From Actinomycetota bacterium (GTDB lineage: Bacteria > Actinomycetota > Acidimicrobiia > Acidimicrobiales > Ilumatobacteraceae), in NCBI GenBank assembly GCA_009701715.1, contig WLJO01000020.1:1-42062 (forward strand): a DNA stretch of 42,062 bases, written 5' to 3'. The translations under genes and the position numbers were made by a program. The notes below the pieces were generated by a model. It was not told where the DNA came from and did no database searches. It worked only from the letters and a program-made list of their open reading frames with translations. Shown here piece by piece: positions 1 through 42,062 of this stretch (positions are counted from its first letter, which is position 1; the number at the start of each line of letters is the position of its first letter).

Positions 1-243
1 CCGTTCTACGTCGCGCTGCCGTGGTCAACGTTCGACCCCGGTTGTCCCGACGGCGCGTCAATCCCGATCGAGGAGCGCGGCGAGGACGAGGTGCTGATCG
101 TGAACGGCGGTCCCGTCGGTCCGCCCTCGACCCGAGCAAGGAACTGGGGGTTCGACGTGACCCCGGCCCGATTCGTCACGGGGTTCCTCACCCCGACAGG
201 GCGAATAGCTCCACCAGACATGGCAGCCGCAGCACCACGCTGA
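1..243 (+). CDS. 3' end of an unrecognised protein gene (partial)
   Basis: Frame 1 is open from the window edge for 80 codons and stops with TGA at 241-243. Most of the stretch has the G/C-rich third positions typical of this chromosome, and the translation begins PFYVALPWSTFDPGC and continues with acidic and hydrophobic patches like a folded domain. The last 15 codons (from about 198) have much poorer third-position G/C and end in an Ala-rich tail, so a sequencing or real frameshift near the 3' end is possible. The start lies outside the window. I do not recognise the family. The gene converges on the GH18 gene, with only four bases between the two stop codons. Confidence 0.6.
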   Translation, partial: PFYVALPWSTFDPGCPDGASIPIEERGEDEVLIVNGGPVGPPSTRARNWGFDVTPARFVTGFLTPTGRIAPPDMAAAAPR

Positions 244-247
244 CGGC

Positions 248-2008
248 CTACGCCAGCGTTGTCGTTGTCGTTGTCGTTGTTGTTGTTGTTGACGTTGTTG
301 TCGTTGTTGTCGTTGTTGTCGTTGTTGTTGACGTTGTTGTCGGCGGCGGTGCAGCCACACGCACCGTGTGGCACTTCAGGGTTCTCGTGGAGCGACCCGC
401 ACCGATGCCGAGGGCCTGTACGCACACGCGGTGTCTACCCGGCCTGACCGTCACGTTGACACTCGCGCCGTGGAAGGGTCCGTTGCCCGGATACCGGGAC
501 CCGAGTTCGCTGCGCTCCGCATTGGCGAGCGCGCGGCGGGATTCCCTGCCGTCGACCAGCACCCGCACGACGATCGGAAGGCTCGTCTCGGGATCGAGGG
601 CCCACCCGCTGACCCTGACGGCCCCTGGGGAGGTTGTCGAGATACTCCACGAACCGATCGGGTCAACCCCCTTTGCGTGTACGACGGTGAGTGCCGCTGC
701 GCGCAGCGACTGGAAGTGCTTGGCCTCCTCGTACCCGAGCGCGAAGAACGCAACACCGGCGAGGCCCTTGTTCAGCACCTGGTTGACCTTCTGCAGCGTG
801 CTGCCCATATCCGGGTAGTACACGGTATGCGAGACGGTGCAGAGCGGCGGATCGGCCGGCGGGGCAACGGTGGAGCCGCCGGTTCCGGTTGTTGACGATG
901 TTGCTGGGTCCGTGTTTGCCGGGTCGGTTACCGCGGGGTCAGTGTTGGCGACCTCGGTCGTGGTGGTGGACGAGGTTGTGGTGGTGGAGGCCGGCGCGTA
1001 AACGGGAACGGTGTAGCTGAAGCGCATCTCGCCGTTGGTGAGCCGTTCCGCCGTTGCCCCTTTGGCCTTCGCGAGCGTGATGGCACGCGAGGTGCGGATA
1101 GTCGACTTGCCGCTCGTCTTGGTCCCAGCCGGGCAGGTACCGGTTGCGCCGGTGATCCAGTCGCGGCCGTAGAGCGGCACGCCGAGTTCCACCTTGGAGG
1201 GCGGAAGGTTCGCGTCGATGTAGTTGACGATTTTCTGCGTCCAGCTGAGCGGCGCGTTGGGGCCCATCCTGCCGGTTGAGTAGTCGTAGGCCATGATGCG
1301 GATACGGTCGACGTGCGGGGCGATGCCGGGCAGGTTGTACACCCAGTAGCCCGAACCCCGGATCTGGTTGTTGTTGTAGGTGGGTGGAACCGTCACGAAC
1401 AACAACTTCGCCTCGGCATGCATCGCGGCGGCGAGTTCGATGATGAACTGGGTCCACAGCGGCTTGGTGGTGCTCCACGTTGCCGACCCGTCGCTGAACG
1501 CGAAACCCTCGTAGTCGAGGTCGAGGCCGTCGAACCCGCGGCTGACAGCGAGCGTTACCAGCGCGTTGACGTGGGCGGCGCGCGTGGTTGGGTCCGCGAG
1601 GATCGCCTGCATCTTCAGTTTGCCTGTTGCGTCGGCGAGGGAGGGGACGAACGGGATGCGTGCCGCACGGGCCGCGGCTCGCATCTTGCCGTACTTGTCC
1701 AGCGATACCCGTCGGCCGATCGAGGTGGCACCGAGCACCGAGTACGAGAAGGACGAAACCGAACTGGCGAGCGGGCCCATCGCCCGGATGGCCGCCGGCC
1801 CCGAGTCCGGGTTCCAGTAGGGCGACCAACCGGACAGGATCCGCATCGGCATGAGACGACCGGCCGCCGGGGCGGACACGGGCGACGACACGAGCACGCC
1901 GGCGAGCATCACGAGGGCCAGCAGCGACGAGGCGACGCCGCGGAGCGACCGTCGATCAACCACGCGAAGCGCTCGAATGAGTCCTTGGCGTGGGGATCGG
2001 TTGATCAT
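248..2008 (-). CDS. Secreted GH18 family glycoside hydrolase with poly-Thr C-terminal tail
   Basis: A 586-residue exported protein. Residues 1-50 form a signal peptide: a basic stretch (RSPRQGLIRALRVVDRR), a hydrophobic core (SLLALVMLAGVLV) and small residues. The GH18 barrel follows, with the signature DGLDLDYE at 160-167, where Glu167 is the expected acid/base that hydrolyses beta-1,4-GlcNAc linkages in chitin, peptidoglycan or spore-type glycans; IMAYDYS is the later barrel motif. A Thr/Ser/Pro linker interrupts the C-terminal half of the barrel region. A beta-sandwich-like module (VRVSGWALDPET, ending in VCVQALGIG) follows, then Pro-Pro-Pro and about 28 consecutive Thr/Ser residues before the stop. 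ATG at 2008 is chosen because it precedes the signal peptide; upstream codons would run into the thiolase. The substrate is unknown. The closest functional analogues are spore-germination and chitinase-type GH18 enzymes. Confidence 0.9.
   Translation of the reverse strand: MINRSPRQGLIRALRVVDRRSLRGVASSLLALVMLAGVLVSSPVSAPAAGRLMPMRILSGWSPYWNPDSGPAAIRAMGPLASSVSSFSYSVLGATSIGRRVSLDKYGKMRAAARAARIPFVPSLADATGKLKMQAILADPTTRAAHVNALVTLAVSRGFDGLDLDYEGFAFSDGSATWSTTKPLWTQFIIELAAAMHAEAKLLFVTVPPTYNNNQIRGSGYWVYNLPGIAPHVDRIRIMAYDYSTGRMGPNAPLSWTQKIVNYIDANLPPSKVELGVPLYGRDWITGATGTCPAGTKTSGKSTIRTSRAITLAKAKGATAERLTNGEMRFSYTVPVYAPASTTTTSSTTTTEVANTDPAVTDPANTDPATSSTTGTGGSTVAPPADPPLCTVSHTVYYPDMGSTLQKVNQVLNKGLAGVAFFALGYEEAKHFQSLRAAALTVVHAKGVDPIGSWSISTTSPGAVRVSGWALDPETSLPIVVRVLVDGRESRRALANAERSELGSRYPGNGPFHGASVNVTVRPGRHRVCVQALGIGAGRSTRTLKCHTVRVAAPPPTTTSTTTTTTTTTTTTSTTTTTTTTTTTLA
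256..345 (-). repeat. Trinucleotide-type simple repeat encoding the Thr tract
   Basis: On the plus strand this is a run of CGT and TGT triplets with two TGA interruptions. Read on the minus strand these are ACG and ACA (Thr) and TCA (Ser) codons. It forms the 3' end of the GH18 gene. Such a tract can change length by replication slippage in multiples of three without breaking the frame. Confidence 0.9.
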
Positions 2009-2058
2009 GTTGAGGAATTCTAGCCGGGGTGTGCGTTGAGCAAGCCCCGACGGTGTCC

Positions 2059-3240
2059 TCAGAGGCGCTCGATGAGGGTGCCCGTACCGAGGCCGCCACC
2101 GCAGCACATCGAGACGAGGCCGTAGCGGCCCCCGGTGCGCTCCAGCTCGTAAAGCGCCTTGGTGAGCAGGAATCCACCGGTGCCGCCGAGCGGGTGACCA
2201 AGAGCAATAGCGCCACCATTCGGGTTGGTCTTCTCCGGGTCCGCTCCGACTTCTTTCTGCCACGCGAGCACGACTGACGCGAACGCCTCGTTGATCTCGA
2301 AGGTGTCGATGTCACCGATCTTCAGCCCCGAGCGCTTGAGCAGGCGCTGCGTCGCGTCGATGGGGCCGGTGAGCATGAGGATCGGGTCCACGCCGACGAG
2401 GCAGGTGTCCACGATGCGCGCACGGGGCGTGAGGCCGAGTGCATTGGCCTTCTCCTCGGTCATCATGAGCACCGCAGAAGCGCCGTCGCTGATCTGCGAC
2501 GAGTTGCCGGCGGTGTGCACGGCCGGGTTGCGGTCGAGTACTGCCTTGAGCGAGGCGAGCTTCTCGAGCGTGGACTCACGGATTCCCTCGTCGCGCGACA
2601 CGCGGTGGGTGGTGCCGGTGGGCTTGCCCTCTTCGTCCACGTCGGGGGCGTCCACTTCGATGTACTGGCCGTCGAAGCGGCCCTCTGCCCAGGCCCGTGC
2701 TGCGTACTGCTGCGAGCGCAGACCGAACGCGTCGGTGTCCTCGCGGGAGATGCCCCACTTCTCGGCGATGCGCTCCGCGCCCTCGAACTGGGAGGTCATT
2801 TCGTACTGGTCGAAGTAGGTCTTCGGGATCGGGACGCCGAGACCGAGTTTCTTCGAGGAGTTGATGCCGATCGGGATACGGCTCATGATCTCGACGCCGC
2901 ACGCAACAGCAACGTCAATCACGCCTGCGGCGACGAGCGAGGTGGCGAGGTTGGTGGCCTGCTGGCTGGAACCGCACTGGGTGTCGATGGTGGTGGCTGC
3001 CGTGGCCATCGGCAGACCCGCCGCGAGCCAAGCAGTGCGCGTCACATTGAAGGACTGCTCGCCGACCTGGCTCACGCAGCCGCCGACCACTTGGTCGATC
3101 ACGTTGGGGTCGATGCCAGTGCGCTCGACTAGGGCCTTCTGGACGGTGCCGAGCAATTCGGCGGGGTGCATGGTGGACAGACCGCCACCACGACGGCCAA
3201 TGGGGCTGCGGACGGCATCGACGATGACAACGTTAGACAT
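2059..3240 (-). CDS. Acetyl-CoA C-acyltransferase (thiolase)
   Basis: 393 residues, the usual thiolase length. It catalyses thiolytic cleavage of 3-ketoacyl-CoA (or the reverse condensation) in the cytoplasm, the last step of beta-oxidation. The nucleophile is Cys89 in [10 protein letters not shown]. The C-terminal half has EINEAFA, the His-containing block [16 protein letters not shown] and the second catalytic Cys in CCGGGLGTG. The CGSSQQA form around the first Cys resembles degradative thiolases of actinobacterial lipid and steroid catabolism more than biosynthetic PhaA enzymes, but substrate class cannot be fixed from sequence alone. ATG at 3240 gives the family's standard N-terminus ([12 protein letters not shown]). 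It is divergent from nudC, with 81 bases between the starts. Confidence 0.95.
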
Positions 3241-3321
3241 GGGCCGAGTGTAGGCGGCCGGGCTGTGGGGCGTCCTCCCGGGACGCAGCGGCGACTGCCC
3301 TCGGCGTGCCATGCTCGGGTT

Positions 3322-4110
3322 ATGGGCGAGTTGCTGATGTACGGAAAGTTCGTTCCCCTCGTGGAGGCACCCGACGACAGCGGTCGTGGCCGGTATTTCC
3401 ATGTCGTTGGGTCCAACATCTGGGAGGCCGAGGAACCTGCGCACGGTTCGTGGGGCCTGCATTTCCTCGGGATGCTCGGGGACACCCCGTGCTGGGCCGT
3501 TGACGTACCGCACGGCGAGGACCCGGCAGACGGCGCATCGACGGATCTGTTCTCGTACTTCGGCCGCAATCCCGAGGTGGACTGGCTCGTCGCAGGCCGC
3601 GCCGTGCAACTGGTGGACTGGGCGCGGTCGCACCGTTTCTGCGGGCGGTGCGGTACCGAGACCCATCAGGCGCCAGGCGAGCGCGCCATGCGGTGCTCCG
3701 CCTGCAACCTGCTTTCGTTCCCGCGGCTCGCGCCGGCCATCATCTCGCTCGTCACGCGTGGCGATGAGGCACTGCTCGCCCACGGTGTCACGTTCCGCTC
3801 GCCGATGTACTCCACGCTCGCCGGATTCGTCGAGGCAGGTGAATCGCTCGAGGACGCCGTGCACCGCGAGATCTTCGAAGAGGTCGGTGTCCACATCCGC
3901 AACGTGCGCTACTGGGGCAGCCAGCCGTGGCCGTTCCCGCACTCGTTGATGCTCGGCTTCCACGCCGAGTGGGAGAGCGGTGACATCAACATCGACCCAA
4001 AGGAGATCGTCGACGCGCAGTGGTTCCACCGCGACGCGCTGCCGAACATTCCTCCGCGGATCTCGATCGCGCGCAAACTGATCGATGCCTGGCTCGCCGG
4101 CGAGGTGTAA
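3322..4110 (+). CDS. nudC: NADH pyrophosphatase (Nudix hydrolase)
   Basis: 263 residues, close to the E. coli protein. NudC hydrolyses NAD(H) to NMN(H) and AMP and can remove NAD caps from RNA. All diagnostic parts are present in order: an N-terminal domain; a four-cysteine zinc ribbon (Cys107, Cys110, Cys125, Cys128); a complete Nudix box at 168-190, from GFVEAGE through REIFEEVGV; and the NADH-pyrophosphatase array SQPWPFPHS at 200-208, which separates NudC from other Nudix enzymes. ATG at 3322 is chosen by family length; an open frame extends upstream to 3166 but overlaps the thiolase gene. A second Met lies five codons in. It ends 53 bases before the convergent DUF gene. Confidence 0.95.
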
Positions 4111-4130
4111 CCCGCGGGTTTGCACACAGC

Positions 4131-4146
4131 CCGGCGCCAGCGCCGG
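4131..4146. terminator. Short GC hairpin between convergent genes
   Basis: A perfect 6-bp stem (CCGGCG / CGCCGG) closes the 4-base loop CCAG in the 53-base gap between nudC and the convergent DUF gene. There is no T tract on either side. It could serve as a weak bidirectional terminator, but short GC hairpins occur by chance in DNA this rich in G and C. Confidence 0.3.
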
Positions 4147-4163
4147 CGGGACCAATCTGTTCC

Positions 4164-5189
4164 CTATTCGGCCTTCCCGACAGGCTGACCGTCAACGATC
4201 TGGTCGAGGTACTCGCTCATGCCCCAGCCGACCCTGCCGTCGTGTTCGCCGCCCGTCATCTCCCACTTCGTCATACCCTCAGAGATGCGGGTGACGAGCC
4301 AGTTGCCGTCGGGATCCTGACGCCGGTTGCGCAGCGGGATCATCGTGGTGACGTTGCCCTCGAAGTGCCACTCCTTGCTGTGCTTGGTGGAACGCGGCAG
4401 GCCAGTGACCTTCTGGTGGTACGAGTCGTTACCGACGAACTCGGTGGACACCTCGGCGTGGTCGCACGCATAGATACGACCGCCGTCCCACACGAAGCCT
4501 CCGCGCGTACCGGGGGCGTCCTTCTTGGCGACGCGGCTCGCCATGAAGCCGAGGTCCTTGCCGAAGTTGGCGGTGAGCCAGCGGTAGTACCAGGGGGCCT
4601 GCCAGTAGCGCGGACCCCACGAGTGATCCCGCAGGCCGCAACCGTTCATCTCCCACTCCTCGCTGCCGACGCGGATGGTGCCCCGTGCCTCGACAAGCTG
4701 TTCGTAGTGGCCCTTGGCAAACTCCTCGCCCGGCGCCTCGTGCGGCTTGTCGGGCTCGCCGCCGAACATCGACGGACGACCCTGACCGGTGAAGGTGAGG
4801 TGCACCTCGGCCTCGGCGTACGGATTGTTCTTGAACGCGTCGCGCGGCTCGACCATCTGCATCGGGTCGTCGAGCATGACCACCCTGCCGACATAGTCGA
4901 TCCTCAGTTCCTCGAACGGTGTGACCATCGTCCAGGTGAGCCCGGCGCCGACAAGCCGATTGTTGTTCTCGATCTTCGGCCGGGCGAACATGAACCCCAC
5001 GCGCCCGTTGGGCAGGTACAGGCACACGGTCATCTCCGCGTAGCCCTCGTTCGCTCGGTTGCCCATGCGGAACCAGCCGCCGATCTCCTGGCGGGGGTCG
5101 AAGCAGTTGATGTACATGCTCTCGTTGAAGTTCGACTCGGGACCGAGCTCGTGCATGTATTCGTCGGACGGGTCGAGACGGACAGCCAT
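4164..5189 (-). CDS. Lipocalin-like DUF protein (CrtC/AttH-type fold, DUF7064/7065-like)
   Basis: 341 residues, no signal peptide and no membrane segment. The sequence is rich in Trp, Tyr and Gly with alternating beta-strand character. It carries GCGLRDHSWGPRYWQ, a hallmark I associate with a family of two tandem lipocalin-like domains distantly related to hydroxyneurosporene synthase (CrtC) and AttH and common in actinobacteria and proteobacteria. Members often sit near lipid, terpenoid or steroid catabolic genes, as here. No catalytic activity is established for this branch that I know of. The family assignment rests on motif memory, so the function is left open. It is the last of three minus-strand genes (SDR, small basic protein, this one); 55 bases separate it from the preceding gene. 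Confidence 0.7.
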   Translation of the reverse strand: MAVRLDPSDEYMHELGPESNFNESMYINCFDPRQEIGGWFRMGNRANEGYAEMTVCLYLPNGRVGFMFARPKIENNNRLVGAGLTWTMVTPFEELRIDYVGRVVMLDDPMQMVEPRDAFKNNPYAEAEVHLTFTGQGRPSMFGGEPDKPHEAPGEEFAKGHYEQLVEARGTIRVGSEEWEMNGCGLRDHSWGPRYWQAPWYYRWLTANFGKDLGFMASRVAKKDAPGTRGGFVWDGGRIYACDHAEVSTEFVGNDSYHQKVTGLPRSTKHSKEWHFEGNVTTMIPLRNRRQDPDGNWLVTRISEGMTKWEMTGGEHDGRVGWGMSEYLDQIVDGQPVGKAE

Positions 5190-5244
5190 ATCGCGATTCT
5201 AGGTTGCAGCCGCGCAGGGCCTGCAGGGCCGCGCGCCCGATGCG

Positions 5245-5610
5245 TCAGGCAAGCGGCTCGGGGCGATCGCGCCGGCGCTGGACCGTCGGTTTCGTGGGCT
5301 TGGTCGGTTCGCTGGCGAACAGGGAGAGCTGCTCCCACTCCTGCTCCACCACAGGCTCCCACCGGGCCGTCCGGTTCCGCAGGCGGCACACCTCGAGCTG
5401 GTCGAAGCGGATGAAGCGGTTGGCGCCCTTGGCGTCACGCAGCGCAACGCTGCCGTCGCGCTCACGGCCCTCCACCATCGCCTCCTGCCAGCGTTGGCCG
5501 GCTGCGCGCCGGAAGCGCACCCGGTCACCGGCCTGGAGCGACAGCTGCCCGAGAGTCGGTAGGTCCGGATCGGGCTCCGGCGGTGGTGCGGGTCGGCGGC
5601 GACTGGCCAT
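5245..5610 (-). CDS. Small hypothetical protein, basic, probable beta-barrel
   Basis: 121 residues, not recognised. The N-terminus is Pro/Arg-rich (RRRPAPPPEPDPDLP). The middle reads like a small SH3/Tudor-style barrel: LQAGDRVRFRRAAGQRWQ, then DGSVALRDAKGANRFIRFDQLEV. The C-terminus is disordered and basic (KPTKPTVQRRRDRPEP). The composition would suit nucleic-acid or protein binding, but that is only inference. ATG at 5610 lies six bases after the SDR stop, so the two genes are probably cotranscribed. Third-position G/C is high throughout, which supports a real gene over the competing frames. Confidence 0.65.
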   Translation of the reverse strand: MASRRRPAPPPEPDPDLPTLGQLSLQAGDRVRFRRAAGQRWQEAMVEGRERDGSVALRDAKGANRFIRFDQLEVCRLRNRTARWEPVVEQEWEQLSLFASEPTKPTKPTVQRRRDRPEPLA

Positions 5611-5616
5611 CGGGGG

Positions 5617-6438
5617 TCAGGACAGGGAGTTGACGCGCGCCTGCAGGCGACGCATGCCTGCGATCCAGCGGTCCACGTCGGTTGCCTTGCGCTCGACGAA
5701 CGTCTTCACCTCAGGGTGCGGCAGGATCAGGAATGTCTCGGCCTCGATGGCGCGATAGACGATGTCGGCCACTTCCTCGGGCTCGAGTACCGCCCCGGCA
5801 AGCTTCACGGTTGCGGCACCCGTGTTGGTCTCCACCGCACCCTCCTCGGCGGTGCCGTTGAGCAACTTGGTGTTCACACCCATCGGGCAGAGGCACGACA
5901 CCCGCACGCCCTGGTCGCCGTAGGTCACCGAGAGCCACTCGGCAAACGCAACCGCCGCGTGCTTGGAGACGCTGTACGGGGCCGAGCCGATCTGGGTGAG
6001 CAGGCCTGCCGCCGATGCGGTGGAACAGAAGTAGCCCTCGCCGCGAGCGATCCAACCGGGAACCAGCAGGCGTGCTGCGTAGATGTGCGCCATCGTGTTC
6101 ACCTGCATGACGCGGTCCCAGACATCGTCGGGCGTGTCGAGGTACTCGCCGGCCCCGATACCGGCATTCGCGAAGAACAGGTCGATCGGGCCGAACGCGG
6201 TCTCCGCCCGGTCGATGAGGTCCTTGTTGCCGGCGGGTGTCCCGATGTCGGCAACGACGCCGATTGCCGAGCCTGCCCTTTTGGCGTTCAGTTCCGCCGT
6301 GGTGCTGGTGACGTCGTCGGCGAGCACGTCGGCGATCACCACGCCTCGTGCCCCCGCCTCGTGGAAGCGGTGGGCAAGCGCCCGGCCGATCCCTCGTCCT
6401 GCTCCGGTAACGACAACAGCGCGATCCTTCAGGTCCAT
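5617..6438 (-). CDS. Short-chain dehydrogenase/reductase
   Basis: 273 residues, a classical SDR. It has the NAD(P)-binding TGAGRGIG at 11-18, NAGIG near 91-95, and the catalytic set Ser142, Tyr155 and Lys159 (YSVSK). Asp in VVIADV after the second strand suggests NAD(H) preference. SDRs of this type oxidise or reduce secondary alcohols or ketones on lipids, sterols or xenobiotics; the substrate cannot be read from sequence. ATG at 6438 gives the conventional MDLKDRAVVVTGAG beginning; an upstream in-frame extension to 6510 adds a sequence with no SDR character. It is first of a three-gene minus-strand group. Confidence 0.9.
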   Translation of the reverse strand: MDLKDRAVVVTGAGRGIGRALAHRFHEAGARGVVIADVLADDVTSTTAELNAKRAGSAIGVVADIGTPAGNKDLIDRAETAFGPIDLFFANAGIGAGEYLDTPDDVWDRVMQVNTMAHIYAARLLVPGWIARGEGYFCSTASAAGLLTQIGSAPYSVSKHAAVAFAEWLSVTYGDQGVRVSCLCPMGVNTKLLNGTAEEGAVETNTGAATVKLAGAVLEPEEVADIVYRAIEAETFLILPHPEVKTFVERKATDVDRWIAGMRRLQARVNSLS

Positions 6439-6623
6439 ACCCGCATCGTAGAGAACCCGGATGGACATGCCCGTACGCGGCGCGCGGGCCCGCTCAGGCA
6501 ACAAAACCACCCGTTTGGAGCGCGCGACGGAACAACGTGACAGGCGGGCGATACCATCTCCAACAGGGCGGTGGCCAAGGAGTACGGTTACCGCAAGCGG
6601 AGTGCTTGCATCAGCGATGCAGG

Positions 6624-6635
6624 CCGGAGGAGGAG
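6624..6635 (+). promoter_or_regulatory. Strong Shine-Dalgarno of the 54-residue gene
   Basis: GGAGGAGG sits just upstream of ATG 6638 and fixes the start inside a longer open frame that begins at 6461. Few other genes in the window show so clear a site. Confidence 0.7.
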
Positions 6636-6637
6636 CG

Positions 6638-6802
6638 ATGACCGAGACCCCGGAAGCCGAAGTGATTCAGGAAGCACTCGCGATCATCGACAAAGCATTG
6701 TCCGAGATGCTTCATCGCGAATTGGTGTCGAGCAACGAGGTGTCGGACGTCCTTCTGGACCTCCGTACGGTGCTCGTGAAGCAACACGCTCTGCAGGCCT
6801 GA
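6638..6802 (+). CDS. 54-residue acidic helical protein
   Basis: A short gene with a strong ribosome-binding site: GGAGGAGG begins about ten bases before ATG 6638. The 54 residues (MTETPEAEVIQEALAIID and on) are predicted to form two amphipathic helices, with heptad-like spacing of Ile/Leu/Val and no Cys or Trp. No family is recognised. The good Shine-Dalgarno, G/C-rich third codon positions and lack of overlap with other genes support it as real. It is preceded by about 200 bases without a gene and converges on the WS/DGAT gene. A small regulatory or partner protein is possible; nothing in the sequence says which. Confidence 0.7.
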   Translation: MTETPEAEVIQEALAIIDKALSEMLHRELVSSNEVSDVLLDLRTVLVKQHALQA

Positions 6803-6840
6803 CGCCCGCACAGATCCCGTGGCGTCCGCGCCACTGACGG

Positions 6841-8238
6841 TCAGCGCGTTCGCGCGAGCCTTTTGAACGCCTGATCGAGATGCCGACGTAGCGCCGCTGG
6901 CTGTTGCACAGCCGCGAGGTCAACGTGCAGGCCCATGTCGAGCGATTCGCCGTACGACATTGCCGTCAGGTTGAACGCCACGCCCACCAGTGGCCCGAGC
7001 GGATAGTTGGCCAGCACCTTGCTGCCCGCGATGTAGATCGGCATCGGGGCGCCACGCAGGCTCGAGGTGGCGAAATCGACGGTTTGGCTCTGCTGGTGCG
7101 CGATCCGCGTCAGCACGCCGGTCGGGAGTGCACTCGCGATGCCCGCCAACTTCTCGAGCGAGGCGGCAGCGGAGGTATTCCGGGCAGAACCGGCCTGTTC
7201 GTGGACGGTGGCGAACCGCTCTCGCACGGACATCTCGCCCGTCGGTACGACGAGTCGTGCCAGCGTGAACGCGTTCGAGCCCGAGGCCTCCGTGCGCGTG
7301 CTCACCACCATGGATGCCCGCAAGGTGTCGACCGGGGCACCGAACTCCCGGTGATAGCAGCCCGCCGCGTCGGCGACCGCCGTGAGGAACGCGGTGTTCA
7401 CCGTGCCGCCGAGGTTTTTCGCCGCGTTCTTGACCCCGTCGATCGGGGTGTGCAGCGTCTCGAACCCGCGCCGGAGCGAGCGCTTTGTCCACAGCGGTGA
7501 CTGTGCCTTGCCAACGTCGGTGAGCTGAGCAAGCAGGCTCTTGAGGACCTCGCTCGCACCCTGGGATCCGTCCGGGTCCGAGAGCAGTTCCCTCAACTGG
7601 CGCAGGACTCCCAGCGGCATTCGCAGGCCGCCGGTCAGGACATCCGAGAGGGCTTCCGCAGCCGAGGGCTGCGGGGTGCTCCCGGGGTCCGTCGACGGGG
7701 TTCCACCCTCCGCCGGCGAGGGTTCCGGGGCGTCACGCTCGAGGTCGACGAACTCCAGGGTGAGTCGCACACCCGTCTCGCCGTCGGCGACAGCGTGGTG
7801 CATCTTCTGGAGGATCGCTGCCCGGCCGCCGCGGAGGCCCTCGATGACGACGAACTGCCACAGCGGTCGTGTGGGCTCGAACGGGTCGAGCACGAGGAGC
7901 GCTGCAAGGTGGTGGAGTTCGGCAAGCGTCGCCGGCTTCGGGAGCGCGATGCGCCGAAGGTGAAAGTTGAGGTCGAAGTTCGGGTCCTCGACCCAGTGGG
8001 GCGGCGTGAGGTTTGCGGGCGTGGAGTGCACCCGTTGGCGCAGCCTCGGCACCGACGCGCACGCGTGGTCGAGCCGCCTGCGCAAGCGGTCGAAGTCCGG
8101 GGCTCGGTCCACGATCGCAAGATTGCCGAACGTGCCGGTGAGCGCAGGGTCCCGGTCAAGCCGCCACATGAGGCCCTCGGCATCGGTCATACGGCTGTCG
8201 AACTGCGGGGCGTCCGGCACCTCGCCGACACTATCCAT
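6841..8238 (-). CDS. Wax ester synthase / acyl-CoA:diacylglycerol acyltransferase (WS/DGAT)
   Basis: 465 residues, typical of the family. It transfers an acyl group from acyl-CoA to a fatty alcohol or to diacylglycerol, making wax esters or triacylglycerol at the membrane face. The acyltransferase motif HHxxxDG is intact as HHAVADG (His147, His148, Asp152, Gly153). RPLWQF at 124-129 matches the conserved PLW segment, and the C-terminal domain of the family is complete. ATG at 8238 is used; Met at 8190 is an alternative. It lies 72 bases after the PAP2 phosphatase on the same strand. That enzyme could supply diacylglycerol from phosphatidic acid, so the pair may form the end of a storage-lipid pathway (inference). 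Confidence 0.93.
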   Translation of the reverse strand: MDSVGEVPDAPQFDSRMTDAEGLMWRLDRDPALTGTFGNLAIVDRAPDFDRLRRRLDHACASVPRLRQRVHSTPANLTPPHWVEDPNFDLNFHLRRIALPKPATLAELHHLAALLVLDPFEPTRPLWQFVVIEGLRGGRAAILQKMHHAVADGETGVRLTLEFVDLERDAPEPSPAEGGTPSTDPGSTPQPSAAEALSDVLTGGLRMPLGVLRQLRELLSDPDGSQGASEVLKSLLAQLTDVGKAQSPLWTKRSLRRGFETLHTPIDGVKNAAKNLGGTVNTAFLTAVADAAGCYHREFGAPVDTLRASMVVSTRTEASGSNAFTLARLVVPTGEMSVRERFATVHEQAGSARNTSAAASLEKLAGIASALPTGVLTRIAHQQSQTVDFATSSLRGAPMPIYIAGSKVLANYPLGPLVGVAFNLTAMSYGESLDMGLHVDLAAVQQPAALRRHLDQAFKRLARTR

Positions 8239-8251
8239 GAAAAGCCAACGC

Positions 8252-8302
8252 TTCTCGGTACCGAGAACCCTGACAACGTGCGGTGGTTTCGGAACCGCAA
8301 AC
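8252..8302. repeat. Dispersed palindromic repeat, copy A
   Basis: A 51-base intergenic element that aligns without gaps to the copy at 32300-32350, with 40 of 51 positions identical by direct comparison. It begins with the perfect 16-base palindrome TTCTCGGTACCGAGAA and contains the shared core ACGTGCGG followed by GGTTTCGG. It occupies most of the gap between the PAP2 stop (8311) and the WS/DGAT start (8238). Like copy B it starts within ten bases 3' of a minus-strand stop codon, so it could be a transcript-end or RNA-stability structure. Confidence 0.8.
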
Positions 8303-8310
8303 GACGGGGG

Positions 8311-8877
8311 TTACCAGCGGACGATGCGACGGGCGATCGCTGCCAGCACGAGCCCGGTGGCGATTCCGCCGACCACGTCGCTCGCGTGGTGGATCCGTAC
8401 GAACGCCCGGCTGAGCGCCACCACGGCTGCTAGCCCAAACCACAAAGGCCGTGCCCACGCTGGGCTGCGCGCCGCAAGCAGCGTTGCGGCGAAGGCCGCT
8501 GCGCTCGCGTGCCCGCTCGGGAAGCTGGAGGTGGACGGCTTGCGCACCCCGTAACGGTCGTCACCGGACTCCGTCGGCCGGGTGCGCCGGAACAGTCGCT
8601 TCACCCCCTGGTTGACGATGAGCGATTCGGCGCCGATGAGCGCGGCCATCACGAACGCGTCGGACGCCGCCCGCTCGGACCCGAGCCCGCGAGCGGCGGA
8701 CACGAGGTGCCAGATGAGCGAGAAGTCACCGAGGTGCGATGCAGCCGTGAACACCTGGTCGGCGAGCGGGTTGCCCCGCAGGCGGTCGAGGAGTTCGTCG
8801 GCCCACTGGTCGAACGCCTCGACCCCGGGGCCGAGGTGGCCCTGGCCGGGCGTAGCGGTGTTGGGGCCGGCGGACAT
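8311..8877 (-). CDS. PAP2-family phosphatase
   Basis: 188 residues with several membrane segments and the full three-part acid phosphatase signature: KRLFRRTRP (motif 1), SFPSGH (motif 2, whose His is the proton donor) and SRAFVRIHHASD (motif 3, with the nucleophilic His). Family members dephosphorylate phosphatidic acid, undecaprenyl diphosphate or related lipids outside or within the membrane. The next gene downstream is a WS/DGAT, which favours phosphatidic acid or a similar lipid phosphate as substrate, but a BacA-like role in undecaprenyl phosphate recycling cannot be excluded. The start at 8877 follows the nuclease gene by 18 bases, so it probably belongs to the same transcript. Confidence 0.92.
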   Translation of the reverse strand: MSAGPNTATPGQGHLGPGVEAFDQWADELLDRLRGNPLADQVFTAASHLGDFSLIWHLVSAARGLGSERAASDAFVMAALIGAESLIVNQGVKRLFRRTRPTESGDDRYGVRKPSTSSFPSGHASAAAFAATLLAARSPAWARPLWFGLAAVVALSRAFVRIHHASDVVGGIATGLVLAAIARRIVRW

Positions 8878-8895
8878 TCCCGCCAGTCTGCCGGG

Positions 8896-9720
8896 TTAGG
8901 CCCCCGATGACGGGATTGCGTACACGATGGGTGCCTCGGCAGCGGCCTTGTCCGGGTCGCCGCCGAACTCGGGACACCACTGGCGGAACGCACAGAAGTT
9001 GCAGAGCGGCCCCGGGCTCGTGCGGAACTGCCCGGTGGTGCAGGCTTTCTCGATGGCCGAGAAAACGGCGGCAGTTCGCTTGGGCAGGAAACTGAGCGAC
9101 TGCTCGGTGGGTGATGTGGCGATGACCTTGCGCTCAGCCACATAGACGAGCCGCACACTGCTCGGGCGTTCGCCCATGGCCTGCTGAACGAGCCATGCGT
9201 AGAAGTGCACGCCTGCGAGTCGCTTCTGTTCCTGCGACGCCGTCGGGGCGCGGCCGGTTTTGTAATCGGTGACCACGAGCGACCCGTCGGGGGCACGCTC
9301 GAGGCGGTCGATGATGCCGCGCAGCGTGAGCGCTCCCATCTTGGCCTCGAGCATCAGTTCGAGGCCCACCGGCTCGATGGCGGTGGGGTCCTCAATCTCG
9401 AAGTAGCGGTCCACGAGCGTGCGACTCTCGGCGGCGAGCGCGTCTGCCCGTGCAGTATCCAGCCCCATGCGTAGGTACTCGTCGGAGGCCGACACCTCGG
9501 CCCACGCCTGCGGGAACAACTCCCCAGCACGCTGCAGCGTCCGCTCGGCGGCCGGGTGCTGATACAGCAGTTCGAGCGCCCGGTGCACGAGGGTGCCCTT
9601 CGACGTGTGGACGCTCGCCGGTTCGGGCAGCCGCTCAATCGACGAGAACCGGAAGGCCATCGGGCAGGTGGTGAAGGCCTCGACACGTGACGGGGAGAGG
9701 CTGGTGGGAACCGGGTACAT
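8896..9720 (-). CDS. RecB-family exonuclease, PD-(D/E)XK with Fe-S cysteines
   Basis: 274 residues. The fold is shown by GTLVHRALE (the RecB helix motif, His46), an Asp in GIIDRLER and the catalytic DYKTG. Cysteines at position 19 (TTCPMAF) and a C-terminal trio in LCNFCAFRQWCPEF match the 4Fe-4S staple of AddB/Cas4/Dna2-type nucleases. It is a stand-alone nuclease domain without a helicase; such actinobacterial proteins are annotated as RecB-like or PD-(D/E)XK nucleases and probably process DNA ends in repair. No cas gene is nearby, so a Cas4 role is unlikely. ATG at 9720 gives the conserved LSPSRVEAFTTCP opening; an upstream extension to 9861 would overlap the divergent SnoaL-like gene. Confidence 0.9.
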   Translation of the reverse strand: MYPVPTSLSPSRVEAFTTCPMAFRFSSIERLPEPASVHTSKGTLVHRALELLYQHPAAERTLQRAGELFPQAWAEVSASDEYLRMGLDTARADALAAESRTLVDRYFEIEDPTAIEPVGLELMLEAKMGALTLRGIIDRLERAPDGSLVVTDYKTGRAPTASQEQKRLAGVHFYAWLVQQAMGERPSSVRLVYVAERKVIATSPTEQSLSFLPKRTAAVFSAIEKACTTGQFRTSPGPLCNFCAFRQWCPEFGGDPDKAAAEAPIVYAIPSSGA

Positions 9721-9759
9721 GCCTGCATCGTACGGAGCCCCTGTGACAGGGTTTGCCGC

Positions 9760-10212
9760 ATGGCTGACGAACCCGGGTCCATCGACGACAGCCAGCCCAG
9801 GGCCGGGGCTCCCGGGGCCGGGGGGAACCTGCCGTCTGTGCTCGCCGTGCTGGATGCGCAACGGGCCTTCTACGAAGCGTTCGAGTCTCGGTCAATGGAG
9901 GCGATGGACGCCGCTTGGGAGCACTCCGGCGACGTCGTGTGCACCCATCCCGGATGGCAGACGCTCGTTGGCTGGCCCGCGGTGAGGGATTCGTGGGCCT
10001 CGTTGCTGGCGAACAGTGAGCATCTCCAGTTCATCGTCACCGACGAGTACGTGACGGTGCGGGGCGATATGGCATACGTGCGGGTGCAGGAGAACATTCT
10101 CGCCGCTGGCGCGATGCAGGGCTCGCTCACGGCGCTGAACATCTTCGGCCGGCAGGGCGATGGTTCGTGGCGGATGCTCGCCCATCACGGCTCGCCGGTG
10201 ATGCTCGGCTGA
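9760..10212 (+). CDS. SnoaL/NTF2-like domain protein
   Basis: 150 residues. After a Gly/Pro-rich N-terminal extension, the sequence from about residue 28 (LAVLDAQRAFYEAFESRS) follows the ketosteroid-isomerase/SnoaL cone fold: a helix pair, a WEHSGDVVCTHPGW segment, a WPAVRDSWASLL helix and a final beta sheet (DGSWRMLAHHGSPVML). This DUF4440-like group includes small enzymes and ligand-binding proteins; many have no assigned activity. The conserved HPGW and terminal HHGSP motifs mark a well-known actinobacterial subgroup. It is divergent from the RecB-like nuclease, with 39 bases between starts, and converges on the VOC gene. Confidence 0.85.
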   Translation: MADEPGSIDDSQPRAGAPGAGGNLPSVLAVLDAQRAFYEAFESRSMEAMDAAWEHSGDVVCTHPGWQTLVGWPAVRDSWASLLANSEHLQFIVTDEYVTVRGDMAYVRVQENILAAGAMQGSLTALNIFGRQGDGSWRMLAHHGSPVMLG

Positions 10213-10235
10213 CAGCGGGTGTTCGGGCCCGACGG

Positions 10236-10760
10236 CTACTTGCCAGCAGTGGTGTAATCGGTGAGCGCCTCGACGGACTCGCCGGCGCGGCGCCGGGCCA
10301 CGAGCGAGTCGAAGTCCACGTCGATACCGATCGGGTTCGCCGCGAACGCGGGTGAGGCCATGAACTGCTCGGCCTCGTCGAGCGTGAGCGTGTCCACCTG
10401 GGTCTCCACCTGGTTGCCATCGGGGTCCCGGTAGTAGGCGGACAGCGTCATGCCGTGGTTGATCGTCCAGTACGGCAAGATGCCCTTGGCTTTCATCCGT
10501 TCGTACTGATCGAGGAGGTCGTCCAGCGTTGCGTACGTGAACGCGAAGTGCTCGACGCCGACAGCCTTGCGGTTCGCGGGCTCCAGCGTCGGCACGTTCG
10601 CGATCGCCATGCGGTGGTGCTCGTCGTCGTAGGACAGGAACGTGATGAACGGGTTCGTGTGACGCGGTGTGGCCTCAAGGAAGTCCAGCCACCAGGCCAC
10701 CACGATGTCGTACTGGTTGGTCTTGAGAACGACATGGGCGAACTTGACGGGGGAACTCAT
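10236..10760 (-). CDS. VOC-family (glyoxalase/extradiol dioxygenase-like) protein
   Basis: 174 residues forming one pair of beta-alpha-beta-beta-beta modules. Candidate metal ligands are His9 in KFAHVVLKT, the His in GVEHFAF and Glu in NQVETQVD, the arrangement of the VOC superfamily and of type I extradiol dioxygenases. The YYRDPDGNQVE segment is typical. Substrate is unknown: glyoxalase-like, dioxygenase-like and epimerase functions all share this fold. It starts three bases after the acyl-CoA dehydrogenase stop, so the two are translationally linked, and an acyl-CoA or aromatic-catabolism role is likely. Confidence 0.88.
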   Translation of the reverse strand: MSSPVKFAHVVLKTNQYDIVVAWWLDFLEATPRHTNPFITFLSYDDEHHRMAIANVPTLEPANRKAVGVEHFAFTYATLDDLLDQYERMKAKGILPYWTINHGMTLSAYYRDPDGNQVETQVDTLTLDEAEQFMASPAFAANPIGIDVDFDSLVARRRAGESVEALTDYTTAGK

Positions 10761-10763
10761 GGG

Positions 10764-11873
10764 TCAGCCCTTCGGTTCGCGGGGAAGGCCGAGGAGGCGC
10801 TCGCCGATGATGTTGCGCTGTACTTGGCTCGTGCCGCCCGCGATGCGGCCGCCCGGCGCGGAGAGCATCCCGTAGGCGTCGGCGCCGTCGAGCATGGCGT
10901 CTGCGCCGGAGAGGTTGCCGCGCAGCATCGCTGCCTCGAACATCATCTCGGTGATGCCGAGCTTCATGAGCGACGCAGCCGTGGAGGCAACCGGGCCCTG
11001 CCGGGACACCATTGCCTTGTAGGCAATGCCGCGTGACATGAGGCTCGCGAGGGTCTGGCGATTGGTCTCGTTGAGTTCTCGACCCTCGGCCAGCCGGGCC
11101 ATGGCGTCGAGCCGGCGCTCAAGTCCGATCACCGCAGTACCGATGTGCCCGCGCTCGTTGGTCAGCACCGCCATGCCAACGCCCCAGCCGCCGTGGATCG
11201 GGCCGAGGAGCGCGTCCGCGGGCACCTCCACATCGGTGAAGAACACCTCGTCGAACTCGGCCTCGCCGGTCATCTGCTTGAGCGGGCGGATGTCGATACC
11301 GGCAAGCCGCATGTCCAGCAGGAAGAAGGAGATCCCCTCGTGCTTGGGCGCCTCGGGGTTCGTGCGCGCCATGAGGATGCCCCAGTCGCTGTAACGCCCG
11401 CCCGAGCACCAGACCTTCTGGCCGTTCACGATGAAGCGGTCGCCGTCGCGCTCGGCCTTGGTGATGAGACCGCCGAGGTCACTGCCGGCAGCGGGCTCGG
11501 AGAACAGCTGGCACCACACCTGGTCGCCCGTGACTGTGGGGTGGAGGTGTTGTGTCTTCTGCTCGTCGGTACCGAACTTCTGGATGGACTGCCCGGCGAG
11601 CACGAGACCGACCATGTTGAGCACCGGCGGCACGCCTGCGAGTGCGCACTGTTCCATCCATGCTGCGTTGTGCGCAGCCGTGAGACCGCGCCCGCCGAAC
11701 TCGGTGGGCCAGTGAATGCCGGCGAAACCGCTGTCGTAAAGTCGCCGTTGCCACTCCTTGGCCGGGTTGATGAGATCCGGCGGGGTGATGGCGCCGTAGT
11801 CCTTCGGGGCCGTTGCCTTGTTGGCGGCCAGCCACGTGCGGGCCTGCTCCTTGAACTCCTCGACCTCGATCAT
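10764..11873 (-). CDS. Acyl-CoA dehydrogenase
   Basis: 369 residues with the three acyl-CoA dehydrogenase domains: a helical N-terminus, the beta domain motif QLFSEPAAGSDLGGL, and a C-terminal helical domain ending in GGTSQVQRNIIGERLLG. It introduces the alpha-beta double bond into an acyl-CoA, passing electrons to ETF. At the position of the catalytic Glu of medium-chain enzymes (EGTSQ) this protein has Gly (GGTSQ), common in actinobacterial FadE paralogues, which place the base elsewhere or work as paired subunits. ATG at 11873 gives the usual N-terminus; the longer frame to 11996 is not family-like. Operon with the VOC gene. Confidence 0.93.
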   Translation of the reverse strand: MIEVEEFKEQARTWLAANKATAPKDYGAITPPDLINPAKEWQRRLYDSGFAGIHWPTEFGGRGLTAAHNAAWMEQCALAGVPPVLNMVGLVLAGQSIQKFGTDEQKTQHLHPTVTGDQVWCQLFSEPAAGSDLGGLITKAERDGDRFIVNGQKVWCSGGRYSDWGILMARTNPEAPKHEGISFFLLDMRLAGIDIRPLKQMTGEAEFDEVFFTDVEVPADALLGPIHGGWGVGMAVLTNERGHIGTAVIGLERRLDAMARLAEGRELNETNRQTLASLMSRGIAYKAMVSRQGPVASTAASLMKLGITEMMFEAAMLRGNLSGADAMLDGADAYGMLSAPGGRIAGGTSQVQRNIIGERLLGLPREPKG

Positions 11874-12050
11874 GGCGGTCACCGTAGTGGAGCGACTGAA
11901 TTGACGCCGACTGCATGCGCCGCAGGTGTTTCGGCAACCAATTGATGACGTGCCTGGGCCCGTGGCGGGCCAACTGGTCGCTCCGTTATCGAGCACCAGC
12001 CTGAAGTCCGGAGGAGCCCGTTTGCGTCAGCGCTCAGTGCGCCTGCAGAT

Positions 12051-12950
12051 TCAGCTCTTGAAGAAGGGCAGGAACAGCGCAGTCTCCTCGGCGAGACCCA
12101 TCGGGACGGCGTACCCGTCACGGTTGCGGATCTGGTCGAAGTTGTCGCGCACGTCCTCGAGCGTGAGGTCGCTCTTGTGGTAGCCCTGCGTCTCGCCGAT
12201 GAACACCTCGGCCACACGACCGCCGCCGACCGAGTAGATGTTGCCGGAAACCGGGCACTCCTCGCTGGCGAGGTAGGCCACGATCGGCGACACGAGTCCG
12301 GGCTGCAGCACGTCTGCCAGGCCGCCGGCCATGATGTTCTCCGTCATGCGCGTGAGGGCGAGCGGGGCGATGGCGTTGGCCTTGATGTTGTAGCGGGCAC
12401 CCTCAACGGCGAGCACGCGAGTGAAGCCGACGAGACCCATCTTTGCTGCGCCGTAGTTGGTTTGGCCGAAGTTGCCGAAGACGCCGGCCGCCGACGACGT
12501 GGAGATGATGCGACCGTAGCCCTGCTCGCGCATCTTCACGAACGCCGGCTGTGTGACGTGGAACGCGCCCTTGAGGTGCACGTCGAACACGGGGTTCATG
12601 AGGTCAGGCCCCATGTTGTGGAATGCCTTGTCGCGCAGGATGCCCGCGTTGTTGATGACGATGTCCACCTTGCCGTAGGTATCGATGGCGGTCTGCACGA
12701 TCGCGGCGCCGCCCTCGGGCGTGGCGACCGAGTTGTGGTCCGCCACAGCCTCGCCGCCAGCGGCTTTGATCTCGTCGACGACCTTCTGTGCAGCCGAGGC
12801 GTTCTCACCGGTGCCATCCACCGCGCCACCGAGGTCGTTCACCACGACCAGTGCGCCGCGCCGGGCGAGCAGCAGTGCGTGCTGGCGGCCGAGGCCACCA
12901 CCTGCACCAGTGATGATTGCAACCTTGCCGTCGAAACCGACATCAGTCAT
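12051..12950 (-). CDS. SDR, MFE-2-type 3-hydroxyacyl-CoA dehydrogenase
   Basis: 299 residues. It has TGAGGGLG near 14-21, NNAGILRD at 100-107, and catalytic Ser153, Tyr166 and Lys170 (NYGAAK). The VVVNDLGG stretch, INNAGILRDKAF and the long C-terminal tail (GETQGYHKSDLTLEDVRDNF) are specific to the dehydrogenase unit of peroxisomal multifunctional enzyme type 2 (17-beta-HSD4). It should oxidise (3R)-hydroxyacyl-CoA with NAD. A MaoC partner hydratase is not adjacent, but one lies at 31443 beside a second SDR of the same type. ATG at 12950 is chosen from the family N-terminus. The 177 bases between its stop and the acyl-CoA dehydrogenase start show no obvious gene or strong structure. Confidence 0.92.
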   Translation of the reverse strand: MTDVGFDGKVAIITGAGGGLGRQHALLLARRGALVVVNDLGGAVDGTGENASAAQKVVDEIKAAGGEAVADHNSVATPEGGAAIVQTAIDTYGKVDIVINNAGILRDKAFHNMGPDLMNPVFDVHLKGAFHVTQPAFVKMREQGYGRIISTSSAAGVFGNFGQTNYGAAKMGLVGFTRVLAVEGARYNIKANAIAPLALTRMTENIMAGGLADVLQPGLVSPIVAYLASEECPVSGNIYSVGGGRVAEVFIGETQGYHKSDLTLEDVRDNFDQIRNRDGYAVPMGLAEETALFLPFFKS

Positions 12951-13022
12951 TTGGGGGAGTTCTTTCCGTAGGGCGAAGCGGTCCCGAACGCTACTGCCCA
13001 CGGGGGTGCTTCCGGAAGCGAA

Positions 13023-13048
13023 ACGGCCGGGCCCGAAGGCCCGGCCGT
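13023..13048 (-). terminator. Terminator-like hairpin after the BAX-inhibitor gene
   Basis: A perfect 11-bp stem (ACGGCCGGGCC / GGCCCGGCCGT) encloses the tetraloop CGAA (TTCG on the transcribed minus strand). It lies 25 bases past the minus-strand stop at 13074 and is followed on that strand by TTTCGCTT. It is the best intrinsic-terminator candidate in the window and separates the membrane-protein gene from the SDR downstream. Confidence 0.75.
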
Positions 13049-13073
13049 CCGGAATCGTTGCTGGTCGGTGTGG

Positions 13074-13868
13074 TTACCGGCGCTGGAGCTTGGACAGCAG
13101 GCGCAGCATCTCGAGGTACAGCCAAACAATGGTGACCAACAGGCCGAGGGCGGCGAACCAGTTCATGTAGGCGGGGGCGCCAGCCTTGGCGCCGCGCTCC
13201 ATGAGGTCGAAGTCGAGCAGCAGGTTGAAGGCAGCAAGGCCTGCGGCAAACACGCTGAAGGCGATCCCGAGGCCGGACGCCGAGCTGATGATCGACAGGT
13301 TCACACCGAACGCGTTCAGGATGAGCGACACCACGTAGAACACCATGAGGCCCATGGTTGCGCTGACCACGATCGACCGGAAGCGGTTGGTGACCTTGAT
13401 GATGCGGAAGCGGTAGAGCACGAGCATCACGGTGAACACGCCGAGTGTGGCTCCGACGGCGGCCAGCACGATGCCACTGTGCCAGGTCTCGTAGGCGTGA
13501 GAGATGGCGCCGACGAACAGCCCCTCGGCCACCGCATAGGCCGGTGCGACGACCTTCGCGAGTTGGGGCTTGCGGGAGGTGACCATCACGGCGATCGCGC
13601 CGATGATCACGAGGAAGATCGTCCAGGACGGGAACGAGGTGATCTCGCCCTCGCGGACCTTGACGAGGCGCCAGCCGACCACACCGCCGGCGAGTAGGAG
13701 CACGAGCAGGCCGAGCGTGGCCTGGATCGCGCCGTTGACAGTCATGACACCAGTACGGGTTGCGGAGGAGGAGATGCCCTCCACCCGGGTGGCGATGTCG
13801 GGCGGTGGCAGTGTTCCGGTGCCGCTTGCCTGCCGGAAGCTCGCTTCGTTGAGCAATGGGTTAGCCAT
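13074..13868 (-). CDS. BAX inhibitor-1/YccA-family membrane protein
   Basis: 264 residues with seven predicted membrane helices after a cytoplasmic N-terminus (MANPLLNEASFRQASGTG). The helices include LGLLVLLLAGGVVGW, FLVIIGAIAVMV, a central YAVAEGLFVGAISHAYE segment and the C-terminal FNLLLDFDLMERGAKAGAP loop. The last two features are diagnostic of the actinobacterial branch of the Bax1-I family. Bacterial members are pH-sensitive calcium leak channels (BsYetJ) or FtsH-associated proteins (YccA); which applies here is unknown. A strong hairpin follows the gene, so it is probably monocistronic. Confidence 0.92.
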   Translation of the reverse strand: MANPLLNEASFRQASGTGTLPPPDIATRVEGISSSATRTGVMTVNGAIQATLGLLVLLLAGGVVGWRLVKVREGEITSFPSWTIFLVIIGAIAVMVTSRKPQLAKVVAPAYAVAEGLFVGAISHAYETWHSGIVLAAVGATLGVFTVMLVLYRFRIIKVTNRFRSIVVSATMGLMVFYVVSLILNAFGVNLSIISSASGLGIAFSVFAAGLAAFNLLLDFDLMERGAKAGAPAYMNWFAALGLLVTIVWLYLEMLRLLSKLQRR

Positions 13869-13905
13869 GAGCTGGACTCTACGGCGTCACCCAGTGCCGT
13901 CGGCG

Positions 13906-14028
13906 TCAACCTCGGCCCCGGGCCGCTGACGCGCTGGGCGGCCCCGCCTTGCAGCAGGCGTACAGCGTCTCGAGATACTCGTTCGAGTTGTACAGGTAGC
14001 GGGCGACCTTGTCCTGCTCGCGGGCGCA
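13906..14028 (-). pseudogene. Probable C-terminal fragment of a decayed gene
   Basis: A 40-codon segment bounded upstream by a stop (plus-strand 14029-14031) and ending in TGA at 13908-13906. It contains no ATG, GTG or TTG in frame. Its codons have the G/C-rich third positions of real genes here and translate to REQDKVARYLYNSNEYLETL, a plausible amphipathic helix, then YACCKAGPP. I read it as the tail of a lost gene or of a gene disrupted by a frameshift. The rest of the 271-base gap (13869-14139) shows no other gene. Confidence 0.4.
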
Positions 14029-14139
14029 TCAGGGATGCGGACGGCGATCTATTCCCAGATGTTTGCAAGGTTCCAACCAGAATTCACCTCGGCAAGTCAG
14101 TCAGTGGCGTGCGTCGGTTACCCGGCCCAGGTTGGGGCG

Positions 14140-14979
14140 TCAGTGTGTGTGGGGCTTGAGCAGGCTTGTTGCCGACGGGGCACCGTGAGCCAGCCACCGC
14201 TGCGTGGACGCGTACGAGGCGGCAATGATCTCCGGCGAGCGTGAGAAGTCGAGCGGGTTGATCTCGATCGGACACAGCGGGGGAACGACGTACATCTGGC
14301 AGACACCGGAGTACTGGGTGACTTCCTGCCAGACACGCTTCTGGACAAGCACTGCGAGCGCCTGCAACGCGATGCCGAGCGCGCTGCGGGGCGCCGTGGA
14401 GAGGCCGCATGCCGTACCGCTCGACAGCACGTAGACGGTGTCGGCCCCGTCGGAGATCGGTGGCGAGATCGGTGTGTTGTCGGCAACCGCCCCGTCCATG
14501 TACTGGACACCGTCGATCGTCACCGCCGGGAAGATCCCGGGAAGCGCCGCGCTCGCCATGATTGCCTCGAGTGCCGGCCCGCGACGGAACACCATCTCTG
14601 CCCCCGTGCGGATCTCGGTGGCCACTACCGAGATCGGGATCTCGGCATCCTCGAGCCGACTGAACTCGAGGTTCGACTGCACCACCTGTCGGAGTGCATG
14701 GGACGAGAACAACGAGTCGCGCTGGCCGATGAACCCGAGAAAGCCGCGTACGGGGTGGAACGGGAAGATGTTCTTCCTCCCGAGACCGAGCCAGATGCGC
14801 TCGAGGTGTTCGACCCCGTCCATGGTCGGGCTTCCGGCGATGGCGGCCGCATTGATCGCCCCGACTGAGGTCCCGATCACCGAGGACGGGACGATGCCCG
14901 CCTCGAAGAGGGCCTTGAGCATGCCGACCTGTGCCGCGCCGAGATTGGAGCCTCCGGAGAGGACGAAGGCGGTGGTCAT
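14140..14979 (-). CDS. Patatin-like phospholipase
   Basis: 279 residues. The Ser-Asp dyad is intact: GTSVG with Ser38, and DGA at 162-164 with Asp162. The oxyanion-forming glycine loop is LSGGSNLGAAQVG at 8-20. Patatins cleave acyl esters of phospholipids or neutral lipids; bacterial ones act in lipid turnover or as effectors. No signal peptide is present, so this is probably an intracellular lipase. Its neighbours encode acyl-CoA enzymes, which supports a lipid-turnover role. It is divergent from the crotonase at 15065, with 85 bases between starts. Confidence 0.92.
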   Translation of the reverse strand: MTTAFVLSGGSNLGAAQVGMLKALFEAGIVPSSVIGTSVGAINAAAIAGSPTMDGVEHLERIWLGLGRKNIFPFHPVRGFLGFIGQRDSLFSSHALRQVVQSNLEFSRLEDAEIPISVVATEIRTGAEMVFRRGPALEAIMASAALPGIFPAVTIDGVQYMDGAVADNTPISPPISDGADTVYVLSSGTACGLSTAPRSALGIALQALAVLVQKRVWQEVTQYSGVCQMYVVPPLCPIEINPLDFSRSPEIIAASYASTQRWLAHGAPSATSLLKPHTH

Positions 14980-15064
14980 GGACTGTTCCTACACCAACGA
15001 GGGGAGGTACGGAGCACCAGCGTGATCCTGCGCCGGTCTGCGCTGCAGGTGCGAGACTGGAGTT

Positions 15065-15853
15065 ATGACCTTCGAGCACATCCTCGTCGCGCACAACGGG
15101 CCGATCGTGACCGTCACTCTGAACCGGCCTGACAAGCGCAATGCGCTCGCCCTCGGGGTGATGCTCGAGATGATCGAGGCGTTCGGGCAGATCGGCGAAT
15201 CCGACGCGCTGGGCGTGATTCTTGCCGCCAACGGTCCGGTGTTCTCCGCAGGCCACAACTTCGCCGACATGGCCGGGGTGTCGCTTGCCTCGACCCGGCG
15301 GCTCTTCGAGGTGTGCACCGTGATGATGGATGCGATCCAGTCGATCCCGCAGCCGGTCATCGCCAAGGTGCACGCCCTCGCCACCGCTGCCGGGTGCCAG
15401 TTGGTCGCAACGTGCGACCTGGCCATCGCTGCGGATACGGCGGGCTTCGCGATCCCCGGCGGCAAGGGTGGGCTGTTCTGCCATACCCCGCTCGTCGCGG
15501 TTGGGCGTAGCGTCGGGCGCAAGCGGGCGCTCGAGATGGCGATGACGGGTGATCCGATCGACGCCGCAACCGCGGCGGACTGGGGCCTGATCAACAGTGC
15601 TGTGCCGGCGGATCGACTCGATGCCGCCGTCGACGACCTCATTCACCGCGCCACCCGAGGCAGCGCGGAGTCCAAGGCCGTGGGCAAGCATGCGTACTAC
15701 GCGCAGATCGACCTCGACCAGGACAAGGCGTACGCCTATGCGGTCGAGGTGATGGCAGCGAATGCTGTGACCCCCGACGCGCAGGAGGGGATCGCATCGT
15801 TCCTCGAAAAGCGCAGGCCCAACTTTGCCCCACCGTCGCGCCAGGCGCACTGA
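15065..15853 (+). CDS. Enoyl-CoA hydratase/isomerase family protein, ECHDC3-like
   Basis: 262 residues of crotonase fold. NRPDKRNAL and the oxyanion-hole segments GPVFSAGHNFADM and LATAAGCQLVATCDLAIA are present. The segment after the second oxyanion loop reads GGKGGLFCHTPLVAVGR, as in ECHDC3-type proteins, and lacks the Glu that standard enoyl-CoA hydratases use there. The enzyme may therefore isomerise, hydrolyse or only bind its acyl-CoA. ATG at 15065 follows GGAG by a short spacer. The next gene starts 33 bases on. Confidence 0.9.
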   Translation: MTFEHILVAHNGPIVTVTLNRPDKRNALALGVMLEMIEAFGQIGESDALGVILAANGPVFSAGHNFADMAGVSLASTRRLFEVCTVMMDAIQSIPQPVIAKVHALATAAGCQLVATCDLAIAADTAGFAIPGGKGGLFCHTPLVAVGRSVGRKRALEMAMTGDPIDAATAADWGLINSAVPADRLDAAVDDLIHRATRGSAESKAVGKHAYYAQIDLDQDKAYAYAVEVMAANAVTPDAQEGIASFLEKRRPNFAPPSRQAH

Positions 15854-15886
15854 AGAACCGCTGACAGGGCTCGGACTGACCGCCGT

Positions 15887-16768
15887 ATGAGGATCGCCTC
15901 GCTCATCCCTTCCGCGACTGAGATCGTGTTCGCGCTCGACCTCGGTGACGACCTCGTTGGAGTGACCTTCGAGTGTGACTACCCACCCGACCCGCGCGAG
16001 GGGCGAGCCGTCCTCGTGGGTGGCCTCGACACCCACGGCCTCGACGCTGCGGCGATCGACGCGCTTGTGCGCGAGAAGGTGAGCGCCGGGGAGCTGCTCT
16101 ACACGCTCGATGCAGAGCGCTTTCGAGCTGCGGACCCAGACGTCGTGCTCACCCAGGACCTCTGTCGCGTCTGCGCGCTACCCAGCGGCGAGGTGGACCG
16201 GGCGATGGGCCTCCTCGGCTGCAGCGCGACGGTGCTCACGCTCGATCCGCACACGCTCGGCGAGGTGCTGGGCACGATCCTTGCCGTCGGCGAGGCGTGC
16301 GGCGTACGAGAGCGTGCTGAGGCGCTGGTGGAATCGCTCGAGCGCCGGGTGGCGGCAATCCGTTCGGCAGCGGCGGGCCGGCCCCGGCCGCGCGTGTTCG
16401 TGCTTGAGTGGCCGGACCCCCCGTTCATTGCGGGGCACTGGGTTCCTGAACTCGTGACGCTTGCCGGCGGGGATGCGGTGCTCGCCCACCCCGGCGGCCG
16501 TTCGGTACCCACGACGTGGGCCGAGATTGCCGAGGCGCAGGCCGACGTGGTGATCGTTGCGTCGTGCGGGTTCGACCTCGCCGGCTCGGTGCAGCACGCA
16601 CGCGAGCTGAGCGACCGGTTGCCCGCGGCAGGTGCGGTGTGGTGCATCGACGCGAATGCGCTGGTGGTCAGGCCCGGACCAAGACTGGTTGACGGGATTG
16701 AGACGATCGCAGGGATTCTGCACGGAGTCGGTGAGCCAAATCCGACCGGTGCGGTCCGCTTTTGTTGA
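15887..16768 (+). CDS. Cobalamin/siderophore-binding-protein homologue (BtuF-like), no signal peptide
   Basis: 293 residues, related to periplasmic-binding-protein family 2 (BtuF, FecB). It opens directly with MRIASLIPSATEIVFALDLG, the family's first strand and helix, so there is no export signal or lipobox. It has two lobes joined by a long helix near 150-170. The segment DLCRVCALPSGEVDR and the later FVLEWPDPPF and RPGPRLVDGIE are seen in the subgroup called cobalamin-binding protein. Lack of a signal implies a cytoplasmic location and a role other than classic uptake, perhaps binding or carrying a corrinoid or metal complex. It precedes a metal ABC ATPase/permease pair of a different family, so a shared role is uncertain. 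Confidence 0.85.
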   Translation: MRIASLIPSATEIVFALDLGDDLVGVTFECDYPPDPREGRAVLVGGLDTHGLDAAAIDALVREKVSAGELLYTLDAERFRAADPDVVLTQDLCRVCALPSGEVDRAMGLLGCSATVLTLDPHTLGEVLGTILAVGEACGVRERAEALVESLERRVAAIRSAAAGRPRPRVFVLEWPDPPFIAGHWVPELVTLAGGDAVLAHPGGRSVPTTWAEIAEAQADVVIVASCGFDLAGSVQHARELSDRLPAAGAVWCIDANALVVRPGPRLVDGIETIAGILHGVGEPNPTGAVRFC

Positions 16769-16827
16769 ACGTCACATCAACGGCTGCCGTGGGAATGTCC
16801 CGGTAACGTCCGGTGTTGATCATCCGA

Positions 16828-17604
16828 ATGACTTCTCTCATCGACTTCGTGCACGTCTCGTGCGGTTACGGCGGCCTGCCCGCCATCGAAAATGTGCATA
16901 TCTCGATCGCCGCAGGCGAGTTCCTCGGTGTGGTGGGTCCCTCCGGCTCGGGAAAAACCACGTTGTTGCGTGCGCTGCTCGGCACGGTGAAGCCGCTCCA
17001 CGGCACCGTGACGCGCAAGGAGGGAGTGCGGCTCGCCTACGTACCGCAGGTCGAGACCGTCGACTGGAACTTCCCCGTAACCGTCGGCGAGGTCGTGCTC
17101 ATGACGCGCACCAAGCGGCCGTGGCCCGGTGCCGCCAAGGACGAGAAGACACAGGTGGACGCGCTCCTCGAGCGTCTTGGTCTGGAGGGGCTTGCCAAGC
17201 GTCACATCCGTGAATTGTCCGGTGGCCAGCAGCAGCGTGTGTTCCTCGCTCGGGCGCTCATGCAGCGCCCCGACCTCCTCGTGCTCGACGAGCCGACATC
17301 GGGAGTGGACGTGCGGACCAGACACGAGATCCTTCACGTGCTGACGGATCTCAACGAGGAGGGCATCGGCATCGTGCTCACCACGCACGACCTCAACGGC
17401 CTCGCAGCGCACCTTCCCCGGTTGGTCTGCTTCAACCGCGCGGTCATCGCTGACGGCCCGCCGCTCGCAGTGCTCCGACCATCGTTCCTCGAGCGCACCT
17501 ATGGCGCGCCGATGGAGGTGCTCGAGCACGGTGGCATGCCAGTGGTCGTGGACGGGAACCTCGGCGAGTTCAGCCGTCGATTGAAGGCAAAGTCTGCGTC
17601 GTGA
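16828..17604 (+). CDS. Metal ABC transporter ATP-binding protein (ZnuC/MntB-like)
   Basis: 258 residues from ATG 16828; a GTG at 16813 would add five residues. It carries Walker A GPSGSGKT (37-44), Q-loop YVPQVETVDWNFPVTV, signature LSGGQQQR, Walker B LLVLDEP and the switch His in TTHDL. The YVPQ...VDWNFPV wording is characteristic of ATPases that pair with ABC-3 permeases for zinc, manganese or iron. It energises uptake of the metal from a binding protein. The stop codon overlaps the GTG start of the permease by four bases (GTGA), so the two are translationally coupled. Confidence 0.94.
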   Translation: MTSLIDFVHVSCGYGGLPAIENVHISIAAGEFLGVVGPSGSGKTTLLRALLGTVKPLHGTVTRKEGVRLAYVPQVETVDWNFPVTVGEVVLMTRTKRPWPGAAKDEKTQVDALLERLGLEGLAKRHIRELSGGQQQRVFLARALMQRPDLLVLDEPTSGVDVRTRHEILHVLTDLNEEGIGIVLTTHDLNGLAAHLPRLVCFNRAVIADGPPLAVLRPSFLERTYGAPMEVLEHGGMPVVVDGNLGEFSRRLKAKSAS

Positions 17605-18473
17605 TCGGGTTCGACATCTTCGAGCCGTACCAGTTCGAATTTTTCCGCAATGCAGTCATCGTGTCGGTACTCGCCGGAGCGGTGTGTGGACTCATCGGTG
17701 TGTACGTCGTGCTCCGTGGCATGAGCTACATCGGCCATGGGCTCTCCCATGCGGTCTTCGGCGGGGCAGCAGCAGCGTCCGTCATGGGGATCAACTACTT
17801 CCTCGGTGCCGGGCTCTGGGGCATTGCTTCGGGTCTCCTCATCGGCAGGGTTGCCCGACGGCGGATCATCGGCGCCGATGCCGCGATCGGCGTGGTAACC
17901 ACCGCATCGTTCGCCATCGGCCTCGTGCTGTTCGCCGTGTACGGCCAGGCTCACAAGAGCCTCGAGGCGTCGCTATTCGGCAGCGTGCTCGGCGTCGGCC
18001 GTGGCGACATCATCGCCGTGCTGGTGGTGGGTCTCGTCACTCTGTTCGCCGTCGTGGTTCAGTACCGGCCGCTCCTGTTCGCCACGTTCGACCCCGAGGT
18101 TGCCCACGTCACTGGTGTGCCCGTGGCGCGCATGGAGGCCCTGCTGATGACACTGCTCTCGCTCACCGTGCTCGTCACGATGCGCGTCATCGGCGTGCTG
18201 CTCATCTCGGCCCTGCTCGTGACACCGGCTATCACGGCCCGGATGCTCACGAAATCCTTCGGCCGCATGCTGTGGCTGTCACCGCTCATCGGCTCGGCCA
18301 CTGCATTTGTTGGGTCGAACATCTCGTACCACACCGACTGGCCCACGGGTGCCACCGTCATCCTCGTCGGTGCCGTGCTGTTCACCGTGGTGTTCATCGC
18401 CTCGGGGGCCAAAGGACGCCGCTCGGTTGATGGCATGGACCATCACGCGGAACCCTCACTCCGCGCTGCATAG
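17601..18473 (+). CDS. Metal ABC transporter permease (ABC-3 family, ZnuB-like)
   Basis: 290 residues with about eight membrane helices. Family landmarks are the N-terminal GLIGVYVVLRGMSYIGHGLSH block, SLFGSVLGVGRGD, and RVIGVLLISALLVTPAITA near the C-terminal third. It forms the membrane channel for a divalent metal imported by the ATPase encoded just upstream. The start is GTG at 17601, overlapping the ATPase stop. No ZnuA-type metal-binding protein (PF01297-like) is next to it within the window, which is unusual for these operons. The specific metal is not readable. Confidence 0.94.
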   Translation: MIGFDIFEPYQFEFFRNAVIVSVLAGAVCGLIGVYVVLRGMSYIGHGLSHAVFGGAAAASVMGINYFLGAGLWGIASGLLIGRVARRRIIGADAAIGVVTTASFAIGLVLFAVYGQAHKSLEASLFGSVLGVGRGDIIAVLVVGLVTLFAVVVQYRPLLFATFDPEVAHVTGVPVARMEALLMTLLSLTVLVTMRVIGVLLISALLVTPAITARMLTKSFGRMLWLSPLIGSATAFVGSNISYHTDWPTGATVILVGAVLFTVVFIASGAKGRRSVDGMDHHAEPSLRAA

Positions 18474-18492
18474 GCACCCCAGAACCCGCTGG

Positions 18493-19761
18493 TCAGGCGG
18501 GCGGGCGCAACTCCCACTGAACGCCGTCTTTGGTGTCACGGACCTCGACGCCGGCCGCGAGCAGTTCGTCCCTCACGACGTCGGAGAGGTCGTAGCGCTT
18601 TTCCGCTCGCACGGCGGCCCGCACAGCGAGGAGACCCTCGACGAACGGTCCGATGACGGAACGGGGGTCCGTGAGGCCACCGGCCGCTGCCTGACCGAGT
18701 TTGACGATCATCGAGCGGACCGCCGCCCGTGCACGGTCGCCGTCCTCGCTCTGGTTCGTGTCGGCAGACCACGCATGGATCGCTGCCTCGAGCTCGAGCA
18801 CCGCCCGAGCGGCGTCCTCCGCGTTGCGAGCCTCCACCGCGGCGTTGAAGTTCCGTTCGCAGCGTGCCGTGTCGGTCGCGAGGGAGGCCCGCTCCGCTGC
18901 GGGAGCGGCATCCGATGCAGGAGTCGGTGGGACAACTCGTGCGGCGGCTCCGGGGGCCGAGCGGCTCCCGCCGGGGTTCCGCAGGTCGTCGAGGTGCAGT
19001 TCGCTCCCGGCCGAGAACACGGTGCTCTCGCCCTTCACGCGCACGGTGATGGTGCCGTTCCCCACGACCGTCACGGACTCGGTGTCGAGGTCGATGACGA
19101 TGCCCGTGTGCTCGTCGATGCCGAGCACGTGCGCATCGTCGGGGAGACGCTCCTCGAGGATGCGTAGGCGGCTCTCGCCGAGGTAGCAGAAGCGGGTGTC
19201 GTGGTGCCCGCCCTCGGCGTTGTCATAGTGCGGGATCACGGCGACGTTCAGGTTCATCTCGGCGAGCAGGTCGAGGCCGTCGAGCCAGTATGGGTCCTCG
19301 CCGACCTTGTAGATCTCGTAGACGGGGACAGTGAAACGGCCGAGCGTGAGCGCTGCTGCGGACGCGAACGTTACAACGCCACCGCCGCGCAGCTTGGCGA
19401 GGATCTCTCCGGGAACAGGGCTGTTGGCCCATTGCCGGAGGGCGTAGGTGGGTGAGCCGGGACCAGCGAACAGGAAGTTGGCGTCCCGCACACGCGTGAG
19501 TCCCTGTGCGAGCGTGAGTTCGTCGGCATCGCGGACCCGGTGGAGGCCAGCCACCTCGATCGACAGCCCGACGCTCTTGCGGAAGTACTCCTGCGCTCGG
19601 GCAGCAAGCTCCGGAGCATTCGCCTGGAACCCGTAAGGCGTGTCGAGCACGACCGCCCTCGGTGCTTCGCCCAGACGCTCGACGAGCGCCCGGTGCGTCT
19701 TCATCATCGTCGGGGCCGTCTCGCCCGAGCCCATGATCGTGAGGATGCGGGGCAGGGGCAT
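18493..19761 (-). CDS. S51-like (cyanophycinase/dipeptidase E-type) protein fused to a CysRS C-terminal-like domain
   Basis: 422 residues in two parts. Residues 1-265 resemble class-I glutamine-amidotransferase-like folds of the peptidase S51 type: MGSGETAPTM near 10-19, FAGPGSPTYAL near 98-108, a strand-turn FASAAALTLG at 132-141 in the place of the nucleophile elbow (Ser134), and GIDEHTGIVIDL at 214-225. A Pro/Ala linker follows. Residues about 300-422 look like the helical C-terminus of cysteinyl-tRNA synthetase, ending with DLSDVVRDELLAAGVEVRDT and DGVQWEL, the place where CysRS has its IRDxLxxxGVxxxDT...W motif. No CysRS catalytic domain is present. Start ATG 19761 shares one base with the stop of the hydrolase gene (TGATG). 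Function unknown. Confidence 0.85.
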   Translation of the reverse strand: MPLPRILTIMGSGETAPTMMKTHRALVERLGEAPRAVVLDTPYGFQANAPELAARAQEYFRKSVGLSIEVAGLHRVRDADELTLAQGLTRVRDANFLFAGPGSPTYALRQWANSPVPGEILAKLRGGGVVTFASAAALTLGRFTVPVYEIYKVGEDPYWLDGLDLLAEMNLNVAVIPHYDNAEGGHHDTRFCYLGESRLRILEERLPDDAHVLGIDEHTGIVIDLDTESVTVVGNGTITVRVKGESTVFSAGSELHLDDLRNPGGSRSAPGAAARVVPPTPASDAAPAAERASLATDTARCERNFNAAVEARNAEDAARAVLELEAAIHAWSADTNQSEDGDRARAAVRSMIVKLGQAAAGGLTDPRSVIGPFVEGLLAVRAAVRAEKRYDLSDVVRDELLAAGVEVRDTKDGVQWELRPPA

Positions 19762-20654
19762 CAGTTGTCCTCGGTGTAGGGCGAGAAGAAGCCGTCTGCG
19801 ATGGCGTCGATCAGGTGTTGGGCCAGGCGATCGGGGTGCTGGGCGTGAAGGTCGTGATCCGCCGGGGCGAACCAATGCGTGCGGCTGTTGGGTAGCAAGC
19901 GCTCTGCGGTCTCGATGGCTTCACGCTTGTCCGATGTCCACGAGGGGTTCTGGCCGGTGTCCGCCGGTGCGAGCATCACCGGCACCACGATCTCCTCGTA
20001 GAGCGACGTCGGTCGGTGCTCCCACAGCGAGCGCAGGATCTTCATGTGTCGGTCCAGCGTGAGCCAGGGAGCAATCGTGCCGTCGTCGCGTTGGTGGAAG
20101 TTGGCCATCGCACCCTGGATGCCGGCCTCGGGCCAGTTCGGGTGCGCGGACCGGATGAACCCCTCCATGCGGGAGGTGCGCATGCCGACGAGGTCCGGCG
20201 GTCGCAGCGCGTCGGCGCAGGCGTTCCACGAGGGCATGTGCGTCCCCAACTCGATCATGCCGCCGTCCACGGCGCACACGCCGCGCACCCGCTCGGGGGC
20301 GCTCCATGCCAGTTCGATGACCAAGTTGCCGCCCCAGGACTGCCCCGCGACCACCGGGCGGTCCAGGCCCTCGTGCTCAATCACGGCGAGCAGATCGTTG
20401 GTGATCGTGGCGAAGTCGTAGCCGCGATCGGGCTTGTCCGACTGGCCGTGACCGCGCAGATCGACCGAAATGGCGTGAAACCCGGCGGCCGCCAACTGTG
20501 AGGCGACCCCGTCCCAGAGCCGTGCGTTGGAGGCGAGGCCGTGGACGAGGAGGAATGCCGGGCGATCGGCCTCGACCGCGGGCGTGCCCCAGTGGAGCGT
20601 GTGCAGCGATACGCCGTCCGCCACCTCGATCCGCTTCTCCTCCGGCCCAATCAC
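19761..20654 (-). CDS. Alpha/beta hydrolase
   Basis: 297 residues. The oxyanion HG (LLVHGLASNARLW), the strand-turn VDLRGHGQSDKP, the nucleophile elbow GQSWGG with Ser106, and a late HDLHAQHPDRL segment for the catalytic His form a standard alpha/beta hydrolase. It will hydrolyse an ester, lactone, epoxide or similar bond; the substrate is not evident. GTG at 20654 (VIGPEEKRIEV) is preferred: it follows a G-rich stretch and lies close to the conserved first strand, while the longer open frame to 20816 would cover the larE start. The stop overlaps the start of the S51/CysRS-like gene by one base, so the two are coupled. Confidence 0.9.
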   Translation of the reverse strand: MIGPEEKRIEVADGVSLHTLHWGTPAVEADRPAFLLVHGLASNARLWDGVASQLAAAGFHAISVDLRGHGQSDKPDRGYDFATITNDLLAVIEHEGLDRPVVAGQSWGGNLVIELAWSAPERVRGVCAVDGGMIELGTHMPSWNACADALRPPDLVGMRTSRMEGFIRSAHPNWPEAGIQGAMANFHQRDDGTIAPWLTLDRHMKILRSLWEHRPTSLYEEIVVPVMLAPADTGQNPSWTSDKREAIETAERLLPNSRTHWFAPADHDLHAQHPDRLAQHLIDAIADGFFSPYTEDN

Positions 20655-20682
20655 CCCCCCAGTGTGCGCGCTCTCGACAAGG

Positions 20683-20706
20683 TTTCCCCACACATGCGTG
20701 GGGAAA
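20683..20706. promoter_or_regulatory. Perfect inverted repeat in a divergent intergenic region
   Basis: Arms TTTCCCCAC and GTGGGGAAA are perfect 9-bp reverse complements separated by ACATGC. The dyad sits between the divergent starts of the alpha/beta hydrolase (20654) and larE (20746), about 30-40 bases from each. Position and symmetry fit an operator for a dimeric repressor; an RNA hairpin is the alternative. Confidence 0.55.
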
Positions 20707-20745
20707 GTCCCGTCAGAATGCGATGTGGGTAGGGTTCGTGGGGTG

Positions 20746-21543
20746 ATGGGCGAGGGGCTGGGGGAGAAGGTTGAGCGGCTCGACGACGTGCTTCGAGGTC
20801 TCGGCAACGTCGTCATTGCGTTCTCCGGTGGTGCCGACTCGGCGTTCCTCGCTCACCGAGCCCACACCGTTCTCGGCCCGGCCAGCGCCCATGCAGTCAC
20901 GGCCGTTTCGCCGTCGCTCGCCACCGACGAGGATGCGGACTGTCGGGCGCTCGCGGCGGAGTGGGGCCTGCGCTGGACGCCGGTGGACACCGACGAGATG
21001 GCCCGCGCTGCCTACCGGGCCAACGACACCGACCGCTGCTACCACTGCAAGGCAGAGCTGATGGACGTCGTCGGCCCCGTTGCCGACGCCGAACGGGCCA
21101 CGATCGTGTTGGGCGTGAACCTCGACGATCTCGGCGACCACCGCCCCGGCCAGAAGGCGGCCGAGGAGCGGGGCGCGCGGTTCCCGCTCGTGGAGGCAGG
21201 ATTCACCAAGGCCGACATCCGGGCCGCGTCCCGCACGCTCGGCCTGCGCACGTGGGACAAGCCGGCGGCGGCGTGTCTCGCCTCACGCATCCCGTACGGC
21301 ACGCCGGTGTTGCTCACCACGCTCACCCAGGTGGACCGGGCAGAGGCCTCCCTCCGCCGGCTCGGGTTTCGCCAGTTGCGTGTCCGCCACTACGACGACA
21401 CGGCGCGCATCGAACTCGACCTTGCCGACCTCCCGGCGGCCGTCGAGCGGCGAGCCGAGATCGTGGACGCAGTCCGCCGTGCTGGCTACCGGTACGTCAC
21501 CCTGGACCTCGAGGGCTTTCGGAGCGGCAACCTCAACGGTTAG
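20746..21543 (+). CDS. larE: ATP-dependent sacrificial sulfur transferase LarE
   Basis: 265 residues. LarE adenylates a pyridinium dicarboxylate carboxyl group and transfers sulfur to it, building the nickel-pincer (NPN) cofactor of lactate racemase. The PP-loop is SGGADS (27-32); RCYHCK at 97-102 is present; and Cys177 in AACLASRIPYG matches the sulfur-donating cysteine of the Lactiplantibacillus enzyme, so this is the sacrificial single-Cys type. LarB, LarC and LarA are not in the window. ATG at 20746 is used; GTG one codon upstream is an alternative. The gene is divergent from the alpha/beta hydrolase and followed after 35 bases by the LLM oxidoreductase. Confidence 0.93.
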   Translation: MGEGLGEKVERLDDVLRGLGNVVIAFSGGADSAFLAHRAHTVLGPASAHAVTAVSPSLATDEDADCRALAAEWGLRWTPVDTDEMARAAYRANDTDRCYHCKAELMDVVGPVADAERATIVLGVNLDDLGDHRPGQKAAEERGARFPLVEAGFTKADIRAASRTLGLRTWDKPAAACLASRIPYGTPVLLTTLTQVDRAEASLRRLGFRQLRVRHYDDTARIELDLADLPAAVERRAEIVDAVRRAGYRYVTLDLEGFRSGNLNG

Positions 21544-21578
21544 CGTCATCCCATCGTTCGACCCGGGGGTACCGCACC

Positions 21579-22625
21579 GTGAAACTCGCAATGGCACTCA
21601 GCTACTCAGGTGGCTTCAAGGAGTCTGTCCAGAAGGTCGCTGATCTGGAGAAGGCCGGTCTCGACATCGTGTGGGTCGCCGAGGCCTACAGCTTCGACGC
21701 GATCAGCCAGGTTGGCTACCTCGCAGCCAAGACCGAGCGCATCCAGATCGGCACCGGCATCGTGAACGTTTACTCGCGCACCGCGGCGCTGATGGCCATG
21801 ACCGCAGCCGGCTGCGACTACGTGAGCGACGGTCGCTTCATCCTCGGCCTCGGCGCCTCCGGCCCGCAGGTAGTCGAGGGCTTCCACGGCGTGCCGTACG
21901 AGAAGCCTGCCAAGCGCATCCAGGAGTACATCGAGGCGTGCCGCATGGTGTGGAAGCGCGAGCCGCTCGTGTACGACGGCGACACCGTGAAGGTCCCGCT
22001 GCCCGCAGGCCAGGGCACCGGCCTTGGCAAGGCGCTCAAGCTCATCAATCACCCGGTCCGCAAGGACATCCCGATCTGGTGGGCGTCGCTCAAGGAACGG
22101 GCTGTCGAGGCCACAGCGGCAACGGCCGACGGCTGGCTGCCCATCATGTTTATCCCCGAGAAGTTCCAGCAGGTGTGGGGCGGCCCGCTCAAGGCCGGTC
22201 TTGCCAAGCGTGATCCCTCGCTCCCGCGCCTCGAGATCTCGGGTGGCGGCATGCTCTGCATCGACGACTCGCTCGATCAGGCTGCAGCCGACAAGATCCT
22301 CGACATGAGCCGCCCGAACACGGCGCTCTACGTCGGTGGCATGGGTGCCCGCGGCAAGAACTTCTACAACGACATCGCCCGCGGTTACGGGTACGAGGAA
22401 GAAGCCATCGAGATCCAGGACCTCTACCTGGACGGCAAGAAGGACGAGGCCGCTGCTGCGGTGCCGGCCGAGATGCTCCGCCTGCAGAACCTCGTAGGCC
22501 CCAAGAGCCTCATCAAGGAGCGCCTGGGCGCGTTCAAGGAGGCTGGCGTCACCGTGCTGCAGGTCAACCCCGTGGGCAAGGACCCTGTCAAGCAGGTCGA
22601 GATGCTCAAAGACATGATCGGCTGA
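21579..22625 (+). CDS. LLM-class (F420-dependent type) oxidoreductase
   Basis: 348 residues, a luciferase-like TIM barrel. The sequence follows the actinobacterial F420 group: an N-terminal MALSYSGGF strand, GLDIVWVAEAYSFDAIS, the ERIQIGTGIVNVYSR strand, DGRFILGLGASGPQVVEG, and PIWWASLKERAVEATAATADGW. Such enzymes move hydride between F420H2 and a ketone, alcohol, enone or tetrahydropterin. Substrate is not known; several members act in lipid or xenobiotic pathways. GTG at 21579 (preceded by GGGGGT) is chosen, with ATG at 21591 as alternative. A serine hydrolase gene starts four bases after its stop. Confidence 0.92.
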   Translation: MKLAMALSYSGGFKESVQKVADLEKAGLDIVWVAEAYSFDAISQVGYLAAKTERIQIGTGIVNVYSRTAALMAMTAAGCDYVSDGRFILGLGASGPQVVEGFHGVPYEKPAKRIQEYIEACRMVWKREPLVYDGDTVKVPLPAGQGTGLGKALKLINHPVRKDIPIWWASLKERAVEATAATADGWLPIMFIPEKFQQVWGGPLKAGLAKRDPSLPRLEISGGGMLCIDDSLDQAAADKILDMSRPNTALYVGGMGARGKNFYNDIARGYGYEEEAIEIQDLYLDGKKDEAAAAVPAEMLRLQNLVGPKSLIKERLGAFKEAGVTVLQVNPVGKDPVKQVEMLKDMIG

Positions 22626-22629
22626 CGAG

Positions 22630-23820
22630 ATGGCTGCCGGCGATCCCCACGGGTTGGTGCTCGGCGGGTGGGAACCCGTCCGGGAGGCATTTGCGGACAA
22701 TCTCTCGTCAGGTCGGGATGTGGGCGCTGGCGTTGCCGTGTACCACCGCGGCCAGTTGGTCGTGGACCTGCGGGGCGGGTTCTTCGACCGTTCGCGCATG
22801 GCCCCGTACGCGCACGACACGCTGCAACTCGTGTTCTCCACCACGAAAGGTGTCACGGCAATCGCCGTCGGCATGTGCGTGGACCGCAGGCTGCTCAACT
22901 ACGACGAGAAGGTGTCTGCGTACTGGCCCGAGTTCGCGGCCGCTGGGAAGGGTGATATCACCGTCTCCCAGTTGCTCTCGCACCAGGCCGGCCTCTTCAG
23001 CGTCGACGCGCCGGTCACGCTTGCGGACGCGCTCGACTGGGCCACGATCACCGGCCGTCTCGCCGAACAGGCGCCGCTGTGGGAACCGGGCACCACGCAC
23101 GGCTACCACGCACTCACCTACGGCTGGCTGGCGGGTGAGTTGGTGCGCCGCGTCGACCCGGGGCACCGCAGCCTCGGCACCTTCGTGGCTGACGAGATCA
23201 CCGGCCCGCTGCGCGCCCAGTTCTGGGTGGGGTTGCCCGAGGAACTGGAGCACCGGGTCTCGCCGATGATCCCGAGCCCCCCGCCGGAGGATCCTGCGCT
23301 CGCCGCGATGATGGCCCAGATGATGGGGCCGGGAACCAACGCCTGGCGTGCGCTCTCACTCGACGGCGCCTTCGGTGCCGAGGCGCTCGAGGGCGGCGAG
23401 GACATCGTGTTCAACACGAGGGCCGTGCACGCTGCCGAGATCCCCGCTGCCAACGGCATCGGGACGGCCACCGCCCTCGCTCGCATCTACGCAGCAACGT
23501 TCGCGACGGTTGACGGGGTGCAACTGCTCAGCGACGCCACCCGCGAACGGGCCCGTACGACGGTTACTCCCGAGGGGGAGGCCGATGCGTGCCTCCTGCT
23601 GCCATCCACGTTCGGCATGGGCTTCATGACCACCGGCTTCATGTCCCCGTACATGGGGCCCGGTTGCTACGGGCACCCGGGCGCCGGGGGCAGCGTGGCC
23701 TTCGCCTCACCCGAGGATGACATCGCCTTCGCGTTCGTGATGAACCAGATGGACAACAACCTCGCGAACGATGTGCGCACGATCAGCCTCAGCTCGGCGA
23801 TCCGCAGCGTCATCGGCTGA
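22630..23820 (+). CDS. Beta-lactamase-fold serine hydrolase (EstB/class C type)
   Basis: 396 residues. The catalytic SxxK is Ser70-Thr-Thr-Lys73 in VFSTTKG, and a YHALTYGWLAGELV stretch holds the Tyr motif. The C-terminal GHPGAGGSVAFASPEDD takes the place of the KTG strand, which in esterases of this group is often HxG. No signal peptide is seen, so it is more likely a cytoplasmic esterase, amidase or lipase-like enzyme than a resistance lactamase; family VIII carboxylesterases are the nearest known function. Spacing of four bases to the LLM gene implies cotranscription. Confidence 0.92.
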   Translation: MAAGDPHGLVLGGWEPVREAFADNLSSGRDVGAGVAVYHRGQLVVDLRGGFFDRSRMAPYAHDTLQLVFSTTKGVTAIAVGMCVDRRLLNYDEKVSAYWPEFAAAGKGDITVSQLLSHQAGLFSVDAPVTLADALDWATITGRLAEQAPLWEPGTTHGYHALTYGWLAGELVRRVDPGHRSLGTFVADEITGPLRAQFWVGLPEELEHRVSPMIPSPPPEDPALAAMMAQMMGPGTNAWRALSLDGAFGAEALEGGEDIVFNTRAVHAAEIPAANGIGTATALARIYAATFATVDGVQLLSDATRERARTTVTPEGEADACLLLPSTFGMGFMTTGFMSPYMGPGCYGHPGAGGSVAFASPEDDIAFAFVMNQMDNNLANDVRTISLSSAIRSVIG

Positions 23821-23863
23821 GTCCCACCCCTTCCGGGGTCAGCAACCCTGCAGACCCCGCGGG

Positions 23864-25135
23864 TCAGGACATCGGCGAGGCGAGGGTGACGCCCTCGGCG
23901 GCGAGCGCACGGCGCAGGCCGCGCGTTAGCGCGAGGTACACGACCGCCGCAATCGTTGACGCCAGGGCGAACACGAAGAGCGCCAGGCGCACGCTGGCGA
24001 ACTCCGCAAGCGCACCCGCACCGAGGCCCGCAAGGGCGAGCACGAGCGTTGCCACCGCGTAGTCCGCGGCCATGATCCGCCCGCGCACCTCGTCCGGGCA
24101 CCGGAGTTGCAGGCCAAGCGTGGAGATGGCCCACTCGCCGCCGGCGCCGAGGTGCGCCACCATCACGCCGATCACGGCGAACACCATCAGGTGGGTGGTG
24201 CTGGCGAAGGTGTACCCCGCACCGAACACGATGCCGGAGACAGCGCACACCGTGAGGAGCCGGCTCATGCTGGTGCCTATCAAGCGAACGCCGATCACCG
24301 GCCCGAGGGCCGCACCGATCCCGCGTGCCGTCAGCAGCAGGCCGCTGCCGGCATCGCCACTGTTCAGTTCCTCCCGCGCGAACACCACGATGATGCCGAG
24401 CACGCCCATGCCAATCGCTGCGGTGGTCTTGGACGCGAGGAGAGCAAGTACCACGCGGTCCTTGCGGGCGAAGCGGATGGCCTCGATGGTGTCGGCGATG
24501 GGGCGCATCCGCCCGGTGCTCTTTCGCTCAAGCTGCATCGGCAGCGACACCATCGCCACCGCCAGTGCCGCAGCGATGAAGGACACGGCGTTGGCGATGA
24601 ACGCGGCGTCACGCCCGAAGGCCCACGCGAACAGGCCGCCGACGCCGGAGCCGACCGCAGCCATCACGCCCCACATCGCGCCAAAGAGCGACGTGGCGGT
24701 GCGGGTCTCGTCTGCGTTGCGGGCGAGGTTCGGGATGGCTGCCTGCACGGCGGGAGCGACGAAGGCGGCGAGCCCGGCGATGAGCGACACGCTGATGAAC
24801 GAGATGAACACCGTGCTCTCGGAGCGCACGAGCAGCATGCCCAGCGCGGCAATCACCTGGGCGAGCGATGTAACGATGACGATGCGCCGTCGGTCGAAGC
24901 GATCCGCGACAGATCCCGCGATCGGGGACATCAAGAAGTAGGGGAGCATCTCCAGCACGGAGAGCAGTGACACCAGGAAGTTCGAACCCGTGAGGTCCTG
25001 CACACGACCGGTGATGGCCACGTAGGCGAACCAGTCGCCCATGAACGACACGACCTGGGCGATGAAGAGGAACCGCAGTTGCTTGTTGCTGCGGAGCAGC
25101 TCGAGGGAATTGAGACGCTTGCCCTGCTCTGCCAC
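23864..25135 (-). CDS. MFS transporter (12-helix exporter-like)
   Basis: 423 residues with about twelve membrane helices. The start LLRSNKQLRFLFIAQVVSFMGDWF, the loop DRFDRRRIVIVTSLAQV between helices 2 and 3 (MFS motif A in the form SVADRFDRRR) and the second-half loop CPDEVRGRIMAADYAV match the MFS group related to enterobactin exporter EntS and macrolide exporters. The substrate is unknown. The start is GTG at 25135 (VAEQGKRLNSLELL); the upstream frame crosses the sulfotransferase gene. The divergent sulfotransferase begins only 19 bases away, so the two share promoter space or their promoters overlap the coding regions. Confidence 0.9.
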   Translation of the reverse strand: MAEQGKRLNSLELLRSNKQLRFLFIAQVVSFMGDWFAYVAITGRVQDLTGSNFLVSLLSVLEMLPYFLMSPIAGSVADRFDRRRIVIVTSLAQVIAALGMLLVRSESTVFISFISVSLIAGLAAFVAPAVQAAIPNLARNADETRTATSLFGAMWGVMAAVGSGVGGLFAWAFGRDAAFIANAVSFIAAALAVAMVSLPMQLERKSTGRMRPIADTIEAIRFARKDRVVLALLASKTTAAIGMGVLGIIVVFAREELNSGDAGSGLLLTARGIGAALGPVIGVRLIGTSMSRLLTVCAVSGIVFGAGYTFASTTHLMVFAVIGVMVAHLGAGGEWAISTLGLQLRCPDEVRGRIMAADYAVATLVLALAGLGAGALAEFASVRLALFVFALASTIAAVVYLALTRGLRRALAAEGVTLASPMS

Positions 25136-25154
25136 CTGCGTAGTATGTCCGGGC

Positions 25155-26000
25155 GTGCAGGACCGGGACACAACCGAGGGAATCGCTGACCGAGACCCGG
25201 CGGCGAGCAGGACGCTGAACGCAGTCATTCTCGGCGCGCAGCGATGTGGCACGACCTCGTTCGCACAGTTGCTGGACACGCATCCCGATATCTGCCTTGC
25301 GCGGGGCAAGGAGGCGCACTGGTTCGACGATGCGCTAGTGCAGCGGGACGGTGTCAGCACTGAGCGCTGGGCCAACCGCTTCTCCCACTACGCCGGTCAG
25401 CCTGTGCTGCTTGATGCCACGCCCTCCTATCTGTACCTCCCGGGGTGCATCGAGGCCTTGTATCGCCACAACCCCAACCTCAAGGTGATCGCCGTGTTGC
25501 GAGACCCTGCAGAGCGTGCTCGCTCACAGTACGCGCACGAGCGTCAGCGCGGGGTTGAGACCGGTCGCTACTGGCAGGCCCTGCAGTTGGAGAGCCGCCG
25601 CTTGGCCGCAGACCGAAACCCTCTGGCTCCGAATTCTCCTGCTCGCGTCAGTTCGTTCCGGGATCGCGGCCGGTACTCGCGACAGATCGGTCGATTGCTT
25701 GAGTGGTTCCCTGATGCTCTCGTGCTCCGCTTCGACGAACTGGTGAACGAGAGCGCCACCACGGCGCAACGCGTCACGGAACACCTCGGTGTGACACCCT
25801 TCCCGTCGCCGGTCACACTGAAGTGGTTGAACAGACGCCGGCTCTCCCGGCCGCTCTCACCCCTTGATGCGCTCGTGCGCCGGTCGTTCCGTGCAGACAT
25901 GCGTGCTACTGAGGACCTCCTCGGCTGGCAGCGTGGTTCGCTGGCCAGCGCTCGACTCGGTCGCCGGTCTCTCAGGCGCCCAGCAGGCGATGCAGGATGA
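25155..26000 (+). CDS. PAPS-dependent sulfotransferase
   Basis: 281 residues. The 5'-phosphosulfate-binding loop is [15 protein letters not shown] near 26-40. The 3'-phosphate-binding motif is [16 protein letters not shown], and the C-terminus [14 protein letters not shown] is typical of bacterial sulfotransferases of the Stf0/heparan NDST-like fold. It transfers sulfate from PAPS to a hydroxyl or amine on a lipid, glycan or small metabolite. The start is probably GTG at 25155, since the longer frame reaches into the MFS gene. The last 29 bases overlap the 3' end of the convergent cysC gene, whose product makes the PAPS donor. Confidence 0.9.
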
Positions 26001-26541
26001 TGGAAGCCGCATCGTCGGCGGTGCATACCGTCGTGTCGATGCGCAGTTCCGGTGACTCGGGTACCTCGTACGGAGCGCTGATCCCGGTGAAGTTTGGCAC
26101 CTCGCCGCGGCGCGCACGGGCGTAGAGGCCCTTGGGGTCGCGTTGCTCGCACACGGCAAGCGACGTGTCCACAAACACCTCGACGAAGTCGCCGGGTGCA
26201 AAGCGCTCGCGCACCATCTGCCGGTCCGCGCGGTACGGAGAGATGAAGGCGGCGATCACCACGAGTCCGGCATCAACCATAAGCCTTGCCACTTCACCCG
26301 CACGACGGATGTTCTCTACCCGGTCCTCGGGCGTGAAGCCAAGGTCCCGGTTGATGCCCAGCCGCAGTTCGTCGCCGTCCAGTAGGTAGGAGTGGATCCC
26401 GAGCGCGTGCAGACGCTGCTCCAGCGCGATCGCAATGGTGGACTTGCCGGCGCCGCTGAGGCCCGTTAGCCACACGAGCGCGCCATGGTGCCCGTTGAGG
26501 TGCTCGCGGTCCGCCCGCCCGATCGACTGTTCGTTCATCAT
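25972..26541 (-). CDS. cysC: Adenylylsulfate (APS) kinase
   Basis: 189 residues, single-domain CysC. It phosphorylates APS to PAPS. Walker A GLSGAGKS lies at 27-34, followed by YLLDGDELR, the APS-binding [23 protein letters not shown], and the lid segment [17 protein letters not shown] ending in YEVPESPEL, all canonical. There are tandem ATG codons at 26541 and 26538 preceded by GAGGGTGG; 26541 is used. No ATP sulfurylase is next to it, so APS must come from elsewhere in the genome. It overlaps the sulfotransferase tail to tail by 29 bases, an arrangement consistent with a dedicated PAPS supply for sulfation. Confidence 0.96.
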
Positions 26542-26580
26542 TTCCACCCTCGGGACTGGACACCCACCACGTCAGATGTT

Positions 26581-27999
26581 CTATCGCTGCGCGTGGTCGA
26601 TGAGGACGTACGAGAGCACCTCGGTGACCCGTCGAGCGGTGGGCAGGTCGAGGAACTCGTTGGGCCCGTGTGCGTTGGACCCCGGCCCGAGCACACCCGT
26701 GATCACGAACTGTGCCTCGGGGAAGCGGTCGCCAAGCATGCCCATGAACGGGATCGTGCCGCCCTCTCCGTAGGCGAGTGCTGACCTGCCGAACACGCTC
26801 TGCGAGGCGCCCTCCAGCGAGGCCTCGAGCCACGGCGCGAATGTCGGGGCGTTCCACGCCGGTGCAACGTGGTCCGCATCGAATGTCACGCGTGCCCCGT
26901 AGGGCGGGTTCTCGGTGAGCACACGCTCCAGTGCGGTGGCCGCACGCTCGTGGTCACACGTCGGTGGGATGCGGATGCTGAGGCGCAGCGCAGTGAGCGG
27001 TCGCAACACGTTGCCCGCACGATTCGTGGGCGGGAAACCATCCGCACCGACAACGCTCAGGGCGGGGCGCCAGGTGTGCGCAAGCAGTTGGTCCGCCGGG
27101 TCCGAGGTCACGGGAACGGCGCCAGCAACGAACGGCATCGTCGACGAGTAGGGCTCCGTGACGGCTGCAGTGTCGGTCGCCTGCTTGATGCGGTCTGCCG
27201 GGATCTCGACGTGGAACTCGGGCAGCAGGATCCAGCCCGTGCTCGCATCCTCCACGCGGTCGAGGAGTTCGCGCACGATGCGGAACGATGACGGCACCAC
27301 TCCGCTCGCCGCACCGGAGTGGACACCCTCGGACAGGATTTCCACGGTCAGCAGGCCGCCGACGAGGCCGCGCAGCGAGGTAGTGACCCAGAGCCGTTCG
27401 TAGTCGAGGCATCCCGAGTCGAGGCACAGAACGAGGTCGGTGCCGTCGAGACGGTTGTCGAGCGCTTCGAGATGGGCCGGCAGGTCTACCGAGCCGCTCT
27501 CCTCGCTCGCCTCGATGAGCACCACGCACCGGGCATGGCTGCTGCCATTTGCCTGCACAGCCTCGATCGCGGTGAGCGATGCGAAGGCTGCGTAGCCGTC
27601 GTCAGCCCCACCGCGCCCATAGAGCCGGTTGCCCTCGATCACCGGCGTCCAGGGGCCGAGGCCGTCGCGCCAGCCCGTCATCTCGGGCTGCTTGTCGAGG
27701 TGGCCGTACAGGATCACCGTTCGGTCGGCGGGACCGCCACCGAAGGCGGGTACCTCGATGACGATGAGCGGTGTTCGACCAGACAGGCGCTGCACGTCGA
27801 TGGTCATGCCAGCGATCCGGCGTGCTGCACACCAGTCGTGCACGAGCGTCACCGCCCGCTCCATGTGCCCAAGCTCCTCCCACCGGTCCTCGTAGGCGGG
27901 GGACACGTTGGGGATGGAGACGTACTCGACCAGCGGAGCGGGGATGTCCCGGTCCCAGACCTCGTTGACGTGGTCGTGCAGTCCATCGGTGATGCTCAT
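26581..27999 (-). CDS. M20-family metallopeptidase (dipeptidase-like)
   Basis: 472 residues. The dinuclear zinc site is complete: His100 in LYGHLDKQPE, bridging Asp133 in GRGGADDG, catalytic Glu166 and ligand Glu167 in EASEESGS, Asp194 in CLDSG, and His in SNAHGPNEF near the C-terminus. The wording YGHLDKQPE with GGADDGYA is that of the CNDP/carnosinase-like subgroup of M20 peptidases, which hydrolyse dipeptides or N-acyl amino acids in the cytoplasm. A dimerisation domain is inserted between residues about 215 and 330. The start follows the nitronate monooxygenase-like stop by nine bases, so they form an operon. Confidence 0.94.
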   Translation of the reverse strand: MSITDGLHDHVNEVWDRDIPAPLVEYVSIPNVSPAYEDRWEELGHMERAVTLVHDWCAARRIAGMTIDVQRLSGRTPLIVIEVPAFGGGPADRTVILYGHLDKQPEMTGWRDGLGPWTPVIEGNRLYGRGGADDGYAAFASLTAIEAVQANGSSHARCVVLIEASEESGSVDLPAHLEALDNRLDGTDLVLCLDSGCLDYERLWVTTSLRGLVGGLLTVEILSEGVHSGAASGVVPSSFRIVRELLDRVEDASTGWILLPEFHVEIPADRIKQATDTAAVTEPYSSTMPFVAGAVPVTSDPADQLLAHTWRPALSVVGADGFPPTNRAGNVLRPLTALRLSIRIPPTCDHERAATALERVLTENPPYGARVTFDADHVAPAWNAPTFAPWLEASLEGASQSVFGRSALAYGEGGTIPFMGMLGDRFPEAQFVITGVLGPGSNAHGPNEFLDLPTARRVTEVLSYVLIDHAQR

Positions 28000-28008
28000 G
28001 GTGCGGGC

Positions 28009-28974
28009 TCAGCGCCGGATCGAGGTGAGGCGGTCGATGGTGCGCTCTGCCTCGGCCACCATGTCGTGAAGGATCTTCGCTGCCGGCTCAAGCTCGTGAA
28101 TGGCGCCAACCCCCTGTCCGCACGGCATGAACTCCTGCGCGATGTCCACCTCGGTGCCATCCGGTGCGCCGAGATGCGCAACGCCCGTTTTGGCGGCGAA
28201 GATTGCCTGGTCAGGGAACTTCAGCAGTTCATCGGGGTGCTCGTCGTAGTGGTTCGTCCACTCCGTGCGCACCACCCTGCAGGTCTTGCCCGTGTACGAC
28301 TTGCTGATCACCGTGTCGTCCTCGCGCAGGCGCAGCAGCGTCTCCTTGTAGCCCTTCACGGTGTTCGCCTCGAACGACGCGATGAATCGCGTCCCCACCC
28401 ACACGCCGTCGGCACCGAGTGCGAGTGCAGCGGCGAGGCCGCGGCCGTCGAAGATCCCACCCGCGGCAACCACGGGGACGCGATCGCCCACCGCGTCGAC
28501 CACCTGCGGCACGAGGGGCAGCGTGGCGATGTATCCGGTGTGGCCGCCGGCCTCGGTTCCCTGGGCCACCACAAAGTCGCAGCCGCTCTCCACCGCGCCG
28601 ACGGCGTGGCGCACCTTGCCGCACATCGAACCGACAAGGATGTTCTTGGAGTGCAGCAGGTCGATGACATCACGCGGGATGCCGAGACCCGCCACGAAGA
28701 TGCGCGCGCCGCCGTCGATGACCGCCTGGATACCGGCCTCCACCTGACCGGGGATGGCAGCGAGCAGATCCACACCGAATGGCTTTTTCGTCCACTGGCG
28801 CACGTTCGTCATCTGGTCGGCCAGTTCGGAAGGCCTCAGCTGTGCTGCACCGAACGTGCCGATGCCACCCGCCTCGGAGACGGCTGCGACGAGCCGGTCG
28901 TACGACACACCGCCCATGCCCGCCAGCATCACGGGGTGCTCGATGTCGAAGAGGTCGGTAAGGCGTGTCCGCAT
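28009..28974 (-). CDS. Nitronate monooxygenase-like FMN enzyme
   Basis: 321 residues, TIM-barrel flavoprotein of the 2-nitropropane dioxygenase family. The start FDIEHPVMLAGMGGVSYDRL, the strand-loop VVAQGTEAGGHTG (which includes the His used as base in nitronate monooxygenases), and VVAAGGIFDGRGLAAALALGADGVWVGTRF for FMN phosphate binding are all present. The actual substrate may be a nitronate or, as for related enoyl reductases, an unsaturated acyl compound. It probably leads an operon with the M20 peptidase, and starts 18 bases past the stop of the upstream flavoprotein gene. Confidence 0.92.
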   Translation of the reverse strand: MRTRLTDLFDIEHPVMLAGMGGVSYDRLVAAVSEAGGIGTFGAAQLRPSELADQMTNVRQWTKKPFGVDLLAAIPGQVEAGIQAVIDGGARIFVAGLGIPRDVIDLLHSKNILVGSMCGKVRHAVGAVESGCDFVVAQGTEAGGHTGYIATLPLVPQVVDAVGDRVPVVAAGGIFDGRGLAAALALGADGVWVGTRFIASFEANTVKGYKETLLRLREDDTVISKSYTGKTCRVVRTEWTNHYDEHPDELLKFPDQAIFAAKTGVAHLGAPDGTEVDIAQEFMPCGQGVGAIHELEPAAKILHDMVAEAERTIDRLTSIRR

Positions 28975-28992
28975 GCTGCGAACGGTAGTGGA

Positions 28993-30249
28993 CTACGACC
29001 CCGGTGAGGCGAGGTAGGCGCCCTTGCGGCGCAGGAAGCGGCGGTGCCAGCGCTTCGGCGTGACGATGACGGCGCGCGGCTCGTCCTCGAACATCCATCG
29101 TACGAAGTTCCGCCGTGTCCACGACGACGTTGCCACCACGCGGATCGCGCCGCGCGCACCCCATCGGTAGCGCAGCACTCGTCCGAGCGCCACCGACATG
29201 CGGTGGTCTGCGAACAGATGGTGCCGGACAGCGCTGCGATACGCCTCGGTCACCGCTCGCTGCGCGCCGCCGGCCGGGGCCGCCACGACTGCGTCGCCGG
29301 CGAGGCGGCCGGTGAGCAGTGCCTGACCGATGCCCTCACCGGTCATGACGTCCGTGGCGCCTACGGCATCGCCGACGAAGAGCACGCGCCCGAAGGTGAG
29401 CACGGCGCGGTCGATCCGTGCGGGGATCGGCCACGCCGTAGGGCGGTCCTCGGGCTCGATCGGTCCGCCGAGAGCGGCCTTGATGTGGGGTCGCTCCAGC
29501 AGGTCCGCCCAGGTCTTCTTCATGTCCTTGATCGGCCGGCCGTCACGCGGCACGCCGAAGCCGAAGTTCACGACCGACTTGCCGTCGGGCCCCGGCGGGA
29601 GCGGGAACGACCACGCGTACCCCGGAAGGACATCGGGCTCAAACCACACGTACTGGCGGGTCGCGGCCGGGCCGGTCACCCCGCCCACGTACTGGCGGAA
29701 CGCGTGCCACTCGCCGAGGTATCCGTCCTCGTGCAGCCCGAGCATCTTGCGAGTCGGGGACCACATCCCGTCCGCGGCGACTGCGTAGCGGGCCCGCACC
29801 GACGTTCCGTCCTCGAAGCGTGCCTCGACGGCATCGGGTGCCGTCCGGATCGCGGTGAGCGCGCAGCGCTCACGCACCTCGGCCCCCGCGTCCCGGGCGA
29901 GGGACAACAGTGCAGCATCCAGATCGATCCGTCGTGCCACGGCGGAGAACAGTCCCATCGAGGCTCGATCCGGCAGTTGCAGTTGCACCTCGCGGCCAGA
30001 GGGCGAGCGCAACCACACGTCGTCGACAGCGGTCCAAGACGGCACGTCCGAGGGGTTCAGACCGAGTTCCTCGAGGTGCCTCAACGCCCCCGTGGTGAGC
30101 CCGTCGCCGCAGCACTTGTCCCGCGGAAACGCGGCCTTGTCGACAACGAGCACATGCCGGCCCGCCCGGGCGAGTGTGATCGCCGCCGCGCTGCCGGCCG
30201 GCCCGCCCCCGATCACGAGCACGTCGATCAGGGGGTCCGTGGTGCTCAC
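28993..30249 (-). CDS. Geranylgeranyl reductase-family FAD oxidoreductase
   Basis: 418 residues. Rossmann motif GGGPAG at 14-19, the redox/substrate loop KCCGDGLT at 45-52, and the second FAD motif FVGDAVGATDVMTGEGIGQAL are those of the geranylgeranyl reductase family, which saturates isoprenoid chains or oxidises related lipids; menaquinone prenyl reductases (MenJ-type) are the best-known actinobacterial members. Whether this one acts on menaquinone side chains or another lipid is not decided by sequence. The only start close to the Rossmann motif is GTG at 30249. It is divergent from the SDR at 30408, with 158 bases between starts and no further gene there. Confidence 0.92.
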   Translation of the reverse strand: MSTTDPLIDVLVIGGGPAGSAAAITLARAGRHVLVVDKAAFPRDKCCGDGLTTGALRHLEELGLNPSDVPSWTAVDDVWLRSPSGREVQLQLPDRASMGLFSAVARRIDLDAALLSLARDAGAEVRERCALTAIRTAPDAVEARFEDGTSVRARYAVAADGMWSPTRKMLGLHEDGYLGEWHAFRQYVGGVTGPAATRQYVWFEPDVLPGYAWSFPLPPGPDGKSVVNFGFGVPRDGRPIKDMKKTWADLLERPHIKAALGGPIEPEDRPTAWPIPARIDRAVLTFGRVLFVGDAVGATDVMTGEGIGQALLTGRLAGDAVVAAPAGGAQRAVTEAYRSAVRHHLFADHRMSVALGRVLRYRWGARGAIRVVATSSWTRRNFVRWMFEDEPRAVIVTPKRWHRRFLRRKGAYLASPGS

Positions 30250-30407
30250 ACCGGTCAGGCTATTGCCCGGCCGCTCACCCCCGGACGCCGCCCGGCAGGT
30301 TTGCCCGGAACACCGGGGAAGCGGCGAGAATAGTCACGTTGGAGTGCCCGACGGCCCGATCCGGTCGTCCGCAGAGGCGGGTCCCGAGGGCCCGGAGGAG
30401 ATGTGTC

Positions 30408-31331
30408 ATGGCTCGTTTGTGTGAAGGTCGGGTTGCAATCGTCACCGGTGCCGGTCGCGGCATCGGGCGTGAACATGCCCTGAGCCTCGCTGCTCACGGC
30501 GCAAAGGTCGTCGTGAACGATCTCGGCGGGAATATGGACGGTTCGGGCGGGGATCTGTCCCCGGCCCAGCAGGTGGTCAACGAGATCAAGGGCATGGGCG
30601 GCGAGGCGATCGCGAACGGCGAGAGTGTGTCGAACTGGGAGGGTGCCCAGCGCCTCATCAACTCCGCGATCGAGACCTTCGGGGACCTGCATGTCGTCGT
30701 CAACAACGCAGGAATCCTGCGCGACCGCGTGCTCGCGAACATGACCGAGGAGGAGTGGGATGCCGTGATCAATGTGCATCTCAAGGGAACCTTCGCCCCG
30801 AGTCGCTGGGCTGCTGCGTACTGGCGCGAGCAGGCCAAGGCCGGCAAGCCGGTGAGCGGCCGGATCATCAACACCACATCGGTGTCGGGTATCTACGGCA
30901 ACCCGGGCCAGACCAACTACGGCGCTGCCAAGGCAGGCATCGCTGCCTTCACGAACATCGCAGCCCTCGAACTGCACCGTTACGGCGTCACGGTGAACGC
31001 AGTGGGCCCGGTGGCGCTCACCCGCATGACCGAGGGCCTCGGGCCGGCACCGGAGACCGACGAGGAGCGCGAGATGCGGTCGCCGCGCTGGATTGCGCCG
31101 ATCGTCACGTGGCTCGCCTCCGAGGAGTCCAAGGATGTCACCGGCCGGGTCTTCGAGGCGTCGGGTCAGTCCCTCTCGGTTGCCGAGGGTTGGGTGCGGG
31201 GTCCGCGTGTGAAGCCCATCGAGGACCCGACGAAGATCGGTCCAGCCGTGCGGGACATGCTCGCCAAGGCCCGCAAGAACTCGGGTATGGACGGCGAGCC
31301 CGGCACCTGGCCGCAGACCACCATCAAGTAA
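30408..31331 (+). CDS. SDR, MFE-2-type (3R)-hydroxyacyl-CoA dehydrogenase
   Basis: 307 residues. TGAGRGIG near 13-20, VVVNDLGGNMDGSGG, NNAGILRD at 99-106, and Ser158, Tyr171 and Lys175 make an NAD-linked SDR of the multifunctional-enzyme type 2 class, a paralogue of the gene at 12051. It should oxidise (3R)-hydroxyacyl-CoA. The adjacent MaoC-type hydratase makes (3R)-hydroxyacyl-CoA, so together they reproduce the two halves of MFE-2 as separate proteins. ATG 30408 is supported by GGAGGAG seven bases upstream. A strong hairpin follows the stop. Confidence 0.94.
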   Translation: MARLCEGRVAIVTGAGRGIGREHALSLAAHGAKVVVNDLGGNMDGSGGDLSPAQQVVNEIKGMGGEAIANGESVSNWEGAQRLINSAIETFGDLHVVVNNAGILRDRVLANMTEEEWDAVINVHLKGTFAPSRWAAAYWREQAKAGKPVSGRIINTTSVSGIYGNPGQTNYGAAKAGIAAFTNIAALELHRYGVTVNAVGPVALTRMTEGLGPAPETDEEREMRSPRWIAPIVTWLASEESKDVTGRVFEASGQSLSVAEGWVRGPRVKPIEDPTKIGPAVRDMLAKARKNSGMDGEPGTWPQTTIK

Positions 31332-31340
31332 TCGACTCGT

Positions 31341-31378
31341 TGGGTGTCGGGCGCTTGTTCAGACGCGCCTGACACCCA
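31341..31378 (+). terminator. Long hairpin after the SDR gene
   Basis: TGGGTGTCGGGCGC pairs with GCGCCTGACACCCA over 14 base pairs, including one G-U wobble, around the loop TTGTTCAGAC. It begins nine bases after the SDR stop. There is no T tract, so it would be a U-less actinobacterial-type terminator or a processing/attenuation structure between the SDR and the MaoC gene. Confidence 0.65.
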
Positions 31379-31442
31379 CATCGATCACCTTGGCGTAGTG
31401 GTCGTACTCGCGCACGGCCCGGTGGGGAGGTAAAACATCCTC

Positions 31443-32288
31443 ATGCCGCTGAACCCGAATGCCGTTGGATCCGTATCCGAGCCCGCCGAGATCTCGTGGG
31501 CGTCCAAGGACGCCTTGCTCTATGCCGTGGGCATCGGGGGAGGGATCGACGAGCTTGCCTATACCACGGAGAACACCGCCGGTGTGCCGCAACAGGCCTT
31601 CCCAACGTTCCCGGTGGTGATCGGGGCCGGCAAGGCGATGAGCGCTATGGGCATGATCGGTACGTACAACCCTGCGCTGCTCGTGCACGGCCAGCAGTCG
31701 GTCACGCTGCACCGAGCGCTGCCGGTGGAGGGGTCGGCAACCGTCCAGTCCCGCGTCGTGGACATGTTCGACAAGGGCAAGGCCGCGGTGGTGGTGATGG
31801 CGGCCGAGGCGAGGCTCGCCGACGGCTCTCCGTTGTACACCACCACGATGTCAGCGTTCATCCGTGGTGAAGGTGGCTGGGGTGGCGACCGTGGGCCGAG
31901 CGGCGCCCAGAACGAACCGCCGGCACGTCTGCCCGATCACCAGGTTACGTACCAGACGAGCGTGCATCAGGCGTTCGTGTATCGACTGTCGGGCGACCGC
32001 AACCCGCTGCACACGGACCCGGCGTTCGCCAGGATGGGCGGGTTCGACCGCCCAATCCTTCACGGACTGTGCTCGTACGGCTTCACCGGCCGGGCGCTGC
32101 TGCACACGCTCTGCGGGTCGGAGTCCGCGAGGTTCCGCCACATGGAAGCACGGTTCGCGTCCCCGGTGCTGCCGGGTGAGGCACTCACCATCAGCATGTG
32201 GGGAACCAGTTCGGGTGAGGCCGTGTTCACCACGTCCGTCGGCGAACGAGTCGTCATCGACCAAGGTCTCTGCCGCTTCGAGGTGTAG
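31443..32288 (+). CDS. MaoC-family (R)-specific enoyl-CoA hydratase 2
   Basis: 281 residues: a double hotdog. The C-terminal half holds the hydratase-2 motif YRLSGDRNPLHTDP, with Asp185 and His190 as the catalytic dyad, followed by GGFDRPILHGLCSYG. The N-terminal hotdog is degenerate and shapes the acyl pocket. It hydrates trans-2-enoyl-CoA to (3R)-hydroxyacyl-CoA, matching the SDR just upstream. The presence of both halves as separate genes suggests a split MFE-2 pathway for bulky or branched acyl chains such as sterol side chains (inference). GGGAGG lies about 12 bases before ATG 31443. Confidence 0.94.
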   Translation: MPLNPNAVGSVSEPAEISWASKDALLYAVGIGGGIDELAYTTENTAGVPQQAFPTFPVVIGAGKAMSAMGMIGTYNPALLVHGQQSVTLHRALPVEGSATVQSRVVDMFDKGKAAVVVMAAEARLADGSPLYTTTMSAFIRGEGGWGGDRGPSGAQNEPPARLPDHQVTYQTSVHQAFVYRLSGDRNPLHTDPAFARMGGFDRPILHGLCSYGFTGRALLHTLCGSESARFRHMEARFASPVLPGEALTISMWGTSSGEAVFTTSVGERVVIDQGLCRFEV

Positions 32289-32299
32289 CCACGCCATCG

Positions 32300-32350
32300 T
32301 TCTCGGTCCCCAAAACGCTCAAGACGTGCGGCGGTTTCGGGACCGAGAAC
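32300..32350. repeat. Dispersed palindromic repeat, copy B
   Basis: A 51-base element matching copy A at 8252-8302 in 40 positions. Its ends form perfect 12-bp inverted arms, GTTCTCGGTCCC (32299-32310) and GGGACCGAGAAC (32339-32350), around a 28-base centre with the shared core ACGTGCGG. It nearly fills the gap between the convergent MaoC and nucS genes and starts six bases past the nucS stop. It may serve as a bidirectional terminator. Confidence 0.8.
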
Positions 32351-32356
32351 AAGGCG

Positions 32357-33016
32357 CTAGAACAGCGTGAGTTCCTCGGACTTGCGGCCGCGCAGCACGT
32401 CGTAGTCCACCTCGACCCACCGGAAGCCCCGGGACTCGGCAAGCACGCGGGCCTGGGGCTTGATGGTCTGGGCCACGAAGATGCCGCGGATGGTGCCGAG
32501 CGAGGAGTCCATGCCGAGCCGCTCGATGTAGCGGGCCAGTTGTTCGACACCGTCGATGTCGCCCCGGCGCTTCACTTCAATCGCGACGGTTACACCGGAC
32601 GGGTCCTTGCACATCAGGTCCACCGGACCGATGTCGGTGGGGTACTCGCGCCGGATGAGTGTGAGCCCCTCCTCGATCATGTCGGGCGCGATGGCCAGCA
32701 GTTCCTGCAGGTGCGCCTCGACGCCATCCTTCTGCAGACCAGGGTCAACGCCGAACTCGTGTGCGGAGTCGGTGAACACCTCGTGCAACTCAATGATGAG
32801 CTTTTCGCCCTTGGGGTTCTCCACCTCCCAGGTCGTCTCGAGTTCCCGCAGCGTGTTCGGGGCGTTCATCCAGTTGAGTGGTTTGTATGCCCCGCCGTCG
32901 GAGTGGATGGCCACACACCCGTCCGCCTTCACCATGATGAGCCGAACAGCCTCGGGCAGGCGCGCCTCAAGACGTCCCACATAGCTCACGGTGCAGCGCG
33001 CAATCACCAGACGCAT
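32357..33016 (-). CDS. nucS: Endonuclease NucS (mismatch-specific)
   Basis: 219 residues. NucS (EndoMS) replaces MutS/MutL in most actinobacteria, cutting both strands at G-T, G-G and T-T mismatches. The N-terminal binding domain ([27 protein letters not shown]) is followed by the RecB-like nuclease core with Asp133 in GPVDLMCKD, then Glu147 and Lys149 in [10 protein letters not shown]; the spacing agrees with the D-x13-E-x-K site of the archaeal and mycobacterial proteins. The C-terminus LTLF fits a sliding-clamp-binding tail. It lies nine bases after the ABC1 kinase region on the opposite coordinate side, and both genes run on the minus strand. Confidence 0.97.
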
Positions 33017-33026
33017 TCTGGGGAAC

Positions 33027-34610
33027 CTAGCTACTGAGGCGGTTCTGCATGCGCTTCTGGATGAGGGCGCGTCGTTCCTGCAGTTCTCGGTAGGTGAGCT
33101 TCTCCACCGAGGTGTCCACTCCGAGACTGGCCTTCACGCCCTCCATGTCGAGAGACCACGCGTTCTGCGTGAGGCCGAGTTCGGCCGCGAAGCGCTCGCC
33201 GTGCTTCTCGGCGAACATCATGGAGATATGGGCCACCTCGGCAAGGAGGTCGAGGTCCGGTGCGAGCCGGGCGATGGCTCCATCCAGGAACACCATGTTC
33301 TTCACGTAGAGCATGAGCTCCTTGGGCAGCCGCGCCCCGTAGCCGAGCAGCGCTTTCACGAGGCGCTGCACCTCGGCCACGAGCTCCTCGCCCGAGAGCG
33401 TGGTGGGGTCAATCGGTGGCCGGTCGAGACCGAGGTCCTTCATGACAGCCTGCAGGTCGGTGTCCTTCGGGAGCGCACCGAGGTCGCGCAGCGCACCGAG
33501 CTGACCGATCACGTCGTTGCCCGTTGCGAACATCATCAACCGGAGGAACGCGAGGCGTCGGTCCCCGGAGAGGCGGCCCACGATGCCGAAGTCCAACAGC
33601 GCTGTACGACCGTCGGCGAGCACGAACAGGTTCCCGCCGTGCAGGTCGCCGTGGAACACGCCATGGATGAGAGCGCCCTCCATGAAGGCCACCATCCCGG
33701 TACGGATCACGTCCTCGGTGTCGATGCCGGCGTTCTTCATCCCGACCACATCGTCGAAGTTGAAGCCGGACAGCCGCTGCATCACGAGCACCCGTTTCGT
33801 GACGAGGCGCGGGTGCGGTCGGGGGACGACGTACCCGCGCTGGTCGAGGTCCTTGAGTACCCGGGCGATGTCGATCATGTTGGCGGCCTCGAGGCGGAAG
33901 TCGAGTTCCTCCACGATGGTGTCGGCGAACAGCTCAACGAGGGCAGGGGGGTTTGCGAGCGCGGCGATCGGGATGCGCCCGACGAGGTGTGGCGCGAGAT
34001 AGGCGAGTACCTCAAGATCGCGGTGCACAAGGGATGCGACCTGCGGCCGTTGCACCTTCACCACGACCTCCTCGCCGGTGCGCAGCTTGGCGAGGTGTAC
34101 CTGTGCGATAGACGCTGCAGCGAGGGGCTTGCGCTCGAAGGACTCGAAGACGGACTCGATCGTGCGGCCGAGGTCCTCCTCCACCACCCGTCGGACGGCT
34201 TCCCACGGCTCGGCGCGAACCTGGTCGCGGCAGCGCTTGAACTCCGCGACGAGCTCCGCGGGGAACAAGCCCTCGCCCGAGGAGATGATCTGGCCGAGCT
34301 TGATGTACGTCGGCCCGAGCACCTCGGCCGCCTTGCGCAGGCGGAGCGAGATATCGGCCCTGCTGGCCGCCGTGTCCTTGAAGCGGCCGCGGCGCTTGCG
34401 CACGAGCCACGGGCTGATTGCTGTGACGACCTGTCCGGCCACCGTGAGCACCCGTGTGCCGGGTGGGAAGCGCTTTGGGCTCGTCAGTACGGGAACCTCG
34501 GCACGGGCCGCCCGGCGCAGTTCGGGGGCTTGCGCCATCCAGGGGATGTTGTTGGGGTCCAACGTCCAGGGGCCCTGCTCGGTGAATGCTCCCCAGTCCA
34601 GATCGCTCAT
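33027..34610 (-). CDS. ABC1/UbiB-family atypical kinase
   Basis: About 527 residues. Signature elements are the KxGQ motif [14 protein letters not shown], the Ala-rich loop [11 protein letters not shown] replacing a P-loop, VVVKVQRP with the catalytic Lys, [22 protein letters not shown] and the metal-binding LLDFGIVG. UbiB/COQ8 proteins are ATPases that support quinone biosynthesis; in menaquinone-only actinobacteria their exact role is unsettled. A C-terminal region after about residue 430 includes amphipathic helices. ATG 34610 (MSDLDWG) is used; ATG 34619 and GTG 34646 are in-frame alternatives with no decisive ribosome-binding site. Confidence 0.92.
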
Positions 34611-34700
34611 GGCCTGCATGCTGGCAGCGCCAGTGGGGATCTGCACCCTGCAGGACGCAGATCACACCGATCTGTGGCCCCGGGTTCGCCAGCGCCCGAG

Positions 34701-34754
34701 CCGACGGGCTAAACCAGTCCCTATGTCGTTCGCAGGTGCCCTAGCCCCCGTCGG
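34701..34754. promoter_or_regulatory. Imperfect inverted repeat upstream of the DHA2 exporter
   Basis: CCGACGGGCTA (34701-34711) and TAGCCCCCGTCGG (34742-34754) are reverse complements apart from a two-base bulge. The second arm ends 12 bases before the GTG start of the exporter. It could be an operator or a leader-RNA hairpin controlling this drug-exporter-type gene. Confidence 0.35.
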
Positions 34755-34766
34755 TTGGGTGGCCCC

Positions 34767-36200
34767 GTGACCGAGACGCTCGTCCGCGACGAAGTGACGG
34801 TGCTCGGGCGCACGTTCGAGTACAAGTGGCTCGTCGCAACGATCTACGTCGGGGCTGTGTTCCTCGACATCCTCGACATCACGATCGTTAACGTTGCACT
34901 TCCTCAGCTGGGCAAGCAGTTGAACAGCGATGCCGTGGAATGGGTGGTGGTGGGGTACACCCTTGCTCTCGCAGCGAGTATTCCGCTCGCGGGTTGGTGG
35001 TCCGACAAGGTCGGCACCAAGAAGGCCTTCCTCGTCAGCCTGGCGCTGTTCACCCTCGGGTCGCTCGCCTGCGGTTTCGCCAACTCCATGGGGATGCTCA
35101 TTGCGTTCCGCGTCTTCCAGGGCGTGGGCGGTGGCATGCTCACACCCGTCGGGCTGTCGATGCTCTATCGGGCCTTCCCGCCGGCCGAACGCATCCGTGT
35201 CGCCGTGGTCATCACGGTGCCCACGCTGCTCGCCCCCGCACTCGGTCCGATCCTCGGCGGTCTGCTCGTCACCCACGTGGGGTGGAGGTGGATCTTCTGG
35301 GTCAACTTCCCCATCTGCACCGTCGTGTTCATCGCCGCCGTCGCGGTCCTGCGGGAGCATCGTGAGTCGTCGGCGGGGCGGTTCGACCTACCGGGCTTCA
35401 TTCTGTCCGGCGGTGGCCTTGCCCTGAGCCTCTACGCACTCAGCGAGGGACCGAGGTCCGGCTGGACCGCGACACCCACGCTGCTCGCCGGGACGATCGG
35501 CGTGCTGATGCTGATCGCCTTTGTGTACACGGAGTTGCGGGTCGAGCATCCGATGCTCGATCTTCGCCTGCTCAAGAACCGAGGCTTCCGCAGCGCGAAC
35601 ATCGTGATGAACGTGTCGATGGCATCGTTCTTCGGCCTGCTGTTCGTCCTGCCGCTCTACTTGCAGAACTACCGCGGGATCAGCGCCCAAGCCTCGGGCC
35701 TCATCACGTTCCCGCAGGCGCTCGGCGTGATGATCACCTCGCAGATTGCCGGCCGGATCTATCGACGCGTTGGCCCGAGGAAACTGATCACGGTGGGTTT
35801 CGGTGCCGCTGCCGTGGTGATCCTCGCGTTCGTGACGATCGGCCCGAACACCAGTTTCTGGGAGATCCGCGGGCTGATGTTCGCCCGGGGTCTCTCCATG
35901 GGTCTGGCGTTCACCCCGATCCAGGCGGTGGCATACTCGTCGATCTCCCCCTCCGACATGGGCCGGGCGTCATCGATCTTCTCGACCCTGCGGCAGGTGT
36001 CGATCTCCGTCGGCGTCGCGGTGATGTCCACACTGCTCGCTGCGTTTACCAACCTCGTCGGCAAGCCGGTGGACCCCGAACGGGCGCTTCACGGCTACCG
36101 GGTGTCCATCCTCGTCTCGACGGTGCTGCTGGTCATCGCCACCAGTTGTGCATGGTGGATGGTGAAGGACGAAGACGCTGCCGCCACCCTCGGCAAGTAG
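34767..36200 (+). CDS. DHA2-family MFS multidrug exporter (EmrB/QacA type)
   Basis: 477 residues with about fourteen membrane helices. DHA2 markers are LDITIVNVALPQL in helix 1, the motif-A loop GWWSDKVGTKKAF, GVGGGMLTPVGLSML (motif C region) and the helix 5 segment LLAPALGPILGGLL with WRWIFWVNFPI. It exports hydrophobic or cationic compounds using the proton gradient; the true substrate is unknown. GTG at 34767 (VTETLVRDEV) is preferred to TTG at 34755. The divergent neighbour is the ABC1 kinase. It converges on the next gene, with 11 bases between stops. Confidence 0.93.
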   Translation: MTETLVRDEVTVLGRTFEYKWLVATIYVGAVFLDILDITIVNVALPQLGKQLNSDAVEWVVVGYTLALAASIPLAGWWSDKVGTKKAFLVSLALFTLGSLACGFANSMGMLIAFRVFQGVGGGMLTPVGLSMLYRAFPPAERIRVAVVITVPTLLAPALGPILGGLLVTHVGWRWIFWVNFPICTVVFIAAVAVLREHRESSAGRFDLPGFILSGGGLALSLYALSEGPRSGWTATPTLLAGTIGVLMLIAFVYTELRVEHPMLDLRLLKNRGFRSANIVMNVSMASFFGLLFVLPLYLQNYRGISAQASGLITFPQALGVMITSQIAGRIYRRVGPRKLITVGFGAAAVVILAFVTIGPNTSFWEIRGLMFARGLSMGLAFTPIQAVAYSSISPSDMGRASSIFSTLRQVSISVGVAVMSTLLAAFTNLVGKPVDPERALHGYRVSILVSTVLLVIATSCAWWMVKDEDAAATLGK

Positions 36201-36211
36201 CGCACAGCGGA

Positions 36212-37369
36212 CTAGGAGAACGTGCCGGCGGCCCCGTGGGCGTGATCGCACCACTTGGTCTCACCGTCTTTCACCTGTCCGGCCCCGACCCCCTCCAGGG
36301 CGGCGAAGGGACCGCAGGGGTGCGGGACGATCCAGACGTGGATCATCGGTGACGGTGCAAGCTTCTCCAATGGGGCTGTGCACGAACCCCCGACGGTGGT
36401 GACACCGGCAACCCTCGGCGTGGCACCGGGCGTGAAACACAGGTCGTCGTGGATGTGCCACTGCATGAGACGACCACCGACGTCGGGGACACCCCCGAGC
36501 GGGACGTTTGGCGGGAGCAAGAACATGACCGACACGAGCGTGCGGGAACCGTTTGTGCCGACCCGGTAGACGAGGGACTCGGGTGCGTCCGGGTTGAGGG
36601 CGTCGTCATCGTCGATGAGGTCCCACTTGATGAAGTGCTCGAAACCGGTGAGTTCATCGCCGATGGAGCGCCAGCCGAGGTTCTCGGCCACCCGATAATC
36701 GGCGAACGCCGGCAGGCGGGCGAGCGTGATTGCCACGAGGTTCTCGGCCCTCGCCTGTTGCTCGGGCGTCACGCCCTCGACACCCGAGAGGTCGATGGGT
36801 TGGGTGGGGTTGTAGGGCTTTGGGGGAACGGCAGCGCTGGCCACCTCGCCGGTGGCATCCGCAGCGGAGTGTCCGTGTGCGTCGTCCGCGTGTCCGTGAA
36901 CGGTTGTCCCACCGAGGATCATTGCGGGCAGAGCGAGCGCGGCCACGAGGAAGGCGGGAATGCCGGCGTTTACAAGGCGGATCTCGCGGGCAGCACCGGG
37001 TGTCAGCAGCACGCCGAGCGCGATGCCCACAGCGATGATGCCGAGACCGGCGCAGGCGGTGTCCGCAAACCGCATCGGCTCGCGGTCCTCGAGGCCGCCG
37101 ATCCAGGACACGCTGCTCACCCGGGTGACGAACCACGCGCCTGACATCACCGCGTTGATCGCCAGCCCGCCTGCCGCCACGGCAGGTGAGGCCCGCAGGA
37201 GCGCAACGATTCCCCACACCGCCTGGAGCGCCGCTGACCACACGAAGAGCAGGGCCAGAATCCGGTGCTCGGCGTGCGTGCCGATCACTGCAGCGTGGAT
37301 GCCACCCGCGCCAATCGACGCGCAGGCGGCGATGACGAGAGGGCTTGGGCAACGTGTTGCGGTGGGCAT
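36212..37369 (-). CDS. Membrane protein with His-rich loop and conserved C-terminal domain
   Basis: 385 residues. Residues 1-155 contain five or six membrane helices (for example LALLFVWSAALQAVWGIVAL). A histidine cluster follows at 158-167 (HGHADDAHGH). Residues about 200-385 form a soluble domain, probably extracytoplasmic, with GFEHFIKWDLIDDDDALNP, a PESLVYRV strand, QWHIHDDLCFTPG, and MIHVWIVPHPCGPFAALEG. I recall this soluble domain, including the VPDVGG...QWHIH block, as a widespread uncharacterised module. The His and Cys residues could bind a transition metal, a guess from composition. ATG 37369 is chosen over GTG 37390. No function can be assigned. Confidence 0.8.
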   Translation of the reverse strand: MPTATRCPSPLVIAACASIGAGGIHAAVIGTHAEHRILALLFVWSAALQAVWGIVALLRASPAVAAGGLAINAVMSGAWFVTRVSSVSWIGGLEDREPMRFADTACAGLGIIAVGIALGVLLTPGAAREIRLVNAGIPAFLVAALALPAMILGGTTVHGHADDAHGHSAADATGEVASAAVPPKPYNPTQPIDLSGVEGVTPEQQARAENLVAITLARLPAFADYRVAENLGWRSIGDELTGFEHFIKWDLIDDDDALNPDAPESLVYRVGTNGSRTLVSVMFLLPPNVPLGGVPDVGGRLMQWHIHDDLCFTPGATPRVAGVTTVGGSCTAPLEKLAPSPMIHVWIVPHPCGPFAALEGVGAGQVKDGETKWCDHAHGAAGTFS

Positions 37370-37425
37370 GGAGCCCGATGGTACCGGCACCCCTTGACCC
37401 GGCCGCGGGCGGGCAATGGTGCCGT

Positions 37426-38244
37426 TTAGAACCTCGGCTCGCGCTTTTCGCGCAGTGCCGCTACGCCCTCTCGATACTCGGCACTCCCCGTCATGGTGTT
37501 GAGCAGGGAGCGGGAGGTGTCCACCGACATCGATGGGTCCGAGGAGAGAAGATCATCGGCAATCTGGCGCTTGGTCGCCGAGACCGACGAGGGGGCAACC
37601 GACGTGGCGAGGCGGTGTGCGTACTGCTGGGCTGTGGCGAGTGCAGAAGCGCCGTCTGGGAGTACCTCGTTCCACAGCCCCCAGTCCCTGGTGCCCTCGG
37701 CCGTGACGATTCGACCCGACAGGAGCAGGTCGTTCGCCCGGGTGAGCCCGATGATCCGCGGCAGGATCCAGCTCAGGCCGTATTCGGCGGGCAGTCCGAG
37801 CCGCGGCGCGGCCGTCGTGAGCTTCGCGGTCGCCGACGCGAACCGAAGATCGCACCACGCCGCAACGGCGAGGCCGATCCCCGCGCACGCCCCGTTGACC
37901 GCAGCGATAACGGGCACACGCATCCCGAGTTGGTAGGCGAGCTCGGCGCGGAACTCTGGTCGGGTGCCGGCGGCGGGCCGTGCATCGTCGGCGGGCAGGC
38001 CGTCGTCGTACCCGCCGCGTTCGGCGTGACCCGCGAGTGCGTCGCTGTCGCCGCCCACGCAGAACGCCGGTGGTGTGCCGGTGAGCACGATCGCCCTGAT
38101 CGCTGGGTCCGCATCGAGCGTTGCGAGGAGCCAGCGGTACTCGGCATGCATGCGTCCTGTCCACGCATTGTGCCGCTGCGGGCGGTGCAGCCAGACGGTG
38201 GCGACGTGGCCCTCGATCTCGAGTCGGGTCGCCTTAAGCTCCAC
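37426..38244 (-). CDS. Enoyl-CoA hydratase/isomerase family protein
   Basis: 272 residues of crotonase fold. LHRPQRHNAW, the first oxyanion loop FCVGGDSDALAG, the second NGACAGIGLAVAAWCDLRFAS, and PRLGLPAEYGLSWILPRIIG with a Glu in the usual catalytic region are present, so hydratase or isomerase chemistry is possible, unlike the ECHDC3-like paralogue at 15065. Substrate specificity is unknown. The start is GTG at 38244, five bases after the cysQ stop, which implies coupled expression even though the two functions look unrelated. Confidence 0.92.
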   Translation of the reverse strand: MELKATRLEIEGHVATVWLHRPQRHNAWTGRMHAEYRWLLATLDADPAIRAIVLTGTPPAFCVGGDSDALAGHAERGGYDDGLPADDARPAAGTRPEFRAELAYQLGMRVPVIAAVNGACAGIGLAVAAWCDLRFASATAKLTTAAPRLGLPAEYGLSWILPRIIGLTRANDLLLSGRIVTAEGTRDWGLWNEVLPDGASALATAQQYAHRLATSVAPSSVSATKRQIADDLLSSDPSMSVDTSRSLLNTMTGSAEYREGVAALREKREPRF

Positions 38245-38249
38245 AGGGG

Positions 38250-38999
38250 TCAGGCCTCGCGCACTGCGGCAAGCACGTCGTCGGCCAGTTCCTGCCTGCA
38301 CACGAGGAAGTCTGGGAGCCACGGGTCTGCGGCGTTGTACTCGAGCGGGCTCCCGTCGATGCGGCTCACGTGCAGTCCGGCTGCCTTGGCCACCGCTGCC
38401 GGTGCCGCCGAGTCCCACTGGTACATCCCGCCATCGTGCGCGTAGATGTCGGCGTGCCCGAGGATGACGGCCATCGTCTTGGCCCCGGCGGAACCGAGGC
38501 GGATGGCATTGCACCCGAGCGCGCGACCGATCGCGATCGCGAGGAACGGTGTGCGGTTCCGGCTCGTGACGATGATTGGCTGCTCACGCCCATAGGGCTC
38601 CATTGCCGGCGGCGGGTCGGTGGAGAACACCGAGCCGACGGCAGGAAGGGACACGGCACCTGCGATCAACTGGCCGCGTTCCCAGAGGGCGACGTGCACC
38701 GCCCAGTCGGGCCGGCCCTGCTCGCCGTACTCGTTCGTGCCATCGAGTGGGTCCACGATCCACACCCGGTCCGCGGAGACCCGGGTGCGGTCGTCGCTGC
38801 CCTCCTCGGAGAGCACCGAGTCGCCGGGCCGTGCCTTGCGGAGTTCCTCCATGAGGAAGCGGTGGGCGGCGAGGTCGCCGTTGTCCATGACCTGCCAAGG
38901 GTGCGCGCCGCGGGCCCACATCTCCTCGCGCAGCGTTACCAGGAGCGAACCGGCCTGCTCAGCGAGCCGTGTTGCGAGTTGATGGTCGGTCTCAGACAT
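38250..38999 (-). CDS. cysQ: 3'(2'),5'-bisphosphate nucleotidase / inositol-monophosphatase family
   Basis: 249 residues. Metal-binding residues Glu65 and Glu66 in SEEGSDD, then DPLDGTNEY at 83-91, and WDSAAPAA in the C-terminal domain define the Li-sensitive phosphatase superfamily. The EEGSDD and GTNEYG wording agrees with CysQ, which converts PAP (the by-product of PAPS-dependent sulfotransferases) to AMP; inositol-phosphate activity is the alternative. The sulfotransferase and cysC at 25-26.5 kb would create the PAP substrate. The start ATG 38999 overlaps the stop of the upstream small membrane protein by eight bases. Confidence 0.88.
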   Translation of the reverse strand: MSETDHQLATRLAEQAGSLLVTLREEMWARGAHPWQVMDNGDLAAHRFLMEELRKARPGDSVLSEEGSDDRTRVSADRVWIVDPLDGTNEYGEQGRPDWAVHVALWERGQLIAGAVSLPAVGSVFSTDPPPAMEPYGREQPIIVTSRNRTPFLAIAIGRALGCNAIRLGSAGAKTMAVILGHADIYAHDGGMYQWDSAAPAAVAKAAGLHVSRIDGSPLEYNAADPWLPDFLVCRQELADDVLAAVREA

Positions 39000-39315
39000 T
39001 CGAGGGGTCCGTGCGCCTTCCGAGGCGGAGGGCGTCGCGAACGAGGCCCCGGACAACGGACTCGTCTGCTCCGGCCTCGACGAGGGATTGGACACGATCC
39101 TCGAGGCGCTCGGCATCGGCATCTTCGAACACGTCGATGCGGTCGCGCCGTGTTGCAGTAGTTGCGGAGAACACGCAGAGAGCGGCAACGGCAGTCGTAC
39201 AGCCGAAGGTCACCACCCATCCATTGTTGTTGCCGTTCACGGAACTGATGATCATCCCCGCAACGCCGGCAACCCACACGACGGTGGCCCCGCCCCTGAA
39301 CCAGCTGATCGGCAC
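38992..39315 (-). CDS. Small two-helix membrane protein
   Basis: 107 residues, not recognised. Two membrane helices (VVWVAGVAGMIISSV and TTAVAALCVFSATTA) are followed by a charged cytoplasmic helix region (DVFEDADAERLEDRVQSLVEAG). GTG at 39315 is the only reasonable start before the first helix. The stop lies inside the first codons of cysQ, so the two are translationally coupled. Third-position G/C use supports it as a gene. The C-terminal helix could be a protein-interaction segment. Confidence 0.65.
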   Translation of the reverse strand: MPISWFRGGATVVWVAGVAGMIISSVNGNNNGWVVTFGCTTAVAALCVFSATTATRRDRIDVFEDADAERLEDRVQSLVEAGADESVVRGLVRDALRLGRRTDPSNV

Positions 39316-39436
39316 CCGTCCATGCTGCCAGAGCAGCAGCCATTCCGGGCAACCAAGCGTCCGCGACCGCGGCGGCTATGCCCGAGCATCAGCGCGTTCT
39401 GAGCCGTGGCGAGGGAAGCGCCAGCGACGAGCCACA

Positions 39437-39473
39437 GTAAGGGCTATGCCGAAGCGGAGCGGCGGCAATGCCC

Positions 39474-39477
<4 letters not shown>
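39437..39477 (-). terminator. Hairpin overlapping the ettA stop codon
   Basis: GTAAGGGCTATGCCG and CGGCAATGCCCTTAC form a 15-position stem with two central mismatches around an 11-base loop. It includes the ettA stop codon (39476-39474) and lies in the 158-base gap before the small membrane protein. No T tract follows on the minus strand. It is a plausible terminator or 3'-end stabiliser for ettA. Confidence 0.55.
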
Positions 39478-41150
<1,673 letters not shown>

Positions 41151-41249
41151 AGCGCGCCCACGCTAGCGGTAGGGATTCACCGGGGCGTTCGGTCCACGGT
41201 GTAACGTTGCGCCGCTAGGGCACCAACACACCACTTGGGGGTTATTCGC

Positions 41250-42035
41250 ATGCTCTCCACCATCGCGATTTTTGACTATGACGGGGGCGGCCTCGGCACG
41301 TTCCTGCGGGCACTGCACGTGCTCGCCGGTATCGCCTGGATCGGTCTGCTCTACTACTTCAACCTCGTGCAGGTTCCGTCCTTTGCCGCCTATGGCGACG
41401 AGGGCCGAGCCCGCAACGTGTCCATCGACAAGCTCGCCCGACGTGCGCTCTGGTGGTTCCGTTGGGCAGCCATCACCACGTTCGTGCTCGGCATCCTCAT
41501 CATGGGTCTGACGAAGGACTACATGCAGGACTTCATGACGACCACGTCCACCATCGGCCTCGGCCATAGCGCAGCGATCCTCGTCGGCATGGCTGCGGGC
41601 ACGCTCATGATGCTGAACGTGTGGGGCGTCATCTGGCGCAACCAGAAGGTGGTCCTCGCCAACGCGGCCGGCGTGCTCGGCGGCGCCGAGGCCAACCCGG
41701 CCGCTCCCGGCGCAGGCCGCGCTGCACTGCTCGCCTCGCGCGCAAACCTCATCTTCAGCTTCTCGATGCTCTGGTTCATGATCGGCGCAGCCCACCTCTA
41801 CGGCGGCTTCGACGTGAACTCGGCCGGTAAGGCCTGGGCCTTCGTCGGAATTGCTGTCGCCGTCGGCGGCATCATCGAGTTGCTGGCCCTCGGCCTCATC
41901 GGCGGTAAGGCAGCCACCAACAAGCTGCTCTGGCCTTTCGAGAGCCACAAGAACGCTCTGATCTCCGGTGGTGTCCTGTGGGTCGTGTTGTACGTCCTGA
42001 GCGAGATCCTGCTCAAGACATCAGCCTTCGGCTGA
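41250..42035 (+). CDS. PuuD-like membrane protein (urate oxidase N-terminal domain family)
   Basis: 261 residues with about seven membrane helices. LRALHVLAGIAWIGLLYYFN with VQVPSF, then LARRALWWFRWAAITTFVLG, and GHSAAILVGMAAGTLMMLNV WGVIW fit the family of membrane domains found at the N-terminus of PuuD-type urate hydroxylases. The cytochrome c domain that completes PuuD is absent, so this is a stand-alone membrane unit. Several conserved His and Trp residues could ligand haem. Without other purine genes nearby, a urate role is unproven. ATG 41250 is used; TTG at 41235 is in frame. The last 27 bases of the window hold no feature. Confidence 0.82.
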   Translation: MLSTIAIFDYDGGGLGTFLRALHVLAGIAWIGLLYYFNLVQVPSFAAYGDEGRARNVSIDKLARRALWWFRWAAITTFVLGILIMGLTKDYMQDFMTTTSTIGLGHSAAILVGMAAGTLMMLNVWGVIWRNQKVVLANAAGVLGGAEANPAAPGAGRAALLASRANLIFSFSMLWFMIGAAHLYGGFDVNSAGKAWAFVGIAVAVGGIIELLALGLIGGKAATNKLLWPFESHKNALISGGVLWVVLYVLSEILLKTSAFG

Positions 42036-42062
42036 TTCCCGCATACGCAGCAAGAACGCGAA

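Follow-up and report, generated by a model that had tools for sequence, protein, structure and literature searches.

The 42,062-nucleotide stretch of actinomycetotal DNA analyzed here (the window) contains two similar palindromic sequences in spacers between unrelated genes, raising the question of what these sequences are and what put them there. A preliminary description of this DNA had aligned them as two gap-free 51-bp copies, A and B, with 40 of 51 bases identical, a comparison that we could reproduce. A scan of direct pairs found no other pair of 51-mers with 40 or more matches in the window, and surrogate windows generated by a fifth-order Markov model yielded no such pair in six of six cases.

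Two worn hairpins in the window

The natural unit of each copy runs from foot to foot, measures 50 nt, and lies inside the 51 bases described earlier. Copy A (positions 8252 to 8301, no strand assigned) is an imperfect hairpin with the feet TTCTCGGT and ACCGCAAA, the latter being degraded, and copy B (positions 32300 to 32349, no strand assigned) is a hairpin with both feet intact, TTCTCGGT and ACCGAGAA. The 16-base palindrome TTCTCGGTACCGAGAA opens copy A, as had been proposed, and does not open copy B. Copy B is a long near-perfect hairpin, with fold z scores of -5.0 and -5.7 on its two strands; copy A folds weakly relative to shuffled sequences (z scores of -1.1 and -1.0). No Rfam 15 family matched the window at its gathering score. 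A run of GTTGTC/GTTGTT units occupies positions 246 to 353, near the start of the window.

According to our own gene calls, named from domain matches, copy A fills the spacer between two minus-strand genes, the stop of a PAP2 gene (8311 to 8877) lying 9 bp from it and the start of a WS/DGAT acyltransferase gene (6841 to 8238) 13 bp from it. Copy B occupies the spacer of two convergent genes, a plus-strand MaoC-like gene (31443 to 32288) that ends 11 bp before it and a minus-strand NucS endonuclease gene (32357 to 33016) whose stop comes 7 bp after it. The earlier observation of a minus-strand stop within ten bases is therefore true of both copies, at 8311 (PAP2) and 32357 (NucS).

A dispersed hairpin family in the source genome

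Genomes and loci are designated below by G and L numbers, G000 being the source genome of the window. A covariance model made from just two sequences, A and B, found more copies in G000, including three in tandem 63 bp apart. The half-site TTCTCGGTNCC gave 34 hits in this genome compared to 1 for its reversed control, a count in which both arms of one element are scored separately and some hits fall within genes. A second, better covariance model was built on twelve copies, in whose alignment four stem pairs are changed on both sides, mainly A-U/C-G and G-C/C-G; the covariation is modest, with four such pairs reached by 104 of 500 shuffles and nine cells by 3 of 500.

The 18 copies of G000 have lengths of 47 nt (eight copies), 50 nt (four), 16 nt (three), 44 nt, 45 nt, and 63 nt, 47 nt being the usual unit length. 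The 16-mers are bare palindromes, a scar that would follow from deletion between direct repeats GGTACC. What the copies share are conserved 8-bp feet, TTCTCGGT and ACCGAGAA, around a middle that is free in sequence and self-complementary. The core ACGTGCGGYGGTTTCGG, proposed earlier as the shared part, is found without mismatch only in A and B in this 2.8-Mb genome, and the motif ACGTGCGG..GGTTTCGG was rejected as a hallmark of the family because it is exact in these two copies alone. Part of the preliminary description proved right: copies beyond A and B exist, they make up a small dispersed noncoding family, and their bias toward gene 3' ends is strong. It overlooked the full hairpin of near-fixed length, its feet, the paired copies of a related genome, and the hairpin brackets around DUF559 genes described below. 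A and B are two aged, worn members of a real hairpin DNA family. Two other G000 hairpins, at contig 24:9388-9434 and contig 46:3248-3294, have the same feet, a length of 47 nt, perfect 20-bp stems, and unrelated middles and probably represent another subfamily.

Uniform and paired copies in a sister species

The second covariance model matched 6 of 61 genomes, G000 included. In G001, a sister species within the same genus, at least 150 candidates were scored over both strands, so that the copy number given here is a lower bound, and in G002, also of this genus, the model had no match. Among 83 counted copies in G001, 81 are exactly 47 nt from foot to foot, and the remaining 2 are cut by contig ends; 1 of 102 elements (L162) was left out of the length count, as its feet were not found. 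The copies are mostly paired, 63 bp apart, with a linker of 16 bp in 34 of 35 pairs and a start-to-start distance of 63 bp in 33 of 35. The two members of a pair have 34 to 47 of 47 bases in common, and the linker sequences are near random between loci (mid-linker identity of 0.31 over 33 linkers). The figures of 83 copies and 35 pairs are a slight overcount, since the loci L143/L144, L129/L151, and L126/L150 each appear at two contig ends. Several G001 contigs end in or beside repeats (these loci and L137), and the repeat family seems to fragment this assembly.

At the G001 site orthologous to copy A there are two 47-nt copies with intact feet, and at the site orthologous to copy B there are two 47-nt copies 63 bp apart. 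We compared 20 orthologous places of the two genomes by eye: besides A and B, 11 of 18 hold a relic or a bare palindrome in G000, and the rest hold none, including clean empties in which convergent genes abut or overlap. The same comparison of empty with filled sites revealed no clean target duplication, the spacers being highly diverged. Downstream of NucS, a strong match among 80 homologous loci, some of which end soon after the gene, was seen in the G001 record only; three weak matches (E values of 0.004 to 0.65) fell elsewhere in their loci.

Relatives across the order Acidimicrobiales

With a free gap, the pattern TTCTCGGT-N(16-46)-ACCGAGAA was found in 29 of 397 genomes of the order compared to about 10 of 397, counted by eye, for the reversed control. 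In fetched loci, 13 of 14 matches of 46 to 48 nt lay outside called genes compared to 5 of 16 of other lengths, mostly taking the first match per genome. Units of 46 to 48 nt with the same feet occur between genes in other genera of Acidimicrobiales, with middles unrelated between genera. In 16 hand-picked 47-mers from 11 genomes (46- and 48-mers excluded; G218, G244, and G198 contributing one each), 64% of middle positions are paired in register compared to 22 to 31% when slid, a level reached by 0 of 5,000 shuffles. As the middles are unrelated yet paired in register, it is foot sequence, length, and self-complementarity that persist through the drift of the middle. Tandem copies 67 to 72 bp apart are present in G038, G289, and G021; in G021, locus L312 (1227 to 1617) contains a tandem array of six hairpins of 46 nt whose feet resemble TTCTCGGT, with start distances of 67, 70, 67, 70, and 71 bp.

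A phage origin was rejected: viral contigs contained nine stretches with the exact pattern, seven of them within called genes and two poorly paired, and a core-pattern scan of these contigs gave one stretch. Outside the class, the phylum pattern search matched 38 of 396 genomes, and the candidates there were dismissed as well, the 47-bp matches of family f77 resembling by eye one conserved coding sequence and G670 carrying a different repeat. Integron attC sites are similar in that they have conserved ends and a variable middle and that folding decides their recognition; they were set aside on the end sequences, which in our family are unlike the consensus of the R boxes, and our elements stand between chromosomal genes. 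The family also resembles mycobacterial MIRU-VNTR loci, whose intergenic units vary in copy number between relatives at one locus, but its unit is a palindrome of near-fixed length with conserved feet.

Positions at gene 3' ends

The bias to gene 3' ends noted earlier is strong. In G000, 12 of 17 clusters, weak matches with E values up to about 0.06 included, lie between convergent genes, compared to a background of 124 convergent pairs among 677 adjacent pairs in a 765-kb sample of this genome plus the window. In G001, the corresponding number is 27 of 48 clusters, with 8 of 48 at contig ends and 4 of 48 flagged inside a gene call. All these positions are based on our own simple codon-usage gene caller. 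The distance from element to stop is often 1 to 20 bp, and it is for the TTCTCGGT foot that dispersed copies at gene ends were observed.

The hairpins may act on RNA, and one explanation of these positions is that they are bidirectional RNA 3'-end elements, maintained by selection in convergent spacers because they terminate or stabilize the transcripts from both sides; a C-rich tract after the stop would perhaps be a Rho entry site, and DUF559 genes would be insulated likewise. The short distance to mostly convergent stops and the in-register pairing of the middles agree with this, as does the sequence beside the elements: within G001 convergent spacers, the stop is TAA in 27 of 37 cases beside an element compared to 8 of 53 without one, and CCC follows the stop in 31 of 37 compared to 11 of 53. 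CCC after the stop was counted in 6 of 12 cases beside an element and 48 of 236 without one in the G000 sample. Over G001 loci L111 to L152, the excess of TAA followed by a C run stands on the gene side of the elements. However, TAA shows no clear excess in the G000 sample (3 of 12 compared to 22 of 236), and the window gene calls place an element in just 1 of 7 convergent pairs. Moreover, the feet are kept in sequence, beyond mere pairing, and the 47-nt length and 16-bp linker are nearly constant. A simple terminator scan detected neither the A nor the B hairpin, with one weak site falling beside copy B, outside the element; on the minus strand of copy A, a TTTT lies 8 bases past the foot, rather than immediately after it as in an intrinsic terminator. 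At two loci, an ordinary terminator-like hairpin, identified by eye, already precedes the element. Taken with the foot patterns at DUF559 genes described next, these observations make selection as RNA 3'-end elements an unlikely origin of the family.

DUF559 genes are bracketed by matching hairpins

One type of neighbor gene recurs between elements in several genera, encoding a protein with a C-terminal DUF559 domain. G001, G218, G038, and G123 have one DUF559 gene each that is bracketed by TTCTCGGT elements, with 2 and 3 foot mismatches in G123 and with two pairs of elements in G038. The gene in G001 is the single one found there by the DUF559 model; at its 3' end the gene overlaps with one element, and 46 bp past its 5' end there begins a copy truncated by the contig end. 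One DUF559 gene in G244 has an element at its end; its opposite flank lies beyond the contig.

The flanks of 50 of 57 DUF559 matches showed that hairpin feet often agree left and right of a gene and differ between paralogues. We fixed a bracket test, requiring hairpins of 38 to 60 nt with an 8-nt word common to the left and right feet, and examined 51 of the 57 matches, 49 of which were usable. Matched hairpins stood on both sides of 21 of the 49 genes, compared to 9 of 2,112 combinations with flanks swapped between genomes, 5 of 240 with flanks swapped within genomes, and 0 of 162 size-matched ordinary G000 genes. The other 28 of 49 had no matched bracket, three known positives among them; the test is conservative, because it missed known brackets in G001, G038, and G123. 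In a phylum sample outside the order (29 of 56 matches outside this genome with loci, 27 usable), 3 of 27 DUF559 genes were bracketed compared to 0 of 692 swaps.

Short inverted-repeat units with constant ends, in tandem pairs at 63 bp in G001 and at 67 to 72 bp in other genera, would also be expected of MITE-like or tandem-repeat (MIRU-like) elements served by an unrelated transposase, in which case DUF559 genes would merely tolerate the same 3' spacers. The left-right foot match, however, tracks DUF559 genes within the same loci, where 18 of 42 gene-called DUF559 genes are bracketed compared to 1 of 59 other genes, and the feet differ between paralogues, so we consider this reading improbable. 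Feet that match across one gene and differ from those of its paralogue likewise argue against RNA 3'-end elements. As a point against a DUF559 partner, one gene of G244 that by eye resembles D-threonine aldolase has brackets as well.

The bracketed genes, or owners, with TTCTCGGT feet do not form one clade: the tree requires 5 changes, and a single owner clade is not supported. G038 and G123 have owners that fall into one group with L421, a G240 gene flanked on a single side by a 47-nt hairpin with TTCTTGGTAC feet. Likeness of feet and likeness of proteins are related weakly at best (Mantel rho of 0.07, P = 0.15; between genomes, 0.12, P = 0.04), and coevolution of foot and protein is not supported. 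A search for plasmid carriers of the G038 owner protein gave no match.

The DUF559 model detected a single gene in G000, which is related (66% identity) to an unbracketed G002 gene. Locus L202 (18904 to 19833, contig 34) contains a full-length divergent AbiEi-nuclease-like gene that the PF04480 search missed; because this model misses divergent paralogues, the DUF559 counts should be read as minimum values and the loss of an owner from G000 as tentative. At L182 (11453 to 12055, contig 1), between homoserine dehydrogenase-like and DAP decarboxylase-like genes (named by eye), a short AbiEi-like gene without a Pfam match ends where the nuclease domain should begin and is possibly a decayed DUF559 gene. 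Decayed elements together with an unbracketed DUF559 gene would fit a loss of the owner from G000.

An AbiEi-type winged helix joined to a nuclease domain

Most owner proteins are composed of an N-terminal AbiEi-type winged helix (wHTH) and the C-terminal DUF559 domain, for which several score near or below the cutoff (20.5 bits compared to 20.6 for the G218 protein). The residues E, D, E, H, and D are invariant in 10 of 10 family proteins at the EDxHD/Vsr positions, and this E-D-E-H-D pattern is that of the EDxHD nuclease type; the nuclease residues of the owners thus appear intact. Among solved structures, the closest in sequence to the G001 protein are 3r3p, a "Mobile intron protein" (I-Bth0305I; E value of 3e-4), and 3hrl (E value of 0.013). 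PADLOC recognized the AbiEi N terminus in five of five proteins and a homing-endonuclease C terminus in the G001 protein, and no NCBIfam model matched the five owner proteins. Judged by its residues and sequence matches, the flanked protein is a putative EDxHD/Vsr-type, homing-endonuclease-like nuclease. It shares the nuclease domain and the E-D-E-H-D pattern with EDxHD homing endonucleases such as 3r3p but differs from them in being encoded by a free-standing gene, in its AbiEi wHTH, and in its hairpin brackets.

AbiEi antitoxins recognize inverted repeats in the promoters of their own genes, and the AbiEi-type N terminus would therefore suit hairpins that are operator or boundary sites of the AbiEi-DUF559 protein, acting as an autoregulator or a restriction-like marker, with no mobilization involved. 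Brackets on the 3' side, in addition to the 5' side, are not in line with this, nor are the 83 counted copies of G001, which lie mostly at the ends of other genes, or the invariance of the nuclease residues. A purely regulatory role has, in our judgment, only a slim chance of being correct.

The EDxHD family is named in the accessible text of PMC6083498, and that of PMC3710099 presents MTES_1575 as a Vsr-type nuclease fused to other domains. In the accessible portions of the open-licence literature on DUF559, Vsr endonucleases, PF04480, MTES_1575, and AbiEi_4, nothing concerns flanking repeats, and by title none of the open-licence papers retrieved for DUF559 with palindromic repeats is on this subject. 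A search of open-licence literature found nothing joining DUF559 with AbiEi and no Acidimicrobiales work on palindromic repetitive elements; the accessible part of PMC12306157 gives a repetitive extragenic palindrome count for Acidimicrobium ferrooxidans only.

A REPtron-like arrangement with a different nuclease

As far as the accessible parts of the relevant papers show (PMC3733652, PMC8266576, PMC8049555), the closest known systems are REPtrons, formed by REP/REPIN repeats and RAYT (TnpA-REP). Like our family, they have short intergenic hairpins with a convergent or 3' bias, in pairs and clusters, a nuclease gene flanked by the repeats, and more copies where the enzyme is present. Our hairpins are REP-like in being short palindromes (REP elements measure 20 to 50 nt) with many intergenic copies at gene 3' ends, and a nuclease gene with cognate hairpins on both sides is, in the wide sense, a REPtron-like arrangement. 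Unlike REPs, the family lacks a constant GTAG or CGTC tag, the bases outside the foot being varied by eye; its units measure about 47 nt and have conserved 8-bp feet, and the flanked gene encodes an AbiEi-wHTH plus DUF559 (Vsr/EDxHD) protein instead of an HUH tyrosine transposase. The Y1_Tnp/RAYT model (PF01797) had no match in the six genomes with covariance model hits (G000, G001, G024, G028, G038, and G044). In G021, one Y1_Tnp match (E value of 2.4e-7) lies at 4,552,110, far from the 46-nt array of this genome at 247,901, and within the genomes searched RAYT was set aside as the owner. CGTC-tagged REPs are comparable in that these REP-like repeats lack an identified transposase of their own, according to the accessible text of PMC3733652, and differ in their CGTC motif and 8- to 9-bp stems. 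The accessible papers link REPs to HUH tyrosine transposases, and no enzyme is known for some REP classes (PMC3733652).

The explanation that we favor, with moderate confidence, is that A and B are relics of a REP-like hairpin family whose mobilizing partner was most likely an AbiEi-wHTH plus DUF559 protein. In such a REPtron-like system, the DUF559 nuclease would take the place of RAYT and mobilize the hairpins, a role suggested by the analogous gene arrangement. The N-terminal winged helix would read the foot, the nuclease would introduce a nick at the folded hairpin, with single-stranded or extruded DNA as the probable substrate, and the unit would then be copied into new sites by repair. 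Copies would persist mainly in the 3' spacers of convergent genes, where they do the least harm, and local doubling would give rise to the 63-bp pairs. Once the partner was lost or inactive, the copies would wear down, leaving odd lengths and bare palindromes such as those of G000. More generally, whether AbiEi-wHTH plus DUF559 (EDxHD) proteins are a second, independent enzyme class that multiplies palindromic families throughout Actinomycetota, with a separate foot for every paralogue, seems to us evenly balanced; these nucleases may be the missing enzyme of REP classes without RAYT.

REP repeats occur widely among bacterial genomes, and the brackets around DUF559 genes point toward a repeat system of this kind in Actinomycetota. 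With many uniform copies and a bracketed owner in G001 and decayed copies with no bracketed owner found in G000, the two genomes offer a natural comparison of repeat aging. The matched brackets give DUF559-with-AbiEi, an unexplained gene family, a concrete candidate substrate and suggest that bacteria have a second type of enzyme for spreading short palindromic repeats.
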